Below are positions 1 to 64,000 of a stretch of DNA of 64,000 nucleotides, piece by piece. The translations under genes were made by a program, and so were the position numbers. The stretch is from Streptomyces sp. NBC_00271 (GTDB lineage Bacteria; Actinomycetota; Actinomycetes; Streptomycetales; Streptomycetaceae), in assembly GCF_036178845.1 (NCBI RefSeq), contig NZ_CP108070.1:7502001-7566000 (forward strand), given 5' to 3'. Under the pieces are notes generated by a model, which saw only the letters and a list, made by a program, of their open reading frames with translations, made no database searches and was not told where the DNA came from. Each line of letters begins with the position of its first letter. The first letter of the stretch is position 1.

Positions 1-28
1 CCGTGATGCTTCGAACTGCTCTGAAATG

Positions 29-181
29 TTATGAAGCGGACGATTCGGCCGGGCGGATCCACAGTCGCTGCCCGATGGCGGCGGCCTGCTGAACGATCCG
101 GTTGACGGAGGCGGCGTCTACAACGGTGGTGTCCACGGGCGTGCCGTCGACATCGTCGAGTCGCATGATTTCGAAGCGCAT
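29..181 (-). CDS. Small conserved-looking protein, 50 aa, unknown function
   Basis: This 50-codon frame reads leftward from an ATG with an AGGGAG-type ribosome binding site about six bases upstream (AGGGAGAAGCCC before the start). The product starts MRFEIMRLDDVDG and ends with WIRPAESSAS. It has no membrane segment and no cysteine; the middle (residues 20-40) looks like an amphipathic helix. Codon usage has the G/C third positions of a real Streptomyces gene, and the good SD supports translation. It lies divergent to the NYN-domain gene. I do not recognise a function. Confidence 0.6.
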   Translation of the reverse strand: MRFEIMRLDDVDGTPVDTTVVDAASVNRIVQQAAAIGQRLWIRPAESSAS

Positions 182-398
182 GGGCTTCTCCCTTCGTCTG
201 GTCATCCTCCTGAGGAGAACTACTGGTGTGGGCTGCGCGAGACGTCGGTGCTCACGCTTCCGTTCGTATTCAACGGGGTGCGTGTTACAAACATTCCCTA
301 CGCTAAGGAAATTTTTCGAGAACCTAATTACCGTCGGGTAAGAAGTCTGGAGGAGACTGAACGGGACCGGTTGTGTTCGCAGCGTGACCGCCGGGACA

Positions 399-1304
399 AT
401 GGAGGTGATGAACGACGACCACGCGGCGCTCGGCGCCCGCATCGACCGCACGAACGAGCTGCTCCAGCGCATGCTCGCCGAGGTGGCGAAGACGCCCTCG
501 ACCCATGCGATCTTCGTCGACGCCGGATACCTGTACGCGGCCGCGGGCCGGCTCGTCGCCGGGACCGAGGACCGCCGCGCCTTCGACCTCGATGCCGAAG
601 GCCTCATCGACGCGCTCATCGACAGGGCCCGCACCATCTTCGCCGACAGCAGGCTGCTGCGCGTCTACTGGTACGACGGCGCACGCCGCCGTATCCACAC
701 CGCGGAGCAGCAGTCGATCGCCGAACTCCCGGACGTGAAGGTCCGGTTGGGTAACCTCAACGCCAACAACCAGCAAAAGGGCGTCGATTCCCTCATCCGC
801 TCCGACCTGGAGTCCCTCGCCCGGCACCGTGCCATCAGCGACGCCGCGCTGCTCGGCGGCGACGAGGACCTGGTGTCGGCGGTCGAGGCGGCGCAGGGGT
901 ACGGGGCGCGGGTCCACCTCTGGGGCATCGAGGCGCCCGAGGGCCGCAACCAGGCCGAGCCGCTGCTGTGGGAGGTCGACAGCCAGCGCACGTTCGACCT
1001 CGAATTCTTCAAGCCCTACGTGTCCCGGCGCACCTCCGCGACCTACGACCCGACGGCGGCGAGCCGGCCCACCCGCGAGGACGTGCGGTTCGTGGGCGCG
1101 CAGATCGCCGCGAAGTGGCTGGCCGCGCGGGGGCGCGAGGCGCTGGTGGAGCTGCTGCCCGGCCACCCCTACCTGCCCGGCTCGGTCGACCAGGATCTGC
1201 TGGTCGAGGCCGAGGGGCTGCTGCAGTACTCCCTGCGGGGCCAGGCGGACCTGCGCCGCGCGCTCCGCGACGGCTTCTGGGAGCACTTGCAGGCGCAGTA
1301 CTAG
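399..1304 (+). CDS. NYN-domain (PIN-like) putative ribonuclease
   Basis: The product is about 301 aa. An N-terminal NYN/PIN-like fold is indicated by the strand-loop IFVDAGYLY near residue 38 (first metal-binding Asp), a central KGVDSLIRSDL segment near residue 130, and GGDEDLVSAVEAA near residue 153, which supplies the later acidic residues. The C-terminal third is a separate helical region of unknown role. NYN proteins are metal-dependent RNases or RNA-binding proteins; the substrate cannot be told. The start is uncertain: GTG at 384, ATG at 399 and ATG at 408 are in frame, and a GGAGG at 401-405 overlaps them. The gene converges on the hydrolase gene 22 bases downstream. Confidence 0.8.
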   Translation: MEVMNDDHAALGARIDRTNELLQRMLAEVAKTPSTHAIFVDAGYLYAAAGRLVAGTEDRRAFDLDAEGLIDALIDRARTIFADSRLLRVYWYDGARRRIHTAEQQSIAELPDVKVRLGNLNANNQQKGVDSLIRSDLESLARHRAISDAALLGGDEDLVSAVEAAQGYGARVHLWGIEAPEGRNQAEPLLWEVDSQRTFDLEFFKPYVSRRTSATYDPTAASRPTREDVRFVGAQIAAKWLAARGREALVELLPGHPYLPGSVDQDLLVEAEGLLQYSLRGQADLRRALRDGFWEHLQAQY

Positions 1305-1326
1305 CTTCTACCGGTCCGACCCCGGA

Positions 1327-2196
1327 TCACTCCTGCGTCTGATCCCAGAACTTGGCGAGGGCGAGGGCCGTCTGCTCGGGCTGGTCCGTGTTCGGGGAGT
1401 GCTCGGCTCCCGGTACGACCGTGCGCCGGGCCTTGAGACGTACGGCCATGTCGTCCAGGAGCGCCACCGGCCAGGTGTCGTCGAACGCGCCGGACAGCAC
1501 ATGCTTGGGCAGGCGTACGGCGGCCAACTCGGCGACGCGGTCGGGCTCCGTGCACAGTTGCCGGCCGGTCGCGATCAGTTGGGCCGGTCGGGTGAGCAGC
1601 CAGCGGCGCCGCAGGTCCTCGCGGTCGTCCAGCCCACCGTCGAGATCGGCGGTGTCGATCTCCTCCGGCGGTTCCATCGCCTGGATGGCGTCCCACACCT
1701 GGGCCATGTCCATCACGGCGAGGGCGTCCCGGAGCAGTTTGACGCGCTGTTGCTGGGAGGTGGAGATCTGGGCGGGGCCCGAGGCCATGAGGGTGAGTGA
1801 GGCGAAGGGGGCCGGGTCGAGGAGGACGGCGGCGCGGGCGACCAGTCCGCCGAGGGAGTGACCGACGAGGTGCACGGGGGTGCCGACGGCTGCCGCCTGG
1901 GCGAGCACGTCCTGCGCCAACTCGGCCTGCGCGTAAGCCGATTCGTCGTGCTCGGGACCGTCGCTCTCGTACTGCCCGCGGCCGTCCACGGCGACGGTAC
2001 GGTACCCGCGCGCCGCGAGCGGCTCGTGCAGCGCGATGAAGTCTTCCTTGCTGCCGGTGAAACCCGGCAGCAGCAGTACGGTTCCCTTCAGCTGCGCCTG
2101 CGGCGCGGCGTCGAGCGCGGCGAACTCGCCGCGGGCGGTGCGGAGACGGTAGGCACGGACACCGGCGGGCGGCGCGAAGGAGGGGGGCCTGCTCAT
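1327..2196 (-). CDS. Alpha/beta hydrolase
   Basis: The 289-aa product has the alpha/beta hydrolase fold: oxyanion region LLLPGFTGSK near residue 45, nucleophile elbow GHSLGG with Ser114, a likely acid in GAFDDTWP near residue 240, and the catalytic His in PGAEHSPN near residue 267. No signal peptide or membrane segment is visible, so it is probably cytosolic. Family members hydrolyse esters, amides or epoxides; nothing here defines the substrate. Downstream it nearly abuts the convergent NYN gene. Upstream lies the repeat-rich stretch that separates it from the helicase gene, so it is probably monocistronic. Confidence 0.85.
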   Translation of the reverse strand: MSRPPSFAPPAGVRAYRLRTARGEFAALDAAPQAQLKGTVLLLPGFTGSKEDFIALHEPLAARGYRTVAVDGRGQYESDGPEHDESAYAQAELAQDVLAQAAAVGTPVHLVGHSLGGLVARAAVLLDPAPFASLTLMASGPAQISTSQQQRVKLLRDALAVMDMAQVWDAIQAMEPPEEIDTADLDGGLDDREDLRRRWLLTRPAQLIATGRQLCTEPDRVAELAAVRLPKHVLSGAFDDTWPVALLDDMAVRLKARRTVVPGAEHSPNTDQPEQTALALAKFWDQTQE

Positions 2197-2505
2197 GCCC
2201 CGAGGCTATCGGGCGGGGCCGCACCCCGGCTCCCCGCCCGCCCGTAGTTCTCCGGCTGACGGCCGGTGGGGCACCGGGGCGCAGCCCCGTGCCTCAGGGG
2301 CGCGGGGAACTGCGCGCCAAGCCCCCACCCACCCGCAGCCGACAAACCCACCCGGGGGTCTGGGGGCGGAGCCCCCAGGTAGGGATGATGGGGGTCCCCC
2401 CTGCTCGAGCGAAGTCGAGAGCTTGGGGGAGGGTAGGGGCGGCGGGGGCGAGAACGCCGATGGCCCGGCCCCACCGCAGGTGGGACCGGGCCATCGGGCT
2501 GAGGA
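2197..2505. repeat. Repeat-rich intergenic region with dispersed Streptomyces-type elements
   Basis: About 300 bases without a gene. It contains GGGGCGCAGCCCC-type palindromes (about 2276-2289), a GGGGCGCGGGGAACTGCGCG element (about 2298-2317) that I remember as scattered through many Streptomyces genomes, GGGGGCGGAGCCCCC (about 2362-2376), and a 70-base element at 2381-2450 that recurs inverted at 54389-54458. The helicase terminator is at 2458-2496. No reading frame here looks coding. Confidence 0.75.
2458..2496 (-). terminator. Intrinsic-type terminator of the DEAD-box helicase gene
   Basis: The arms at 2458-2475 and 2479-2496 pair over about 17 base pairs with one mismatch around a GCA loop. 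The hairpin begins ten bases past the helicase stop codon on the minus strand. There is no clear U-tract, as is common in Streptomyces. Confidence 0.7.
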
Positions 2506-4974
2506 TCAGCTCTCCGCGGGCTCCGCGGCAGCCGCCGCCTTGCGCGTACGCCGACGCGGCTTGGCCTCCGGCTCGTCAACGGCGGCCGACTGGGCGGGAA
2601 TCGCCGCCTCGACGGTCTCCGCGACGGCCTTGCGGGTCCGGCGACGGACGGGCTTGGCCGTGGCTTCGGCAGTGTCCACGGCCGCTTCGGCGGGCGCCTC
2701 GGCCGTGGCCTTGGCCCGCGTGCGCCGCGGCTTGGTGGCGGGGGCCTCCGGCGCGGCCTCGACCGCGTCCACCACGGCCACCGCCGCCTTGCGCGTGCGC
2801 CGCGGCTTGGTGACCGGCGCCTCGGCGACACCCTCCGCCGTGTCGACCGCGACCTCCGCGGGCTCCGCGACCTTGCGGGTACGGCGACGAACCGGCTTGG
2901 CCGGAGCCTCCGCGACGGCCTCGGCGACGGCGGCGGTCTGCGCCGGAATCTCGGCCTCGACGGGCGCGACGGCCTCGACAGTCGCGACGGTCTCCGCGAC
3001 GGCCTTGCGGGTCCGGCGACGGACGGGCTTGGCCGTGGCTTCGGCAGTGTCCACGGCCGCTTCGGCGGGCGCCTCGGCCGTGGCCTTGGCCCGCGTGCGC
3101 CGCGGCTTGGTGGCGGGGGCCTCCGGCGCGGCCTCGACCACGCCCTCGGCCGTGTCGACGACGGCCTCGGCGGCCTTGCGGGTACGGCGACGAACCGGCT
3201 TGGCCGGAGCCTCCGCGACGGCCTCGGTGACGGCTTCCACGACGGGCGCGGATTCCGCGACGGGGGCCACGGTCTCGACCGGGGCGGGAGCGGCCTCCGC
3301 CGTCTTACGGGTCCGACGGCGACGCGGCTTCGCGGCCGCGTCCTCCGGCGTGGCCTCGACCACGCCCTCGGCCGTGGCGACCGCGGTCTCCGCGGCATGT
3401 GGGGCCTCGCTCACCGACGGCTCGGCGATGGTGGCGGCAGCCGCCACCGCCTCCGTACCCCCGGCGCGCGTACGGCGACGGCGGCGCGGGGTGCGGGGCT
3501 CGGTGGCCTCCGCGGCGGCGGGCTCGGTGGTCGCCTCCGGAGTCGACGTCGTGGCCGCCTCCTCCAGCGCGGCACCGTTGCGCGTACGGCGACGGCGGCG
3601 GGGCGTGCGCGCCGAGCGCTCACGCTCGTGCTCCACGGGCGCCGGCGCCGACGAACGGCCACCGCGGCCGCGCGGACCGCCACGCCCGCCGGTCTCGCCG
3701 AGGTCCTCGACCTCTTCGGCCGCGAGGCCGGCGCGGGTGCGCTCGGAACGCGGCAGGACACCCTTGGTGCCGGCCGGGATGTTCAGTTCCTCGAAGAGGT
3801 GCGGGGACGTGGAGTACGTCTCCGGCGGGTTGCTGAAGCCGAGGTCCAGCGCCTTGTTGATGAGCTGCCAGCGCGGGATGTCGTCCCAGTCGACGAGGGT
3901 GATCGCGATGCCCTTGGCGCCCGCGCGGCCCGTACGGCCGATGCGGTGCAGGTACGTCTTCTCGTCCTCGGGGGACTGGTAGTTGATGACGTGGGTGACA
4001 CCCTCGACGTCGATGCCGCGGGCGGCGACGTCGGTGCAGACGAGGACGTCGACCTTGCCGTTGCGGAACGCGCGCAGTGCCTGCTCGCGGGCGCCCTGGC
4101 CGAGGTCGCCGTGGACCGCGCCGGAGGCGAAGCCGCGCTGCTGGAGCTGGTCGGCGAGGTCCGCCGCCGTCCGCTTGGTGCGGCAGAACACCATCGCGAG
4201 CCCGCGGCCGTCGGCCTGCAGTATGCGTGCGACCAGCTCGGGCTTGTCCATGTTGTGCGCGCGGTAGATGAACTGCGCGGTGTTGCGGACCGTCGCGCCC
4301 TCGTCGTCCGGCGCCGTGGCGCGGATGTGCGTGGGCTGCGACATGTAGCGGCGCGCGAGACCGATGACCGCACCCGGCATGGTCGCCGAGAACAGCATGG
4401 TCTGACGGCGGGCCGGCAGCATGTTCATGATCTTCTCGACGTCGGGCAGGAAGCCCAGGTCGAGCATCTCGTCGGCCTCGTCGAGGACGAGCGCCTTGAT
4501 GTGCTTGAGGTTGAGCTTCTTCTGGCCCGCGAGGTCCAGCAGTCGGCCCGGGGTGCCGACGATGACGTCGACGCCCTTCTTGAGGGCCTCGACCTGGGGC
4601 TCGTACGCCCGGCCGCCGTAAATGGCGAGAACGCGTACGTTGCGGACCTTGCCGGCCGTCAGCAGGTCGTTGGTCACCTGGGTGCACAGCTCGCGCGTCG
4701 GGACGACGACGAGGGCCTGCGGCGCGTCGGTGAGCTGCTCGGGCTGGGCCCGGCCCGCCTCGACGTCCGCGGGGACGGTGACACGCTCGAGGAGCGGGAG
4801 GCCGAAGCCCAGCGTCTTGCCGGTGCCGGTCTTGGCCTGGCCGATGACGTCGGAGCCCGAAAGGGCTACGGGGAGCGTCATCTCCTGGATGGGGAAGGGG
4901 GTGATGATGCCGACGGCTTCAAGGGCTTCGGCCGTCTCGGGAAGGATTCCGAGCTCTCGGAAAGTCGTAGTCAG
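2506..4974 (-). CDS. DEAD-box ATP-dependent RNA helicase with long basic/Ala-rich repetitive tail
   Basis: Residues 1 to about 390 form the two RecA-like helicase domains: Q-motif region FPIQEMTL, Walker A AKTGTGKT (47-54), LDEADEMLDLGF, SATMPG and HRIGRTGRAG. The remaining roughly 430 residues are low-complexity: Ala/Glu/Val spacers alternate with about a dozen basic clusters of the type RRRTRK, probably an RNA-binding tail. Relatives (RhlE/CsdA type) remodel structured RNA. Start choice: no good ATG or GTG sits at the homologous N-terminus. A GAGG seven bases upstream points to a CTG codon at 4974 (product beginning x-TTTFRELGI); an in-frame GTG at 4995 is the alternative. The tail DNA carries a perfect 154-bp direct repeat. 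Divergent from the ferritin-like gene. Confidence 0.9.
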   Translation of the reverse strand: MTTTFRELGILPETAEALEAVGIITPFPIQEMTLPVALSGSDVIGQAKTGTGKTLGFGLPLLERVTVPADVEAGRAQPEQLTDAPQALVVVPTRELCTQVTNDLLTAGKVRNVRVLAIYGGRAYEPQVEALKKGVDVIVGTPGRLLDLAGQKKLNLKHIKALVLDEADEMLDLGFLPDVEKIMNMLPARRQTMLFSATMPGAVIGLARRYMSQPTHIRATAPDDEGATVRNTAQFIYRAHNMDKPELVARILQADGRGLAMVFCRTKRTAADLADQLQQRGFASGAVHGDLGQGAREQALRAFRNGKVDVLVCTDVAARGIDVEGVTHVINYQSPEDEKTYLHRIGRTGRAGAKGIAITLVDWDDIPRWQLINKALDLGFSNPPETYSTSPHLFEELNIPAGTKGVLPRSERTRAGLAAEEVEDLGETGGRGGPRGRGGRSSAPAPVEHERERSARTPRRRRRTRNGAALEEAATTSTPEATTEPAAAEATEPRTPRRRRRTRAGGTEAVAAAATIAEPSVSEAPHAAETAVATAEGVVEATPEDAAAKPRRRRTRKTAEAAPAPVETVAPVAESAPVVEAVTEAVAEAPAKPVRRRTRKAAEAVVDTAEGVVEAAPEAPATKPRRTRAKATAEAPAEAAVDTAEATAKPVRRRTRKAVAETVATVEAVAPVEAEIPAQTAAVAEAVAEAPAKPVRRRTRKVAEPAEVAVDTAEGVAEAPVTKPRRTRKAAVAVVDAVEAAPEAPATKPRRTRAKATAEAPAEAAVDTAEATAKPVRRRTRKAVAETVEAAIPAQSAAVDEPEAKPRRRTRKAAAAAEPAES
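2611..2764. repeat. 154-bp direct repeat, copy 1, inside the helicase tail
   Basis: Read base by base, this is identical to 2986-3139. The spacing of 375 bp is a multiple of three, so the reading frame is kept. It encodes part of the Ala-rich/RRRTRK tail. Confidence 0.9.
2986..3139. repeat. 154-bp direct repeat, copy 2, inside the helicase tail
   Basis: This is the perfect partner of 2611-2764. Shorter similar units occur nearby, for example around 2872-2930 and 3173-3228, so the tail seems to have grown by repeated internal duplication. Confidence 0.9.
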
Positions 4975-5353
4975 GGTGCTGCCTCTTCTGTGTACGCGGT
5001 GCGAGGCGAGCGCGGGGGTCGTATCGGGGACCGTGCCGGGGACGTCGGCCGCTCCTGACGGGCTGGCCGAGTGGCATGGGACCACTGCCGACGCTCGAGC
5101 TCTCGTACCGCTGAGGGTTCCCTCCGGATGTCGTACGCAATGTGCCGTACGGACGAGGAGGGCTGTCGGGTCGGAGCCGATCGGGCCACCGACCGGGCAT
5201 CCTCATTCGTGCGGCCCGTCGAATACTCGCCGGGCGCATTACCACCATACCCCGGAATCGCGCATACGCGATGGCCGATTTGGTCACGTAGTCGTCGTCA
5301 CACTGATTGACCAGGGACTTCCCTGTTGCGTTGAGCGGGCTATTGTGCGCTTC
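4975..5353. promoter_or_regulatory. Divergent intergenic region between helicase and ferritin-like genes
   Basis: About 380 bases without a convincing gene. It contains a perfect inverted repeat at 5257-5272 (ATCGCG-CATA-CGCGAT), which could be an operator or hairpin, and a TATTGT hexamer at 5341-5346 seven bases before the ferritin-like start. The helicase mRNA would have a long 5' leader if transcribed from near the inverted repeat; that is inference. Confidence 0.45.
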
Positions 5354-6115
5354 ATGACGACGCCTGACAACGCCGCTGACCCGTCCGCCGAGGCCACCGA
5401 CAAGAGCACCCCCGCGGCCACCGGAGTCGCCGCGCAGAACTGGGACACGGCCGCCGCCGACCCCCAGTACCGCGCCGCGGTCGTGGACCTGCTCGGAGCG
5501 CTCGCGTACGGGGAGTTGGCGGCGTTCGAGCGGCTCGCGGAGGACGCCAAGCTGGCCCCGACGCTCAGTGACAAGGCCGAGCTGGCGAAGATGGCGTCGG
5601 CCGAGTTCCACCACTTCGAGCGGCTGCGGGACCGGCTCGCCGCGGTCGGCGCGGAGCCGACCGAGGCGATGGAACCGTTCGTCGCCGCGCTCGACGGCTT
5701 CCACCGGCAGACGGCTCCCTCGGACTGGCTGGAGGGCCTCGTCAAGGCGTTCGTCGGCGACTCGATCGCCAGCGACTTCTACCGTGAGGTCGCCGCGCGC
5801 CTCGACGCCGACACGCGCGGGCTCGTGCTCAGTGTCCTCGACGACACCGGGCACGCGAGCTTCGCCGTCGAGAAGGTGCGCGCCGCCATCGACGCGGACC
5901 CGCGCGTGGGCGGCCGGCTGGCGCTGTGGGCGCGGCGGCTGATGGGCGAGGCGCTGTCGCAGTCGCAGCGGGTCGTCGCGGACCGTGACGCGCTGTCGAC
6001 GATGCTCGTGGGCGGTGTGGCGGACGGGTTCGACCTCGCGGAGGTCGGCCGGATGTTCTCGCGGATCACCGAGGCCCACACCAAGCGGATGGCGGCGCTG
6101 GGCCTGGCGGCCTAG
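5354..6115 (+). CDS. Ferritin-like fold protein (MiaE_2-like)
   Basis: The 253-aa product has a disordered, Ala/Thr-rich first 30 residues and then an all-helical body with carboxylate and His residues spaced as in ferritin-like di-iron proteins (LAYGELAAFERLAEDA near residue 55, ASAEFHHFERLRDRL near residue 85, VLDDTGHASFAVEKVRAA further on). The family is annotated as MiaE-like tRNA hydroxylase, but substrate and activity are not shown. A counterpart (from memory Rv3210c) sits beside a DEAD-box helicase in mycobacteria. No SD is visible; TATTGT at 5341-5346 ends seven bases before the ATG, so the mRNA may be leaderless. Confidence 0.82.
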   Translation: MTTPDNAADPSAEATDKSTPAATGVAAQNWDTAAADPQYRAAVVDLLGALAYGELAAFERLAEDAKLAPTLSDKAELAKMASAEFHHFERLRDRLAAVGAEPTEAMEPFVAALDGFHRQTAPSDWLEGLVKAFVGDSIASDFYREVAARLDADTRGLVLSVLDDTGHASFAVEKVRAAIDADPRVGGRLALWARRLMGEALSQSQRVVADRDALSTMLVGGVADGFDLAEVGRMFSRITEAHTKRMAALGLAA

Positions 6116-6118
6116 ACC

Positions 6119-6180
6119 CGGTTTCCTCGGTTTCCTTGGGTCCCACGGTTTCCTTGGGGCCCTTGGTTTCCTCGGGGCTT
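6119..6180. repeat. Short degenerate tandem repeats GGTTTCCTTGGG
   Basis: About four imperfect copies of a 10-16 base GGTTTCCTNGGG unit follow directly on the ferritin-like stop codon. They could be expanded by slippage; no function is evident. Confidence 0.6.
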
Positions 6181-6215
6181 GTCGGCCTCAGGAGTTTCGC
6201 CGTCGCCCGCTTCGG

Positions 6216-6485
6216 TCACGCCGTCGCCGAGCGGCGGCGAAATCTTTCCGCGGGGCGCAGCAGAAGCGACAGCAGCGCGGCGGAGACGATCACGGCGCCG
6301 GCGAGGATGACCAGGAAGTGGCCGGAGCCCAGCGCCGTGTGCGTCAGGAAGGCTCCGAAGAGGGCTCCGGCGACACCGGTCGACAGGACCAGACCGCGGC
6401 TCGGCAGGCGGTGCGGCAGGCGGTACGCCGCCCCCCACGCCAGCGCGAGACCGAGCATCGCGGCGCCGAGCGCTTCCAAGAACAT
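6216..6485 (-). CDS. Small integral membrane protein, 89 aa
   Basis: The frame starts at an ATG with a strong GGAGGGAC ribosome binding site on the minus strand. The product has three probable membrane helices: MFLEALGAAMLGLALAWGA, then GLVLSTGVAGALFGAFLTH, then FLVILAGAVIVSAALLSLLL. It ends in a basic tail (RPAERFRRRSATA). No enzyme motif is present. The mycobacterial block has a small membrane protein in the same place (Rv3209, from memory), but sequence relation is not established. Confidence 0.65.
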   Translation of the reverse strand: MFLEALGAAMLGLALAWGAAYRLPHRLPSRGLVLSTGVAGALFGAFLTHTALGSGHFLVILAGAVIVSAALLSLLLRPAERFRRRSATA

Positions 6486-6652
6486 GGTGAGGGTCCCTCC
6501 CGCACGGCCGGTGCAAATCGGTCGTAGCGGGTTTACCCCTGAGGTGCGGAACGCAATCCTCCCCTGTGGATGTTCTGTGCTCCATCCGTGGTGGTGAGAC
6601 CACGGGTACGGGCCCGGCGCGACGCGCGCGGAGGATCCGGTTCCGTGCATGC

Positions 6653-6687
6653 GAAGGGGCCCGGCGACAGCGTCACCGGGCCCCTTC
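6653..6687 (-). terminator. Hairpin terminator of the DUF3107 gene
   Basis: Perfect 12-bp arms (6653-6664 and 6676-6687) surround an 11-base loop. The hairpin starts 13 bases past the stop codon of the leftward DUF3107 gene. Confidence 0.7.
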
Positions 6688-6699
6688 CGCTCGCCTGAA

Positions 6700-6927
6700 C
6701 TACAGCGCGCTGAATCCCACCTTGCGCTGCGTGGGCTCGCCGAGCTCCACGTACGCGAGGCGGTCGGCCGGAACCAGGACCTTGCGGCCGTGGTCGTCCA
6801 CGAGGCTCAGCAGCTGCGACTTGCCGGACAGCGCCTCGGACACCGCGCGCTCGACCTCTTCCGGTGTCTGACCGCTCTCCAGAACGATCTCGCGGGGCGC
6901 GTGCTGCACGCCGATCTTGACCTCCAC
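6700..6927 (-). CDS. DUF3107 family protein, 75 aa
   Basis: The start is a GTG at 6927, preceded by GGAGGGA seven bases upstream. An upstream in-frame ATG would only add a basic stretch and lacks support. The product is a compact alpha/beta protein (VEVKIGVQHAPREIVLESG at the N-terminus, LVDDHGRKVLVPADRLAYVE later) typical of actinobacterial DUF3107, whose mycobacterial member is TB9.4/Rv3208A. Function is unknown. It follows the TetR gene on the same strand by 169 bases with its own hairpin terminator. Confidence 0.88.
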   Translation of the reverse strand: MEVKIGVQHAPREIVLESGQTPEEVERAVSEALSGKSQLLSLVDDHGRKVLVPADRLAYVELGEPTQRKVGFSAL

Positions 6928-7096
6928 GGCTTTGTCCCTCCGACGGTCAGTCATGTGCGCGTCTCTCCGCGCCGTACGCTGCACACATTAGCCCGGTGAG
7001 GGGACGTGCACGTTCCGGCCGAGAACGCCAAGAGCGAACAGCGGACGGGAACAAAGAAACGGTCAGGGCGGTCGGGCCTGAGTCGTCGGGCGTGAG

Positions 7097-7738
7097 TCAG
7101 TGGTGATCGGTGCCGTGCAGCGGGAAACCCGCGATACCCCGCCAGGCCAGTGACGTCAGCAGCTGCACCGCCTGGTCGCGCGGGACACTGCGGTCGCTGT
7201 GCAGCCAGGAGCGGGCCACCACCTGTGCGAGGCCGCCCAGGCCCGAGGCGAGGAGCATCGACTCGGCGCGCGAGAGGCCGGTGTCCTCCGCGATGACCTC
7301 GCAGATCGCCTCCGCGCACTCGTGCGTGACCTTGTCGACGCGCTCGCGGACCGCGGGCTCGTTCGTCAGGTCGGACTCGAAGACGAGCCGGAAGGCGCCG
7401 CCGTCGTCCTCGACGTACGCGAAGTAGGCGTCCATCGTGGCGCGGACGCGCAGCGAGTTGTCCGTGGTGGACGCGAGCGCCGTCCGTACCGCATGCAGCA
7501 GGGACTCGCAGTGCTGGTCCAGCAGCGCGAGGTACAGGTCGAGCTTGCCCGGGAAGTGCTGGTAGAGAACCGGCTTGCTGACGCCCGCGCGCTCGGCGAT
7601 GTCGTCCATGGCGGCCGAGTGATACCCCTGCGCAACGAATACTTCCTGGGCGGCGCCGAGGAGCTGGTTGCGTCGGGCACGGCGCGGCAGGCGAGTGCCC
7701 CGCGGGCGTGCCGCCTCTGTCTGCTCGATGGCTGTCAC
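7097..7738 (-). CDS. TetR/AcrR family transcriptional regulator
   Basis: The 213-aa product has the TetR helix-turn-helix near residues 25-70 (LGAAQEVFVAQGYHSAAMDDIAERAGVS is the recognisable core, followed by KPVLYQHFPGKLDLY). The C-terminal ligand domain ends LHGTDHH. The start is a GTG with GGGAGG four bases upstream. Its partner in the mycobacterial block is Rv3208 (from memory). Targets are unknown; the roughly 200-bp region upstream toward 7934 is the natural place for self-regulation. It probably senses a small ligand, which cannot be named. Confidence 0.88.
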   Translation of the reverse strand: MTAIEQTEAARPRGTRLPRRARRNQLLGAAQEVFVAQGYHSAAMDDIAERAGVSKPVLYQHFPGKLDLYLALLDQHCESLLHAVRTALASTTDNSLRVRATMDAYFAYVEDDGGAFRLVFESDLTNEPAVRERVDKVTHECAEAICEVIAEDTGLSRAESMLLASGLGGLAQVVARSWLHSDRSVPRDQAVQLLTSLAWRGIAGFPLHGTDHH

Positions 7739-7934
7739 GCCGCCTCCCAAAATTGTCCGTGCGGTGTGCGCCGCGCCGCCATCGTACTTTTCGGTAACCC
7801 CACTGTGCGCGGTGCGAGCGCAGAATTTCACGGACCGGACGCGTGCGATAACGACACAGAGGGTGACGAACGGGGTGAGAAGGGCAGGACGCCGCACCGG
7901 ATACCGCTGGTCGGCGGGGTCCGGTCACATGGGG

Positions 7935-8156
7935 TCATCCCCTGTAGTCGTCCTCGTTGAGCCGGACGACCCTGGCCTGCTCGGCGAGGTCGGCCTCGTT
8001 GGCGCTGAGGGGGTCACCAGGGGGTTCCGGGTCGATGTCGTCCAACGGATCCAGTTCGCTGAGCTGCTCGGCGAGGTCCGCCTCCGGGGCTTCCGGGTCA
8101 AGGATCTCCCGGAACCGGTCGTTGAAGGTCTCGGGGTCTGTCGGGTCGACTGTCAT
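7935..8156 (-). CDS. Small acidic protein, 73 aa, unknown function
   Basis: The product is very acidic (MTVDPTDPETFNDRFREIL, then LDPLDDIDPEPPGDPLSA) with no membrane segment or cysteine. A GAAGAGG ribosome binding site lies just upstream of the ATG on the minus strand. It is encoded between the TetR gene and a divergent hydrolase. The composition suggests a disordered protein or protein-binding peptide; no family is recognised. Confidence 0.6.
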   Translation of the reverse strand: MTVDPTDPETFNDRFREILDPEAPEADLAEQLSELDPLDDIDPEPPGDPLSANEADLAEQARVVRLNEDDYRG

Positions 8157-8357
8157 GATTCCTCTTCCCGAGCGGTGCGAGTGCGCTCCTGATGTACGGA
8201 TCCCTGGGTGCGGATCCCTGGGTACGGATCCTGGTGTACGTACGAGTGCCCTCGATCGAAGCCTAGGAGACACCCGATCGAGGCGCTAGACGATCCGCGC
8301 ACGATCTGTGACAGCGAACACATGAACCACTGCGTGATCGTCTCGTAACATTGCCGC

Positions 8358-9347
8358 ATGTCTTCGACCGAGCTGCCCGCCGCGCTGGCCACCACCGTCA
8401 CGCCGAGGGTCGGGACCGTCCGGGTCGCGGAGGGGGAGCGCCTGCGATCGGTCGGGCTGCCCGGGATCACCCTGACCGTGCGTTCGAGACCGCCCGCGCG
8501 CGAGGGACTGCCGCCCGCCCTGTACGTCCATGGGCTGGGCGGTTCTTCGCAGAACTGGTCGGCGCTGATGCCGCTGCTCGACGGGCTCGTGGACAGCGAG
8601 GCGCTCGATCTGCCCGGCTTCGGGGACTCGCCGCCGCCCGACGACGGCAACTACTCGGTGACCGGGCACGCGCGCGCGGTCATCCGTTATCTCGACGCGG
8701 CCGAGCGCGGCCCCGTGCACCTCTTCGGGAACTCGCTCGGCGGAGCGGTCGCGACGCGCGTCGCCGCCGTACGGCCCGACCTGGTCGAGACGCTCACCCT
8801 GATCTCGCCCGCGCTCCCGGAGATCCGCGCGCAGCGCACCGCGTGGCCGACGGCGCTGCTCTCGGTGCCGGGTGTGGCGCGGCTGTTCACCCGGCTCACC
8901 AAGGACTGGAGTGCCGAGCAGCGCGTCCGCGGGGTCATGGCGCTCTGTTACGGCGATCCCGGCATGGTGACGCCCGAGGGGTTCCGCGACGCGGTCGAGG
9001 AGATGGAGCGGCGGCTCGCGCTGCCCTACTTCTGGGACGCCATGGCGCGTTCGTCGCGCGGCCTGGTGAACGCGTACACGCTGGGCGGCCAGCACGGGCT
9101 GTGGCGCCAGGCCGAGCGGGTGCTCGCGCCGACGCTGCTCGTCTACGGCGGCCGTGACCAGCTCGTCGCCTACCGCATGGCCAGGCGCGCGGCGCGCGCC
9201 TTTCGCGACTCCCGGCTGCTGTCGCTGCCGGACGCGGGGCATGTCGCGATGATGGAGTACCCGGAGACGGTAGCCTCGGCGTTCCGCGAACTCCTCGCGG
9301 AAACGGGCGAGTTGACCTCCCCGGCCGGCGCGGACGCGGGGAGCTGA
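8358..9347 (+). CDS. Alpha/beta hydrolase
   Basis: The 329-aa product has LYVHGLGGSSQNW (oxyanion loop) near residue 55, nucleophile elbow GNSLGG near residue 124, acid in YGGRDQLV near residue 265 and catalytic His in DAGHVAMMEYP near residue 297. It is therefore a complete Ser-His-Asp hydrolase with a lid region between; substrate unknown. No SD precedes the ATG. TAACAT at 8346-8351 ends six bases before it, which suggests leaderless transcription. The downstream DUF3152 gene begins nine bases after the stop, so the two are probably co-transcribed. Confidence 0.87.
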   Translation: MSSTELPAALATTVTPRVGTVRVAEGERLRSVGLPGITLTVRSRPPAREGLPPALYVHGLGGSSQNWSALMPLLDGLVDSEALDLPGFGDSPPPDDGNYSVTGHARAVIRYLDAAERGPVHLFGNSLGGAVATRVAAVRPDLVETLTLISPALPEIRAQRTAWPTALLSVPGVARLFTRLTKDWSAEQRVRGVMALCYGDPGMVTPEGFRDAVEEMERRLALPYFWDAMARSSRGLVNAYTLGGQHGLWRQAERVLAPTLLVYGGRDQLVAYRMARRAARAFRDSRLLSLPDAGHVAMMEYPETVASAFRELLAETGELTSPAGADAGS

Positions 9348-9355
9348 GGCGGGGC

Positions 9356-11053
9356 GTGGGACGTCACAGTCGCCGGGGGCGGGCCGGTAAGAGCGACACG
9401 GGGGAACTGCCGAGGGTTCCTGCACCCGGTGCCGCACCGGGCACGGCTCAAGGGGTGGCGCCGGGTGCGGGCCCGGCGGCGACCTCGCCGCAGGGGGCCA
9501 CGCGAGGCCCCCTGGGCCCACAACCACCGGGACCTCGACGCCCCGCGCCGACCGGCCCTCCGCCGCCCGGAACTCCCCACCCCCAGGACGGCACGCCGGT
9601 GCACGGTGTGCCGCGTTATCCGGACGGGACCCCCGCGCACGGCTTCCCGCGTCTTCCGGACGGCACGCCGGCGCACGGCTTCCCGCGGATGGCGAACGGG
9701 ACTCCGGTGCAGGGTGTTCCGCGTCTCCAGGACGGGACCCCCGCGCACGGCGTGCCGCGTTATCCGGACGGGACTCCCGCGCACGGCTTCCCGCGTCTTC
9801 CCGACGGCACGCCGGTCCACGGTGTTCCGCGGTTCGCCGATGGGACGCCCGTGCACGGCATCCCCCGTATGACCGGCGGTGCGCCCGCTCGTGAGGTGCC
9901 CCGCTCGCCGGACGGCACCCCCGCGCGTGGGGTGCCCCAGGCGCGTGCGGGACACCCCGAGCAGCGTGAACCCGGCGGTGGCTGGGGCGCGTTCAGGGGT
10001 GGCCCGCGGACGGCGGGGGCCGCGGGCGGCGGCCCGCAGGCCATGCCGCAGGCGGCGCCGCACGGCATGCCGCAGGGGGCACCCGGACCACGCATTCCCC
10101 GGCAGCGGCAGGAGGCCGACGCCGGGCTCGGACCCGGCCCGGGGCTCCGGCAGGCCTACGTCGACGCCTTCGACGAGAGCGAGAGCGACAACGAAGGCAG
10201 GACCGGGACCGACGAGCCGGGGACCGAGGAGGCGGAGAAGGGCAAGGGCGTCAAGGGGCGGGCGTTCACCGGAATCGCCGCGGCCGCCGTCACCACCGTG
10301 CTCGCCGTGGTGGTGGCCGGACAGGTCGCCGCCGGGCGGCACGACGCCACCGCGCAGACGCAGTCCGCCGCCGGTGGCGGACTGGACGCCCGCGCGTCCG
10401 CCCCGCCCGGTGACACCGGTTCGACCCCGTCCGCGACGCCGAGCGCGACACCGCTCACGTACGACCAGAAGATGGGCGTGCGGTACCCGCTCAGCGCCAC
10501 CCTCAAGGCCTCGGGGAAGTTCGACGCCGTCCGCGGGTTCGACAAGGCACCCGGAAAGGGACAGAAGTACACGTACCGGGTGGACGTGGAGAGCGGCCTC
10601 GGCCTCGACGCCGCCCTCTTCGCGCAGGCCGTCCAGAAGACGCTGAACGACAAACGGAGTTGGGCCCACAACGGCGCCCGTACCTTCGAGCGGATCTCCT
10701 CCGGCAAGCCCGACTTCGTGATCACGCTGGCCAGCCCCGGCACCACCGCCGAGTGGTGCGCCAAGTCCGGACTGGACACGACCGAGGACAACGTGTCGTG
10801 CGACTCGGCCTCCACCGAGCGCGTGATGATCAACGCGTACCGCTGGGCGCAGGGCTCCAAGACCTACGGTGACGCGATTCACCCGTATCGGCAGATGCTC
10901 ATCAACCACGAGGTCGGCCACCGCCTCGGATACGGCCATGTCACCTGCGACAAGGACGGCGAGCTCGCGCCCGTCATGCAGCAGCAGACCAAGTTCCTCG
11001 ACCATGACGGAATCCACTGTCGGGCCAACCCCTGGCCCTATCCGGGGAGTTGA
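9356..11053 (+). CDS. DUF3152 protein with metzincin-like HExxHxxGxxH motif and 12-residue repeats
   Basis: The 565-aa product has three parts. Residues about 1-300 are Pro/Gly/Arg-rich and contain ten tandem 12-residue units of the type DGTPxHGxPRxP. One transmembrane helix (TGIAAAAVTTVLAVVVAGQV) lies near residues 303-325. The extracytoplasmic C-terminal DUF3152 domain (about 360-565) carries INHEVGHRLGYGH, where His518, Glu519, His522 and His528 fit the HExxHxxGxxH zinc signature. Four Cys may form disulfides. The orientation (basic N-terminus, no signal peptide) puts the repeats in the cytoplasm. Protease activity is inference from the motif. The GTG start has GAGG six bases upstream. The mycobacterial counterpart, from memory, is Rv3207c. 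Confidence 0.88.
   Translation: MGRHSRRGRAGKSDTGELPRVPAPGAAPGTAQGVAPGAGPAATSPQGATRGPLGPQPPGPRRPAPTGPPPPGTPHPQDGTPVHGVPRYPDGTPAHGFPRLPDGTPAHGFPRMANGTPVQGVPRLQDGTPAHGVPRYPDGTPAHGFPRLPDGTPVHGVPRFADGTPVHGIPRMTGGAPAREVPRSPDGTPARGVPQARAGHPEQREPGGGWGAFRGGPRTAGAAGGGPQAMPQAAPHGMPQGAPGPRIPRQRQEADAGLGPGPGLRQAYVDAFDESESDNEGRTGTDEPGTEEAEKGKGVKGRAFTGIAAAAVTTVLAVVVAGQVAAGRHDATAQTQSAAGGGLDARASAPPGDTGSTPSATPSATPLTYDQKMGVRYPLSATLKASGKFDAVRGFDKAPGKGQKYTYRVDVESGLGLDAALFAQAVQKTLNDKRSWAHNGARTFERISSGKPDFVITLASPGTTAEWCAKSGLDTTEDNVSCDSASTERVMINAYRWAQGSKTYGDAIHPYRQMLINHEVGHRLGYGHVTCDKDGELAPVMQQQTKFLDHDGIHCRANPWPYPGS
9587..9946 (+). repeat. Ten tandem 36-bp units in the DUF3152 gene
   Basis: Ten in-frame 12-codon units, consensus DGTP(A/V)HG(V/F)PR(x)P, run without interruption. 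The last two units have drifted most. DNA identity between units is high for units 1, 2, 5 and 6, which points to recent copying. Confidence 0.9.
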
Positions 11054-11085
11054 CGGAGGGGGCGCGGGGGACCGCTGGGGCCACG

Positions 11086-11122
11086 TTGACATGCTCCGAA
11101 AGTTCGTTCATATTTCTGCGCA
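11086..11122 (+). promoter_or_regulatory. Candidate promoter giving a leaderless leader-peptide mRNA
   Basis: A perfect TTGACA at 11086-11091 is followed, after 17 bases, by CATATT (11109-11114). The A of the ATG at 11122 lies seven bases further, exactly where transcription would start. This is the only consensus -35 seen in the intergenic region before the ABC transporter operon. Confidence 0.5.
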
Positions 11123-11214
11123 TGTGGTCTAGTCATGCTGTCCGTCGCGCCGCCATCGAGCTGGCGCTGATCGGCGTGACCGCGCTCTGCGTCGCAGACA
11201 TCCACTGTCGCTGA
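11122..11214 (+). CDS. Candidate leader peptide (30 aa) upstream of the peptide ABC transporter
   Basis: The frame encodes 30 residues: MWSSHAVRRAAIELALI, then GVTALCVADIHCR. It combines two arginines, a hydrophobic core and two cysteines (residues 23 and 29) close to the stop. No SD is present, but a TTGACA promoter places the transcription start at the ATG. Short Cys-containing leader peptides are known in actinobacteria upstream of sulfur and transport genes, where translation controls the downstream genes. It ends 178 bases before the lipoprotein start. The regulatory role is inference. Confidence 0.55.
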   Translation: MWSSHAVRRAAIELALIGVTALCVADIHCR

Positions 11215-11392
11215 CGCCCGCCCTTGGCGTGTGCGTCGTGCTTCCGCTTCCGTCGTGACCCTGGGTGACCGTATTGGTCCCTGGTTTTCCGACTTCGCGA
11301 CCTTTTTGACGACCTGACGCCGGGGCAGACGTTCGTTCACTTCCGTCTCACTCCTCGTCAATCTGTCTCATCATTCGAGAGGTCGTCTTCCG

Positions 11393-13111
11393 ATGCGTCA
11401 ACCGTCCGTCATAGCCCGCCGCGTGGCCGCGGCATCCGTCACCCTGGTCGTGGCAGCGGGCGCGGCCGCCTGCGGGCCGAAGGACAACGATGCCAAGGGC
11501 GCCGGTGGCGACTCCAAGCCGCAGAAGGGAGGCACGCTCACCGTCCTCAACGCCAACCCGCAGGAGGACTTCGACCCGGCGCGCCTCTACACCTCCGGCG
11601 GCGGCAACGTTCCCTCCCTCGTCTTCCGTACGCTGACCACGCGCAACCGCGAGAGCGGGTCCGCCGGCGCCAAGGTCGTCCCGGACCTCGCCACCGACAC
11701 CGGCCGCCCGAGCGAGAACGCGACCGTGTGGACGTACACCCTGAAGAAGGGCCTCAAGTACGAGGACGGTACGCCGATCACCTCCGCCGACATCAAGTAC
11801 GGCATCGAGCGTTCCTTCGCGGCCGAGCTCTCCGGCGGAGCGCCCTACCTGCGGGACTGGCTCATCGGCGGAGCCGACTACCAGGGGCCGTACAAGGACA
11901 AGAAGGGCCTCGCTTCGATCGAGACCCCGGACGACCTGACCATCGTCTTCCACCTGAACAAGCCCGAGGGCGAGTTCCCCTACCTCGCCACGCAGACGCA
12001 GTTCACGCCCGTCCCGAAGGCCAAGGACAACGGCACGAAGTACGAGGAGCACCCGATCTCCTCCGGCCCGTACAAGGTCGTCAAGAACGAGAACGACGGC
12101 GAGCGGCTCACCCTGGAGCGCAACACCTACTGGTCCGCGGCCACCGACGCCGAGCGCAAGGCCTACCCGGACAAGATCGACGTACGGTCGGGCCTGGACT
12201 CCTCCGTGATCAACCAGCGGCTGTCCGCGTCCCAGGGCGCGGATGCCGCCGCCGTCACCACGGACACCAACCTCGGCCCGGCCGAGCTGGCCAAGGTGAC
12301 GGGTGACAAGGCGCTGGCGGCACGCGTCGGCACCGGGCACTTCGGCTACACCAACTACATCGCCTTCAACCCGAAGGTGAAGCCGTTCGACGACCCGAAG
12401 GTGCGGCAGGCGATCGCGTACGCCGTCGACCGTTCGTCGGTGATCAACGCGGCCGGTGGTTCGTCGCTGGCCGAGGCCGCGACCACGTACCTGCCGAACC
12501 AGAAGTCCTTCGGCTACACGCCCTACGACCACTTCCCGGCGGGCGCGTCCGGCAACCCGGCCAAGGCCAAGGAACTGCTGAAGGAGGCCGGTCACCCGAA
12601 CGGGATCACCGTCACCCTCACGCACTCCAACGACAAGGACTTCGAGACCAGCCCGGAGATCGCGACCGCCCTCCAGGACGCCCTGAAGAAGGCCGGGATC
12701 ACGGTCAAGCTCCAGGGCCTGGAGATCAACGACTACAAGGACAAGATCCACAGCGTCAAGAGCGAGCCGGGCTTCTTCCTCGCCCACTGGGGTGCCGACT
12801 GGCCCTCCGGCGGCCCCTTCCTGGCCCCGATCTTCGACGGCCGCCAGATCGTCAAGGACGGCGCCAACTTCAACACCGGCTTCCTCGACGACAAGTCCGT
12901 CAACGGCGAGATCGACGCGATCAACAAGTTGACGAATCTCGACGAGGCCGCCCAGCGTTGGGGCGCACTGGACAAGAAGATCGGCGAGCAGGCCCTGACC
13001 GTGCCGCTGTTCCACCCCGTCTACAAGCGCCTGTACGGCAGCGCGGTCAAGAACATCGTGATCAGCGACTGGACCGGCGTGCTGGACATCTCCCAGGTCG
13101 CGGTGAAGTAG
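11393..13111 (+). CDS. ABC transporter substrate-binding lipoprotein (family 5, oligopeptide type)
   Basis: The 572-aa product begins with a lipoprotein signal (MRQPSVIARRVAAASVTLVVAA, lipobox AAAC with Cys near 28) and then shows the SBP_bac_5 pattern: GGTLTVLNANPQEDFDPARLY, the DGTPITSADIKYGIERSF segment, and DDPKVRQAIAYAVDR. Such proteins bind oligopeptides, dipeptides or nickel outside the membrane and deliver them to the permeases. It is the first gene of a four-gene operon; the next gene starts four bases after its stop. An AGAGG site lies about ten bases before the ATG. Ligand identity is unknown. Confidence 0.92.
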   Translation: MRQPSVIARRVAAASVTLVVAAGAAACGPKDNDAKGAGGDSKPQKGGTLTVLNANPQEDFDPARLYTSGGGNVPSLVFRTLTTRNRESGSAGAKVVPDLATDTGRPSENATVWTYTLKKGLKYEDGTPITSADIKYGIERSFAAELSGGAPYLRDWLIGGADYQGPYKDKKGLASIETPDDLTIVFHLNKPEGEFPYLATQTQFTPVPKAKDNGTKYEEHPISSGPYKVVKNENDGERLTLERNTYWSAATDAERKAYPDKIDVRSGLDSSVINQRLSASQGADAAAVTTDTNLGPAELAKVTGDKALAARVGTGHFGYTNYIAFNPKVKPFDDPKVRQAIAYAVDRSSVINAAGGSSLAEAATTYLPNQKSFGYTPYDHFPAGASGNPAKAKELLKEAGHPNGITVTLTHSNDKDFETSPEIATALQDALKKAGITVKLQGLEINDYKDKIHSVKSEPGFFLAHWGADWPSGGPFLAPIFDGRQIVKDGANFNTGFLDDKSVNGEIDAINKLTNLDEAAQRWGALDKKIGEQALTVPLFHPVYKRLYGSAVKNIVISDWTGVLDISQVAVK

Positions 13112-13115
13112 CGCC

Positions 13116-14222
13116 GTGAGCGAGGCAATCGTCGCCTCTCAGGCCCCCGGGACGGACCTCGCGTCCGTCCCGGGGGCCTCGGGGGCCCGTCAGTTCTGGC
13201 GGCGGCTGCGCGCACAGCGCGCCGCCCTCGTCGCGGCGGGCGTCGTCGCACTGCTCGTCCTGCTCGCGCTCGCCGCCCCGCTGCTCACGGCGATCGAGGG
13301 CCAGGACCCGACCACCTACCACCCGTCCCTCATCGACTCGGCGCGCGGCGGTGTGCCCGTGGGCTCGTTCGGCGGCGTCAGCGGCGACCACTGGCTCGGC
13401 GTCGAACCGCAGACAGGCCGCGACCTCTTCGCCCGGCTCGTGTACGGCGCCCGGGTCTCGCTGGGAGTCGCGCTGGGGGCGACCGTCGTCCAGGTCCTCG
13501 TCGGTGTCGTGGTGGGCGTCGCGGCCGCACTCGGCAACCGATGGATCGATCAACTGTTGAGCCGGATCACCGACATCTTCGTCGCGATGCCGTTGATGAT
13601 CATGTCGCTGGCCCTGCTGGCGATCGTGCCCAGCAGCTTCCCGCGGCCCTTGCTGGTCGCGCTCGTCATCGGCCTGATCGCCTGGGGCAACACCGCGAAG
13701 ATCGTGCGCGCCCAGACCCTCACCCTCAAGGGACTGGACTACGTCTCCGCCGCGCGGCTCAGCGGCTGGAACACCTGGCGCATCGCGCGCCGCGAACTCC
13801 TGCCCGGACTGGCCGCCCCCGTCATCACCTATGCCGCGCTCCTCGTGCCGATGAACATCTCGGCCGAGGCCGCGCTGTCCTTCCTCGGCGTCGGAGTGAA
13901 GCCCCCGACGCCGTCCTGGGGGCAGATGCTCACAGCCGCCAATGTCTGGTACCAGGCGGCCCCGCAGTACCTGCTGCTGCCCGCCGGGGCGCTCTTGGTG
14001 ACCGTGCTGGCCCTGACCGTCCTCGGCGACGGCGTCCGCACGGCCCTGGACCCGCGCGCGGCCTCGCGCCTGCGCGTCGGCACGGGCCGCAAGCGGGAGG
14101 CCAAGGCGGACGCGGATTCCAAGAAAGCCGCGATGGACGCGGACTCCAAGAAGGCCGCGGCGGACGCGGACTCCAAGAAGGCCGCGGCGGACGCGAGCGT
14201 CGAGAAGGAGGCCAAGGCATGA
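13116..14222 (+). CDS. ABC transporter permease (DppC/OppC type) with repetitive C-terminal tail
   Basis: The 368-aa permease has an N-terminal helix (VAAGVVALLVLLALAAPLL) and a core of five or so membrane helices with the EAA loop around GLDYVSAARLSGWNTWRI, where it contacts the ATPase. Unusually, the C-terminus (residues 330-365) is a charged tail of four 9-residue units (A-D-A-D-S-K-K-A-A type) ending EKEAKA, absent from usual family members. The start is GTG. The stop overlaps the next gene's ATG by ATGA, indicating translational coupling. Confidence 0.92.
   Translation: MSEAIVASQAPGTDLASVPGASGARQFWRRLRAQRAALVAAGVVALLVLLALAAPLLTAIEGQDPTTYHPSLIDSARGGVPVGSFGGVSGDHWLGVEPQTGRDLFARLVYGARVSLGVALGATVVQVLVGVVVGVAAALGNRWIDQLLSRITDIFVAMPLMIMSLALLAIVPSSFPRPLLVALVIGLIAWGNTAKIVRAQTLTLKGLDYVSAARLSGWNTWRIARRELLPGLAAPVITYAALLVPMNISAEAALSFLGVGVKPPTPSWGQMLTAANVWYQAAPQYLLLPAGALLVTVLALTVLGDGVRTALDPRAASRLRVGTGRKREAKADADSKKAAMDADSKKAAADADSKKAAADASVEKEAKA
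14103..14210 (+). repeat. Four 27-bp tandem units in the permease tail
   Basis: Four in-frame nine-codon units encode K/A-A/M-D-A-D-S-K-K-A; the last is diverged. The unit length keeps frame, so copy number could vary without breaking the gene. Confidence 0.85.
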
Positions 14223-15217
14223 GCGGCTTCGGAGGATTCGTCCTGCGCCGCGCCGTCGGCACCGTGATCACCCTGCTCGCCATCTCGGTGATCGTCTACG
14301 TCGTCTTCTACGCCACCCCCGGCAACGTCGCCCAGATCACCTGCGGCCCGCGCTGCTCTCCGGAACAAGTGCACCAGGTCGCCCAGCAGTTGAGGCTCGA
14401 CGACCCGCTGTACGTGCGCTACTGGCACTTCCTGCAGGGCATCCTCGTCGGCCAGGACTTCTCCACCGGCACCTCGGTGGAGCACTGCTCGGCGCCCTGT
14501 CTCGGTCTGTCGTACCAGGGCGACACCCAGGTCACCCAGCTGATCCTGGCGAAGCTGCCGGTCAGCCTGTCCCTCGTGTTCGGCGCGATGGTGCTGTGGC
14601 TGATCCTCGGCGTCGGCACCGGCATCCTCTCCGCGTGGCGGCGCGGCCGGCTCACCGAGCGCGTGCTGACCGGCATCACCCTCGCGGGCGTCGCCACCCC
14701 GGTCTTCGTGATCGGCCTGGTGCTCATGATCGTCGTCTGCGGCCAGCTGCAACTGCTGCCCTTCCCGCAGTACGTCGGCTTCACCGACGACCCCGAACAG
14801 TGGGCCTGGAACCTGCTGCTGCCCTGGCTCTCCCTCGCCCTCATCGAGGCCGCCGCGTTCGCCCGGCTGACCAGGGCCGCGATGCTGGAGACCCTCGCCG
14901 AGGACCACATCCGGACCTTCCGGGCCTACGGCGTCGGCGAGCGGTCGATCATCGGGCGGCACGCGCTGCGCGGGGCGTTCGCGCCGATCATCGCGCTGAA
15001 CGCCAACAACGTCGGCTCGGCGGTCGGCGGCGCGGTGCTCACCGAGACGCTCTTCGGACTGCCCGGCATCGGACAGGAGCTGGTGCACGCGGTGAACGTC
15101 GTCGATCTGCCGGTGGTCGTCGGCATGGTCCTGGTCATCGGCTTCTTCGTGGTCATCGCCAACGCCGTCGCGGACGTGCTGTACGCGGTGGCCGACCGAC
15201 GGGTGGTGCTCGTATGA
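14219..15217 (+). CDS. ABC transporter permease (DppB/OppB type)
   Basis: The 332-aa product starts with a membrane helix (AVGTVITLLAISVIVYVVFYA) followed by the ATPGN motif region of DppB-type permeases, an extracytoplasmic loop with two Cys pairs (CGPRC and CSAPC), several further helices and the EAA-loop segment LAEDHIRTFRAYGVGERSII. It forms the channel with the DppC-type permease. Its ATG overlaps the previous stop and its own stop overlaps the ATPase start, both by ATGA, so the three are translated in a coupled way. Confidence 0.93.
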   Translation: MSGFGGFVLRRAVGTVITLLAISVIVYVVFYATPGNVAQITCGPRCSPEQVHQVAQQLRLDDPLYVRYWHFLQGILVGQDFSTGTSVEHCSAPCLGLSYQGDTQVTQLILAKLPVSLSLVFGAMVLWLILGVGTGILSAWRRGRLTERVLTGITLAGVATPVFVIGLVLMIVVCGQLQLLPFPQYVGFTDDPEQWAWNLLLPWLSLALIEAAAFARLTRAAMLETLAEDHIRTFRAYGVGERSIIGRHALRGAFAPIIALNANNVGSAVGGAVLTETLFGLPGIGQELVHAVNVVDLPVVVGMVLVIGFFVVIANAVADVLYAVADRRVVLV

Positions 15218-16794
15218 GCCTGGTGGAAGTCACCGACCTGACGGTCGGGTTCGGATCGCTGCGCGCCGTCGACGGCCTGTCCTTCCGGCTGGAGAAGGGC
15301 GCCGCGCTGGGCCTGGTCGGCGAGTCCGGCTCGGGCAAGTCCACGGTCGCCTCGGCCCTCCTGGGGCTGCACCGCGGCACGGGAGCCGACGTCGGCGGCT
15401 CGGTGCGCGTGGCCGGCATCGACGTACAGGAGGCGTCCGACGCCGAACTGCGGCGGCTGCGCGGCGGGAAGGCCGCCATGGTCTTCCAGGACCCCCTGTC
15501 GTCCCTCGACCCGTACTACGCGGTCGGCGACCAGATCGCCGAGGTGTACCGGGTGCACGTGAAGGTCTCCCGGCGTGCCGCACGCGCGCGTGCCGTCGAG
15601 GTGCTCGACCGCGTCGGCATCCCGGACGCCGCGCGCCGGGCGCGCTCCCGGCCGCACGAGTTCAGTGGCGGTATGCGCCAGCGCGCACTGATCGCGATGG
15701 CGCTGGCCTGCGAACCCGACCTGCTGATCGCCGACGAGCCGACCACGGCCCTCGACGTGACCGTCCAGGCCCAGATCCTCGACCTGCTGCACACGCTGCG
15801 CGAGGAGACCGGAATGGGCCTGCTCCTCGTCACGCACGACGTGGGTGTCGCCGCCGAGAGCGTCGACGAGATCCTGGTCATGCGGCACGGGCGGGCCGTC
15901 GAGCACGGCCTCGTCGGTGCCGTCCTGGGGGCGCCCGCGCAGGCGTACACCCAGGAACTCCTCGGCGCGGTGCCCCGTGTGGACGCGCCGCGCACCGCCT
16001 CCGCGGTGACGGAGGAGGTGGTTCTCGAGGCGAGCGGCCTGCGGCGCGAATTCGGACGCGGGAAGAAGGCGTTCGCGGCCGTCGACGACGTGTCGCTGAC
16101 GATCCACCGGGGCGAGACCCTCGGGATCGTGGGGGAGAGCGGCAGCGGCAAGACCACCCTGGGACGGATGCTCGTGGGGCTGCTGGAGCCCACGGCGGGG
16201 GAGATCAAGCCCGGCGGAGGCGTGCGCCCGGACGTCCAGATGGTCTTCCAGGACCCCGTCTCCTCCCTCAACCCGCGCCGCAGCGTGGGCGAGTCGATCG
16301 CCGATCCGCTGCGCGCGCAGGGGGAACGGGACGAGGGGCGCATTCGGGGGCGTGTACGGGAACTGTTGGAGCGCGTGGGGCTCGAAGCGGCGCACTACGA
16401 CCGCTACCCGCACGAGTTCAGCGGCGGACAGCGCCAGCGCGTCGGCATCGCCCGGGCGCTCGCCGCCGACCCACGCGTCATCGTCTGCGACGAACCGGTC
16501 TCCGCGCTCGACGTCACCACTCAGGCCCAGGTGATCGCCCTGCTCGCCGAACTGCAACGGGAACTCGGGCTCGCGCTCGTGTTCGTGGCGCACGACCTCG
16601 CGGTCGTCCGGCAGGTCAGCGACCGGGTCGCGGTGATGCGACGCGGCCGGATCGTCGAGTACGGGCCCGCCGACGAGGTCTACGAGTCGCCGCGCGACCC
16701 GTACACCAAGCAACTGCTGGCCGCCGTACCGGCGCTGGACCCGGAGGTCGCGGCGCAGCGACGGACGGCCCGGAGGCAGCTGACGGCGGTGTGA
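15214..16794 (+). CDS. ABC transporter fused dual ATP-binding protein (DppD-DppF type)
   Basis: The 526-aa protein has two complete nucleotide-binding domains. The first has Walker [10 protein letters not shown] near residue 36, signature [10 protein letters not shown] near 150 and Walker [13 protein letters not shown] near 170. The second has GESGSGKTT near 308, [10 protein letters not shown] near 402 and [12 protein letters not shown] near 425. It is equivalent to separate DppD and DppF subunits in one chain. It energises import by the lipoprotein and permeases encoded upstream. The gene ends the operon and is followed by a hairpin at 16871-16904. Confidence 0.94.
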
Positions 16795-16870
16795 TGCAAC
16801 GTGACTGGTTGATCTCGTAGCGCGACAGAACGCGACCCGCACGGGAAAGTTACGACCGTTCACCCCTTTT

Positions 16871-16904
16871 GGTGGCGCGATGGACAACCGTCCGTCGCGC
16901 CACC
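16871..16904 (+). terminator. GC-rich hairpin after the ABC transporter operon
   Basis: The arms 16871-16885 and 16890-16904 pair over 15 base pairs with one wobble around an AACC loop. No U-tract follows. It lies 77 bases past the ATPase stop and before the glycosyltransferase gene, so it probably separates the two operons. Confidence 0.55.
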
Positions 16905-16983
16905 GCCCTGTGCGCATACGTTCTTCCCGCTGCGAGCCGCCGGGTCAACGGCGGCTCCCCATAGGGAGATCGGGGGTGCACTG

Positions 16984-18726
16984 GTGCGCATAGGACTGCT
17001 TACGGAGGGTGGCTATCCGTATGTGAGCGGTGACGCCAGACTCTGGTGCGACCGGCTCGTGCGCGGGCTCGAGCAGCACGAGTTCGACATCTACGCGCTC
17101 AGTCGCAGCGAGCGGCAGGAGGACGAGGGCTGGATCCAGCTGCCGCCGCAGGTCAGCCGGGTGCGGACGGCTCCGCTGTGGATGGCCGAGGACGACGGTG
17201 TGGTACACGGGCGACGGGCGCGCCGACGGTTCGCCGAGTGCTTCGGGGAGTTGGCGGCGGCGGTGTGTGCCGCACCGGCGGTCCTCGACGGCTCGGAGGC
17301 CTCTGGTGGAGTGACGGCGTCGGAGGCCTCTCGCGGAGTGGTGGCGGACCGTTTCGGCAATGCGCTGTACGGGCTCGCGGAACTGGCCCGCGACGAGGGC
17401 GGGCTGGTCGGGGCGCTGCGCTCCGAGGGGGCCGTGCGCGCCCTGGAGCGCGCCTGCCGTGCGCCCGGCGCACTGCGCGCCGCGCGTACCGCGCGCGTGC
17501 CCGACCTGCTGTCCGTCGCCGCTCACATAGAGCGCGCCCTGCGCCCCCTCTCGCTGGACTGGTACGAGGACGACGGGCTCGGCTCGGTCGACCTCTGCCA
17601 CGCGACGGCAGGCGGCGAGGCCGCCCTGCCCGGCCTGCTCGCCCTGCACTTCGCCGGGGTGCCCCTGCTGGTCACGGAGTACGGCGTGCAGCTGCGGGCG
17701 CACTACCTCGCCTCCTCCGCCGCCGAGGAGTCCTCCGCGGTACGGGCGCTGCTCGCGGCCTTCCACGGCGCGCTGGCCGCCGAGGTCTACCGCCGGGCCG
17801 CGCTCATCACGCCAGGCAACACCCACGCGCGCCGCTGGCAGGAGCGCTGCGGCGCCGACCGCGCCAAACTGCGCACCGTCTACCCCGGCATGGAGGCCGC
17901 CCGCTTCGCGGAGGTGGGCGAGCGGGCCGACGGCTCCGGATGCGCGGACCCGGACACCCTGGTCTGGGTCGGCCGCATCGAACCGGCCAAGGACCTGATC
18001 TCACTGCTGCACTCCTTCGCCGAGGTCCGCAAGGAGGCACCGAAGACCCGGCTGCGGATCGTCGGCGCGCCCGCCGACGGGCCGGAGGGCGCGCTGTACC
18101 TGGCCCACTGCAAGGCGCTGGCCGCCCAGCTCTTCCCCGACGAGGCGGAGGGCGTGCACGCGGTCGGCGACAACCCGGTGTCCTTCGAGGAGATCGGCGG
18201 CCCGGAGGTCCCGAGCCTCGCGGAGGCGTACGCGTCCGGCTCCGTGGTCGTCCTCTCCAGCGTCGTCGAAGGCTTCCCGATCAGCCTGGTCGAGGCCATG
18301 TTCTGCGGCCGCGCCACCGTGTCCACGGACGTCGGCGCGGTCGTCGAAGTCATCGGCGGTACGGGGCTGGTGGTGCCGCCGCGCAATCCGCGGGCGCTCG
18401 CCGAGGCGTGCGTGGCACTGCTGCGCGACCCCGAACGGCGTGCGCGCCTGGGCGCGGCGGCCCGCGCGCGAGCCCTCGAACTCTTCACGGTCGAACAGAA
18501 CATCACGGCATTTCACGGCATTTACCTGGAGATCGTCTCGCGCTCCCCGGTCCGGCGGCTCGTCGTGGACGACGCAGGGGATCCCCTGCCGTTCGGCGTG
18601 CCGGCCGAGGTCCACGTACCCGGTCGCTGGACCGAGGCCCGTCTCATGGTCACGGGACGCCCGCGCTGGGCGGCGGGGGCGCCGGTGCGTGCCACAGCTC
18701 CGCTGCCCGCGGGGGAGGGCGCGTGA
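16984..18726 (+). CDS. GT4 glycosyltransferase, DUF3492/PelF-like
   Basis: The 580-aa product has a DUF3492-type N-terminal half (MRIGLLTEGGYPYVSGDAR at the start) and a GT-B C-terminal half with VGRIEPAKDL near residue 328 and the E-x7-E motif in EGFPISLVE near 430, followed by TDVGAVVEV. This architecture is that of PelF, the cytosolic UDP-sugar glycosyltransferase of Pel polysaccharide. The GTG start has a GGGGGTG site about seven bases upstream. It leads a coupled operon; the next gene starts at the last base of its stop codon. Sugar specificity is unknown. Confidence 0.88.
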   Translation: MRIGLLTEGGYPYVSGDARLWCDRLVRGLEQHEFDIYALSRSERQEDEGWIQLPPQVSRVRTAPLWMAEDDGVVHGRRARRRFAECFGELAAAVCAAPAVLDGSEASGGVTASEASRGVVADRFGNALYGLAELARDEGGLVGALRSEGAVRALERACRAPGALRAARTARVPDLLSVAAHIERALRPLSLDWYEDDGLGSVDLCHATAGGEAALPGLLALHFAGVPLLVTEYGVQLRAHYLASSAAEESSAVRALLAAFHGALAAEVYRRAALITPGNTHARRWQERCGADRAKLRTVYPGMEAARFAEVGERADGSGCADPDTLVWVGRIEPAKDLISLLHSFAEVRKEAPKTRLRIVGAPADGPEGALYLAHCKALAAQLFPDEAEGVHAVGDNPVSFEEIGGPEVPSLAEAYASGSVVVLSSVVEGFPISLVEAMFCGRATVSTDVGAVVEVIGGTGLVVPPRNPRALAEACVALLRDPERRARLGAAARARALELFTVEQNITAFHGIYLEIVSRSPVRRLVVDDAGDPLPFGVPAEVHVPGRWTEARLMVTGRPRWAAGAPVRATAPLPAGEGA

Positions 18727-19919
18727 TGAGCGAACTCGTACGGGACGGCTCGGGCGGTGCGCGCGGCGAAGCCGGGGGTGATCCGGGGAACGACTCGGGG
18801 AGCGGCCCGGGGAGCCACTCGGGGGGCGCGCGCACATCCCTCGGCGGTGGTCGCCGCGGTGCCGTGGACCCGGTGAAGGCGCTGATGCACCGGCACCGTG
18901 AACTCTGCGAGCGTGCCGTCGACCCCCTGGAGATCGCGGCGGGCCTGGAGGCGCATGGCGTGACCGACCGCACCGCCGCACGGTTCCGGCACCGGGACGT
19001 GTTCTCGCTCGCCGAGGAGATGTACGCGCGCGTGGCCCGCGACTCGGAACCGGCACCGCGGCCCGCGGCCCCCGAACACTCCGGCGTGCGCGCCGACTGG
19101 GCCGTGCTCTCCCTGCTGCCGGGCGCTCTGTGCGCGGCGACCGTGGCCGGGCTGCGGCTCACCGAAGGGCAGCCGCGCCTCGCGGTCGCCGCCGGTGGCA
19201 CCCTCGCCGTGACGCTCGGCCTGCGCGCCGCGCTGCGCCGAGGTCCCCTCAGCACCACGCACCGCACGACGAGGGGCACCCTTGCCTGGACCTGCTGGCT
19301 GATCGCGTACGCCCTGCTCGGCGACGGACTGCTGAGCGTCGGCATCGAAGGCGGCCCCGACGGCCCCTGGCCCCCGGCCACCGCACCCGTGCTGGCCCTC
19401 GCCCTGGCGTGCGCACCCGCGGTCTGGTGCGCCCACCTCTTCACCGCGGGCGCCCGCCGCAAACTGACCGTGAGCCGAGGCCTGGAGGAGTTCGCCGTCT
19501 CCGTGCGGCCCCTGCTCCTGGGAGTGTTCGCCCTGTTCCTCTGCGCCCTGGGCGCGCTGCTCGCACTGTGCCGGGAGGCGCCGAGCGAGCCCGGTGCCTA
19601 CAACGGGCCTGGAGCGGGCGCCCTCGGCGCGCTGCTCCTGCTCGCCCGCCTGCTCACGACCCGCGGCTTCACCCACGCCCCGGCCGTCGTCCTCGGCGCC
19701 GCGGGCGCGGCCGAAGTGACCGCCCTCACCACGGTCTTCGCGGCCCGCCTGCCCGGCTGCTCGTTCGTCGCCACCCCCGTCGAGACCGTCGCCGACGCCT
19801 GGGGTCCGGGTGCCGTCCCGGCCCTGGTGTGCGGCGCGGCGGCGCTCGTCCTCCTGATCCACGCGACCCGCACCCTGACCCGGGCCTCGGCCCACGCCAC
19901 ACCGGGCGGGACGCCATGA
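18726..19919 (+). CDS. Multi-pass membrane protein of the exopolysaccharide-like operon
   Basis: The 397-aa product starts with about 40 Gly/Ser-rich disordered residues and a cytosolic helical segment (residues about 45-110, including MHRHRELCERAVDPLEIAAGLEA as a readable core). It then has about eight hydrophobic helices, for example WAVLSLLPGALCAATVAGL and LLLGVFALFLCALGALLAL. No catalytic motif is seen. Position between a PelF-like transferase and an epimerase suggests export or membrane assembly of the glycan, perhaps in a PelG-like role, but the sequence does not prove homology. Its ATG overlaps the upstream stop by one base. Confidence 0.78.
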   Translation: MSELVRDGSGGARGEAGGDPGNDSGSGPGSHSGGARTSLGGGRRGAVDPVKALMHRHRELCERAVDPLEIAAGLEAHGVTDRTAARFRHRDVFSLAEEMYARVARDSEPAPRPAAPEHSGVRADWAVLSLLPGALCAATVAGLRLTEGQPRLAVAAGGTLAVTLGLRAALRRGPLSTTHRTTRGTLAWTCWLIAYALLGDGLLSVGIEGGPDGPWPPATAPVLALALACAPAVWCAHLFTAGARRKLTVSRGLEEFAVSVRPLLLGVFALFLCALGALLALCREAPSEPGAYNGPGAGALGALLLLARLLTTRGFTHAPAVVLGAAGAAEVTALTTVFAARLPGCSFVATPVETVADAWGPGAVPALVCGAAALVLLIHATRTLTRASAHATPGGTP

Positions 19920-20035
19920 GCCGCGACCGGCGCCCGAGGGTCCAGCCCTCGTGCCGGGCGCACCCTCCCGCGGGGCCGACACCGCGGGCGCTCCGTCCGA
20001 CCCACGGCACCACCCCGAAGGAGAACGCCAGATGA
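19916..20035 (+). CDS. Candidate micro-ORF, 39 aa, coupled by ATGA overlap
   Basis: This ATG overlaps the stop of the membrane protein gene (ATGA) and reads 39 Arg/Pro-rich codons beginning MSRDRRPRVQPSC and ending TPKENAR. Its own stop overlaps the next micro-ORF. No SD of its own is visible, so it would depend on termination-reinitiation. It may be a real peptide or simply a path for ribosomes across the gap. Confidence 0.35.
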   Translation: MSRDRRPRVQPSCRAHPPAGPTPRALRPTHGTTPKENAR

Positions 20036-20079
20036 TCACCTCCCGAACCGGAGAATCCGCCCCGGGAGCCGCCCGATGA
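20032..20079 (+). CDS. Candidate micro-ORF, 15 aa, with strong SD
   Basis: The frame encodes MITSRTGESAPGAAR. A strong AAGGAG lies seven bases before its ATG, which overlaps the previous stop; its stop TGA overlaps the epimerase ATG (ATGA). The strong SD suggests ribosomes are loaded here and handed on to the epimerase gene. Confidence 0.4.
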   Translation: MITSRTGESAPGAAR

Positions 20080-21035
20080 GGGTCCTGCTGATCGGAGCCA
20101 ACGGATACCTCGGCCGATTCGTCGCCGACAGACTGCTCGCCGATCCGGCCGTGCAGCTCACCGCGCTCGGCCGGGGCGACGACGCCGACGTACGGTTCGA
20201 CCTCGCCTCGGGCAGCCCCGGCGCCCTCACCCGCTTCCTGGACGCGGTGCACCCCGGTGTCGTCATCAACTGCGCGGGCGCCACCCGCGGCGGAGCCCGC
20301 GAACTGACCCGGCACAACACCGTCGCCGTCGCCACCGTCTGCGAGGCCCTTCGCCGCAGCGGCTGCGGTGCCCGCCTGGTGCAGATCGGCTGCGGCGCCG
20401 AGTACGGGCCCAGCCAGCCCGGCTCCTCCACGGCCGAGGACGCCGTACCGCGCCCCGGCGGCCCGTACGGCGTGAGCAAGCTCGCCGCCACCGAACTGGT
20501 CCTCGGTTCCGGCCTCGACGCCGTCGTCCTGCGCGTCTTCTCGCCCGCGGGTCCCGGCACCCCCGCCGGATCCCCGCTCGGCCGCCTCGCCGAGGCCCTG
20601 CGCCGCGCCATGCAGTCCGGCGACGGCGAACTCAAACTCGGCGGACTCGGCGTCCAGCGCGACTTCATCGACGTCCGCGATGTCGCCCGCGCCGTGCACG
20701 CCGCCTCGCTCTCCGCCGCTCAGGGCGTCATCAACATCGGCTCGGGCCGTGCCGTCCGCCTGCGCGACGCCTCCGCCGTCCTCGCCCGTGTGGCCGGCTA
20801 TGGGGGCACGCTGCACGAACTCGACGGCCCACCCGGACCGATGAGGTCGGCCATCGGTCATCCCCGCACCGAAGCGGATCACGGGGCGCCGGTCGCGTAC
20901 CCCTACCCGGACGGCTGCGGCAGCTGGCAGCAGGCCGATGTGCGCACCGCACGCGACCGGCTCGGCTGGCGGCCCCGGATCAACCTCGAGGAATCCCTCG
21001 CCGATATCTGGATGGAGGCGGCATGCCGTATCTGA
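20076..21035 (+). CDS. NAD(P)-dependent sugar epimerase/dehydratase (SDR family)
   Basis: The 319-aa extended SDR has the Rossmann motif GANGYLGR near residue 8, a Ser-rich active-site region, and the catalytic YxxxK in PYGVSKLAA near residue 130 (Tyr and Lys three residues apart). It probably converts a nucleotide sugar used by the upstream glycosyltransferase, for example UDP-glucose/galactose or the N-acetyl forms. It has a GGGAG site before the ATG and overlaps the next gene by 13 bases, which fits a single operon. Confidence 0.87.
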   Translation: MRVLLIGANGYLGRFVADRLLADPAVQLTALGRGDDADVRFDLASGSPGALTRFLDAVHPGVVINCAGATRGGARELTRHNTVAVATVCEALRRSGCGARLVQIGCGAEYGPSQPGSSTAEDAVPRPGGPYGVSKLAATELVLGSGLDAVVLRVFSPAGPGTPAGSPLGRLAEALRRAMQSGDGELKLGGLGVQRDFIDVRDVARAVHAASLSAAQGVINIGSGRAVRLRDASAVLARVAGYGGTLHELDGPPGPMRSAIGHPRTEADHGAPVAYPYPDGCGSWQQADVRTARDRLGWRPRINLEESLADIWMEAACRI

Positions 21036-21772
21036 CCAGCGCCGCGACGGACATCGCGAGCACGGACTTAAGGGTCGGCCTCGGCGTCCCCGGCTATGCG
21101 CACCCCCTCGTCGCTCCGGCCGAGTGGGGCGAACTCACCCGCCCCGGCACCCCCGTGCACTGGGCCGTCCTGAACGTGGCGGGCGGTCCCGGCACCCGCC
21201 CCGACCCGCACTGCCTGGAGGCCGCCGGCCGACTCCGCAACGCGGGCGTGCGCGTCCTGGGACACCTGGACGTGACGTACGGCGCACGCGCCTTCGCCGA
21301 GGTGATCTCCGACGCACACCGGTATCTCGACTGGTACCGGGTCGGCGGCTTCCTCCTCCATCGCTGTCCCACCGAGCGCGCCGCGCTCCCCGAGGTCCGC
21401 CGGGCGGCCACCACGCTCCGCACGCTCCTCGACGACGCACACCTCGTCTTCGGCCACGGCACCCACCCCTACCCCGGCTATGTCGAAAGCGCCGACCAGC
21501 TGGTGACCTTCTCCGGCACCTGGAGCGACTACCGCTGGTCGCAGGTGGCCGAGTGGACCGCCGACTATCCGCCCGAGCGCTTCTGCCACTTCGTGCACGG
21601 GGTACCGCGCGGTCATCTCGACGAAGCGCTGCGCATCGCCCGCTGGCAGGGCGCCGCCACGATCTACTTCACCGACCGCACGGATCACGGTGGACGGGCC
21701 GACCCCTGGGAGACGATGCCCGGCTACTGGGACGAGATCGTCTCGCGGATCGGAACGGGTGTCTCGGAATGA
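21023..21772 (+). CDS. Spherulin-4-like (GH135/GH114-type) protein
   Basis: The 249-aa product resembles spherulation-specific family 4 proteins: a TIM-barrel-like order of strands with VGLGVPGYAHPLVAP at the start, VLGHLDVTYGAR near residue 75 (acidic residue at a strand end), DWYRVGGFLLHR near 95 and FGHGTHPYPGYV near 140. Relatives hydrolyse galactosaminogalactan or Pel-like polymers. There is no signal peptide, so the barrel would be cytosolic or exported another way; this is odd for a hydrolase of a secreted polymer. GGAGG lies four bases before the ATG. Last gene of the operon. Confidence 0.8.
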   Translation: MPYLTSAATDIASTDLRVGLGVPGYAHPLVAPAEWGELTRPGTPVHWAVLNVAGGPGTRPDPHCLEAAGRLRNAGVRVLGHLDVTYGARAFAEVISDAHRYLDWYRVGGFLLHRCPTERAALPEVRRAATTLRTLLDDAHLVFGHGTHPYPGYVESADQLVTFSGTWSDYRWSQVAEWTADYPPERFCHFVHGVPRGHLDEALRIARWQGAATIYFTDRTDHGGRADPWETMPGYWDEIVSRIGTGVSE

Positions 21773-21835
21773 AGGAGGGCGTGGCAGTGTTACGGGGAGA
21801 ACAACTGTAGTGATTGACCGACCAACGGAGTCCCC

Positions 21836-23014
21836 GTGTCGCTGCCACCCCTGGTTGAGCCAGCTGCTGAGCTCACCGTAGACGAGGTCCGCAGGTACTC
21901 CCGCCACCTGATCATTCCCGACGTGGGCATGGACGGGCAGAAGCGGCTGAAGAACGCCAAGGTGCTGTGTGTGGGCGCCGGCGGCCTCGGATCGCCGGCG
22001 CTGATGTACCTGGCCGCCGCGGGCGTGGGCACGCTCGGCATCGTGGAGTTCGACGAGGTCGACGAGTCGAACCTGCAGCGCCAGATCATCCACAGTCAGG
22101 CGGACATCGGCCGCTCCAAGGCCGAGTCGGCCCGTGACTCCGTGCTGGGCATCAACCCGTACGTGAACGTGGTCCTTCACGAAGAGCGGCTCGAGGCCGA
22201 GAACGTGATGGACATCTTCAGCCAGTACGACCTGATCGTCGACGGCACGGACAACTTCGCGACCCGCTACCTGGTCAACGACGCGTGCGTCCTGCTCAAC
22301 AAGCCGTACGTGTGGGGCTCGATCTACCGCTTCGACGGCCAGGCCTCCGTCTTCTGGTCCGAGCACGGTCCCTGCTACCGCTGCCTCTACCCGGAGCCCC
22401 CGCCGCCGGGCATGGTCCCCTCCTGCGCCGAGGGCGGCGTGCTGGGCGTGCTGTGCGCGTCCATCGGCTCCATCCAGGTCAACGAGGCGATCAAGCTTCT
22501 CGCGGGCATCGGTGAGCCGCTCGTCGGCCGCCTGATGATCTACGACGCCCTCGAGATGCAGTACCGCCAGGTCAAGGTCCGCAAGGACCCGGACTGCGCG
22601 GTCTGCGGCGAGAACCCGACCGTCACCGAGCTCATCGACTACGAGGCCTTCTGCGGTGTCGTGTCCGAGGAGGCCCAGGAGGCGGCGGCCGGCTCGACGA
22701 TCACTCCCAAGCAGCTCAAGGAGTGGATCGACGACGGCGAGAACATCGAGATCATCGACGTCCGTGAGATCAACGAGTACGAGATCGTCTCGATCCCCGG
22801 CGCCAAGCTGATCCCGAAGAACGAGTTCCTCATGGGCACCGCCCTGGAGACCCTTCCGCAGGACAAGAAGATCGTCCTGCACTGCAAGACGGGCGTCCGC
22901 AGCGCGGAGGTGCTCGCCGTGCTGAAGTCCGCGGGCTTCTCGGACGCGGTGCACGTCGGCGGCGGTGTGATCGGCTGGGTCAACCAGATCGAGCCGGAGA
23001 AGCCGGTGTACTAG
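21836..23014 (+). CDS. moeZ: Adenylyltransferase/sulfurtransferase MoeZ
   Basis: The 392-aa fusion has an E1/ThiF domain (GAGGLGS at 47-53, Arg-rich ATP site, Zn ligands in CYRCLYP and CAVCGENP) and a C-terminal rhodanese domain with active-site Cys350 in LHCKTGVRS. In actinobacteria MoeZ adenylates and sulfurates small ubiquitin-like carriers such as MoaD, ThiS and CysO, serving molybdopterin, thiamin-type and cysteine biosynthesis. It starts at a GTG with ACGGAG upstream. It is followed by a terminator hairpin, so it seems monocistronic. A moaE gene lies elsewhere in the window. Confidence 0.94.
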   Translation: MSLPPLVEPAAELTVDEVRRYSRHLIIPDVGMDGQKRLKNAKVLCVGAGGLGSPALMYLAAAGVGTLGIVEFDEVDESNLQRQIIHSQADIGRSKAESARDSVLGINPYVNVVLHEERLEAENVMDIFSQYDLIVDGTDNFATRYLVNDACVLLNKPYVWGSIYRFDGQASVFWSEHGPCYRCLYPEPPPPGMVPSCAEGGVLGVLCASIGSIQVNEAIKLLAGIGEPLVGRLMIYDALEMQYRQVKVRKDPDCAVCGENPTVTELIDYEAFCGVVSEEAQEAAAGSTITPKQLKEWIDDGENIEIIDVREINEYEIVSIPGAKLIPKNEFLMGTALETLPQDKKIVLHCKTGVRSAEVLAVLKSAGFSDAVHVGGGVIGWVNQIEPEKPVY

Positions 23015-23047
23015 GCGCCGGTGTACCAGGCGAACGGCTTTTCGGGA

Positions 23048-23081
23048 GGGGCTCGGCACCGTGCGTGCCGGGCCCCTTTCC
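23048..23081 (+). terminator. Intrinsic terminator after moeZ
   Basis: Twelve-base arms (23048-23059 and 23065-23076, one wobble) are followed by TTTCC. Confidence 0.75.
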
Positions 23082-23084
23082 GTT

Positions 23085-23250
23085 GACCGGTCTTCCGCTG
23101 GCCGGTCACTCGCGGGCCGGGGGTCCGCCGACCGGGCATCCGTACGCCGGGGGTTCGCCGGCCGGGTGCTCGCCGACGGGGGGTTCGCCGGCCGAGTGCT
23201 CGTCGGCCGGGTCGGCCCGGGCACAGGTCCGCGCCCGTCGGCCGCACCCG
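23085..23250. repeat. Degenerate GCCGG-rich tandem repeats between moeZ and a peptidase gene
   Basis: Imperfect units of the type GCCGGGT(G/T)C(T/A)CGCCGACGGGGGTTCGCC recur about five times in roughly 165 bases. No gene is seen. The stretch lies between two convergent genes. Confidence 0.5.
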
Positions 23251-23253
23251 CCA

Positions 23254-24801
23254 CTACGACGCGCAGACCTTCCCGTCCTTCGGCACCGTCCCGTCCAGCA
23301 GATAGCTGTTCACCGTGGAGTCGACACACTCGCTCCCACTCCCGTAGGCGCCATGGCCCTCGCCCTTCCAGGTGAGCTCCACTCCGACGCCCTTGCCCAG
23401 CTCGTCGGCCATTCTGCGGGCGCCCTCGTACGGAGTCGCGGGGTCCCCGGTGTTGCCGACGATCAGGATGGGCGCGGCGCCCGGCGCGCTGACCTCCGGG
23501 TTGTCGTACTGGCCGGCGACCGGCCAGTCGTGGCACCAACCCGCGGTGTCCCAGCCCATGAAGTCCCCGAAGACGGGCGAGATCTTCTCGAACTCGGGCA
23601 GCAGCTTCTTCGTCTCCGCGGGAGTCGGCCGCTGCCTGTCGTCCAAGCACGATATGACCCGTTGGGAGTGGGTCGTCGTGCCGTAGTGCCCCGAGGAATC
23701 GCGGTCGTTGTAGCCGTCGGCGAGGGCCAGCAGTCCCGAACCGTCACCGCCCTCGGCGCCCTTGAGCGCGTTGGTCAGGCGGGGCCAACCCTCCTTGCTG
23801 TACAGGGGCAGGACGATGCCGGTGAGCGCCAGCGTCTGGGTGAGCTTGCGGCCGTCGGCCGTCGGCAGGGGGTTCGCGTCGATGCGGTTCAGCAGGTCCA
23901 CGATCTTCTGGGAGCCCTGCTTGGGGTCCTGGCCGGTGGACTTGAGGTAGTCGTCCAGGGCGCGCTGGAAGCCCAGGGTCTGGTTCTTGGCGTGGCCGAC
24001 CGTGTCGGCGCTCGGGTCGACGACTGCGTCCAGCACCAGACGGCCCACGTTCTTGGGGAACAAGTGGGCGTACACGCCGCCGAGTTCGGTCCCGTACGAA
24101 AAGCCGAGGTAGTGCATCGTCCCGTCGCCGAGGACCTGACGCATCAGGTCCATGTCGCGGGCCGTGTCGGTCGTGGAGACGTGTGACAGCAGCTGTCCGG
24201 CGGCCTTCGCGCAGCCCTTGCCGAAGTCGGCGGCGTCCTTGAAGTACGCGGTCTCCTCGGCCGCGTCGTCCGGGGTGGCGTCCACGGACTCGGCTGCCTG
24301 GATCGCCTTGTCACTGCGGCAGCGCACACCCTCGCTGGCGGCGACGCCGCGCGGGTCCCAGCTCACCAGGTCGTAGCGCTCGTGGAGTAGGCCGACGGCA
24401 CTCTCGTACGACGGCATCGTGTCGACGCCCGAGCCGCCGGGGCCGCCGAAGTTGAACAGGAGTGAGCCGATGCGCTTGCTCTGGCCGCCGGTCGCCTTCG
24501 AGCGGATCAGCGCCAGGTCGATCGTCTCGCCGTCAGGCTTCGCGTAGTCCAGCGGCACCTTGAGTGTCGCGCACTGCCAGCCGCTGCCCGGCGCGGAGGA
24601 GCTCTTGCAGTGGCCCCAGTCGAGCTTCTGTGAGGTGAGCGAGGTGGGCAGCCCCGAGGCGGCGCCGGAGGAAGGCGCCCCGGCCGACGGCAGGCCGCTG
24701 TTCTTCCCCTCGTCCTTGCCGCCCCCCGACGAGCCGCTGCCGCAGCCCGCCACCAGCAACGCGGCGGCCGCCGCGGCCGTCCACCGTGCGAAACGCGTCA
24801 T
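23254..24801 (-). CDS. Secreted lipoprotein, tripeptidyl aminopeptidase-like alpha/beta hydrolase
   Basis: The 515-aa product starts with a lipoprotein signal (MTRFARWTAAAAAALLVAGC). The hydrolase body has FNFGGPGGSG (oxyanion loop), the nucleophile elbow GFSYGTELGG, and a C-terminal TAP-like domain with GNTGDPATPYEGA (acid) and the catalytic His in GEGHGAYGSG, ending LLDGTVPKDGKVC. Such proteins (SlpD/SlpE and Tap of Streptomyces) remove tripeptides from extracellular substrates. It is a close paralogue of the gene immediately upstream on the same strand (24940-26484). Paired Cys suggest disulfides outside the cell. Confidence 0.9.
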   Translation of the reverse strand: MTRFARWTAAAAAALLVAGCGSGSSGGGKDEGKNSGLPSAGAPSSGAASGLPTSLTSQKLDWGHCKSSSAPGSGWQCATLKVPLDYAKPDGETIDLALIRSKATGGQSKRIGSLLFNFGGPGGSGVDTMPSYESAVGLLHERYDLVSWDPRGVAASEGVRCRSDKAIQAAESVDATPDDAAEETAYFKDAADFGKGCAKAAGQLLSHVSTTDTARDMDLMRQVLGDGTMHYLGFSYGTELGGVYAHLFPKNVGRLVLDAVVDPSADTVGHAKNQTLGFQRALDDYLKSTGQDPKQGSQKIVDLLNRIDANPLPTADGRKLTQTLALTGIVLPLYSKEGWPRLTNALKGAEGGDGSGLLALADGYNDRDSSGHYGTTTHSQRVISCLDDRQRPTPAETKKLLPEFEKISPVFGDFMGWDTAGWCHDWPVAGQYDNPEVSAPGAAPILIVGNTGDPATPYEGARRMADELGKGVGVELTWKGEGHGAYGSGSECVDSTVNSYLLDGTVPKDGKVCAS

Positions 24802-24939
24802 GAATTTCCCCCCTCGCCCGTGGTCCGCCGGATGTCGCGGATCACATGCAGGCCATGGTAAGCGCCCGCGGCCGACACCGCGGAGGCCTGTGGATAACCC
24901 TTTGACCTGCGCTTTTCTTAGGTGTGGATGGCGTCGGTC

Positions 24940-26484
24940 CTAGGTGCAGACGGTTCCCGCGGGCGGCACGGTCCCGTCCAGCAGATAGCCGTTCACCGCG
25001 TTGTGCACGCACTTGTTCCCGCTGTCGTACGCGCCGTGCCCCTGGCCCTTGTAGGTCACCTCGACGCCGACGCCCTTGCCCAGCGCGTCCACCATCTTCT
25101 TCGCGCCCTGGTACGGCGTGGCCGGGTCGCCGGTGTTGCCGACCACGAGGATCGGCGCCGCACCGGTGGCGCTGACGTCCGGGTGGTCGGCGGCGCCCGG
25201 GACCGCCCAGTTGGTGCAGCTGAGCATGCCCCAGGCCAGGTAGTCGCCGAAGAGCGGTGAGGCGGCCCGGAACGCCGGCAGACCGGCTTGCACGTCGGGG
25301 ATCGTGTACCGCGGTTTCTCGTCGGCGCAGTTGATGGAGACGTTGGCCGCGTAGAGGTTGCTGTACTGGCCGTTCTGGTTGCGCCCGTTCATCGAGTCGG
25401 ACAGCAGCATCAATACCTTGCCGTCACCGCTGTACGCCTGGTCCAGGCCCTCCGTCAGGTACTCCCAGAAGTCCTTGGAGTACAGCGCCTGCGCGATGCC
25501 GTTGGTGGCCTCGGTCTGGGTGAGCTGGCGTGGGAAGACGCCGGGGATGGGCTTGCTGTCCAGGTCCTTGAGGAGTTTGGCGATGCGGTTCTTGACGTCC
25601 TGCGGGGTGTCGCCGATCGGGCAGGGCTCGGTCTTCGAGGTGCAGTCGGTGGCGAAGTTGTCGAGCGCGAGCTGGAAGCCTCTGGCCTGCCCGAGCGCGC
25701 TCTGTTCCGGGTTCTGCGTCGGGTCGACGACCGCGTCGAAGACGGCGCGCCCTACGTGCTTGGGGAACAAGTGTGCGTAGACGCCGCCGAGTTCGGTGCC
25801 GTACGAGATGCCGAAGTAGTGCAGTTTGGCGTCGCCGAGCACTTGGCGCATGAGGTCGATGTCGCGGGCCGCGTCGGTGGTGCGCACGTGGGGGAGGGTC
25901 TGCCCGGAGTTCTTCTCGCAGGCCGCGTTGAACGTCTTCGTGTTGCTGAGGAGGTTCTTCTGCTCGGCGGTGTCGTCGGGGGTGGCGTCCTGCTGCAAGA
26001 ACACGTCGAGTCCGCTGTCGTCCTCGCACTTCACGCCCGCGCTGCGGCCGACCCCACGCGGGTCGAAGCTCACCAGGTCGTAGCGGGTGCGCAGCTTCGC
26101 GTAGTCCTCGCCGAAGGCGGGCAGCGTGGTGACGCCGGAGCCGCCGGGGCCGCCGAAGTTGAAGATGAGGGAGCCGATGCGTTTGCTCTGGTCGCCGCTC
26201 GTCCGCGCCCGGATCAGCGCGATCCCGATGGTGTCGCCCTTGGGGTCGGCCCAGTCGAGGGGTGCCTTCATGGTGGCGCACTGCCACTGTGTGCCGCCCG
26301 GCAGGGGAGAGGGGGCGTTGCCGCCGCCCTCGGACTCGGCGGGGGCCGGGCAGTCCTTCCAGCTCAGCTTCTGGGCCGGCAGGTCCTCGCTCTTCGAGTT
26401 GTCGCTGCAGCCCGTCAGCATGGCGGACAGCACGGCGACGGAGAGCGCCAGCGCAGCGGCGCGCGGCGGAGACGGGTTCGGCAT
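24940..26484 (-). CDS. Secreted lipoprotein, tripeptidyl aminopeptidase-like alpha/beta hydrolase (paralogue)
   Basis: The 514-aa product has a lipoprotein signal (ALALSVAVLSAMLTGC), the oxyanion segment FNFGGPGGSG, the nucleophile elbow GISYGTELGG and the C-terminal TAP-like domain with GNTGDPATPYQGA and GQGHGAYDSG, ending LLDGTVPPAGTVC. It shares all key motifs with its neighbour, so the two arose by tandem duplication. The start at 26484 has AGGA eight bases upstream; an ATG three codons earlier (26493) is possible. The 138-base gap shows no terminator, so both may be on one mRNA. Confidence 0.9.
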   Translation of the reverse strand: MPNPSPPRAAALALSVAVLSAMLTGCSDNSKSEDLPAQKLSWKDCPAPAESEGGGNAPSPLPGGTQWQCATMKAPLDWADPKGDTIGIALIRARTSGDQSKRIGSLIFNFGGPGGSGVTTLPAFGEDYAKLRTRYDLVSFDPRGVGRSAGVKCEDDSGLDVFLQQDATPDDTAEQKNLLSNTKTFNAACEKNSGQTLPHVRTTDAARDIDLMRQVLGDAKLHYFGISYGTELGGVYAHLFPKHVGRAVFDAVVDPTQNPEQSALGQARGFQLALDNFATDCTSKTEPCPIGDTPQDVKNRIAKLLKDLDSKPIPGVFPRQLTQTEATNGIAQALYSKDFWEYLTEGLDQAYSGDGKVLMLLSDSMNGRNQNGQYSNLYAANVSINCADEKPRYTIPDVQAGLPAFRAASPLFGDYLAWGMLSCTNWAVPGAADHPDVSATGAAPILVVGNTGDPATPYQGAKKMVDALGKGVGVEVTYKGQGHGAYDSGNKCVHNAVNGYLLDGTVPPAGTVCT

Positions 26485-26583
26485 GCTCCCCATCCTGCGG
26501 TCGTGCGGGGCGGGGCGCTCGGGACGCGGGCCGTGTGGGTGAGGGCGCGCGGAGGGCTCGTACGGGAGGGTCGGTGCGGGGCT

Positions 26584-29382
26584 CTAGAGGGCGCCCTTGC
26601 GGGTCAGGTGGTTGAAGAACAGCCAGCCCGGAAGCACCGGAAGCCACAGCGTCAGCAGCCGGTACAGCAGCACCGCGGGAGCGGCGACCTCCTTGGGGAG
26701 CCCCACGGCGATCAGACCGACCGTGAGGGTCGCCTCGACGGCGCCGACGCCACCGGGGGTCGGCGCCGCGGAGCCGAGCGCGTTACCGGCGAGGAAGACG
26801 ACGGCGACGCTGGCGAGGCTGAGCGTGGTGGGCTGCTGTTGGCCGAAGGCGCGGATCGAAGCGTCCAGGCACATCACGAAGCAGGCGGTCAGCAGCAGCA
26901 TGCCGCCGATGCCGGTGATCAGCTTCTGGGGCCGCTGGAGCACGTCGAGCATGCGCGGTACGACGCCCGCGAACAGCGACCTCACGCGCGTGCTGACGAA
27001 TTTGCGCAGGAACGGCACCGACGTCACGACGAGCACCAGGACGGCGACCGTCAGCAGACCGGCGATGACCGTGCGGGAGGGCGACAGGGACGGCGTCTTC
27101 TCGGTGCCGGTCAGATAGCCGAAGGACAGCAGCATCAGGATGTGGCAGCCGAGCCCGAACAGCTGGGACGCGCCGACACTCGCCACCGCGAGCCCCGGCC
27201 GCACCCCCGCACGCTGCAGGAAGCGCGTGTTGAGGGCCACACCGCCGACCGCGGCGGGCGCCACGATCTTCACGAACGAGCCGGCGACCTGTGCCGCGAC
27301 GGCCCGCATGAACGGCACCCGCTCCGGTACGAAGCCGAGCAGCGCCATCGCCGCCGCGAAGTAGCTCACCGCGGAGAACAGCACGGCCGCGGCGACCCAG
27401 CCCCACTGGGCGTTGTCGAAGAGGGTCCCGAACTCGATGTGGGTGAGCTGCGTCAGCAGGAAGTACCCACCGATGGCACCGGCGATGAAACTGATCAGTG
27501 TGCGTGGCCGCACCCGCTCCAGGCGGGCCGGTTCGACCGGCGCCTGCGGGCGGATCAGCAGCACCTGGTGGCGGATCTGGGTGAGGAGATCCTCCTCGCG
27601 TGCTTCGTCCAGTGCCTCGTCGATCGCCCGCTTCTCGGCCCGCTGCTCCGCGCGTACGGCCTTCTTGCCGGGCTTTTCCACCGAGGCCTCGGCGTGCTGG
27701 GCCTGTTCCGCGCGGGCGAGCTTGTTCTGCCGGGAGGCCTCCAGGACCGCGTCGCGTTCGCGCTGGGCGCGCTCCCGGGCCAGCTTGCGCAGCGTCGCGC
27801 GCGTGGAGCGCGTCAGTGCGATGGGCTGCAGCAGCGGCAGGCAGTCGGCGATCGCGTCCGGGCCGAGCACACCGACGGCCGACGCCACCGTGCGCTCGGC
27901 GCCGACGCGCAGCCCCAGCGTGGTCAGCAACTGGGCGATGTCCATGCGCAGCAGCAGATCGCCGGCCGCGATCTCACCGCCACGAAGGTCGGTGAGGATC
28001 ACCATGCCGGAACGATCCACCAAAATCGCGTCACCCGCGAGCCTGCGGTGTGCGATGCGTCGCGACTGCAAGGCCTGCACCTGATGCCAGGTGTCGCGCA
28101 GGAGATCGTCGGTGATGAGTTCGTCGGGCAGCGAGTCCAGTGTGCGGCCGCCGGTGTGCTCGTAGACGAGCATCACGGCGTCCGGGCCGAGCTCGGAGGT
28201 CGCGATCAGCTTCGGGGCGTTGGCCCCGGCCGCGATGGCCGCGTACGCGAGGAGTGCCTCCTGCTCCAGGGCCTGGCGCAGCGACTGGAGACTGCGACGG
28301 GTGGCGAGACCGCGCAGCGTCAGGTTGCGCCACACTCGGTAGAAGAAGCCCTGCGCCTGCTGCTCACGGTCGACCACCGTGACGTCCAGCGGCGGGCCGT
28401 CCTCCAGGGTGACGAAGTAGCGCCGACCGCGATCGCCGTTCTCCGTGGTGTCGGGCGTGTCCTCGCGGGCCGCGCTGACGGGGTGGAAGCCGACGTGCCG
28501 CAGGCCCGCCATCAGCGTCCGCCCGGTCGGACGCACATTCGGCGAGCCGACCGCGTACAGCGTCCCGTACGCGACGCTCCAGCCGATCAGCACCGTCAGG
28601 ATGATCGAGAACGGCGTGGTGTAGCCGGTGACCAGCATGGAGAAGGCGTCGAGGAGCAGCACCACCCACAGCACCGCGCGCCAGCGCGGTCTGCGGGACA
28701 TCCCGACGGCAGTCATGTACGCGATGACCGGCGCCAGATAGCCGTGCACCGGGTCGGTCAGGGCGTGGATGTCACCCGGCGAGGGCTGGGTGAGTGCCTC
28801 CTGGATGGAGCTCGGGGCACCCTTGGCGACCCACAGGTCCGTGGCGAGTGTCACTCCGTGCGCGAGGACCGCGGCCAGCACGCCGTCGGCGATGCGCAGC
28901 CCGTCCCGCTTGATCAGCCGCTCGATCGCGAAGGCGACCGGCACCAGGAGGATCGCGATGCTCGACGCCAGACCCGCGATCTTGATCAGCAGATCGGGTG
29001 CCTGGCCGGTGCCCTTGTTGATGTCCTGCTCGAGCCCCGAGGTGGTGCCGTGCGCGAACGCGGCGATGGCCAGCAGCACGGCGATGGCGAGGACGCCGAC
29101 CATCAGCCGCATCAGATCGGAGGGACGGTGCACGCGCGCGGGCAGCAGCGGTTCGTCGCCCTCGACCTCGTCGCTGTGGACCTCGTCGCCGCAGTCGTCC
29201 GCCGGATCGAGTCGCTTCTGGGCTCGGCCGTGGGTGTCAGGAACGGGTTCTTCGTCCACCGTCGTGGTGGGCTCGTTCGCCGCCTCGCCCGGGTCCTTCG
29301 GGCCGGTGTCGCCGGTGTCCGGACGCGACGAGGCCGCGGAGATGCTCTCCGCGTCTTCGGGGTGCACGCCCTGCTGCCTCAT
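26584..29382 (-). CDS. Large membrane protein: N-terminal helices, degenerate kinase-like domain, C-terminal flippase-like (UPF0104) domain
   Basis: The product is about 932 aa. After an acidic disordered segment (about 1-85) come about seven membrane helices, then a soluble region with a kinase-like fold: ATSELGPDAVMLVYEHTGG, then HRRLAGDAILVD where a kinase would have HxDxxxxN, and VILTDLRGGE in place of DFG. A charged coiled coil (ARAEQAQHAEASVEK region) leads into a C-terminal lysylphosphatidylglycerol-synthase-TM/UPF0104 domain with PAAVGGVALNTRFL and TPGGVGAVEATLTVGL. This could move or modify lipids under control of the pseudokinase. The start at 29382 is chosen for the AAGAAGAG just upstream; a GTG at 29406 is possible. 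Confidence 0.82.
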   Translation of the reverse strand: MRQQGVHPEDAESISAASSRPDTGDTGPKDPGEAANEPTTTVDEEPVPDTHGRAQKRLDPADDCGDEVHSDEVEGDEPLLPARVHRPSDLMRLMVGVLAIAVLLAIAAFAHGTTSGLEQDINKGTGQAPDLLIKIAGLASSIAILLVPVAFAIERLIKRDGLRIADGVLAAVLAHGVTLATDLWVAKGAPSSIQEALTQPSPGDIHALTDPVHGYLAPVIAYMTAVGMSRRPRWRAVLWVVLLLDAFSMLVTGYTTPFSIILTVLIGWSVAYGTLYAVGSPNVRPTGRTLMAGLRHVGFHPVSAAREDTPDTTENGDRGRRYFVTLEDGPPLDVTVVDREQQAQGFFYRVWRNLTLRGLATRRSLQSLRQALEQEALLAYAAIAAGANAPKLIATSELGPDAVMLVYEHTGGRTLDSLPDELITDDLLRDTWHQVQALQSRRIAHRRLAGDAILVDRSGMVILTDLRGGEIAAGDLLLRMDIAQLLTTLGLRVGAERTVASAVGVLGPDAIADCLPLLQPIALTRSTRATLRKLARERAQRERDAVLEASRQNKLARAEQAQHAEASVEKPGKKAVRAEQRAEKRAIDEALDEAREEDLLTQIRHQVLLIRPQAPVEPARLERVRPRTLISFIAGAIGGYFLLTQLTHIEFGTLFDNAQWGWVAAAVLFSAVSYFAAAMALLGFVPERVPFMRAVAAQVAGSFVKIVAPAAVGGVALNTRFLQRAGVRPGLAVASVGASQLFGLGCHILMLLSFGYLTGTEKTPSLSPSRTVIAGLLTVAVLVLVVTSVPFLRKFVSTRVRSLFAGVVPRMLDVLQRPQKLITGIGGMLLLTACFVMCLDASIRAFGQQQPTTLSLASVAVVFLAGNALGSAAPTPGGVGAVEATLTVGLIAVGLPKEVAAPAVLLYRLLTLWLPVLPGWLFFNHLTRKGAL

Positions 29383-29568
29383 CGTCTCTTCTTGATCTCG
29401 TATCACCGGTCACCGCCCGCACGATGGTGGCATGCCCCACCGACACACGGGGGCATCAGGGTGCAAATACGGGGGCGCACAGTCTGCCCCAAGTGCGCCT
29501 TCGTGGCGAGGGATACGCACAGTCACCGACTCGTCGCACTGTCGGTGGGATGGGGCAGGATGGGGCGG

Positions 29569-29934
29569 ATGAGCGAGGAGAGCCTTCCGACGGATGCCCT
29601 GCCGGAGTACGCGGAGCGGGTCCTTGAGGTCGCCGAGTCGATCCCGCCCGGGCACGTGATGACGTACGGGGACGTCGCAGAGTGGCTGGAGGAGGGCGGA
29701 CCGCGCCAGGTGGGCCGGGTGATGGCCCTCTACGGAGGAGCGGTCCCGTGGTGGCGGGTCGTCCGCGCGGACGGCGCGCTGCTCCCGGGCCACGAACTCG
29801 ACGCGCTGGGCCACTACCGCGACGAGAGCACGCCCCTGAAGGAGGCGAGCAGGGCCTCTGAGGGGCATCTGCCGCGCGTCGACATGAGACGGGCACGATG
29901 GGACGGCGGCGAACGCGCGCAGGGTCACACCTGA
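29569..29934 (+). CDS. Alkyltransferase-like protein (ATL, MGMT family)
   Basis: The 121-aa product matches the DNA-binding half of O6-alkylguanine transferases: VAESIPPGHVMTYGDVAEW near residue 20, the Arg-finger region RQVGRVMALYGG, and PWWRVVRADG, where the active-site PCHR Cys is replaced by Trp. ATL proteins bind O6-alkylguanine without repairing it and hand lesions to nucleotide excision repair. The mycobacterial counterpart, from memory, is Rv3204. It precedes adnA in the same direction. No SD is seen; CAGGAT ends seven bases before the ATG, so the mRNA may be leaderless. Confidence 0.9.
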   Translation: MSEESLPTDALPEYAERVLEVAESIPPGHVMTYGDVAEWLEEGGPRQVGRVMALYGGAVPWWRVVRADGALLPGHELDALGHYRDESTPLKEASRASEGHLPRVDMRRARWDGGERAQGHT

Positions 29935-30182
29935 CAGCTTCCGGCATCGGACGGGGCGATGGGGAGCCTGTGGCCCGTACGGGGGAAACCGGGCACGCCC
30001 GTCACATGCCGTACGTTCGAGAGCAGAGGGACGCACGTGGTGTGAGGGAAGAAGGGGAAGCCCTCCTTCCACGATGCCCACCGGCGTAGCGTCGACGGCA
30101 CGCATCCCCCTCACCCCGCGGCCACCGCCCTGAACGCGCGGCGCTCTTCCCACCAGCACGACCTCCAGGACCGGCGAACCAC

Positions 30183-33100
30183 GTGAGCTCCTCTTCTTCC
30201 ACCAGGCGCCTGTCGCACCCCCAGGTGCGGCAGGGGACCCGCGGCGCGTACCGACTGGTACGTACCGCGCCGGTCCGAGTGGGGCCCCCTCGTCTGGACG
30301 CAGAGCAGCGCGCGGTGGTTGACCATGACACGGGACCGCTGCTCGTGCTGGCCGGCCCCGGCACCGGCAAGACGACCACGCTCGTCGAGTCCGTCGCGGC
30401 GCGGATCGCGCGGGGCGGCGACCCGGAACGCATCCTGGTGCTGACGTTCAGCCGCAAGGCGGCCGTCGAGCTGCGCGACCGCATGGCGCTGCGCATAGGG
30501 GCCGCTCGCGCTCCCCGGGCGACCACCTTCCACTCGTTCTGCTACGCCCTGGTCCGCGCCCACCAGGACAGCGACCTGTTCGTGGAACCCCTGCGGCTGC
30601 TGTCCGGACCCGAACAGGACGTGGCGGTGCGCGAGCTGCTCGCGGGCCAGCCCGACCTGGAGCGGCTCGGCCTCGCCCATGTCCGCTGGCCGGACGAGCT
30701 GCGCGCCTGCCTGACCACGCGCGGCTTCGCCGACGAGGTCCGCGCGGTACTGGCGCGCAGCCGCGAACTGGGCCTGAGCCCCGACGCCCTGACCGCCTTC
30801 GCCCGGCGCATCGGCCGCCCCGACTGGGGCGCGGCAGCCGCCTTCCTCGCCGAGTACCTGGACGTTCTCGACCTCCAAGGAGTGCTCGACTACGCGGAAC
30901 TCGTCCACCGCGCGGTGCTGCTCGCCGGGCGTCCGGGCGTCGCCGAGCACCTCGCCGCGCAGTACGACGCCGTCTACGTGGACGAGTACCAGGACACCGA
31001 TCCCGCGCAGGTCCGGCTGCTGCACGCCCTCGCCGGCGGCGGCCGCAACCTGGTCGCCTTCGGTGACCCCGACCAGTCGATCTACGCCTTCCGGGGCGCG
31101 GACGTGAACGGCATCCTGGACTTCCCCGACGCCTTCCCGCGCGCGGACGGCCACCCCGCGCAGGTCGAGGTGTTGCGCACCTCCCGCCGCTCCGGCGCCG
31201 CCCTGCTCACCGCCACCCGTCTGATCACCCAGCGCATGCCGCTGACCCGCCTTCCGGCAGAGAAGGTACGCGCCCACCGCCAGCTGTCTCCGGTACGGGA
31301 CGGCGGCGACGTCGAGGTCTACACGTACCCGACGGCGGGCACGGAGCTGGACAACATCGCGGACATCCTGCGCCGCGCCCATCTGGAGGACGGCGTCCCC
31401 TGGGGCGACATGGCCGTCCTGGTGCGCGCCGGCTCCCGCACGATCCCGACGATCAGGCGGGCGCTCACCGCGGCGGGCGTGCCGCTCGACATCGACGGCG
31501 ACGACCTGCCGCTGCGGCACGAACCGGCGGTCACGCCCTTGCTGACGGCACTGCGGGCGGTGGCGCGCGCGGAGTCGGGTACGGCCGCACGCTCCAGCGG
31601 CGACAGCGACGTACCTGAAGACGCCGACGTGCCCGAGGATGCCGACGCACCCGAAGACATCGACGTGCCCGAGGATGCCGACGCGCAAGCCGATCCCTGG
31701 CTCGACACCGAAACCGCCCTCACCCTGCTCGCCTCGCCCCTCGCGAGCATGGACGCGGCCGATCTGCGGCGTCTGGGGCGCGCGCTGCGCGAGGAGGAGC
31801 GCGCCGCGGGCAACCACGTACCGCAACCCTCCGACGAACTGCTCACCCGCGCGCTGGCCGAGCCGGAGCGGCTCGTCGCGCACGACCCGGCGTACGCCCG
31901 GGGAGCCCAGCGCCTCGGCGCGTTGCTGCGCAAGGCGCGGGAGCGCCTGGCGGGCGGCGGGACGGCCGAGGAGGCGCTCTGGGACCTCTGGGAGGGAACA
32001 CCGTGGCCGCAGCGCCTGGAGCGGGCCGCCCGACGCGGTGGCGCGGCCGGACGCAACGCCGACCGTGACCTCGACGCCGTCTGCGCGCTGTTCGCGACCG
32101 CGGCCCGCGCCGAGGAACGCACGGGCGGGCGCGGCGCCCTCAACTTCCTGGAGGAGATCGAGGCCCAGGACATCGCCGCCGACACGCTCACCCGCAGGGC
32201 GGTGCGCCCGGCCGCCGTACGCCTGATGACCGCGCACCGCTCCAAGGGCCTGGAGTGGCGCCTCGTCGTCGTCGCGGGCGTCCAGGAGGGCCTGTGGCCG
32301 GACCTGCGCCGCCGCGGCTCCCTGCTGGAGGCCGACCGCATCGGACGCGACGGCCTCGCCGAACCCCTCACCCCCGGAGCGCTCCTCTCCGAAGAGCGCC
32401 GTCTGTTCTACGTGGCCGCCACACGCGCGCGTGAACGCCTGATCGTCACCGCCGTGAAGGCCCCCGCCGACGACGGCGACCAGCCCTCCCGCTTCCTCAC
32501 CGAACTCGGCGTCGAACCCAGGGACGTCACCGGCCGCCCCCGCCGCCCGCTGTCCGTCGCCGCCCTGGTCGCCGAACTGCGCGCCACCACGGTCGACCCG
32601 CGGGTCTCGGACACCCTCCGGCAGGCCGCGGCCCACCGCCTGGCCAAGCTCGCCGCCCTCGGCGACGAGGACGGCCGCCCCCTCGTGCCGTCCGCGCACC
32701 CCTACCGCTGGTGGGGCATGTACGAGCCGACCGAGAGCAAGGTGCCGCTGCGCGACCGCGACCAGCCCGTCGTGCTCTCCGGAAGCGCCCTCGACCAGCT
32801 CGCCAACACCTGCGCCCTGCAGTGGTTCCTGGGCCGCGAGGTCAAGGCCGACGCGCCCGCGACCGCCGCCCAGGGCTTCGGCAACGTGGTGCACGTCCTG
32901 GCCGACGAGGTCGCCTCCGGACGCACCCCCGCCGACCTCGCCGTCCTCATGGAACGTCTGGACTCCGTGTGGAACGCGCTCGCCTTCGACGCGCCCTGGA
33001 AGTCCGCGCAGGAGAAGGAGCACGCGCGCGTGGCGCTCGAACGCTTCCTGAAGTGGCACGTCGACTCCAACGGCGTCCGTGCGGGACGTGTGCCGGTGGC

Positions 33101-33578
33101 CAGTGAGCACGACTTCGACGTGACCCTGGAGGCGGGCGACTACGAGGTGCGCATCCGGGGCTCCATGGACCGCGTCGAGACGGACACCGAGGGCCGCGCC
33201 TACGTGGTCGACTTCAAGACCGGCAAACACGCGCCCAGCGCCGCGGAGGTGGCGCACCACCCGCAGCTCGCCGTCTACCAGCTCGCCGTCCGCGAGGGGG
33301 CCGTCGACGACACCTTCGACGGCGTACGCCCCGAGCCGGGCGGCGCGGAACTCGTCCAGCTGCGCCAGGGCGCCGCCAAGAAGAACGGTGGCGAGACCCT
33401 CCCCAAGGTGCAGGCCCAGGAGCCCCTCGAGGGCGAGTGGGTCGGCGACCTGCTGGCCACCGCGGCCGGGAAGGTCCTCGACGAACGGTTCTCACCGACC
33501 ACGGGACAACACTGCACACACTGCGCTTTCCGGGCATCGTGCAGCGCTCGGCCCGAGGGACGCCACGTGGTCGAGTGA
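30183..33578 (+). CDS. adnA: AdnA-type UvrD-like helicase/RecB-family nuclease subunit
   Basis: The 1131-aa protein has a UvrD-like motor (Walker A GPGTGKTT near 58-65, VDEYQD near 266-271, GDPDQSIYAFRG) and a C-terminal PD-(D/E)XK nuclease (GSMDRVETD, VDFKTGK near 1010, HPQLAVYQLAV). Cys877 and Cys1111, Cys1114, Cys1120 form the four-Cys Fe-S pattern seen in AddB/AdnAB nucleases. With AdnB it would resect double-strand breaks for recombination. Assignment as AdnA follows gene order in mycobacteria, where adnA precedes adnB. Residues 476-499 are an acidic insert of four DVPEDA repeats. The GTG start has AGGA eleven bases upstream. Confidence 0.88.
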   Translation: MSSSSSTRRLSHPQVRQGTRGAYRLVRTAPVRVGPPRLDAEQRAVVDHDTGPLLVLAGPGTGKTTTLVESVAARIARGGDPERILVLTFSRKAAVELRDRMALRIGAARAPRATTFHSFCYALVRAHQDSDLFVEPLRLLSGPEQDVAVRELLAGQPDLERLGLAHVRWPDELRACLTTRGFADEVRAVLARSRELGLSPDALTAFARRIGRPDWGAAAAFLAEYLDVLDLQGVLDYAELVHRAVLLAGRPGVAEHLAAQYDAVYVDEYQDTDPAQVRLLHALAGGGRNLVAFGDPDQSIYAFRGADVNGILDFPDAFPRADGHPAQVEVLRTSRRSGAALLTATRLITQRMPLTRLPAEKVRAHRQLSPVRDGGDVEVYTYPTAGTELDNIADILRRAHLEDGVPWGDMAVLVRAGSRTIPTIRRALTAAGVPLDIDGDDLPLRHEPAVTPLLTALRAVARAESGTAARSSGDSDVPEDADVPEDADAPEDIDVPEDADAQADPWLDTETALTLLASPLASMDAADLRRLGRALREEERAAGNHVPQPSDELLTRALAEPERLVAHDPAYARGAQRLGALLRKARERLAGGGTAEEALWDLWEGTPWPQRLERAARRGGAAGRNADRDLDAVCALFATAARAEERTGGRGALNFLEEIEAQDIAADTLTRRAVRPAAVRLMTAHRSKGLEWRLVVVAGVQEGLWPDLRRRGSLLEADRIGRDGLAEPLTPGALLSEERRLFYVAATRARERLIVTAVKAPADDGDQPSRFLTELGVEPRDVTGRPRRPLSVAALVAELRATTVDPRVSDTLRQAAAHRLAKLAALGDEDGRPLVPSAHPYRWWGMYEPTESKVPLRDRDQPVVLSGSALDQLANTCALQWFLGREVKADAPATAAQGFGNVVHVLADEVASGRTPADLAVLMERLDSVWNALAFDAPWKSAQEKEHARVALERFLKWHVDSNGVRAGRVPVASEHDFDVTLEAGDYEVRIRGSMDRVETDTEGRAYVVDFKTGKHAPSAAEVAHHPQLAVYQLAVREGAVDDTFDGVRPEPGGAELVQLRQGAAKKNGGETLPKVQAQEPLEGEWVGDLLATAAGKVLDERFSPTTGQHCTHCAFRASCSARPEGRHVVE
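31608..31679 (+). repeat. Four 18-bp tandem units encoding DVPEDA in adnA
   Basis: The four in-frame hexapeptides are DVPEDA, DVPEDA, DAPEDI and DVPEDA, forming an acidic insert in the motor domain. Units 2 and 4 have identical DNA. Confidence 0.88.
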
Positions 33579-33701
33579 GGGGCGCAGGTCGAGGTCACGT
33601 CAGCGAGTGACGTACGGCACCACAGGTGTTGACCAGCACTTCTTCCGTCCCGGCAGCCGATGTGGCCTCCGCTGTCAGTGGGCGCCGCTAGCCTCTCCGA
33701 C

Positions 33702-36700
33702 ATGCCCGCCCGTATCACCGACCCCGAGCAGCTCAAGGAGCTCCTCGGCATCCCGTTCACCCCGGAGCAGACGGTCTGCATCACCGCACCGCCCGCCCCG
33801 CAGGTGATCGTGGCCGGAGCCGGATCGGGCAAGACCACGGTGATGGCGGCACGCGTGGTGTGGCTCGTCGGCACCGGACAGGTCGCCCCCGAGCAGGTCC
33901 TCGGTCTCACGTTCACCAACAAGGCGGCGGGCGAACTCGCCGAGCGCGTCCGCAAGGCGCTGATCAAGGCCGGAGTCACCGACCCGGACGTGATCGACCC
34001 CGACAACCCGCCGGGCGAGCCGGTGATCTCCACCTACCACGCCTTCGCGGGCCGCCTGCTGACCGACCACGGCCTGCGCATCGGACTCGAACCGAGCTCC
34101 CGCCTGCTCGCCGACGCCACCCGCTACCAGCTCGCCGCCCGCGTACTGCGCGAGGCCCCGGGACCGTACCCGGCGCTGACCCGCTCCTTCCCGGACCTCG
34201 TCGGCGACCTCCTCACCCTCGACTCCGAGCTCGCCGAACACCTCGTACGGCCCGAGGACCTGCGCGCCTACGACGCCGAGCTGCTGCGCTCCCTGGAGGG
34301 CGCCAAACTCACCAACGCCGACCTGCGGAAGGTCCCCGAGGCGGCCGCTGCCCGGCGTGAACTGGCCGAGCTGGTGGGCCGCTACCGGTCGGCCAAGCGT
34401 GAGCGCGACCTCCTCGACTTCGGCGACCAGATCGCCCTCTCGGCCACTCTGGCCCGCACCCGCCCCGAGGTCGGGGAGATCCTCCGCGACGAGTTCCGGG
34501 TGGTGCTGCTGGACGAGTACCAGGACACCTCGGTGGCCCAGCGCATCCTGCTCGCCGGACTCTTCGGCGGCGGCACCGGCCACCCCGTGACCGCGGTCGG
34601 CGACCCCTGCCAGGCCATCTACGGCTGGCGCGGCGCCTCCGTCGCCAACCTCGACGACTTCCCCGAACACTTCGCACACGCCGACGGCCGCCCCGCGGCC
34701 CGCCAGGCGCTCAGCGAGAACCGTCGCAGCGGCGGCCGCCTCCTCGACCTCGCCAACGGCCTCGCGGAGCCCCTGCGCGCCATGCACGCGGGCGTGGAGG
34801 CCCTGCGCCCGGCCCCAGGAGCCGAGCATGACGGCCAGGTCCGCTGCGCGCTGCTGCGCACCCACGCCGAGGAGATCGACTGGCTCGCCGATTCGATCGC
34901 CCACCTGGTACGCACCGGAAAGGCGCCCGGCGAGATCGCCGTACTGTGCCGTACGGCGGGCGACTTCGCCGAGATCCAGGGCGCGCTCGTCGCCCGGGAC
35001 ATCCCGGTCGAGGTGGTGGGCCTCTCCGGGCTGCTGCACCTGCCCGAGGTCGCCGACCTCGTCGCCGTCTGCGAAGTCCTCCAGGACCCCGGGGCGAACG
35101 CCTCCCTGGTCCGCCTGCTCACCGGCCCCCGCTGGCGGATCGGCCCGCGCGACCTCGCCCTCTTGGGACGGCGCGCCCGCCTGCTCGTGTCCCACGCGCG
35201 TGTGGGCGCCGACGAGGACCCGGACCGCCGGCTCGCCGCGGCCGTGGAGGGGGTCGACCCGGCCGAGGTGATCTCGCTCGCCGACGCTCTCGACACGTTC
35301 CTGGAGATGCCCATCGAGGCCGAAGGGGACGACGACGGGCTGCCCTTCTCGCCGGACGCGCGGGTGCGGTTCGCGCGGCTCGCCGCCGAGCTGCGCGACC
35401 TGCGCCGCTCGCTCGCCGACCCTCTGATGGACGTCCTGCACCGGGTGCTCGCCGTCACCGGCCTCGAGGTCGAGCTCTCCGCGTCCCCGCACGCGCTGGC
35501 CGCCCGCCGCCGAGAGACCCTGTCGAACTTCCTCGACGTCGCCGCGTCCTTCGCCGCCGGCGACGGCGAGGCCACGCTGCTGGCCTTCCTCGGCTTCCTG
35601 CGCACCGCCGCCCAGTACGAGAAGGGCCTCGACAACGCCCTGCCCGGCGGCGAGAACACCGTCAAGGTGCTCACCGCGCACAAGTCCAAGGGCCTGGAAT
35701 GGGACGTCGTCGCGGTCCCCGGACTCGTCACCGGCACCTTTCCCAGCGCCCAGGGCCGCGAGAAGTGGACCGCCCAGGGCAAGGTCCTGCCGCACGAACT
35801 GCGCGGCGACGCCGACACGCTCCCCGAGATCGCGACCTGGGACGCCAAGGGCATCAAGGCCTTCCACGAGGCCATGAAGGACCACCAGCACACCGAAGAG
35901 CTCCGCCTCGGCTACGTCACCTTCACCCGCCCCCGCTCGCTCCTGCTCGGTTCCGGCCACTGGTGGGGCCCCTCCCAGAAGAAGCCGCGCGGCCCCTCGG
36001 ACTTCCTCGACGCCCTCTACGAGCACTGTGCCGCGGGACACGGCGAGATCGAGGTCTGGGCCGAGGAGCCCGCCGAGGACGAGGAGAACCCCGCCCTGCG
36101 CGAGGCGGCCGCCGACCACGCGTGGCCACTCCCGCTCGACGACGCGGCACTGGCCCGGCGCCGCGCCGCCGCCGAGACCGTGCTCGCCCACCTGGAGCGT
36201 GTGGCGTCCCACGAAGAGCCCCACCCCGGGGCGGAGGGAGCCCGGCACGCGGCCGACCACGACCCCACCTCGTACGACGATCCGGACTGGCCACCCCCGC
36301 CCGAGGACGACGGCCCCGCGTACGACGACATGCCCTACGGGGACGACGACCTCCCCGACGACGCCTTCCCCGACGGGGACGACTCCGACTGGGACTCCTG
36401 GTCGACCGACCGCCCCGAGGACCGGCCGACGCGACCCGCGCAGGGCCGCCCGACGGTCCCGCACCAGGCACCGGCTCCGGAGGCGCGCCCGCACCCCGCG
36501 AAACAGCAGCCCGCGAAACCGCACCCTCAGGAACCCGCGCACCTCACCCCGGAGGAGGCCCGCACCCTCGCCTCCTGGGACCGCGACCTCGATGCCCTGA
36601 CCGGAGAGCTCCTGCGCGCCCGCGCCGGCGTCACCGACGTCCCCCTGCCGGCCTCGCTCACCGTGACGCAGCTCATGCGCCTGGCCGCCGACCCGGACGG

Positions 36701-37292
36701 CTTCGCGCAGGAGCTCGCGCGCCCCATGCCACGCCCCCCACAGCCCGCCGCGCGCCGCGGAACACGCTTCCACGCCTGGCTGGAGTCCCGCTTCGAAGAG
36801 CTGCGGCTGCCGATGCTGGAACCGGAGGACCTCCCCGGCAGCGACGCCGAGATCGCCGACGAACGCGATCTGGAGGAGCTCAAGGACGCCTTCGAACGCA
36901 CTCCCTACGCGTACCGCACCCCTTACCGCGTCGAGGCACCGTTCCAGCTCGCCATCGCGGGACGCGTCGTACGGGGCCGGATCGACGCCGTCTACCGGGC
37001 GCAGGACGACGCCGGCACGACGTACGAGATCGTCGACTGGAAGACCAGCCGCGCTGGCACCGCCGACCCCCTCCAGCTCGCCCTGTACCGCCTCGCCTGG
37101 GCCGAACAGCAAGGCGTGCCCCTGGAGTCCGTCAAGGCCGCGTTCCTGTACGTCCGCAGCGGTGAGGTGGTCCACCCGGACGAGCTCCCGGACCGCGCGG
37201 CACTGGAACGACTGCTCACACAGGACCCGGCGGACCCACAGGAAGCGTCTGCCGGGGATCCGCCGGACGAACACGCCTCTGTGGGCGGATAG
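33702..37292 (+). CDS. adnB: AdnB-type UvrD-like helicase/RecB-family nuclease subunit
   Basis: The 1196-aa protein has a UvrD motor (Walker A GAGSGKTT 39-46, DEYQDTS near 271, AHKSKGLEWDVV near 660) and a C-terminal RecB-like nuclease (GRIDAVYRAQDD, VDWKTS near 1112, LQLALYRLAW). A long acidic, Pro-rich disordered linker (about residues 850-945, full of DD/PED clusters) joins them. It is expected to be the main motor of the AdnAB dimer. No C-terminal four-Cys motif is present, unlike AdnA. TAGCCT ends seven bases before the ATG and no SD is seen, so it may have its own leaderless mRNA although adnA is only 123 bases upstream. Confidence 0.9.
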   Translation: MPARITDPEQLKELLGIPFTPEQTVCITAPPAPQVIVAGAGSGKTTVMAARVVWLVGTGQVAPEQVLGLTFTNKAAGELAERVRKALIKAGVTDPDVIDPDNPPGEPVISTYHAFAGRLLTDHGLRIGLEPSSRLLADATRYQLAARVLREAPGPYPALTRSFPDLVGDLLTLDSELAEHLVRPEDLRAYDAELLRSLEGAKLTNADLRKVPEAAAARRELAELVGRYRSAKRERDLLDFGDQIALSATLARTRPEVGEILRDEFRVVLLDEYQDTSVAQRILLAGLFGGGTGHPVTAVGDPCQAIYGWRGASVANLDDFPEHFAHADGRPAARQALSENRRSGGRLLDLANGLAEPLRAMHAGVEALRPAPGAEHDGQVRCALLRTHAEEIDWLADSIAHLVRTGKAPGEIAVLCRTAGDFAEIQGALVARDIPVEVVGLSGLLHLPEVADLVAVCEVLQDPGANASLVRLLTGPRWRIGPRDLALLGRRARLLVSHARVGADEDPDRRLAAAVEGVDPAEVISLADALDTFLEMPIEAEGDDDGLPFSPDARVRFARLAAELRDLRRSLADPLMDVLHRVLAVTGLEVELSASPHALAARRRETLSNFLDVAASFAAGDGEATLLAFLGFLRTAAQYEKGLDNALPGGENTVKVLTAHKSKGLEWDVVAVPGLVTGTFPSAQGREKWTAQGKVLPHELRGDADTLPEIATWDAKGIKAFHEAMKDHQHTEELRLGYVTFTRPRSLLLGSGHWWGPSQKKPRGPSDFLDALYEHCAAGHGEIEVWAEEPAEDEENPALREAAADHAWPLPLDDAALARRRAAAETVLAHLERVASHEEPHPGAEGARHAADHDPTSYDDPDWPPPPEDDGPAYDDMPYGDDDLPDDAFPDGDDSDWDSWSTDRPEDRPTRPAQGRPTVPHQAPAPEARPHPAKQQPAKPHPQEPAHLTPEEARTLASWDRDLDALTGELLRARAGVTDVPLPASLTVTQLMRLAADPDGFAQELARPMPRPPQPAARRGTRFHAWLESRFEELRLPMLEPEDLPGSDAEIADERDLEELKDAFERTPYAYRTPYRVEAPFQLAIAGRVVRGRIDAVYRAQDDAGTTYEIVDWKTSRAGTADPLQLALYRLAWAEQQGVPLESVKAAFLYVRSGEVVHPDELPDRAALERLLTQDPADPQEASAGDPPDEHASVGG

Positions 37293-37302
37293 GCTCGTGA
37301 GC

Positions 37303-38715
37303 ATGAGCAAGCCCGTTGACAACGCCGTCAGCACCGTCCGCACATACATCCAGAACCACCGCACGGCCTTCCTCGACGACCTCGCGGAGTGGCTGCGCAT
37401 CCCTTCGGTGTCGGCCCAGCCCGACCACGCCGCGGACGTGGCACGCAGCGCCGACTGGCTCGCCGCCAAGTTGCAGGAGACCGGCTTCCCGACCACCGAG
37501 GTCTGGGCGACCGAGGGCGCCCCCGCCGTCTTCGCCGAGTGGCCCGCCGAGGACCCCGGGGCTCCCACGGTTCTCGTCTACGGACACCACGACGTGCAGC
37601 CCGCGGCCCGCGAGGACGGCTGGGACACCGACCCCTTCGAACCGGTGATCCGCGGAAACCGCCTCCACGCGCGCGGTGCCGCCGACGACAAGGGCCAAGT
37701 GTTCTTCCACACACTCGGCGTCCGCGCCCATCTCGCCTCCACCGGGCGCGGCGCACCGGCCGTGAACCTCAAGCTCCTGATCGAGGGCGAGGAGGAGTCC
37801 GGCTCCCCGCACTTCCGCGACCTCGTCGAAAGCCATGCCGACCGGCTCTCCGCCGACGCGGTGATCGTCTCCGACACCGGCATGTGGTCCGAGGACACCC
37901 CCACCGTGTGCACCGGCATGCGCGGCCTCGCCGAGTGCGAGATCGAGCTGTACGGGCCGCGGCAGGACATCCACTCCGGCTCCTTCGGCGGTGCCGTGCC
38001 CAACCCGGCCACCGCCGCCGCCCGCCTTGTCGCGGCCCTCCACGACGAGCACGCGCGCGTAGCCGTCCCCGGCTTCTACGAAGGCATCACCGAACTCACC
38101 GAACGCGAGCGTGAGCTCTTCGCCGAACTGCCCTTCGACGAGGAGCGCTGGCTGAGCACGGCCAAGTCGACGGCCACCTACGGAGAGGCCGGACACACCA
38201 CCCTGGAGCGCATCTGGGCCCGCCCCACCGCCGAGGTCAACGGCATCGGCGGCGGCTACCAAGGCCCCGGCAGCAAGACGATCATCCCGTCCTCGGCCAC
38301 CGTGAAACTCTCGTTCCGGCTGGTGGCGGGCCAGGACCCGGACCACATCGAGAAGGCAGTCCGCGCCTGGGCCGCCGACCGGCTGCCCGCCGGCATCCGG
38401 CACGAGATCACGTTCGGCGCCGCCACCCGCCCCTGCCTCACACCGCTGGACCACCCCGCCCTGCAGTCCGTCGTACGCGCCATGGGCCGCGCCTTCGAGC
38501 AGCCGATCCGTTTCACCCGCGAGGGTGGTTCGGGACCCGCGGCCGACCTCCAGGAAGTCCTCGGCGCCCCCGTGCTCTTCCTGGGCATCTCCGTCCCCTC
38601 CGACGGCTGGCACGCCCCCAACGAGAAGGTCGAACTCGACCTCCTCATGAAGGGCGTCGAAACCAGCGCCTACCTGTGGGGCGACCTGGCCGAGAACTGG
38701 CGCGAGGCACACTGA
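37303..38715 (+). CDS. M20 family dipeptidase
   Basis: The 470-aa product has the M20 metal-binding motifs: YGHHDVQPA near residue 90 (first His and Asp), ARGAADDKGQ near 122 (bridging Asp) and LIEGEEESGS near 157 (catalytic Glu and ligand), followed by the dimerisation lid and a final His in SDGWHAPNE near 430. It is a cytosolic di-zinc dipeptidase or amidohydrolase. TAGGCT ends seven bases before the ATG and there is no SD, suggesting a leaderless mRNA despite only ten bases separating it from adnB. Confidence 0.92.
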   Translation: MSKPVDNAVSTVRTYIQNHRTAFLDDLAEWLRIPSVSAQPDHAADVARSADWLAAKLQETGFPTTEVWATEGAPAVFAEWPAEDPGAPTVLVYGHHDVQPAAREDGWDTDPFEPVIRGNRLHARGAADDKGQVFFHTLGVRAHLASTGRGAPAVNLKLLIEGEEESGSPHFRDLVESHADRLSADAVIVSDTGMWSEDTPTVCTGMRGLAECEIELYGPRQDIHSGSFGGAVPNPATAAARLVAALHDEHARVAVPGFYEGITELTERERELFAELPFDEERWLSTAKSTATYGEAGHTTLERIWARPTAEVNGIGGGYQGPGSKTIIPSSATVKLSFRLVAGQDPDHIEKAVRAWAADRLPAGIRHEITFGAATRPCLTPLDHPALQSVVRAMGRAFEQPIRFTREGGSGPAADLQEVLGAPVLFLGISVPSDGWHAPNEKVELDLLMKGVETSAYLWGDLAENWREAH

Positions 38716-38834
38716 AAGAGCCCGTCTCCACCCCTCCTGAAAAGTCCGTCCCCACCCCGAACAGCGCCCTTCGCACCCGCCCTGCTGAACCGCCCGCCGA
38801 AATAACCGTTCCACCGGGGGAGTTGGAAGCACCC

Positions 38835-39785
38835 GTGACCACCTGGACCGACCGAACCGCCGACCGTCCCATCTCGCTCACCGCCCCGAGCGGCATCGAC
38901 CGGGCCGCCCACCACCGGCTCGACGAGGCCTGGCTCGCGGCGGCCTGGAGCCACCCCACCACCCGCGTCTTCGTGGTCTCCGGCGGTCAGGTGCTCATCG
39001 ACGAGACGGCGGACGGCACCACCGAACTCGTCATGACCCCCTCCTTCGAGGCCCCGCTCACCGAGGCGCACCGCTACTTCCTCGGCACGGACGACGACGG
39101 TGTGAGCTATTTCGCACTCCAGAAGGACGCACTGCCCGGCCGCATCGACCAGTCCGCCCGATCGGCGGGCCTGCGCGAGGCGGGACTCCTGCTCTCACCC
39201 CGCGACGCGGGTCTGATGGTGCACGCCGTCGCCCTGGAGAACTGGCAGCGGCTGCACCGCTTCTGCTCACGCTGCGGCGAGCGCACCGTGATCGCGGCGG
39301 CCGGGCACATCCGCCGCTGCCCCGCCTGCGGCGCCGAGCACTACCCGCGCACCGACCCGGCCGTGATCATGGCGGTGACGGACGACGAGGACCGCATCCT
39401 GCTCGGCCGCCAGGTGCACTGGCCCGAAGGCCGCTTCTCCACGCTCGCCGGCTTCGTCGAACCCGGCGAGTCCATCGAGCAGTCCGTGCGCCGCGAGGTC
39501 TTCGAGGAGGCGGGCGTCACGGTCGGCGAGGTCGAGTACGTCGCCAGCCAGCCCTGGCCGTTCCCCTCCAGCCTCATGCTCGGCTTCATGGCCCGCGCCA
39601 CCTCGTCCGAGATCAACGTCGACGGCGAGGAGATCCACGAGGCCCGCTGGTTCTCCCGCGAGGACCTGCGCACCGCCTTCGAGTCCGGCGAGGTACTGCC
39701 TCCGTTCGGCATCTCCATCGCCGCCCGCCTGATCGAACTCTGGTACGGCAAGCCCCTGCCCCGCCCGGGAGCGGTAGCCGCCTGA
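38835..39785 (+). CDS. nudC: NAD(H) pyrophosphatase NudC
   Basis: The 316-aa protein has the NudC layout: an N-terminal domain, a zinc ribbon (FCSRCGER and RCPACGAEHYPR, four Cys), a Nudix box (GFVEPGESIEQSVRREVFEEAG) and the family signature SQPWPFPSS that recognises NAD(H). It hydrolyses NADH to NMNH and AMP and can remove NAD caps from RNA. The GTG start at 38835 has GGAAG eight bases upstream; earlier in-frame codons would only add a low-complexity extension. It converges with the mycoredoxin gene across a perfect hairpin. Confidence 0.92.
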   Translation: MTTWTDRTADRPISLTAPSGIDRAAHHRLDEAWLAAAWSHPTTRVFVVSGGQVLIDETADGTTELVMTPSFEAPLTEAHRYFLGTDDDGVSYFALQKDALPGRIDQSARSAGLREAGLLLSPRDAGLMVHAVALENWQRLHRFCSRCGERTVIAAAGHIRRCPACGAEHYPRTDPAVIMAVTDDEDRILLGRQVHWPEGRFSTLAGFVEPGESIEQSVRREVFEEAGVTVGEVEYVASQPWPFPSSLMLGFMARATSSEINVDGEEIHEARWFSREDLRTAFESGEVLPPFGISIAARLIELWYGKPLPRPGAVAA

Positions 39786-39833
39786 CCGACTCGCACCACA
39801 CCACTCGCGCGAGTGGCGCAAGTCACACAACGG

Positions 39834-39866
39834 GGGCGGTCCTTGAGTCAGACTCAAGGACCGCCC
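39834..39866. terminator. Bidirectional terminator between nudC and mycoredoxin genes
   Basis: Perfect 15-bp arms (39834-39848 and 39852-39866) enclose a CAG loop between convergent stops. CCTGTTG follows on the plus strand. Confidence 0.85.
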
Positions 39867-39914
39867 CTGTTGCTGCCCGCGGCAACCGCCGGGGGCGCAC
39901 CGATGGTGAGCCGC

Positions 39915-40157
39915 TTACGCGCCGATCTTCTGCTTGACCTGCGCCAGCGAAGGGTTGGTGAGCGTCGAGCCGTCCGCGAACAGCACGGTCGGAACCGTCT
40001 GGTTTCCGCCATTCGCCTTCTCCACGAAGGCCGCGGACTCCGGGTCCTGCTCGATGTTGATCTCGTTGTACGCGATGCCCGCGCGGTCCATCTGGCCCTT
40101 CAGTCGCGTGCAGTAGCCGCACCACGTGGTGCTGTACATCGTCACAGTGCCCGGCAT
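39915..40157 (-). CDS. mrx1: Mycoredoxin/glutaredoxin-like protein
   Basis: The 80-aa thioredoxin-fold protein starts MPGTVTMYSTTWCGYC, giving a CGYC active site at residues 13-16, and has the cis-Pro segment NQTVPTVLFADG near 52-63. Mycoredoxin-1 reduces mycothiol mixed disulfides with electrons from mycothiol and Mtr. The location between nudC and uvrD2 matches Rv3198A in M. tuberculosis (from memory). The gene is read toward nudC, divergent from uvrD2. Confidence 0.9.
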   Translation of the reverse strand: MPGTVTMYSTTWCGYCTRLKGQMDRAGIAYNEINIEQDPESAAFVEKANGGNQTVPTVLFADGSTLTNPSLAQVKQKIGA

Positions 40158-40383
40158 GTGTCTCGCGCTCCTTTGCTGCTGGGGGTGCGTTGTCGCAGAG
40201 GTGGAACGTACGCGAGCGGGCCACCATTCCCGCGCCCGGGTACCCCGGCCCGGTACACGAGTGCACCTCGCGGCAGACGGGTGAGCAAGAGCACGCCCAG
40301 CGCCTGCCGCATTAGTACGACTACAAGTGCCTCCCTGTGGACAACCGGCTCATGCGTCCCCGCCGACCTGGCAGCATGGCGGG

Positions 40384-42579
40384 GTGACAGCAGCAACGCA
40401 CTCCACCCTCTTCCCGCAGGCACCGGACACGGCCGACGCGGTGCTCGACGGGCTCGACCCCGAGCAGCGCGAGGTCGCCACCGCCCTGCACGGTCCGGTG
40501 TGCGTGCTGGCAGGCGCCGGCACGGGCAAGACACGAGCGATCACCCACCGCATCGCCTACGGGGTGCGTGCCGGGATCCTCCAGCCCTCCAGCGTGCTCG
40601 CCGTCACCTTCACCAACAGGGCAGCGGGCGAGATGCGCGGCCGGCTCCGCCAGCTCGGCGCCGGTGGTGTCCAGGCGCGTACGTTCCACTCCGCCGCGCT
40701 GCGCCAACTTCAGTACTTCTGGCCGAAAGCGGTCGGCGGCGGCCTGCCCCGGCTCATCGACCGCAAGATCCAGCTCGTCGCCGACGCGGCGTCCGCCTGC
40801 CGCATCCGCCTCGACCGGGGCGAGCTGCGCGACGTCACGGCCGAGATCGAATGGTCCAAGGTCACCCAGACCGTCCCCGCCGACTACGCGGCCGCCGCGG
40901 CCAAGACCGGACGTGTCTCACCCCGCGACCCGGCCGAGATCGCCCAGCTCTACGCCACGTACGAGGACCTCAAGCGCGACCGCGCCGTCATCGACTTCGA
41001 GGACGTCCTGCTGCTGACCGTCGCGATCCTCCAGGACCGTCACGACATCGCCGAGCAGGTCCGCTCCCAGTACCAGCACTTCGTGGTCGACGAGTACCAG
41101 GACGTCAGCCCCCTCCAGCAGCGCCTCCTGGAACTGTGGCTCGGCGAGCGCGACAGCCTCTGCGTCGTCGGCGACGCCAGCCAGACGATCTATTCGTTCA
41201 CCGGTGCAACTCCCGACCACCTGCTCGACTTCCGCACCCGCCACCCCGGGGCCACCGTCGTCAAGCTCGTCCGCGACTACCGCTCCTCACCCCAAGTGGT
41301 GCGCCTCGCCAACGGCCTGCTCTCCCAAGCCCGCGGCCGGGCCGCCGACCACCGCCTGGAACTGATCTCCCAGCGTGCCCCGGGCCCCGAGCCCGTCTAC
41401 GCCGAATACACGGACGAACCCGCCGAGGCCGAGGGCGCCGCCCGCCGCATCCGCGATCTCGTCGCCTCCGGCATCCCCGCGGGCGAGATCGCCATCCTCT
41501 TCCGCACCAACTCCCAGTCCGAGATCTACGAACAGGCCCTCGCCGACGCCGGAGTGCCCTACCAGCTGCGCGGCGCCGAGCGGTTCTTCGACCGCCCTGA
41601 GGTGCGCAAAGCAGGCGCCGCCCTGCGCGCGGCCGCCCGCTTCGGCGCCAACGACTCCCTCCTCGACGACGCCGTCGACCTGCCCTCCCAGGTCCGAGCG
41701 GTGCTCTCCGGCGAGGGCTGGACCAGTCAACCCCCGGCCGGATCCGGGGCCGTCAGAGAGCGCTGGGAGTCACTGGCCGCCCTCGTCCATCTCGCCCAGG
41801 ACTTCGCCGCCGCCAAACACGGCGCCACCCTCGGTGACCTGGTGGCCGAGCTCGACGAGCGCGCGAGCGCCCAGCACGCCCCGACCGTCCAGGGCGTCAC
41901 CCTGGCCTCTCTGCACTCCGCCAAGGGACTGGAGTGGGACGTCGTCTTCCTGGTCGGCGTCGCGGAGGGCATGATGCCGATCACCTACGCAAAGACCGAC
42001 GAGCAGATCGAGGAAGAACGCCGACTCCTCTACGTCGGAGTCACCCGCGCCAGAGAACACCTCCTCGTCTCCTGGGCCCTGTCCCGCTCACCCGGCGGCA
42101 GACCCAACCGCCGGCCCAGCCGCTTCCTCGACGGGCTGCGCCCGGGCTCCGTCGCCACCGCGGACCGCAGCGCCGGCGGCGGTCCAGGAGGCATCGAGCG
42201 CGGCATCGGAAGCAGCGGAGGCGCGGTCGTACGGCGGACGAGCCGGACCCCGGCCCGCTGCCGGGTCTGCGGGCGCACGCTGACCGACGCCGGCGAGATG
42301 AAACTGATGCGTTGTGAGGACTGCCCCTCCGACATGGACGAAGGCCTCTACGAGCGGCTGCGGGAGTGGCGGGCGGTACAGGCGCAGCGCAGTGGGCAGC
42401 CCGCGTTCTGCGTCTTCACCGACAAGACCCTCATGGCGATCGCCGAGGCCGCGCCGGACGACGAGGGCGAGTTGGCGCGGATCCCCGGGGTCGGCGTGCG
42501 CAAGTTCAACCGGTTCGGGGCCGATGTTCTGGCCATCTGTGCTGGTCAAGAGCCTGCGGGGGGCGGCGAGGGTGACTGA
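40384..42579 (+). CDS. uvrD2: UvrD2-type ATP-dependent DNA helicase with tetracysteine and HRDC domains
   Basis: The 731-aa protein has a superfamily 1A helicase core (GAGTGKTRAIT near residue 45, VDEYQDVSPLQQRLL near 235, GDASQTIYSFTG, SLHSAKGLEWDVVF near 510). A four-Cys motif follows (CRVCGRTL and RCEDC near 625-645), then a C-terminal HRDC domain (AFCVFTDKTLMAIA near 675). That layout is diagnostic of actinobacterial UvrD2. It unwinds 3'-tailed DNA; in mycobacteria it is essential. The GTG at 40384 has no strong SD; CAGCAT lies six bases upstream. Confidence 0.92.
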   Translation: MTAATHSTLFPQAPDTADAVLDGLDPEQREVATALHGPVCVLAGAGTGKTRAITHRIAYGVRAGILQPSSVLAVTFTNRAAGEMRGRLRQLGAGGVQARTFHSAALRQLQYFWPKAVGGGLPRLIDRKIQLVADAASACRIRLDRGELRDVTAEIEWSKVTQTVPADYAAAAAKTGRVSPRDPAEIAQLYATYEDLKRDRAVIDFEDVLLLTVAILQDRHDIAEQVRSQYQHFVVDEYQDVSPLQQRLLELWLGERDSLCVVGDASQTIYSFTGATPDHLLDFRTRHPGATVVKLVRDYRSSPQVVRLANGLLSQARGRAADHRLELISQRAPGPEPVYAEYTDEPAEAEGAARRIRDLVASGIPAGEIAILFRTNSQSEIYEQALADAGVPYQLRGAERFFDRPEVRKAGAALRAAARFGANDSLLDDAVDLPSQVRAVLSGEGWTSQPPAGSGAVRERWESLAALVHLAQDFAAAKHGATLGDLVAELDERASAQHAPTVQGVTLASLHSAKGLEWDVVFLVGVAEGMMPITYAKTDEQIEEERRLLYVGVTRAREHLLVSWALSRSPGGRPNRRPSRFLDGLRPGSVATADRSAGGGPGGIERGIGSSGGAVVRRTSRTPARCRVCGRTLTDAGEMKLMRCEDCPSDMDEGLYERLREWRAVQAQRSGQPAFCVFTDKTLMAIAEAAPDDEGELARIPGVGVRKFNRFGADVLAICAGQEPAGGGEGD

Positions 42580-42590
42580 TGCAAACTCGT

Positions 42591-42632
42591 CGAAAAAATA
42601 GTTTGCGCATGCCCCAGCAATCCCCATAGGTT
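42591..42632 (+). promoter_or_regulatory. Candidate WblC-type promoter of wblC
   Basis: An A-tract (42593-42598) sits directly upstream of a TTTGCG/TTGCGC -35-like element (42602-42608), and TAGGTT lies at 42627-42632, 18-19 bases away. An AT-rich element abutting the -35 is the known mark of WhiB7/WblC-dependent promoters, so autoregulation is likely. A perfect inverted repeat GCAAACT...AGTTTGC spans 42581-42606. Confidence 0.55.
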
Positions 42633-42743
42633 CTTAACCACGGCAGCAGCGGCCTTCTCCGAGGCCCTGGTTCCGTGCTGTACTTAATAGCCGTCGGACT
42701 GGCTCACCCCAGTCCCCCAAGACGCCGAGAGGAGGCGATTCCA

Positions 42744-43067
42744 GTGATCAGCATCAACATCAGCTCCATCAGCACCGCCAAAATGACCGATCGCTCGGTC
42801 GTCTCCCCGTGCCTGCTCGGCGTCTCGAACCTGGGCACCGGTCTGTCCGGCATCGCTGCCGTCCGGCCGGCCTCCCCTCTGTCTCTCGCGGTTCTTCCCA
42901 TCCGTGAGCGCAATGAGCGACCGATGAAGGCACTGGAAGCGGCAGTAGTGGCAGAGGCCCAGGCCTATGCCTTTGCGGCAGCCGGTGCCGGATCCCTGAA
43001 GCAGACGAAGCAGCACCACACGATGTGGGCCTTCCGTGGGCCTGAACCCTGGAGTGATCCAGCCTGA
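42744..43067 (+). CDS. Upstream ORF in the wblC leader (107 aa), probable attenuator ORF
   Basis: A GTG preceded eight bases earlier by GAGGAGG opens a 107-codon frame beginning with VISINISSISTAKMTDRS and ending HHTMWAFRGPEPWSDPA. Its stop codon lies inside the hairpin 43062-43080, and a Rho-independent-type terminator follows at 43091-43134, still ahead of wblC. This matches ribosome-mediated attenuation reported for whiB7/wblC, where drug-stalled ribosomes let transcription read through. The 107-aa length is larger than most uORFs, so an internal start (ATG 42783 or 43023) is possible. Confidence 0.6.
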   Translation: MISINISSISTAKMTDRSVVSPCLLGVSNLGTGLSGIAAVRPASPLSLAVLPIRERNERPMKALEAAVVAEAQAYAFAAAGAGSLKQTKQHHTMWAFRGPEPWSDPA

Positions 43068-43080
43068 TCTTCGATCAGGC
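43062..43080 (+). promoter_or_regulatory. Hairpin overlapping the uORF stop codon in the wblC leader
   Basis: The perfect 8-bp arms GCCTGATC and GATCAGGC surround a TTC loop. The uORF TGA (43065-43067) lies in the first arm, so ribosome position there would decide whether it folds. Confidence 0.65.
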
Positions 43081-43090
43081 CGGCGCCTTC

Positions 43091-43134
43091 AGGGCCGCGG
43101 AACCCCACCCGGGATCCGCGGCCCTTCTGTTTGT
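43091..43134 (+). terminator. Attenuator terminator upstream of wblC
   Basis: The arms 43091-43101 and 43115-43125 pair perfectly over 11 bp and are followed by TCTGTTTGT. It lies between the uORF and wblC, so it must be overcome for wblC expression. Confidence 0.75.
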
Positions 43135-43242
43135 CCCCGACCGGGGACGGCAGAGCGAAGGGGCCTCGGGACAAGAAAAGAACCCGGTACCAGCCGCCAA
43201 CCGGCCAACCCGGCCGGCACGACCAGACGAGGAAGACCAACC

Positions 43243-43611
43243 GTGCAACTCGAAGCGCACGCCCCGTCCGTACCGCCTTCCGAAACGATCCCCCCGCCCG
43301 GCCTCACGGAGGACCCCACCTTGATCCCGCTCACTGCGCTCACCGCGCTCGACGACGCCATCGAGAACCTCGGCGTACCCGTCCCCTGCCGCTCCTACGA
43401 CCCGGAGGTCTTCTTCGCCGAGTCGCCGGCCGACGTCGAGTACGCCAAGTCCCTCTGCCGTACCTGCCCGCTGATCGAGGCCTGCCTCGCCGGCGCCAAG
43501 GAGCGGCGCGAGCCCTGGGGTGTCTGGGGCGGCGAGCTCTTCGTCCAGGGTGTTGTCGTGGCCCGCAAGCGGCCGCGTGGCCGCCCGCGCAAGAACCCGG
43601 TTGCGGCATGA
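43243..43611 (+). CDS. wblC: WhiB-family regulator WblC (WhiB7 orthologue)
   Basis: The 122-aa product has the WhiB Fe-S ligands Cys49, Cys72, Cys75 and Cys81, the turn GVWGG (93-97) and a C-terminal AT-hook RGRPRK (112-117). The AT-hook is specific to WhiB7/WblC. Bound to the principal sigma factor, it activates intrinsic antibiotic-resistance genes and itself. The GTG at 43243 has AGGAAG about eight bases upstream. The location downstream of uvrD2 matches whiB7 in mycobacteria. A roughly 600-base leader with uORF and terminator precedes it, and its stop overlaps the next ATG. Confidence 0.95.
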   Translation: MQLEAHAPSVPPSETIPPPGLTEDPTLIPLTALTALDDAIENLGVPVPCRSYDPEVFFAESPADVEYAKSLCRTCPLIEACLAGAKERREPWGVWGGELFVQGVVVARKRPRGRPRKNPVAA

Positions 43612-43931
43612 ACACCGTAGGAACGATCGATCGCCCCCTGACGCACGACCCCAAGAAACAGGCCCCGATGAAGCCGTCCACCAGCGAGCCCGCAGGCTCC
43701 GCCATCCCAGACTTCACCACCACCGGCGCGAACGACTCGCGTCAGAACAGGACCCGCGAGATGCAACTCATCCCAGAAGCCCTGGCTCGTGCGCATATGC
43801 ACGAGCGACTGCACGAGGCCGAGCGGGAACGCCTGGCCGTGCGCCTGGCCTCCGCCCGTCGGATGCAGCGTCGGGCCGAGCGCGCCTCCATGCGCGCCCG
43901 GCGCGCGCTGGCCATGGCGGTCATGCACTAG
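43608..43931 (+). CDS. Small basic protein coupled to wblC, 107 aa
   Basis: The ATG overlaps the wblC stop (ATGA), so translation is coupled. The first half is Thr/Pro-rich and probably disordered; the second half (about residues 50-107) is a highly charged, Arg-rich helix (EAERERLAVRLASARRMQRR as part). No cysteine or known domain is seen. Co-expression with wblC suggests a function in the same stress response, perhaps ribosome- or RNA-binding; that is inference. A terminator follows. Confidence 0.7.
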   Translation: MNTVGTIDRPLTHDPKKQAPMKPSTSEPAGSAIPDFTTTGANDSRQNRTREMQLIPEALARAHMHERLHEAERERLAVRLASARRMQRRAERASMRARRALAMAVMH

Positions 43932-43968
43932 CCGAAGGCAGTCGCTGCAGTACCAGTAGGCAACTCCT

Positions 43969-44002
43969 CGCGGGGGTCGGTCCGAACGGACCGGCCCCCG
44001 CG
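43969..44002 (+). terminator. Terminator after the wblC operon
   Basis: The 15-bp arms (43969-43983 and 43988-44002, one wobble) enclose a GAAC loop, 38 bases past the last stop. Confidence 0.75.
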
Positions 44003-44049
44003 GTGCGTTGTGCCGGGCGAACCGCCGACCACGGCGCTATCGTCGCCGA

Positions 44050-44274
44050 GTGACGAGTCTTCCCGGGGACAGTGACAACACCGGCTCCATGCCGCGGCCC
44101 GACACGGCCGAGGCCCGACACATCGTGTGCGCCCGCTGCGGCACCCCGGCCGACGGCCCTCCGCTGACGTGGACCTGCTCCATGGAAAACGGCAGCCGCC
44201 ACTACTTCTGCGACAACTGCGCCCGCAGCAACCTCAGGGCGATCGAGGGACGGCTGGACTCGGCCTGGTGGTAG
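44050..44274 (+). CDS. Small zinc-ribbon-like protein, 74 aa
   Basis: The product has two CxxC pairs, CARCGTPADGPPLTW and FCDNCARSNL, plus one extra Cys between them (WTCSMENGSRHY), which suggests one structural zinc site. It ends LDSAWW. The GTG start at 44050 has no SD, but TATCGT ends six bases upstream (leaderless candidate); an ATG at 44089 is the alternative. It converges with the ABC1 kinase gene. Function unknown. Confidence 0.68.
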   Translation: MTSLPGDSDNTGSMPRPDTAEARHIVCARCGTPADGPPLTWTCSMENGSRHYFCDNCARSNLRAIEGRLDSAWW

Positions 44275-44314
44275 GCCACGCCCGGGCGAGCCCGCCGGCC
44301 GAAGGCGGCCCGAG

Positions 44315-45691
44315 TCATGCTCCGGCCGCTGATCCCTCCTCGTCCAGCAGCTCCTCCGTCGGGTCCTCTCCCGGTACGAAACCCGGCAGCCACTCCTCCA
44401 GTTCGTCGCGCAGCCGCACCGTCGCGCCCAGCTGGCACAGGACTCCGATGGTGCTCAAAGTCACACGGTGTATCAGGAGATACGACGGTGGCAGGTTGAG
44501 GAGCCTGCCCAACTGGTGCGCGGGGGAACGGGGGTCGGCGATGCGGGCGGCCTGACTGCGCATCCAGCCGCGGGTGAACGTGAACTCGTCGACCTGGGCC
44601 GGTTCGATGATCGGCAGGAGATAGTCCAGGACCGCGTCGGGTTCGAGCTCTATGGACTCCTTGACGAAGCCCTCCTCACGCAGCAGTTCGTAGACCGCTT
44701 CGGCCTCGCCCTCGAGAGTCATCCGGAGGGAGTAACCGATCGTCGAGGGCAGACCGCCGGGAAGACGGTCGACCGTGCCGAAGTCTAGGACGCCCAGCCG
44801 CCAGCCGCTCTTCTCGTCCGGCAGGAGACGGAAGTTGCCCGGGTGCGGATCGGCGTGCAGCAGTCCGGTGCGGGCGGGACCCGAGAAGAGGAACCGGGCC
44901 AGCAGCTGGCCCGCACGGTCCCGCTGCTCCTGGGTGCCCTCGGCGATCACCTCCGACAGCGGTATTCCGTCGATCCACTCGGTCACCAGGACCTGGTCGC
45001 ACTGGTGGACCACCGCCGGGACGAGCACGTCCGGATCGCCCGCGAACTCCGTGGCATGCGTCTCCTGGGCCTCTGCCTCCAGCGCGTAGTCGAGCTCCTC
45101 GGACACCCGGTCGCGCAGCTCCGCGATGAGCGGCTTGATGTCCATGCCGGGGATCAGGGGACCCAGGAGCCTGGCGAATCGGCTGAGCTGGGTCAGATCG
45201 GACAGCAGGGCCTCGCCCGCCCCCGGGTACTGCACCTTGACGGCGACCTCGCGTCCGTCGTGCCACACCGCCCGGTGCACCTGGCCGATCGAGGCCGCCG
45301 CGGACGGCTTGTCCTCGAACTTCTGGAACAGCTCGGACCAGTCCTCGCCGAGGCGCTCCCGCAGAACGGAGTGCACCGTGCGCGTCGGCATCGGCGGCGC
45401 CGCCTCCTGGAGCTTCGTCAGCGCCGCGCGATAGGGTCCCGCGACCTCCTCGGGCAGTGCCGACTCGAAGACGGACAGGGCTTGCCCGAACTTCATGGCA
45501 CCCCCCTTCAGCTCGCCGAGGACCTTGAAGAGCTGCTCCGCCGTGCGCTGCTGCAGCTCGCGGCCGACGATCTCCGCGGACTTCCCGCCGATCCTCTTGC
45601 CCAGCCCCCAGGTCGCACGCCCGGCGAAGCCGAGCGGTAGTGCGGCGAGTTTGGCAGTTCGGGTGACTGCCTTCCGGGGAAGATCAGACAT
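44315..45691 (-). CDS. ABC1/AarF/UbiB family atypical kinase
   Basis: The 458-aa protein has the ABC1 signature KFGQALSVFESALP (KxGQ motif, N-terminal extension) near residue 68, an Ala-rich nucleotide loop SAAASIGQVHRAV, VAVKVQYPG with the ATP-binding Lys, HADPHPGNF (catalytic loop) and LDFGTVD (metal-binding Asp). In other organisms these ATPases support lipid or quinone biosynthesis. A strong GGAGGG lies upstream of the ATG. The start overlaps the end of the E1-like gene by eight bases, so the pair is coupled. The mycobacterial counterpart, from memory, is Rv3197 beside whiB7. Confidence 0.92.
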   Translation of the reverse strand: MSDLPRKAVTRTAKLAALPLGFAGRATWGLGKRIGGKSAEIVGRELQQRTAEQLFKVLGELKGGAMKFGQALSVFESALPEEVAGPYRAALTKLQEAAPPMPTRTVHSVLRERLGEDWSELFQKFEDKPSAAASIGQVHRAVWHDGREVAVKVQYPGAGEALLSDLTQLSRFARLLGPLIPGMDIKPLIAELRDRVSEELDYALEAEAQETHATEFAGDPDVLVPAVVHQCDQVLVTEWIDGIPLSEVIAEGTQEQRDRAGQLLARFLFSGPARTGLLHADPHPGNFRLLPDEKSGWRLGVLDFGTVDRLPGGLPSTIGYSLRMTLEGEAEAVYELLREEGFVKESIELEPDAVLDYLLPIIEPAQVDEFTFTRGWMRSQAARIADPRSPAHQLGRLLNLPPSYLLIHRVTLSTIGVLCQLGATVRLRDELEEWLPGFVPGEDPTEELLDEEGSAAGA

Positions 45692-46865
45692 GCGCCCTCC
45701 AAGTCCCAGACAGCCGTGCCGCGTGCGGCTGTTGCCCCGCCATTGTCTCGTGCGGCTGCCCGTCCTCGGCGGCGCGCTCCCCCTTCTTACTTTTCTCCGC
45801 CGCGCCGCACGGGCATGCGGGATGCGACCACACCGGCTTCGCATGCCAGTCGAAGCCCGGCACGGAGGACTCCCAGCGTGCCCCGGCGCTGGAGGGAAGC
45901 AGTCCGTCGAGGAAGGCGAGGGCGTGTCCCGCTGCGAGTCCGGCGACCCCGGTCGCCAGCGCGAGGTCGCATGCCGGGACCTGGTGCGAGGCGCCGGAGC
46001 GCCACTGGGCGATCAGGCGTGGCCAGGTCGGGTCCCGGTCGATGCGCTGCTGGTCCAGGCAGCCCGCGCAGCCGGTGTCGCCGGGCAGCACCAAGGGGCC
46101 GACGACACCCGTTCCCTCCACGACCCCCGCGTAGAGATGGGGTGTGCCGGAGGTGATCAGGGGCTCGGCGACGGCGGGATCGGGGGCGTGCACCGCCAGG
46201 CCGTCCCGGGGCGCGAGGATCACCAGGGAGAGACCGAGCTCCTCGCCGTCGGCAGCGGGCCGTGGTGGCCGATCCGGTGCCGCTCGGCGCACCGCGCGCC
46301 GGGCGGCTTCCTCCCGGCGCTCGCCGATGGACGCCGAGGGCAGTCCGCCCGGTGCCACGTCCCAGGGTTCGACGCTGCCGATGTCGCGCACCTCGACCTG
46401 GCCGACGCCGGCGCCGGCCAGGAGGGAGGCCAGGACGACTCCCACCCGGCCGGCGCCCCTCACCTGCACCCGCAGGGAGCGGCGGGCGGCCAGATGCTTC
46501 AGGGCGTCGCCCGGCGCGCGGGCGACGAGGGACAGGGACGCGAGGTCGGGGCGGAGCCGGTCCAGGACCGCCTTCTTCTCGCGCAGGGCGTCCGCGGCCC
46601 GGCCGCCGCCCGTCGCGTCGTCCAGCAGACCCGAGCGGGCCAGCCGCTCCACCAGCGCGTCGACATGACCGTCGGGCAGGCCCATCGCGCGACCCAGGTC
46701 GCGAAGGAGCGGCAGCCCGCGTGTTCCGTTGAGCAGGTCGAGAAAGCTGCCTGTCGCCGTGTCCACCGGGCCCAGCACCATCGCGTGGGCGGGTGCCATC
46801 CCGAACTGCACGGTGTTGAGATCCCGCCAGCCGCGCCGCAGCGCGGGCTTCACCATCGGATGCAT
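45684..46865 (-). CDS. E1/ThiF-like protein with N-terminal winged-helix-like region
   Basis: The 393-aa protein starts with about 90 residues that look like a winged-helix peptide-binding domain (NTVQFGMAPAHAMVLGPV, then LLNGTRGLPLLRDL). This is followed by a Rossmann E1-like core (VQVRGAGRVGVVLASLLAG near 140) and zinc-type Cys pairs (GCAGCLDQQR near 270 and HPACPCG near 355). This is the layout of E1-like partners of RiPP cyclodehydratases, but no YcaO gene or precursor peptide is adjacent. The catalytic Cys of true E1 enzymes is not evident. It ends inside the ABC1 kinase start, suggesting a joint function with that kinase. Confidence 0.75.
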   Translation of the reverse strand: MHPMVKPALRRGWRDLNTVQFGMAPAHAMVLGPVDTATGSFLDLLNGTRGLPLLRDLGRAMGLPDGHVDALVERLARSGLLDDATGGGRAADALREKKAVLDRLRPDLASLSLVARAPGDALKHLAARRSLRVQVRGAGRVGVVLASLLAGAGVGQVEVRDIGSVEPWDVAPGGLPSASIGERREEAARRAVRRAAPDRPPRPAADGEELGLSLVILAPRDGLAVHAPDPAVAEPLITSGTPHLYAGVVEGTGVVGPLVLPGDTGCAGCLDQQRIDRDPTWPRLIAQWRSGASHQVPACDLALATGVAGLAAGHALAFLDGLLPSSAGARWESSVPGFDWHAKPVWSHPACPCGAAEKSKKGERAAEDGQPHETMAGQQPHAARLSGTWRAHV

Positions 46866-47082
46866 GACCGACCCCCGAACCCGTAGAGCATCCCCGTGTG
46901 TCGGCGGGGTCCGTCCCGGGCCCGCCGATCGAATGCCAGCATGCCCCGCCCGGCCGAACCGTGCCGAAAGTTGTCCACAGGCGGTGGTGTTCGTCGTATA
47001 AATCAAGCGCACGGGGTGCGGATCGGCATCGAACCGTCCGGGGGGCGGGACTTCCCCCATGTGCAGCGGGTAACGTCGGGGC

Positions 47083-47679
47083 GTGCCCGCCGACCCACTG
47101 CACCGCGCCGGAAAGCCACAGCGCAGCACGACGAGTCCGCCACCAAGCGGCTCGGGGGCGAGCGCGATCGAGGTTCGCAGGAGCGCGCGCCGGCGCAGAA
47201 CGGTCTCCGCGTACCGCGAGGGCGATCGCACCGTCGTGCTCATCCCCGCCCGTATGTCCGAGGCGGAGGAGCAGCGCTGGGTCACCGTCATGCTCGACAA
47301 GCTGGCCGCCCAGGAGAGCAAACGGGTGCTCGGCGACGCCGAGCTGACCGAGCGCGCCGCGCGGCTGTCGGAGCAGTACTTCGACGGCCGGGCCCGCCCC
47401 GCCTCGGTCCGCTGGGTCACCAATCAGAACACGCGCTGGGGGTCCTGCACCCCGGCCGAGGGCAGTATCCGTCTTTCGCATCGCCTGCAGGGCATGCCCG
47501 AGTATGTCGTCGACTACGTCCTCGTCCACGAACTCGCCCACCTTCTGGTGCCCGGTCACGGCCCCCGCTTCTGGCGGCTGCTGGAGGCGTATCCGCGTAC
47601 GGAGCGTGCCCGCGGCTATCTCGAAGGGGTGGTCGCGGCCGAACGGCTGCCGCATCTGCCCGTGGCGAGCGACGAGTAG
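47083..47679 (+). CDS. YgjP/SprT-like M48-type metallopeptidase
   Basis: The 198-aa product has a basic N-terminal stretch, a middle region with TNQNTRWGSCTPAEG near residue 115 (conserved in YgjP proteins), and the zinc motif VHELAHLLVPGHGPRFW near 147, supplying HExxH and a third His. Such proteins may be cytosolic zinc peptidases; the substrate is unknown. It starts at GTG, with TAACGT six bases upstream and no SD (leaderless candidate). It is divergent from the E1-like gene. Confidence 0.85.
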   Translation: MPADPLHRAGKPQRSTTSPPPSGSGASAIEVRRSARRRRTVSAYREGDRTVVLIPARMSEAEEQRWVTVMLDKLAAQESKRVLGDAELTERAARLSEQYFDGRARPASVRWVTNQNTRWGSCTPAEGSIRLSHRLQGMPEYVVDYVLVHELAHLLVPGHGPRFWRLLEAYPRTERARGYLEGVVAAERLPHLPVASDE

Positions 47680-47816
47680 CGGGCGCGGGCGGCGGCGGAC
47701 CGTTCCAGCCCGGGGGTGATTGTGTACCGGGTCTGTACCGGCGGCGTTCACTCCCAGAGTTTCCCGTTAGCCTGACGCGACGCAATCGCACTCGGGATGG
47801 GGGACGGTCGTTACGC

Positions 47817-49478
47817 ATGGCCAGGGAATTCCAACGCGGCCACAAGGCCAGGATCAGTGACCTCACCGCGGGCACGGATCTGTACGTAGGTGTGCAGATC
47901 ACCGGTCCCGGACTGACCTTCGACATCAGCTGCTTCGGTCTGGACGCCGACGAAAGGCTTTCGGACGACCGGTACTTCGTCTTCTTCAACCAGCCGAAGA
48001 CCCCCGAAGAATCCATCCAGCTCCTCGGCGCCCAGTCGGGTGACACGGAGTCCTTCCGCGTCACGCTCGACCGGATCCCGGCGCAGATCCAGAAGCTGTC
48101 GTTCACGGCGACGATCGACGGCGCCGGACAGATGTCGCAGATCGCCCCCGGATACCTCCGTGTTGTCGCGGGCGGCGAGGAGGTGGCCCGGTACTCGTTC
48201 AGTGGCGCGGAGTTCTCCACCGAGCGTGCCGTGATGCTGGGCGACTTCTACCTGAAGGACGTCTGGCGGTTCGCCGCCGTGGGGCAGGGCTTCGACGGCG
48301 GCCTCGACGCGCTGCTCAAGAACTTCGGTGGTGAGGTCGCCGACGAGCAGCCCGCCGCGCAGGAACCGCAGGCCACTGCCGCGCCGTCCTTCGCTCCGCC
48401 TGCCCAGGCCACCGCACCCCCCGCGTTCGGCGCCCCGGCTCCGGCGCCCGCCGCTCAGGGGTTCACGCCGACGCCCGCCGCGCCTTCGGTGCACGCCGCG
48501 CCGACCATCATCGCCCCGCTGCACACTCCGCCGGGTGGCACCGTGCCGCCGCCGGGCCCCGCTCCGTACATCCAGCCGCCCGGTCCGCCCGGTCCGCCGC
48601 CGGGCTACGGACAGCAGCCTCCCGGTCAGACGGCTCCCATGCCGCCCGGTTACGGCCAGCAGGCGCCGCCCGCACCCCCCGGCTACGGGCAGCAGGCCCC
48701 GACGGCGCCTCCGGGCTACGGCCAGCAGCCGCCGTACGGCCAGGTTCCGGGCCAGGCGCCGGGTCAGCCCGGCGCGCCGTCCCCGTACGGCGTTCCCCAG
48801 GGCGCCCCGCAGGGCGGTGCCGGTGTGGCCGCCGCGCTGGGGGCCTACAAGGAGACGCCCACCGGTCAGCGGTGGACCCAGCAGAACAAGAAGCTCATCC
48901 GCGTCGACCTCGGTATCGGCGGCCAGCCCGTGCTGGCCCGCCAGGGCAGCATGGTGCTCTACCAGGGCAAGGTCGACTTCAGCTACAAGGGCGCCGGCTT
49001 CGCCGGGCGGATCGTGGGCAACGCGACCGGCCAGGAGATGCAGCTCATGCGCTGTACCGGCCAGGGGCAGGTCTTCCTCGCCGAGAACGCCACCCACGTG
49101 CATCCCATCGAACTCCAGGGCGACGCGATCTGTGTCTCCGCGGAGAGCGTGCTCGCCTTCGACGAGTCCCTCCAGTACGAGGTCCGGCGTATCGAGGGGC
49201 ACGGCATCCCCGGAGGGGCGCTGTTCACCATGCAGTTCCAGGGGACCGGAACGATCGTCGTGAAGACGCACGGCGCTCCCGTGGTGCTGCCCGTGACGCC
49301 GACGACCTTCGCCGACTGCAACGCCGTCGTCGCCTGGTCCGCGGCCTCCCAGGTGATCGTCTCCAGCCAGGTGCGGATGCGCCGCAACGCCTACCCCGGC
49401 GACACCGGGGAGAGCGTGAACCTCCAGTTCCGCGGCGCGCCCGGCAATTTCATCGTCGTCCAGCCGTACGAGGTCTGA
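47817..49478 (+). CDS. TerD-domain/AIM24-domain fusion protein
   Basis: The 553-aa protein has an N-terminal TerD domain (about 1-172; LYVGVQITGPGLTFDISCFG, then DERLSDDRYFVFFNQPKTPE), the calcium-binding fold found in tellurite- and stress-response proteins. A Pro/Gly/Gln-rich linker follows (about 172-340) with several PPGYGQQAP repeats. The C-terminal AIM24 domain (about 342-553) is a beta-prism-like domain of the AIM24/TspO-like type (QPVLARQGSMVLYQGKVDFSY, ending NFIVVQPYEV). It leads a run of three AIM24 genes, with 11 and 16 bases between them. Function of the fusion is unknown. Confidence 0.87.
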   Translation: MAREFQRGHKARISDLTAGTDLYVGVQITGPGLTFDISCFGLDADERLSDDRYFVFFNQPKTPEESIQLLGAQSGDTESFRVTLDRIPAQIQKLSFTATIDGAGQMSQIAPGYLRVVAGGEEVARYSFSGAEFSTERAVMLGDFYLKDVWRFAAVGQGFDGGLDALLKNFGGEVADEQPAAQEPQATAAPSFAPPAQATAPPAFGAPAPAPAAQGFTPTPAAPSVHAAPTIIAPLHTPPGGTVPPPGPAPYIQPPGPPGPPPGYGQQPPGQTAPMPPGYGQQAPPAPPGYGQQAPTAPPGYGQQPPYGQVPGQAPGQPGAPSPYGVPQGAPQGGAGVAAALGAYKETPTGQRWTQQNKKLIRVDLGIGGQPVLARQGSMVLYQGKVDFSYKGAGFAGRIVGNATGQEMQLMRCTGQGQVFLAENATHVHPIELQGDAICVSAESVLAFDESLQYEVRRIEGHGIPGGALFTMQFQGTGTIVVKTHGAPVVLPVTPTTFADCNAVVAWSAASQVIVSSQVRMRRNAYPGDTGESVNLQFRGAPGNFIVVQPYEV

Positions 49479-49489
49479 GGGAGCCCGTC

Positions 49490-50170
49490 ATGAACCAGCC
49501 ACTCGCGGGCTTCGCCCCGGCACCTGTCACCGCCCGCATGGAGAACCACGGCAACCACATGCTCAAGGTCGCCATGCAGACCGGAAACGACCTCTTCGCG
49601 CGCGTGGGCTCGATGGTCGCCTACGAAGGGTTCGTCCAGTACGAGCCCAACCCGCCCGCCGTACGCCAGATCGCGCGGGACTGGATGACCGGTGAGGGCG
49701 CGCCCCTCATGAAGTGCACCGGCGACGGCCTGCTCTACCTGGCCGACTACGGGGCGAACGTCGTCGTCATCAACCTCAACGGGGACGCGATCTCCGTCAA
49801 CGCCACCAACCTGCTCGCCTTCGACGCCCACCTCCAGTGGGGCGTCGAGCGGGTGAAGGGGCTCGCCAAGTTCGCCGGACAGGGCCTGTGGAACACCAAG
49901 ATCTCCGGCCAGGGCTGGGTCGCACTGACCTCGCGCGGCAAGCCGATCGTGGTCGACTGCGGCGGCGGTGAGGACGAGACGTACGTCGACCCGGACGCGC
50001 TCGTCGCCTGGTCCCCGAACCTCAAGGTGAAGGGCAAGCGCAGCTTCAAGGCGCAGTCGCTGATCGGACGCGGCAGCGGCGAGGCGTACCAGATGGCGTT
50101 CTCCGGACAGGGCATCGTCGTCGTCCAGCCCAGCGAGGACAGCACCGACCGCCTCCGGATCCGGGGCTGA
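49490..50170 (+). CDS. AIM24 family protein
   Basis: The 226-aa product is one AIM24 domain: MLKVAMQTGNDLFARVGSMV near residue 24, GEGAPLMKCTGDGLLYLAD near 70, and VALTSRGKPIVVDCGGGEDE near 145, ending GIVVVQPSED. It resembles the C-terminal domain of its upstream neighbour and the next gene. The family is beta-rich; bacterial members often lie with TerD and are of unknown role. GAGGGAG lies a few bases before the ATG; no signal or membrane segment is present. Confidence 0.88.
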   Translation: MNQPLAGFAPAPVTARMENHGNHMLKVAMQTGNDLFARVGSMVAYEGFVQYEPNPPAVRQIARDWMTGEGAPLMKCTGDGLLYLADYGANVVVINLNGDAISVNATNLLAFDAHLQWGVERVKGLAKFAGQGLWNTKISGQGWVALTSRGKPIVVDCGGGEDETYVDPDALVAWSPNLKVKGKRSFKAQSLIGRGSGEAYQMAFSGQGIVVVQPSEDSTDRLRIRG

Positions 50171-50186
50171 GGGGGAGCACCACATC

Positions 50187-50942
50187 ATGCAGAGCCCGCT
50201 TTTCGGCTACAACGAGCAGCAGACCCAGGAGCGCTACAGCCTCCAGAACTCGCAGATGCTGCGAGTCGTCATGGAGGGGCACGACGACATCCTGGCGCGC
50301 AAGGGCACCATGGTCGCCTACCAGGGGCTCGTGGAGTTCGACGCCGAGTACCAGAACAACAGCCAGCACCGCGCACGCGCGTACACCGGTGAAGGCCTCG
50401 ACCTCATGCGGTGCCACGGGCAGGGGACGGTCTATCTCGCCAATCTCGCCCAACACGTGCACGTGGTCGACGTGGAGCAGGACGGGCTGACCGTCGACAG
50501 CAGCTACGTCCTGGCGATGGATTCCTCGCTGCACCACGAGGTCATCGCCGTGGACAGCCAGTACGGCATCTCCGGCTCCGGCAAGTACCAGCTCAACATC
50601 ACCGGCCGTGGCAAGGTCGCCCTGATGACCTCGGGCATGCCGCTGATGATGCACGTCACGCCGGACAAGTACGTCAACTGTGACGCCGACGCGATCGTCG
50701 CCTGGTCCACCGGCCTGCGTGTCCAGATGCAGGCCCAGACGCACTCCTCCGGGGTGTGGCGGCGGCGGGGCAACACCGGTGAGGGCTGGGAGCTCAGCTT
50801 CCTGGGCCAGGGCTTCGCGCTCGTCCAGCCCAGTGAGCTGCTGCCGCCGCAGAACGCGGCGATCGGCCAGGGGCTGCGCGCCCAGTACGGCATGGGGCAG
50901 CAGGGGGCTCGGGCGCAGAACCAGGGCAACGCCTGGAGCTGA
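50187..50942 (+). CDS. AIM24 family protein
   Basis: The 251-aa product is a third AIM24 domain: MLRVVMEGHDDILARKGTMVAYQG near residue 22 (first half), LDLMRCHGQGTVYLANLAQ near 72 and GKVALMTSGMPLMMHVTPDK near 148, ending GFALVQPSELLPP plus a short Gln/Gly tail. It has GAGGGGGAG before the ATG and follows its homologue by 16 bases. The three are probably one operon ended by the palindrome at 51031-51062. Confidence 0.88.
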   Translation: MQSPLFGYNEQQTQERYSLQNSQMLRVVMEGHDDILARKGTMVAYQGLVEFDAEYQNNSQHRARAYTGEGLDLMRCHGQGTVYLANLAQHVHVVDVEQDGLTVDSSYVLAMDSSLHHEVIAVDSQYGISGSGKYQLNITGRGKVALMTSGMPLMMHVTPDKYVNCDADAIVAWSTGLRVQMQAQTHSSGVWRRRGNTGEGWELSFLGQGFALVQPSELLPPQNAAIGQGLRAQYGMGQQGARAQNQGNAWS

Positions 50943-51030
50943 CCGGCCGATGGTCGCTCGATCGGCCGTACCCAAGGTCGGCTGATCGACCGGCGGTCAG
51001 TCGACCAGGCGACGGTCCGGGAAACGAACG

Positions 51031-51062
51031 TAAGGGGCGACCGCCGCGGCGGTCGCCCCTTA
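51031..51062. terminator. Perfect 32-base palindromic terminator between convergent genes
   Basis: The sequence TAAGGGGCGACCGCCG is followed directly by its reverse complement, with no unpaired loop. It lies between the AIM24 operon and the convergent NUDIX gene and would work in both directions. Confidence 0.8.
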
Positions 51063-51070
51063 CACGTGCC

Positions 51071-51598
51071 TCAGGCCGCGAGCCGTGCGCGGGTTGCTTC
51101 CAGGAGCCGTACGACCGAGGCGTCCGCCACGTCCGCGACCTCCTCGTAGGGGAACCAGCGCAGGTCCAGGGACTCGTCGCTGATCGCCGCCACGGCCTCG
51201 GCCGGGGCGAGCGCGGCGTACTGGACGTCCAGGTGCCAGTTGCACGGCGCCGGGATGGCGTGCCGGTCCAGGGTCACGGGGCCGCCCGGCAGCAGGACCA
51301 GACCCTCGATGCCCGACTCCTCGGTCGCCTCGCGCAGCGCGGCCGCCGCCAGCGTCGGATCGCCCGGTTCGCAGTGGCCGCCCATCTGCAGCCACATCTG
51401 CAGCTTCCGGTGCAGCGTCAGCAGGACGCGGCCGCCCACCGGGTCGATGACCAGGGCGCTGGCCGTGATGTGCCCCGCCGTGCAGGCCTTCCACATGCCG
51501 TCGGGATGCTCGGACAGATGGTCCAGATAGACCTGGCGCAGCTCTTCCTGGTCCTCGTACTGCTTCAGTACGAGGACGGCGTCGTCGTGAAGGGTCAC
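51071..51598 (-). CDS. NUDIX hydrolase
   Basis: The 175-aa product contains a Nudix-box-like helix: GGHCEPGDPTLAAAALREATEESG near residue 92 (key REATEES part). Compared with the usual G-x5-E-x7-REUxEExGU, the first Glu is Asp and there is one extra residue before RE, so activity may be altered. It starts at a GTG overlapping the stop of the DUF2342 gene (GTGA), so the two genes are translationally coupled. It probably hydrolyses a nucleoside diphosphate derivative; substrate unknown. Confidence 0.83.
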   Translation of the reverse strand: MTLHDDAVLVLKQYEDQEELRQVYLDHLSEHPDGMWKACTAGHITASALVIDPVGGRVLLTLHRKLQMWLQMGGHCEPGDPTLAAAALREATEESGIEGLVLLPGGPVTLDRHAIPAPCNWHLDVQYAALAPAEAVAAISDESLDLRWFPYEEVADVADASVVRLLEATRARLAA

Positions 51599-53025
51599 TC
51601 GGTGTCGTCGCCCTTGTCGTCGTCCGCGGGAGCGTCGTCCTTCTTCAGGTTCGTCTTCTCAGCAGAGCCGCTCGCCGCCTCGCCGAGCATCTTGTCGAGC
51701 TCGGAGAAGTCCAGCTGCTCACGGTGCACGAAGCCGTCCGGGTCGTCGAGGTCGGACGCGGTCGGCAGCATGTCCGGGTGGGCCCACAGACCGTCGCGGC
51801 CGTCGACACCGCGCGCGTCGGTGAGCGAGGCCCACAGGCGCGAGGCGTCCCGCAGCCGGCGCGGGCGCAGCTCCAGACCGATCAGTGTGGCGAACGTCTG
51901 CTCGGCCGGACCGCCCGTGGCGCGACGGCGGCGAAGGGTCTCGCGCAGCGCGTCCGCGGAGGAAAGACGCGGCTTCGCGGCCGCGTGCACGACCGCGTCC
52001 ACCCAGCCCTCCACGAGCGCGAGCGCCGTCTCCAGACGGGCCAGCGCGGCCTTCTGCTCCGGCGTGTCCTCCGGCTGGAACATGCCCTGCTGGAGGGCGT
52101 CCTGCAGCTGCTCGGGGTTCTGCGGGTCGAGCTGGCCGACCACGTCCTCCAGCTTGGCCGTGTCGACCTTGATCCCGCGCGCGTAGCCCTCGACCGCGCC
52201 GAACAGGTGCGAGCGCAGCCACGGCACGTGCGAGAAGAGACGCTGGTGGGCGGCCTCGCGCAGGGCGAGGTAGAGCCGCACCTCCTCCAGGGGGATGCCC
52301 AGGTCCTTGCCGAACGACGCGATGTTCAGCGGCAGCAGCGCGGCCTTGCCGGCCGGGCCGAGCGGCAGGCCGATGTCGGTGGAGCCGACGACCTCGCCCG
52401 CGAGCACGCCGACGGCCTGCCCGATCTGCGTACCGAACATGGCGCCGCCCATGGAGCGCATCATGCCGATGAGCGGGCCCGCCATGGCCTGCATCTCCTC
52501 CGGCAGGACATCGCCCATGGCCGCGCCGACGCGCTCGGCGACCGGGTCGACGAGCTCCTTCCACACCGGCAGGGTCGCCTCGACCCACTCCGCGCGGCTC
52601 CAGGCCACGGCGGAGGCGGCGCCGGACGGCAGGGACGTCGCGTCGTCCAGCCACAGGTCGGCCAGGCGTACGGCATCCTGCACCGCGGTGCGCTCGGCGG
52701 GACCGACGCTCGCGTCCTTGGTGCCGTCAGAAGTGCCCTGGGAGACCGTCTGGCGGGCGATCTGCTTGGCCATGTCCCAATTCACCGGACCGCCCTCGTA
52801 CGAGAGCATCTGGCCCAGCTGCTGGAACGCGGCCCCCAGATCGTTGGGGTTCATGGAACCGAACATCGCTGCGAGCGGATTGTCGGCGCCGGGGCCGCCG
52901 GCTCCGGGCGGCCCGAAACCGAACGGTCCCTGTCCACCGCCGCTCTGCTGGTCCTTCTTCTTGCCCTCGTCGCCGTTCTCCGGCTCCTCCGGCGGAAGGC
53001 CGAATCCGAATGGGGTGTCACTCAC
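51595..53025 (-). CDS. DUF2342/Zincin_2 putative zinc-dependent metalloprotease
   Basis: The 476-aa product has a Gly/Pro-rich disordered N-terminus (about 1-50, with FGFGPP repeats), then a long helical domain with the family's conserved LREAAHQRLFSHVPWL near residue 255 and WSRAEWVEATLPVW near 145. It ends in an acidic, Lys-rich tail. It is annotated as zincin-like; activity is not shown. The GTG at 53025 has AGGA five bases upstream. The mycobacterial counterpart is, from memory, Rv3195. Coupled to the NUDIX gene and divergent from the SDR gene. Confidence 0.85.
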   Translation of the reverse strand: MSDTPFGFGLPPEEPENGDEGKKKDQQSGGGQGPFGFGPPGAGGPGADNPLAAMFGSMNPNDLGAAFQQLGQMLSYEGGPVNWDMAKQIARQTVSQGTSDGTKDASVGPAERTAVQDAVRLADLWLDDATSLPSGAASAVAWSRAEWVEATLPVWKELVDPVAERVGAAMGDVLPEEMQAMAGPLIGMMRSMGGAMFGTQIGQAVGVLAGEVVGSTDIGLPLGPAGKAALLPLNIASFGKDLGIPLEEVRLYLALREAAHQRLFSHVPWLRSHLFGAVEGYARGIKVDTAKLEDVVGQLDPQNPEQLQDALQQGMFQPEDTPEQKAALARLETALALVEGWVDAVVHAAAKPRLSSADALRETLRRRRATGGPAEQTFATLIGLELRPRRLRDASRLWASLTDARGVDGRDGLWAHPDMLPTASDLDDPDGFVHREQLDFSELDKMLGEAASGSAEKTNLKKDDAPADDDKGDDTE

Positions 53026-53216
53026 GGGATTCCTCGGCTGGTAAGGCCGCCGGTTCGTTCCGACGGCGACTGCCCGACAACACCACCCAGCGTAGACACC
53101 CGAGCCCGATCGGGCCTCGGTGCTTCGCCGACTCTTGGCCTGCGGCAGGATGGATGCCACCTGGTACGGCCGCGTCACGCGCGTCCGTTACTGAAGACAA
53201 CCGCTGGAGACGCCCG

Positions 53217-54332
53217 GTGAGTTCCCCAGATCCACAGGTTCGCGCAGCGCGAAACCACTCAACCAGCTCGCCCTTGCGCGGGCCCGTCGTCGCGGTCACC
53301 GGCGCCGCGTCCGGCGTGGGCGCGATGCTGACCGAGCGGCTCGCCGCCAGCGAGGAGATCAAGCAGGTCATCGCCATCGACGAGCGTCGCGGCGAGTGCG
53401 AGGGCGCCCAGTGGCAGATCCTCGACGTGCGGGACCCGGCGATCGCCGAGAAGCTGCGCGGCGCGGATGTCGTGGTGCATCTCGCGCTCGACCTCGACCT
53501 GGAGACGGACGCGGCGGCGCGCACGGCGTACAACGTCCGGGGGACGCAGACCGTGCTGACGGCTGCCGCCGCGGTCGGGGTGCACCGGGTCGTGCTGTGC
53601 ACCTCCGCGATGGTCTACGGGGCGCTGCCCGACAACGAACTGCCCCTCTCCGAAGACGCCGAACTGCGGGCGACCGCCGAGGCCACGGGGGTCGGGGACC
53701 TGCTGGAGATCGAGCGGCTCGCCCGGCGGGCGCCGCGCGCGCATCCGGGGCTCAATGTCACCGTCGTACGGCCGGGGGTCCTGGTCGGTGGTGGCACCGA
53801 CACCGCGCTGACCAGGTACTTCGAGTCTCCTCGACTCCTTGTGGTGGCGGGGTCACGGCCTGCCTGGCAGTTCTGCCACGTCGAGGATCTGTGCAGTGCT
53901 CTGGAGTACGCCGTCCTGGAGAAGGTGGAGGGGGAGCTGGCCGTCGGGTGCGACGGGTGGCTGGAGCAGGAGGAGGTCGAGGAGCTCAGCGGGATTCGGC
54001 GGATGGAGTTGCCGTCCGCCGTCGCGCTGGGGGCTGCCGCGCGACTTCACCGGATTGGGCTCACTCCTTCGCCCGCCGGGGATCTGGCGTACACGATGTA
54101 TCCCTGGGTGGTGAGTGGGAGCCGGATGCATGACGCCGGGTGGCGGCCGCAGTGGACCAACGAGGAGGTTCTCGCGGAGCTGCTGGAGGAGGTTGCCGGG
54201 CGGCACACCGTGGCTGGGCGGCGGCTGGGGCGGAAAGATGCGACGGCGGCGGGGGCTGCGGGGGCGACGGTTGCTCTTCTGGGTACGGCCGCGTTGGTTC
54301 GGCGGGCTCGGAAGGCTCGGCGGCGGATCTGA
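53217..54332 (+). CDS. NAD(P)-dependent SDR/epimerase-like protein with C-terminal membrane helix
   Basis: The 371-aa protein has the Rossmann motif VTGAASGVGAM near residue 27, DVRDPAIAEKLRGADVVVHLAL near 75 and a SAMVYG segment near 135. The usual catalytic YxxxK is not obvious, since YGALPDNELPLSED follows. It ends with a hydrophobic helix (GAAGATVALLGTAALV) and a very basic tail, so it may be anchored to the membrane. GGAG lies seven bases before the GTG. Function unknown. Confidence 0.83.
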   Translation: MSSPDPQVRAARNHSTSSPLRGPVVAVTGAASGVGAMLTERLAASEEIKQVIAIDERRGECEGAQWQILDVRDPAIAEKLRGADVVVHLALDLDLETDAAARTAYNVRGTQTVLTAAAAVGVHRVVLCTSAMVYGALPDNELPLSEDAELRATAEATGVGDLLEIERLARRAPRAHPGLNVTVVRPGVLVGGGTDTALTRYFESPRLLVVAGSRPAWQFCHVEDLCSALEYAVLEKVEGELAVGCDGWLEQEEVEELSGIRRMELPSAVALGAAARLHRIGLTPSPAGDLAYTMYPWVVSGSRMHDAGWRPQWTNEEVLAELLEEVAGRHTVAGRRLGRKDATAAGAAGATVALLGTAALVRRARKARRRI

Positions 54333-54686
54333 GTCTTGGGGGGGGGTGGGTGCGGGTGCGGGTGCGTCGTGGCTGGGGCCCGGTGTTCCGCCCCCGCCGC
54401 CCCTACCCTCCCCCAAGCTCTCGGCTTCGCTCGAGCAGGGGGGACCCCCATCATCCCCGGAGGCTCCGCCCCCGGACCCCTGGCGGGGCTCCGCCCCTGC
54501 ACCCCGGTGAACCCCTGGTGGGGCTTTGCCCCGACCCCGGTGGCGGACTGAACGGGCTCGTTGTCGAATGGTGGCCGGGGTGGGGTGCGGGCTTGTTGCC
54601 CCTGTAGGAGGCTCCAAAGGGTCACGCGTGTGTGCGGGGTGAACGGCGTATTTCGTGGGTGCCGTGGGGTGCGGCACGATGGGGAC
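54333..54686. repeat. Repeat-rich intergenic region with inverted copy of the 2.4-kb element
   Basis: About 350 bases without a gene. Bases 54389-54458 repeat 2381-2450 in inverse orientation with about two differences in 70. Downstream are GGGGCTCCGCCCC-type palindromes, one of which (54485-54506) recurs at 62885-62906. The moaE promoter must lie near the right end. Confidence 0.8.
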
Positions 54687-55148
54687 ATGGCACCTACCTT
54701 TGAGCATCCGGGTGAGTTGGGCGCGCAGGATCCGATTCGGCTGTTGGCGATCCGGGACGAGCCGCTCTCCTTGGACGAGGTCTTCCGGGCCGTCGGGGAC
54801 GACGCCGCCGGGGGGACCGCGCTCTTCGTGGGGACCGTGCGCAATCACGACGGGGGTGCCGACGTCGACGGGCTGGGGTATTCGTGTCATCCCAGCGCGG
54901 AGGCCGAGATGCGGCGGATCGCCGAGAAGGTGGTCGCCGAGTATCCGGTGCGGGCGCTGGCCGCCGTGCACCGGGTCGGTGACCTGGCCGTCGGTGATCT
55001 CGCGGTGATCGTCGCCGTGTCGTGCCCGCACCGCGGTGAGGCCTTCGAAGCGTGTCGCAAGCTGATCGACGACCTCAAGCACGAGGTGCCCATCTGGAAG
55101 CACCAGAAGTTCTCCGACGGCACGGAGGAGTGGGTCGGAGCCTGTTGA
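54687..55148 (+). CDS. moaE: Molybdopterin synthase catalytic subunit MoaE
   Basis: The 153-aa product has the MoaE pattern: IRDEPLSLDEVFRAV near residue 21, GGTALFVGTVRNHDGG near 40, SCHPSAEAEMRRI near 65, VHRVGDLAVGDLAVIV near 95, HRGEAFEACRKLID near 115 and KHEVPIWKHQKFSDG near 130, containing the active-site lysines. It converts precursor Z to molybdopterin with thiocarboxylated MoaD, whose sulfur is supplied by MoeZ. CACGAT ends six bases before the ATG and no strong SD is seen. A hairpin at 55156-55177 follows. Confidence 0.92.
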   Translation: MAPTFEHPGELGAQDPIRLLAIRDEPLSLDEVFRAVGDDAAGGTALFVGTVRNHDGGADVDGLGYSCHPSAEAEMRRIAEKVVAEYPVRALAAVHRVGDLAVGDLAVIVAVSCPHRGEAFEACRKLIDDLKHEVPIWKHQKFSDGTEEWVGAC

Positions 55149-55155
55149 GGGAGTC

Positions 55156-55177
55156 GGCCGGACGTGTGAGTCCGGCC
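55156..55177 (+). terminator. Hairpin after moaE
   Basis: The perfect 8-bp arms GGCCGGAC and GTCCGGCC enclose a six-base loop, eight bases past the moaE stop. Confidence 0.6.
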
Positions 55178-55298
55178 TCACCGAGCTCTCACCTTTGCTC
55201 CGGTTGCGTAACCGACCCCCTGGTATGAGCGTTAACAAGGCGGATGGTTAATCTGCTGATCAGTCAGTTGCGGTCGCTCGTGGGGTTGGGAGGTCGGC

Positions 55299-55505
55299 AT
55301 GGCGTCGCTCGCCTGGTTGTTGATTCCGCTTTTGGCTGCGATCGGTGCCGGACTGTGGGGCAGTTGGGCCGGCCGGAACCGCAAGACGGCGGGGGACGGC
55401 ATCGAGCTCGAGGGGTACGCGCGCTTCCGCGCGGCCATGGAGCGCTCCGAGGCCGTCATGGTGCGGCCCGGTGCCGGGGAGAAGCCGCACTCCGACGTGG
55501 TCTGA
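55299..55505 (+). CDS. Small membrane protein, 68 aa
   Basis: The product is one N-terminal membrane helix (MASLAWLLIPLLAAIGAGL) followed by a soluble tail (GYARFRAAMERSEAVMVRPG, ending HSDVV). A GGGAGG site lies about five bases before the ATG. It precedes the PDZ-Lon protease in the same direction, and the tail is predicted cytoplasmic or extracytoplasmic depending on topology. Function unknown; it may act with the adjacent membrane-bound protease. Confidence 0.75.
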   Translation: MASLAWLLIPLLAAIGAGLWGSWAGRNRKTAGDGIELEGYARFRAAMERSEAVMVRPGAGEKPHSDVV

Positions 55506-55589
55506 GGCCGGGGCCCCGCAGGGGCCGCCCGGGCCCCGTACGGACGGCCCCGACAGTGCGCTGACAGCACCGTCCCGTACTGTCGTGGC

Positions 55590-56687
55590 ATGCCACGCCG
55601 CACCGCGACGATGCTCGCCTCCACCCTGATCCTGATCGCGCTCCTGTGCGCGGGAGTGTTCATCAAAGTGCCGTACTCGGAGATGTCACCGGGACCGACG
55701 GTGAACACACTGGGCGAGCACGACGGCGAGCCGGTGCTGCAGATCTCCGGGCGCAAGACGTACCCGGCCACCGGGCACCTGAACATGACCACTGTCCGGG
55801 TCACCAGTGCCGACTACAACATGAACCTCCCAGAGGCCGTTTACGGGTGGCTCGCGCATGACAACAAGGTCGTGCCGCACGACACGCTCTACCCGGACGG
55901 CAAGACCGAGCAGCAGTCGACGCAGGAGAACGCCGAGGAGTTCAGCCAGTCCCAGGAGAGCGCCAAGGTGGCCGCTCTGAAGGAGCTGGGCATCCCGGTG
56001 AAGTCCTGGGTGATCGTGTCGACCGTCGTCAAGGGCTCCCCGGCCGAGGGTCGGCTGCACGCCGGTGACGTGATCAAGAGCGTCGACGGTACGGCCGTCA
56101 AGGCACCCGAGGACGTCGCCAAGCTGGTCACCAAGCACAAGCCCGGCGAGAAGGTCGTCTTCACGGTGGTGCCCGCCAAGGAGCAGGCCGCCGCCGAGAA
56201 GGCGGGCAAGACGGCCACCGCGACCACGGATGTGCCCATCACCACGGCTAAGTCCAGCGACAGCGGCGCGTCCCGCGCCATCGTCGGCATCTCGGCCGGG
56301 ACCGATCACACGTTCCCGTTCAGCATCGACATCAAGCTCGCCGACGTCGGCGGTCCGAGCGCCGGGCTGATGTTCGCGCTGGGCATCGTGGACAAGCTGA
56401 CCCCGGGCGACCTCACCGGCGGCAAGTTCGTGGCCGGCACCGGCACCATCGACGACAGCGGAACCGTCGGTCCGATCGGCGGCATCGAGCTGAAGACGAT
56501 CGGAGCGCGCGAGAAGGGCGCCCAGTACTTCCTGACGCCCAAGGACAACTGCGCGGCCGCCGCCAAGGACACCCCCAAGGGGCTCACCCTCGTCAAGGTC
56601 AACACCATCGACGACGCGATGAACGCCCTGAAGGACATCAGCTCCGGCAAGACCGCCGACCTGCCGAAGTGCACGACCAAGAGCTGA
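55590..56687 (+). CDS. Membrane-anchored PDZ-Lon protease (YlbL/SdrC-like)
   Basis: The 365-aa protein has an N-terminal helix (TMLASTLILIALLCAGVFI), a PDZ domain (about 130-210; VSTVVKGSPAEGRLHAGDVI) and a C-terminal Lon (S16) protease domain with Ser257 in GGPSAGLM and Lys302 in GGIELKTIG forming the catalytic dyad. It is an extracytoplasmic serine protease of the Rv3194c/YlbL type. No SD; TACTGT ends six bases before the ATG. A strong hairpin at 56730-56761 separates it from the convergent gene. Confidence 0.9.
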   Translation: MPRRTATMLASTLILIALLCAGVFIKVPYSEMSPGPTVNTLGEHDGEPVLQISGRKTYPATGHLNMTTVRVTSADYNMNLPEAVYGWLAHDNKVVPHDTLYPDGKTEQQSTQENAEEFSQSQESAKVAALKELGIPVKSWVIVSTVVKGSPAEGRLHAGDVIKSVDGTAVKAPEDVAKLVTKHKPGEKVVFTVVPAKEQAAAEKAGKTATATTDVPITTAKSSDSGASRAIVGISAGTDHTFPFSIDIKLADVGGPSAGLMFALGIVDKLTPGDLTGGKFVAGTGTIDDSGTVGPIGGIELKTIGAREKGAQYFLTPKDNCAAAAKDTPKGLTLVKVNTIDDAMNALKDISSGKTADLPKCTTKS

Positions 56688-56729
56688 GGGACCGACCGGC
56701 GGCGGTACGCATGGGCCGTACGGCGTGAT

Positions 56730-56761
56730 GGGGGCGCCCCCGGAAGTCCGGGGGCGCCCCC
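56730..56761. terminator. Terminator between PDZ-Lon and PPA1309-type genes
   Basis: The 14-bp GC arms (56730-56743 and 56748-56761) enclose an AAGT loop between two convergent stops. Confidence 0.8.
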
Positions 56762-56780
56762 ATCCGCGTACACCAGGACG

Positions 56781-57323
56781 TCAGTCCGCGAACGTCGCCG
56801 ACAGCGCCTCCGCCAGGCCCGGTACCAGGCCCGAGCCCGTGAGGACCTCGGTCGGCGCGTCCTTCTCGCGCAGACGCAGTGCCGAGTCGCGGGTGCCGTC
56901 GCGCAGGACGCCGACCGTCATACGGACCTCCTGGCGGTCCGGGTGCTCGGCGACCCACTTCGCGAGCTTCTTGTCGCTCAGGCCCTCCGGGACGGAGGCC
57001 TCCGCGGACGGCGGCAGCATCAGCCGCTCCACGGTGAGCGCGCAGCCGACCACGGCGTCGGGCCAGGCGATGGTGCCGAGGAACTCGTCCAGCGGCTTGT
57101 CGGCAGGGATCTCGTCCTGCTCGATGGGGGTGAGACCGGTGGTCTCGGGCTCGTCCTGCAGGCCGAGCTGGGCCGCGAGGCCGGGCTCCTGGGCCCGCAG
57201 TCGCGCGGTGTCTACGAGGGCGAAAAGGCGAGCGGGCTGGTCCCAGCCGAGGCCGGAGGCGTACTCGTCGATCTCGAGTACGGCCCGGGTGAGCGGGCTC
57301 GCTGCCATGGGAGTGTTGGACAT
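56781..57323 (-). CDS. PPA1309-type conserved protein, 180 aa
   Basis: The product starts MSNTPMAASPLTRAVLEID and resembles the actinobacterial PPA1309 family: WDQPARLFALVDTARLR near residue 27, an acidic middle, GWPDAVVGCALTVERLMLPP-type segment near 90 (here AWPDAVVGCALTVERL) and RQEVRMTVGVLRDGTRDS near 130. It is cytosolic, with no signal or membrane segment. AGGCAGGA lies ahead of the ATG. Function unknown. Divergent from the UPF0182 gene. Confidence 0.82.
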   Translation of the reverse strand: MSNTPMAASPLTRAVLEIDEYASGLGWDQPARLFALVDTARLRAQEPGLAAQLGLQDEPETTGLTPIEQDEIPADKPLDEFLGTIAWPDAVVGCALTVERLMLPPSAEASVPEGLSDKKLAKWVAEHPDRQEVRMTVGVLRDGTRDSALRLREKDAPTEVLTGSGLVPGLAEALSATFAD

Positions 57324-57474
57324 GGTCACAATCCTGCCTCGTTCGTACCCGGATCCGGGAACCGAGTAAAGCGTGAGTAAGTTGCATAGATGAGGCTCCA
57401 CGATCACGGAGCCTGACGGATGGTCCGCTTCACGGGGACCTGACGGATCAACAGCGAACTTCGAGGTGCGCACC

Positions 57475-60400
57475 TTGGCTTTCCAGATGCCGGACCGCGG
57501 CGGAGGCCCGACGGGGCCACGGATCAGAGTGGGCCGACCGTCCCGGCGGGTCCGGACCCTGCTCATGACACTGGGCGTGCTGGCCGTGCTGGCCATGGCG
57601 TTCGTCATGTTCGCGGGGTTCTGGACGGACTGGCTCTGGTACCGGTCGGTTCACTACTCGTCCGTCTTCACGACCACCCTGTGGACCAAGATCGGGCTCT
57701 TCTTCGTCTTCGGCCTGATCATGGCGGCCTCGGTCGGCGTGAACATCTGGCTGGCACACCGACTGCGACCGCCGCTGAGCGCGATGTCGATGGAGCAGCA
57801 GAGCCTCGACCGGTACCGGATGGGGATCGCGCCCTACAAGAGGTGGCTGCTGCTCGGCATCACCTCCCTGGTGGGGCTGATCGCCGGCGCGTCGGCGTCG
57901 GGCCAGTGGCGCACGTGGCTGATGTGGGTGAACGGGGTCCCCTTCCACGAGAAGGACCCCCAGTTCCACCTCGACGTCTCCTTCTATGCCTTCGACCTGC
58001 CCTGGTACCGGTTCCTGCTCGGCTTCGGCTTCGCCGCCGCCGTGCTCTCGCTGATCGCCGCCGCGCTCACGCACTACCTCTACGGAGGGCTCCGGATCAC
58101 CTCCCCGGGCGCGCGCGCCACGGCCGCGGCGACCGGGCACCTGTCGGTGCTGCTGGGCATCTTCGTCGCCCTGAAGGCGGTCGCCTACTGGCTCGACCGC
58201 TACGGACTCGCCGTGAAGTCCAGCGACTTCAAGGCGACCGGCAACTGGACGGGTCTCAGGTACGTCGACGCCAACGCGTATCTGCCCGCCAAGACGATCC
58301 TGTTCTGCATCGCCGTCATCTGCGCGCTGCTGTTCTTCGCCACCCTGTGGCGGCGCACCTGGCAGCTGCCCGTCATCGGCTTCGGCCTGATGGTCCTCTC
58401 GGCGATCCTCATCGGCGGTCTCTACCCGGCCATCGTGCAGAAGTTCCAGGTCCAGCCGAACGAGCAGGCCAAGGAAGCGCCGTACGTCGAGAAGAACCTG
58501 AAGGCGACCCGCGAGGCCTACGGCATCGACGGCACCCAGGTCTCGGAGTACGCGGGCAAGAGCGACACCAAGGACAAGACCAAGCAGCGCGCCGACGCCG
58601 ACACCACGGCGAGCATCCGTCTGCTGGACCCGAACATCGTCTCGCCAACGTTCCAGCAGTTGCAGCAGATGAAGAACTACTACGCGTTCCCGACCAACCT
58701 GGACGTCGACCGGTACAGCAAGGACGGCACGAACGTCGGGGATCAAGACACGGTCATCGGACTGCGCGAGCTGAACCTGAACGGCATTCCGAAGAACAAC
58801 TGGATCAACGACCACTTCCGCTACACGCACGGATACGGCGTGGTGGCCGCCAAGGGCACCACGGCGACCTCCGGTGGCCGGCCCGTCTTCACCGAGTCCG
58901 ACCTGCCGTCCAAGGGCAACCTGGGGACGTACGAGCAGCGGGTCTACTACGGCGAGAAGACCACGCAGTACTCGATCGTCGGCGGTCCCCAGAAGGAAAT
59001 CGACTACTCCGACGACAGCGGTGAGAAGACCACCAGCTACCAGGGCAAGAGCGGGGTCAGCCTCTCCAGCCCGATCAACCGTGCCGCGTACGCCGTGGCG
59101 TTCGGCGAGCCGCAGATCCTCTACTCGGGCGCGATCGGCGAGGGTTCCCGGATCCTCTACAACCGCACCCCCAAGAACCGCGTCGAGGCGGTGGCCCCCT
59201 GGCTGACCATTGACGGCGACGCCTACCCGGCCGTGGTCGACGGCAAGATCCAGTGGATCGTCGACGCCTACACCACGACCAACGGCTACCCGTACGCCTC
59301 CCGCACCACCCTCGGTGACACGACGGCGGACTCACTCACCGCGACCAACAACCAGCGCGCGGTGGTGGCCCAGCAGAACCAGGTCAACTACATCCGCAAC
59401 TCGGTGAAGGCGACCGTCGACGCGTACACCGGCGAGGTCAAGCTCTACCAGTGGGACACCAAGGACCCGGTCCTCAAGACCTGGATGAAGGCGTTCCCGA
59501 ACACGGTGGAGCCGAAGACGGCCATCTCGCAGTCGCTCATGGACCATCTGCGGTACCCGCAGGACCTGTTCAAGGTCCAGCGCGAGCTGCTCACCCGCTA
59601 CCACGTGAAGGACGCGCAGACGTTCCTCAGCGGCAGCGAGGTGTGGCAGGTCCCCGACGAGCCGACCAACAAGTCGGGCGACGCGGTGCCGCCGTACTAC
59701 CTGAGCATGAAGATGCCCGACCAGCAGGCGCAGACGTTCTCGCTGACGACCACGTTCACTCCGAACGGCCGGGACAACCTGAGCGCCTTCATGTCGGTCG
59801 ACTCCGAGGCGGGCACCAGTGACTACGGCAAGATCAGAATCCTGAAACTGCCGACCAGTGAACCCGTCGACGGGCCCAAACAGGTCCAGAGTCAGTTCAA
59901 CTCCCAACAGGACATCGCCGAGTCGATCAGACTTCTGAAGGGCGGGGACTCGGAAGTCGAGTACGGCAATCTGCTGACGGTTCCGCTCGACGGAGGACTG
60001 CTCTACGTGGAGCCCGTCTACGTACGCGGTGGCGACCTCAAGTACCCGTTGTTGCGCAAGGTGTTGGTGACCTACGGAGGCAACACCGCCTTCGAGGACA
60101 CGCTCGACCAGGCGCTCAACAAGATCTTCGGGACGGACAGTACGACCAGTCCACCGGCCGACACGGGGACCACCCCACCGCCGACATCGAGCAACCCGAC
60201 GGTCCAACAGGCGCTCACCGACGCCCAGAAGGCCTTCGACCAGGGCCAGGACGCCCTCAAGAAGGGCGACTGGACGGCGTACGGGCAGGCGCAGAAGGAT
60301 CTTCAGGACGCGCTGAAGCGGGCCGAGGACGCTCAGGCCAAGGCCGACAAGAGCGCCACTGGCGGCAGCGGCGGCAGCAAGAGCGACGACAAGGGCAGCA

Positions 60401-60483
60401 GCCCGAGCAGTAGTCCGAGCCCGAGTGGCAGCAGCAGTCCGAGCCCCAGCGGCAGCAGTAGTCCCAGCGGCGGTACGACCTAG
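57475..60483 (+). CDS. UPF0182 large membrane protein with Ser/Pro tail
   Basis: The 1002-aa protein has about seven N-terminal membrane helices (for example [19 protein letters not shown] and [18 protein letters not shown]) and a long extracytoplasmic UPF0182 domain (about 330-880). It ends with a coiled-coil-like [20 protein letters not shown] region and a Ser/Gly/Pro tail. The start is taken as TTG at 57475 because GAGGTG lies six bases upstream and homologues begin [11 protein letters not shown]; a GTG at 57466 is the alternative. It corresponds to Rv3193c from memory. Function unknown; it may take part in envelope assembly. Confidence 0.9.
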
Positions 60484-60557
60484 GGCGGCCGTACGGGCCA
60501 GGGTGCCGGCCGGTCCGTCGGGCCGGTCGGCGGCTGGTCCGGTTCTTGGATCAGCCG

Positions 60558-60600
60558 CTGCTCAAAGGCCCCCTCCGCTGCTGGTCAGAGGCCCCCTCCG
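60558..60600. repeat. Short direct repeat upstream of the first initiator tRNA
   Basis: Two units of CTGCT(C/GGTC)A(A/G)AGGCCCCCTCCG lie back to back (60558-60577 and 60578-60600), directly before the tRNA promoter region. Confidence 0.7.
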
Positions 60601-60627
60601 CGCCGTGGTACGGTTGCAACACAACGG

Positions 60628-60701
60628 CGCGGGGTGGAGCAGCTCGGTAGCTCGCTGGGCTCATAACCCAGAGGTCGCAGGTTCAAATCCTGTCCCCGCT
60701 A
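60628..60701 (+). tRNA. Initiator tRNA-fMet (CAT), copy 1
   Basis: The 74-base cloverleaf folds fully with anticodon CAT at 60662-60664. The initiator marks are present: no Watson-Crick pair at 1:72 (C:U) and three consecutive G:C pairs in the anticodon stem (CTGGG/CCCAG). CCA is not encoded. The sequence is identical to 63017-63090. TACGGT at 60609-60614 may be its -10. A terminator follows. Confidence 0.95.
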
Positions 60702-60708
60702 CTGAAAA

Positions 60709-60745
60709 GCGAAGGCCCGGATCCTCACAGGATCCGGGCCTTCGC
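60709..60745 (+). terminator. Hairpin terminator of tRNA-fMet copy 1
   Basis: Perfect 17-bp arms (60709-60725 and 60729-60745) enclose a CAC loop, eight bases after the tRNA. Confidence 0.85.
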
Positions 60746-60966
60746 TGTGTGCGCACACGTGTACTGCACCCGTATGACGACCTGAGCAGGACGCGTGCGC
60801 GGGGTGCGTGCGGCGACCATGGGCGACGCGCCGAAGACTGCGCCATCCGTGGGGAGTTGGGAGAACTGTGTTTGACTTGTCTCTCTGTGGGCATGTCGAC
60901 AAAACGCTGAAGTGACCTCACTGACTGCGGTATACCAGGTGTACCCAGGTTGCAGGTGGTGCGACG

Positions 60967-62790
60967 ATGGACGTTATGGGGGACAAGGCAACTCTGTTGG
61001 ATACAGGGCGTTTTGTGCAGCCTTCAGACCGGGACGAAACCGGCGAGGCTGCCGAGGAAGCACGTCAGCGGCTCGCCGCCGAGGCCGGCGACGTCGAGGC
61101 GATGAGTGTCCTCGGAGCGATGCTGCTGCGCCGTGGCGATCTCGACGGAGCCGAGCCTCAGTTGCGCGCGGCCACCGCCGCCGGTGACCGCGCCGCCGCC
61201 AACAACCTTGGTGTTCTCCTGCACCAGCGTGGGTACGCCGACGAGGCCGCCGGGTGGTGGCGGATCGCCGCCGTCGCCGGGTCCGCGGCCGCCGCGCACG
61301 CGCTCGGGCGCTATCACCGGGAGCGGGGAGACGAGCCTGCCGCCGAGTACTGGCTGCGCCAGTCCGCCGAGCAGGGGCATGCCCTCGGGGCGTACGCGCT
61401 CGCCGATCTGCTGGAGCACCGCAGTGACGTCGGCGCGGAGCAGTGGATGCGGGCGGCCGCCGAGCGGGGCCACCGTGAGGCGGCGTACCGGCTCGCTCGC
61501 ACGCTCGACCGCAAGGCCGCGGACGCGGGCGAGGGCAGGGGCGACAACGGTGTCATCGGGGTCATAGGAGCCGCCGGTGAAGATGCCGAGCAGTGGTACC
61601 GGCAGGCCGCCGCGCGGGGGCACCGGCGGGCCGCGCTGCACCTCGGGGCGATCCTGGAGAAGCGGGGGCACCTCAAGGAGGCGGGGCGCTGGTATCTGAC
61701 GTCGGCCAAGGACGGAGAGGCGCGGGCCGCCTGCGCGCTCGGGTTCCTGCTGCGGGACGCGGGGGACACGGAGAGCGCGGCCGTGTGGTGGCTGCGGGCC
61801 GCTCAGGACGGGGACGGGAACGCCGCGAACGCGCTGGGGGCGCTGCACGCCGAGCGCGGCGAGACGCAGACCGCGGAGCGGTGGTACCGGGCCGCCATGG
61901 ACGCCGGTGATGTGAACGGCGCGTACAACCTCGGGCTGCTCTGCGCCGAGCAGGGGCGGACCGCGCAGGCCGAGCAGTGGTACCGGCGGGCCGCGTACGC
62001 GGGGCACCGTGAGGCCGCGAACGCGCTGGCGATCCTGTTGCTTCAGGTCGGGGACTCGGCCGGGGCCGAGCCGTGGTTCTCCAAGGCCGCGGAGGCCGGG
62101 AGTGTGGACGCCGCGTTCAATCTCGGGATCCTGCATGCCGGGCGGGGGAGCGAGGAGGACGAGGAGGCGGCGCTGCGGTGGTACGAGCGGGCGGCTTCCG
62201 CCGGGCACACCGAGGCGGCGCTGCAGGTCGGGATCGCGCGGCTGCGGGACGGGGACGAGCTGGAGGCGGAGCGGCATCTGAGGTGTGCGGCGGGGGGCGG
62301 TAGCGCGGAGGCCGCGTACCGGCTGGCCGCCGTGCTCGACGCTCGGCGGCCGCCGGCGCCCGCGCATGAGCTCGGGGAGCCGGCGCAGGAGAAGAGCGAG
62401 TGCGAGGAGTGGTACGAGCGCGCTGCCTCCCTCGGGCATCGGCGGGCGCAGGTGCGGGTCGGGATGCTCGCCGCGGCTCGGGGTGATGTGGTGGAGGCGG
62501 CTCGGTGGTACCGGTCGGCCGCGGAGGCCGGGTCTCGGAACGGGGCCTTCAATCTGGGGCTGCTGTTGGCTCGGGAGGGGAGCGAGCCGGAGGCCGCGTT
62601 GTGGTGGACCCGGGCGGCGGATGCGGGGCATGGGCGGGCGGCGCTTCGGCTTGCGCTCGTGTATGCGCGGCGGGGGGAGTTGGCGGAGGGGCAGCGGTGG
62701 GCTGATCGGGCGGTTGCGCTGGGGCCTGCGGAGGTGGCTGAGCGGGCGGCTCGGTTGCGGGATGCGTTGCGGCAGGAGTTGTCCGCGTGA
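60967..62790 (+). CDS. Sel1/TPR-repeat protein, 607 aa
   Basis: After about 25 residues, the whole protein is tandem Sel1-like helical repeats of about 30-37 residues. The repeat signature is like (A)AEQWYRxAAxxGHxxAAxxLGxLL, for example EQWYRRAAYAGHREAANALA and ALRWYERAASAGHTEAAL. I count about fourteen units. Repeat proteins of this sort are scaffolds for protein complexes; partners are unknown. There is no signal peptide or membrane helix. GGTGG lies eight bases before the ATG; ATG at 60976 is an alternative start. It lies alone between the two initiator tRNA genes. Confidence 0.87.
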   Translation: MDVMGDKATLLDTGRFVQPSDRDETGEAAEEARQRLAAEAGDVEAMSVLGAMLLRRGDLDGAEPQLRAATAAGDRAAANNLGVLLHQRGYADEAAGWWRIAAVAGSAAAAHALGRYHRERGDEPAAEYWLRQSAEQGHALGAYALADLLEHRSDVGAEQWMRAAAERGHREAAYRLARTLDRKAADAGEGRGDNGVIGVIGAAGEDAEQWYRQAAARGHRRAALHLGAILEKRGHLKEAGRWYLTSAKDGEARAACALGFLLRDAGDTESAAVWWLRAAQDGDGNAANALGALHAERGETQTAERWYRAAMDAGDVNGAYNLGLLCAEQGRTAQAEQWYRRAAYAGHREAANALAILLLQVGDSAGAEPWFSKAAEAGSVDAAFNLGILHAGRGSEEDEEAALRWYERAASAGHTEAALQVGIARLRDGDELEAERHLRCAAGGGSAEAAYRLAAVLDARRPPAPAHELGEPAQEKSECEEWYERAASLGHRRAQVRVGMLAAARGDVVEAARWYRSAAEAGSRNGAFNLGLLLAREGSEPEAALWWTRAADAGHGRAALRLALVYARRGELAEGQRWADRAVALGPAEVAERAARLRDALRQELSA

Positions 62791-62819
62791 GGTTGTGGCG
62801 GTGGGTGGGGGCTGGTCTC

Positions 62820-62965
62820 GGCTTGTTCTCGCCCCCGCCGCCCCTACCCGACCCATCCCCGGGGCTCCGCCCCGAACCCCACCAGGGGCTCCGCCCCTGC
62901 ACCCCGCCGGGCCCTGCCCCCGGACCTTCGCGGGGCGCCCCGAACCCCATCAGGGGCTCCGGCGT
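62820..62965. repeat. GC-rich palindromic repeat region after the Sel1 gene
   Basis: This carries a shortened copy of the dispersed element (CGCCCCCGCCGCCCCTACCC near 62828) and GGGGCTCCGCCCC palindromes, including one identical over 22 bases to 54485-54506. No gene is seen between 62791 and the tRNA. Confidence 0.75.
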
Positions 62966-62974
62966 CTATGGGAT

Positions 62975-63004
62975 TTGCACTGGTCCACCTGGTTGACGTA
63001 ATGT
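62975..63004 (+). promoter_or_regulatory. Candidate promoter of tRNA-fMet copy 2
   Basis: TTGCAC (62975-62980), an 18-base spacer and TAATGT (62999-63004) lie just ahead of the tRNA, which begins 13 bases downstream. Confidence 0.55.
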
Positions 63005-63016
63005 TCAGTTCATCGA

Positions 63017-63090
63017 CGCGGGGTGGAGCAGCTCGGTAGCTCGCTGGGCTCATAACCCAGAGGTCGCAGGTTCAAATCCTGTCCCCGCTA
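63017..63090 (+). tRNA. Initiator tRNA-fMet (CAT), copy 2
   Basis: The 74 bases are identical to the tRNA at 60628-60701, including the C1:U72 mismatch, the three G:C pairs in the anticodon stem and lack of encoded CCA. The flanks differ, so it is a separate transcription unit with its own hairpin terminator. Confidence 0.95.
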
Positions 63091-63098
63091 CTTGAAGG

Positions 63099-63140
63099 CG
63101 AAGGGCCCAGATCATTTTGATCTGGGTCCTTCGGCGTTTT
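63099..63140 (+). terminator. Terminator of tRNA-fMet copy 2
   Basis: The arms CGAAGGGCCCAGATCA and TGATCTGGGTCCTTCG pair with one wobble around a TT loop and are followed by GCGTTTT. Confidence 0.85.
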
Positions 63141-63198
63141 CGGGGTGCGGGGGGCAAGGGGAAGCCCCGGCGTCCGTGGAGGCCGGGGCTTCGGGGAG

Positions 63199-63615
63199 TC
63201 AGGCTGAGGCGCAGTTGGGGCACAGGCCCCGGTATGTGACCTCTACGTCCGAGACGGTGAAGCCGAAGCGCTCCGAGTCGGGGAGGTCGGCGAGCGGGTT
63301 GCCGCTCGGGTGGACGTCGCGGATCGAGCCGCACTGGGCGCAGACCAGGTGGTGGTGCGGACGGTGCGCGTTCGGGTCATAGCGCTTGGCGCGCTTGTCC
63401 GTCGCGACTTCCAGCACCTCGCCTAGCGAGACCAGCTCACCCAACGTGTTGTAGACGGTCGCCCGGGAGATCTCGGGCAGCTTGGCGACGGCCCGGGCAT
63501 GCACCTCGTCGGCCGTCAGATGGACGTGATCGCCGTCGAGGACCTCGGCCACGACACGCCGCTGCGCGGTCATTCGCCATCCGCGTCCGCGCAGTCGTTC
63601 CAAGAGGTCACTCAT
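63199..63615 (-). CDS. catR: Fur-family regulator (CatR/PerR-like)
   Basis: The 138-aa product has the Fur winged helix (MTAQRRVVAEVLDGDHVHLTAD start, then ISRATVYNTLGELVSLG recognition helix) and the dimerisation domain with PHHHLVCAQCGS and CPNCASA, the Zn-binding Cys pairs. It lies divergent from a catalase gene, which is the arrangement of CatR, the peroxide-sensing repressor of catA in Streptomyces coelicolor. The start is the ATG at 63615; longer in-frame extensions run across the promoter and are unlikely. Confidence 0.87.
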   Translation of the reverse strand: MSDLLERLRGRGWRMTAQRRVVAEVLDGDHVHLTADEVHARAVAKLPEISRATVYNTLGELVSLGEVLEVATDKRAKRYDPNAHRPHHHLVCAQCGSIRDVHPSGNPLADLPDSERFGFTVSDVEVTYRGLCPNCASA

Positions 63616-63675
63616 GCAGGCCAGCTTAACAGCAAGGTGACCAGATCCCGAATGGGTGTGACTTTGGATGAATGC

Positions 63676-63703
63676 TTGAATTAGATTGTGTCTAATGTAG
63701 GAT
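63676..63703 (+). promoter_or_regulatory. Catalase promoter with embedded Fur-type operator
   Basis: TTGAAT (63676-63681) and TAGGAT (63698-63703) are 16 bases apart. The perfect inverted repeat ATTAGA-TTGTG-TCTAAT (63680-63696) fills the spacer, so a regulator bound there would block polymerase. The Fur-family gene next to it is the obvious candidate. Confidence 0.65.
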
Positions 63704-63745
63704 CGGTTCGGCATTGGGTGATCCGTAATGACGCAGGAGGCGCAC

Positions 63746-64000
63746 GTGACGCAGGGACCGCTTACGACAGAGGCCGGCGCGCCGGTGGCCGACAACCAGA
63801 ACAGCGAGACCGCGGGCGTCGGCGGCCCGGTGCTCGTTCAGGACCAGCTGCTTCTCGAGAAGCTCGCCCACTTCAACCGTGAGCGCATCCCGGAGCGTGT
63901 CGTGCATGCCCGGGGCGCCGCCGCCTACGGCACCTTCACGGTCACCGCGGATGTCACCCCGTACACCCGTGCCACGTTCCTCTCCGAGGTCGGCAAGCAG
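63746..64000 (+). CDS. Monofunctional haem catalase, N-terminal part (runs off the window)
   Basis: The 85 codons present begin [20 protein letters not shown] and contain [20 protein letters not shown] and [14 protein letters not shown], the haem catalase segment with the distal catalytic His in VVHARGAA. The GTG at 63746 has a strong AGGAGG six bases upstream; an in-frame ATG at 63728 is possible. It is divergent from a Fur-family regulator with an operator-like repeat between them. The rest of the gene lies beyond base 64000. Confidence 0.9.

Follow-up and report, generated by a model that had tools for sequence, protein, structure and literature searches.

A conserved candidate cysteine-responsive leader peptide ahead of a peptide-type ABC transporter operon in Streptomyces

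Here, a leader-peptide gene ahead of a peptide-type ABC transporter operon was analyzed in Streptomyces sp. NBC_00271, and we consider it probable, with some reserve, that it forms a cysteine-responsive leader-peptide attenuator in which cysteine shortage turns the transporter on. The window, i.e., the whole analyzed stretch of 64,000 nucleotides, contains on its forward strand a 30-codon frame at 11122..11214, whose translation is MWSSHAVRRAAIELALIGVTALCVADIHCR followed by the stop, with Cys residues at 23 and 29 as read before. The peptide was recognized by NCBIfam NF042937, 'Ms4533A family Cys-rich leader peptide', at 55.6 bits (cut-off 31) over profile positions 1-30. The first-pass annotation, which had proposed a leader-peptide layout from the sequence alone, had singled out a member of a leader-peptide family already named by NCBI, and 150 unique loci share the arrangement. 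Besides family membership, comparison of these sequences supports conservation of the promoter, the peptide, a UGU codon and a hairpin on the stop codon, as well as linkage to the transporter.

The promoter, found by sequence reading and a promoter scan, consists of TTGACA (11086-11091), a spacer of 17 nt and CATATT (11109-11114) on the forward strand, in agreement with the first-pass annotation, and was the only site detected between 11040 and 11420, as compared to a mean of 0.0 in 50 shuffles. Because CATATT lies only seven bases upstream of the ATG at 11122, the transcript is expected to begin on this ATG, i.e., the leader gene is predicted to be leaderless. The -35 element begins 35-37 nt upstream of the start codon in 139 of the 150 loci, and a NANNNT hexamer ends 6-7 nt upstream of it in 147. 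The stretch between the leader stop and the lipoprotein ATG at 11393 indeed measures 178 bases. On the upstream side, a gene for a DUF3152 protein (9356-11053) is separated from the leader ATG by 68 bases.

Loci for comparison were searched by protein or protein profile, not by nucleotide pattern, and the start codons of the leaders and of the binding proteins were picked by script rules. L030 (a protease gene matched by chance), L048, L049 and L053 (duplicates of L001, L005 and L002, respectively) and six further duplicates were removed, and matches weaker than the cut-off were left out except for L156 and L157. Of the resulting 150 unique loci, eight are from a sister family within the order; all are related, and counts over them do not represent independent events. 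NF042937 was found above its cut-off in 140 of 295 sampled Streptomyces genomes, in 97 of 197 genomes of the order and in 11 of 396 genomes of a phylum sample, namely four Streptomyces and seven of one other family. As the first-pass annotation had claimed, the leader stands ahead of a peptide ABC transporter: a relative of the window's SBP_bac_5 binding protein (59-94% identity) comes next on the same strand in 149 of the 150 loci. The sole locus with no binding protein behind the leader, L145, has kept the end of the leader peptide, is devoid of the usual promoter and looks like a decayed remnant. The downstream binding protein of L152 lacks its first part, and in L012 and L092 the leader frame continues nine codons beyond the usual stop. 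Moreover, among 26 genomes compared, a transporter ortholog (at least 77% identity) was present in all six genomes with the leader, the window's own included, and in none of the 20 genomes without it, where the best identity was 44%. Plasmid copies of the leader locus were searched for and not found. An Rfam scan of 11000-11500 gave five matches with E values of 0.95-4.7, all far below gathering scores, and thus no riboswitch, T-box or other catalogued cis-acting RNA.

The operon in the window starts with the gene of a lipoprotein, a peptide-type substrate-binding protein of the SBP_bac_5 family (11393..13111; Pfam PF00496, 261.2 bits), and continues on the forward strand with permeases of the OppC type (13116..14222; PF00528, PF12911) and the OppB type (14219..15217; PF19300, PF00528) and with a fused ATPase of the OppD-OppF type carrying two ABC_tran domains (15214..16794; PF00005 in two stretches). 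The nearest solved relative of the binding protein is OppA2 of Streptomyces clavuligerus (2wok; 286.9 bits), and sequence narrows the substrate to classes only. Pfam analysis of 20 further flanking frames detected no cysteine or sulfate operon. A DUF3492 glycosyltransferase gene (16984-18726) follows the operon on the same strand, and ThiF and rhodanese domains are encoded at 21836-23014, about 5 kb past the operon, as in a MoeZ-like sulfur-transfer protein.

Late Cys codons had been proposed as the sensor, and this view stands for one of the two. The codon of Cys29 (TGT, 11206..11208, forward strand) is the proposed sensor codon: in the 150-locus comparison the last Cys is encoded by TGT in every locus; L019 and the eight sister-family loci carry it one codon earlier relative to the stop. 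This codon was not selected for, because the loci were gathered by protein or protein profile, and in the downstream gene pieces of 146 loci TGC occurs 162 times and TGT once. Rare codons act as control codons in other attenuators. The codon of Cys23 (TGC, 11188..11190, forward strand) occupies a variable position, the residue before the VAD motif, at which 105 of 150 loci have Cys (TGC in 96, TGT in 9) and 45 have Ser, Ala or Thr; a two-Cys sensor was ruled out because only the second Cys is invariant. Conservation of UGU solely for pairing in the hairpin on the stop codon was found insufficient as an explanation, since all 150 leaders have UGU, whereas 82 of them have its third base paired in their best local fold. 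The alignment across genomes suggested by the first-pass annotation further revealed conservation of amino acids: Met1 and seven other residues are identical in nine leaders picked across three groups, and seven fixed residues exceed the need of a plain control-codon leader. For codons -21 to -1, dN/dS amounted to 0.52 (random pairs of 142 leaders), which indicates selection on the peptide that is not extreme, and the synonymous sites of the leader are constrained as well (pS 0.24).

The same annotation had found only weak hairpins in the leader, which was not borne out when the folds were compared to 200 shuffles. P1 (1:2; 11210..11241, forward strand as all following features) is a hairpin on the stop codon of -17.6 kcal/mol (z -2.32; 5/200 shuffles fold as well). 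Segment 2 (11222..11239) is able to pair with segment 3 (11308..11325), the 2:3 stretch in the fold of 11221-11326 reaching -41.3 kcal/mol (z -2.44; 3/200). As seen from the folds and the clade alignment, segment 3 has the Shine-Dalgarno region as its other possible partner: in the fold of 11304-11392 and in the clade consensus, a 3:4 structure (11308..11387) of -27.9 kcal/mol (z -2.25; 6/200) buries GAGAGG (11377..11382), read from the sequence as the Shine-Dalgarno site of the lipoprotein gene. In these predicted folds P1, 2:3 and 3:4 of the window are mutually exclusive alternatives. P1 is additionally supported by partner changes: its 5' strand begins with GACGC in 95 of 150 leaders, of which 75 have GCGTC in the stretch that follows as compared to 11 of the 55 others, and 13 of these 55 variant leaders have a partner that exactly fits their own strand, against an expectation of 2.0. 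The mean z of P1 against shuffles was -3.27 in the window's clade (A), -2.03 in clade B and -1.14 in the rest.

Following this, we infer a ribosome stall, a direction of control and an output step for the window. The transcript would start on the ATG at 11122, as judged from promoter geometry, and ribosomes would enter the leader at once. When Cys-tRNA is ample, the ribosome would pass the single UGU of Cys29, reach UGA and depart, upon which P1 (1:2) could form and segment 3, being free, would pair with segment 4; the 3:4 structure would then bury the lipoprotein gene's Shine-Dalgarno site and keep the transporter off. When Cys-tRNA is scarce, the ribosome would halt at UGU, which lies two codons upstream of the stop, and cover segment 1, so that segment 2 could take segment 3 before segment 4 is made; the Shine-Dalgarno site would be less tightly held and the transporter turned on. 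In the other Streptomyces clade (B), the same sensor would act via an intrinsic terminator.

The translational output, i.e., burial of the Shine-Dalgarno site, is our proposal for clade A, which comprises 64 loci including the window and was cut at a profile score of 36 bits. With segment 1 covered, 2:3 of 13-19 pairs is predicted in 61 of the 64 leaders and at least 5 pairs in 63, and the 2:3 duplex has a mean z of -1.62 against shuffles, 23 of 64 lying below -2. The mean z of the 3:4 duplex is about -0.9 to -1.1 in clade A, clade B and the rest alike. For 62 clade A leaders (L087 and L152 left out), the consensus of the Shine-Dalgarno structure amounts to -48.8 kcal/mol, and 1419 of 1476 cells (96%) are paired as compared to 44-74% in slid controls; the site is paired by default in this consensus and in the window fold of 11304-11392. 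Double-change cells over the structure number 10 versus 2.4 in shuffles (0 of 300), a value within the slid-control range of 0-11. RNAalifold gave no useful structure on joined segments, whereas the whole-region alignment gave one, both with the same two leaders left out. When segment 3 is taken, the mean cost of opening the ribosome binding site decreases from 12.6 to 9.9 kcal/mol in these 62 leaders (controls 12.2 and 13.8), i.e., by 2.7 kcal/mol on average, and by more than 3 in 28 of 62 as compared to 9 and 4 in the controls. In the window, the cost drops by 1.3, from 13.0 to 11.7, with one control similar at 11.6.

Full-length equilibrium folding of 145 loci (L051, L087, L145, L148 and L152 left out) did not reveal freeing of the Shine-Dalgarno site upon stalling, its mean unpaired probability being 0.18 in the free and 0.17 in the stalled state, and a crude growth model showed only a trace of freeing in clade A, 0.17 versus 0.15 at best (L087 and L152 left out). 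When the window's leader is folded up to segment 3 and segment 1 is left free, 2:3 is still preferred over P1 as the best fold, so the scheme depends on P1 being the first to form. Under the same conditions, 41 of the 64 clade A leaders form P1. A terminator-like hairpin scored above all 15 shuffles in 13 of 62 clade A leaders. A short hairpin with a U-rich tail is located between segments 2 and 3 in part of the clade (e.g., L003, L004 and L060) and is weak in the window; where placed inside the 2:3 loop, it is no competitor of 2:3. In translation attenuators of the erm type, a ribosome stalled on a leader peptide governs access to a Shine-Dalgarno site in response to a drug. The proposal for the window's clade shares the stalled ribosome and the Shine-Dalgarno output with this type, but the signal here would be charged tRNA, and equilibrium folding does not reproduce freeing of the site.

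Clade B comprises 26 loci and, as modeled, resembles a classical transcription attenuator of the trp/his/leu kind, with 1:2, 2:3 and 3:4 pairings and an intrinsic terminator. In these leaders, pairing is predicted between the loop side of P1 and the 5' arm of a G+C hairpin that is strong and followed by a U-rich tail. The loci were picked by a sequence rule for this hairpin, which is consequently present by construction, whereas the U-rich tail was not selected; the tailed hairpin outscored each of 15 shuffles in 20 of the 26 leaders. All 26 structures contain 2:3 when segment 1 is covered; with segment 1 free, visual reading showed that P1 replaces 2:3 in 13 and that 2:3 stays in 13. The crude growth model yielded the terminator in 9 stalled versus 17 released leaders of 26, in 7 versus 12 with a stronger memory term and in 24 versus 23 when memory was omitted. 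Compared with shuffles, clade B shows no gain in 2:3 duplex stability (mean z 0.25; 0/26 below -2). The predicted leaderless start and the single control codon would distinguish the Streptomyces leaders from the trp/his/leu type, and the window has no such terminator. By the rules used, 60 of the 150 loci match neither layout, and some of them show a clade-B-like hairpin; the 2:3 duplex of these 60 has a mean z of -0.31, with two below -2.

For the window, a classical attenuator with an intrinsic terminator was rejected: no intrinsic terminator stands out (one found by the scan versus 0.3 expected), and the terminator-like hairpin is no better than shuffles (score 14.5 versus 16.6 shuffled). 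This would be in line with a Rho site in the C/U-rich, G-poor stretch at about 11332-11372, C/U-rich by sequence reading, at which a stalled ribosome would alter Rho loading. Seliverstov et al. (2005, PMC1262725) describe cys leader candidates in Mycobacterium, Propionibacterium and Bifidobacterium that have no conserved terminator hairpins, and they suggest Rho-dependent control for mycobacterial cys leaders of this kind. However, the hairpin on the stop codon as well as the 2:3 and 3:4 pairings would then need another reason, and we regard termination by Rho as unlikely.

Somewhat less likely still is an arrest peptide, in which the nascent chain, and not Cys-tRNA supply alone, would stall the ribosome and might sense another signal. 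The seven residues fixed besides Met1 and the dN/dS over codons -21 to -1 agree with a role of the chain, but a UGU fixed in all loci points to decoding of that codon, and the constrained synonymous sites imply that RNA may explain part of the conservation. The same amino-acid conservation, together with the hydrophobic core, might also reflect a small functional protein, e.g., of the membrane, which acts in trans and owes its operon position to co-expression only. This we hold to be very improbable: the fixed UGU, the partner changes in P1 and the constant place before the transporter argue for a function in cis, and related mycobacterial leaders are attenuators according to PMC9031893. Cysteine-responsive attenuation through the leader remains the preferred reading.

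Homologous leaders are found before a sulfate transporter protein. All seven relatives from the other family have a protein of the same kind behind the leader, and the one tested scored above the cut-off of TIGR00971 (sulfate ABC transporter substrate-binding protein). Scanning named genomes with a sequence pattern gave at least 120 stretches, from which 80 loci were listed: SBP_bac_5 follows in 31 and the sulfate protein in 16, 3 are truncated downstream, 7 are chance frames and 23 have no in-frame match; because the search pattern fixed TGT, it says nothing on TGT use. Among the matches listed, leaders with SBP_bac_5 behind them (at least 31) come from Streptomyces or Actinacidiphila and those with the sulfate-binding protein (at least 16; Mycobacteriales and Nakamurella) from Nocardia, Mycolicibacterium, Mycobacterium, Antrihabitans, Skermania, Prescottella and Nakamurella, and no genome has both types. 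A search at E 1e-20 did not find the sulfate-binding protein in any of nine Streptomyces genomes. Control by cysteine or sulfur supply, as proposed in the first-pass annotation, is very likely, because a Cys-containing leader is conserved with the transporter and homologous leaders precede a sulfate transporter protein. The Opp-type importer would, by implication, bring in a sulfur source, putatively a sulfur-containing substrate.

The leader family and a cysteine gauge of the same kind from mycobacteria are known already. Published reports present leaderless Cys leaders of mycobacteria as candidate attenuators (PMC4633059) and as attenuators responding to cysteine (PMC9031893), the response being reported after Canestrari et al. 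(2020) (PMC9031893, PMC9094748, PMC13236596). The window's leader is similar to Ms4533A and these leaders in family score, in its predicted leaderless start, in Cys near the stop and in its place ahead of a nutrient-uptake operon, and UGU is frequent in its relatives as well (14 TGT and 2 TGC among 16 terminal Cys codons in the seven relatives). In contrast to theirs, it precedes a peptide-type and not a sulfate transporter, and a single invariant Cys takes the place of the contiguous Cys run of the mycobacterial leaders, Cys23 and Cys29 of the window not being adjacent; because contiguous Cys codons are lacking, it was classified as a variant that would work like the mycobacterial attenuator. 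Relative to the latter, alternative RNA structures are described here for the Streptomyces type. As far as the available part of PMC1262725 goes, the cys leaders therein are likewise short ORFs with Cys codons near the stop, located ahead of sulfur genes, but are devoid of conserved hairpins, and Streptomyces is not among the cys cases.

Within the reach of our searches, the following are new: the downstream target, the invariant UGU, the stop-codon hairpin together with the structures that compete with it, and what appears to be the use of two output types in one genus. It is conceivable, although doubtful, that an old actinobacterial sensor, with a conserved nascent chain helping the stall and a single rare UGU on a stop-codon hairpin, was rewired twice: from sulfate import in Mycobacteriales to an Opp-type importer in Streptomyces, which would then take up a sulfur source, and to two outputs in one genus, with an intrinsic terminator in one clade and burial of the Shine-Dalgarno site in the other. 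A likely signal, cysteine or sulfur shortage, suggests a likely substrate class for an unstudied peptide importer. One conserved sensor with seemingly two natural outputs offers a system for the change between transcriptional and translational attenuators, and the fixed UGU makes it possible to ask, by changing one base, whether a tRNA-charging sensor is tuned through codon choice. A search of titles and abstract openings, with few subscription journals covered, found no such leader joined to a Streptomyces peptide transporter. For S. lividans, eight leader peptides are catalogued in the part of PMC8079986 at hand, none of them assigned there to cysteine. One of these leaders, metL, which is assigned to methionine and located ahead of metNIQ, has, in its printed sequence, three Cys near its end and might be a cysteine leader too (PMC8079986).
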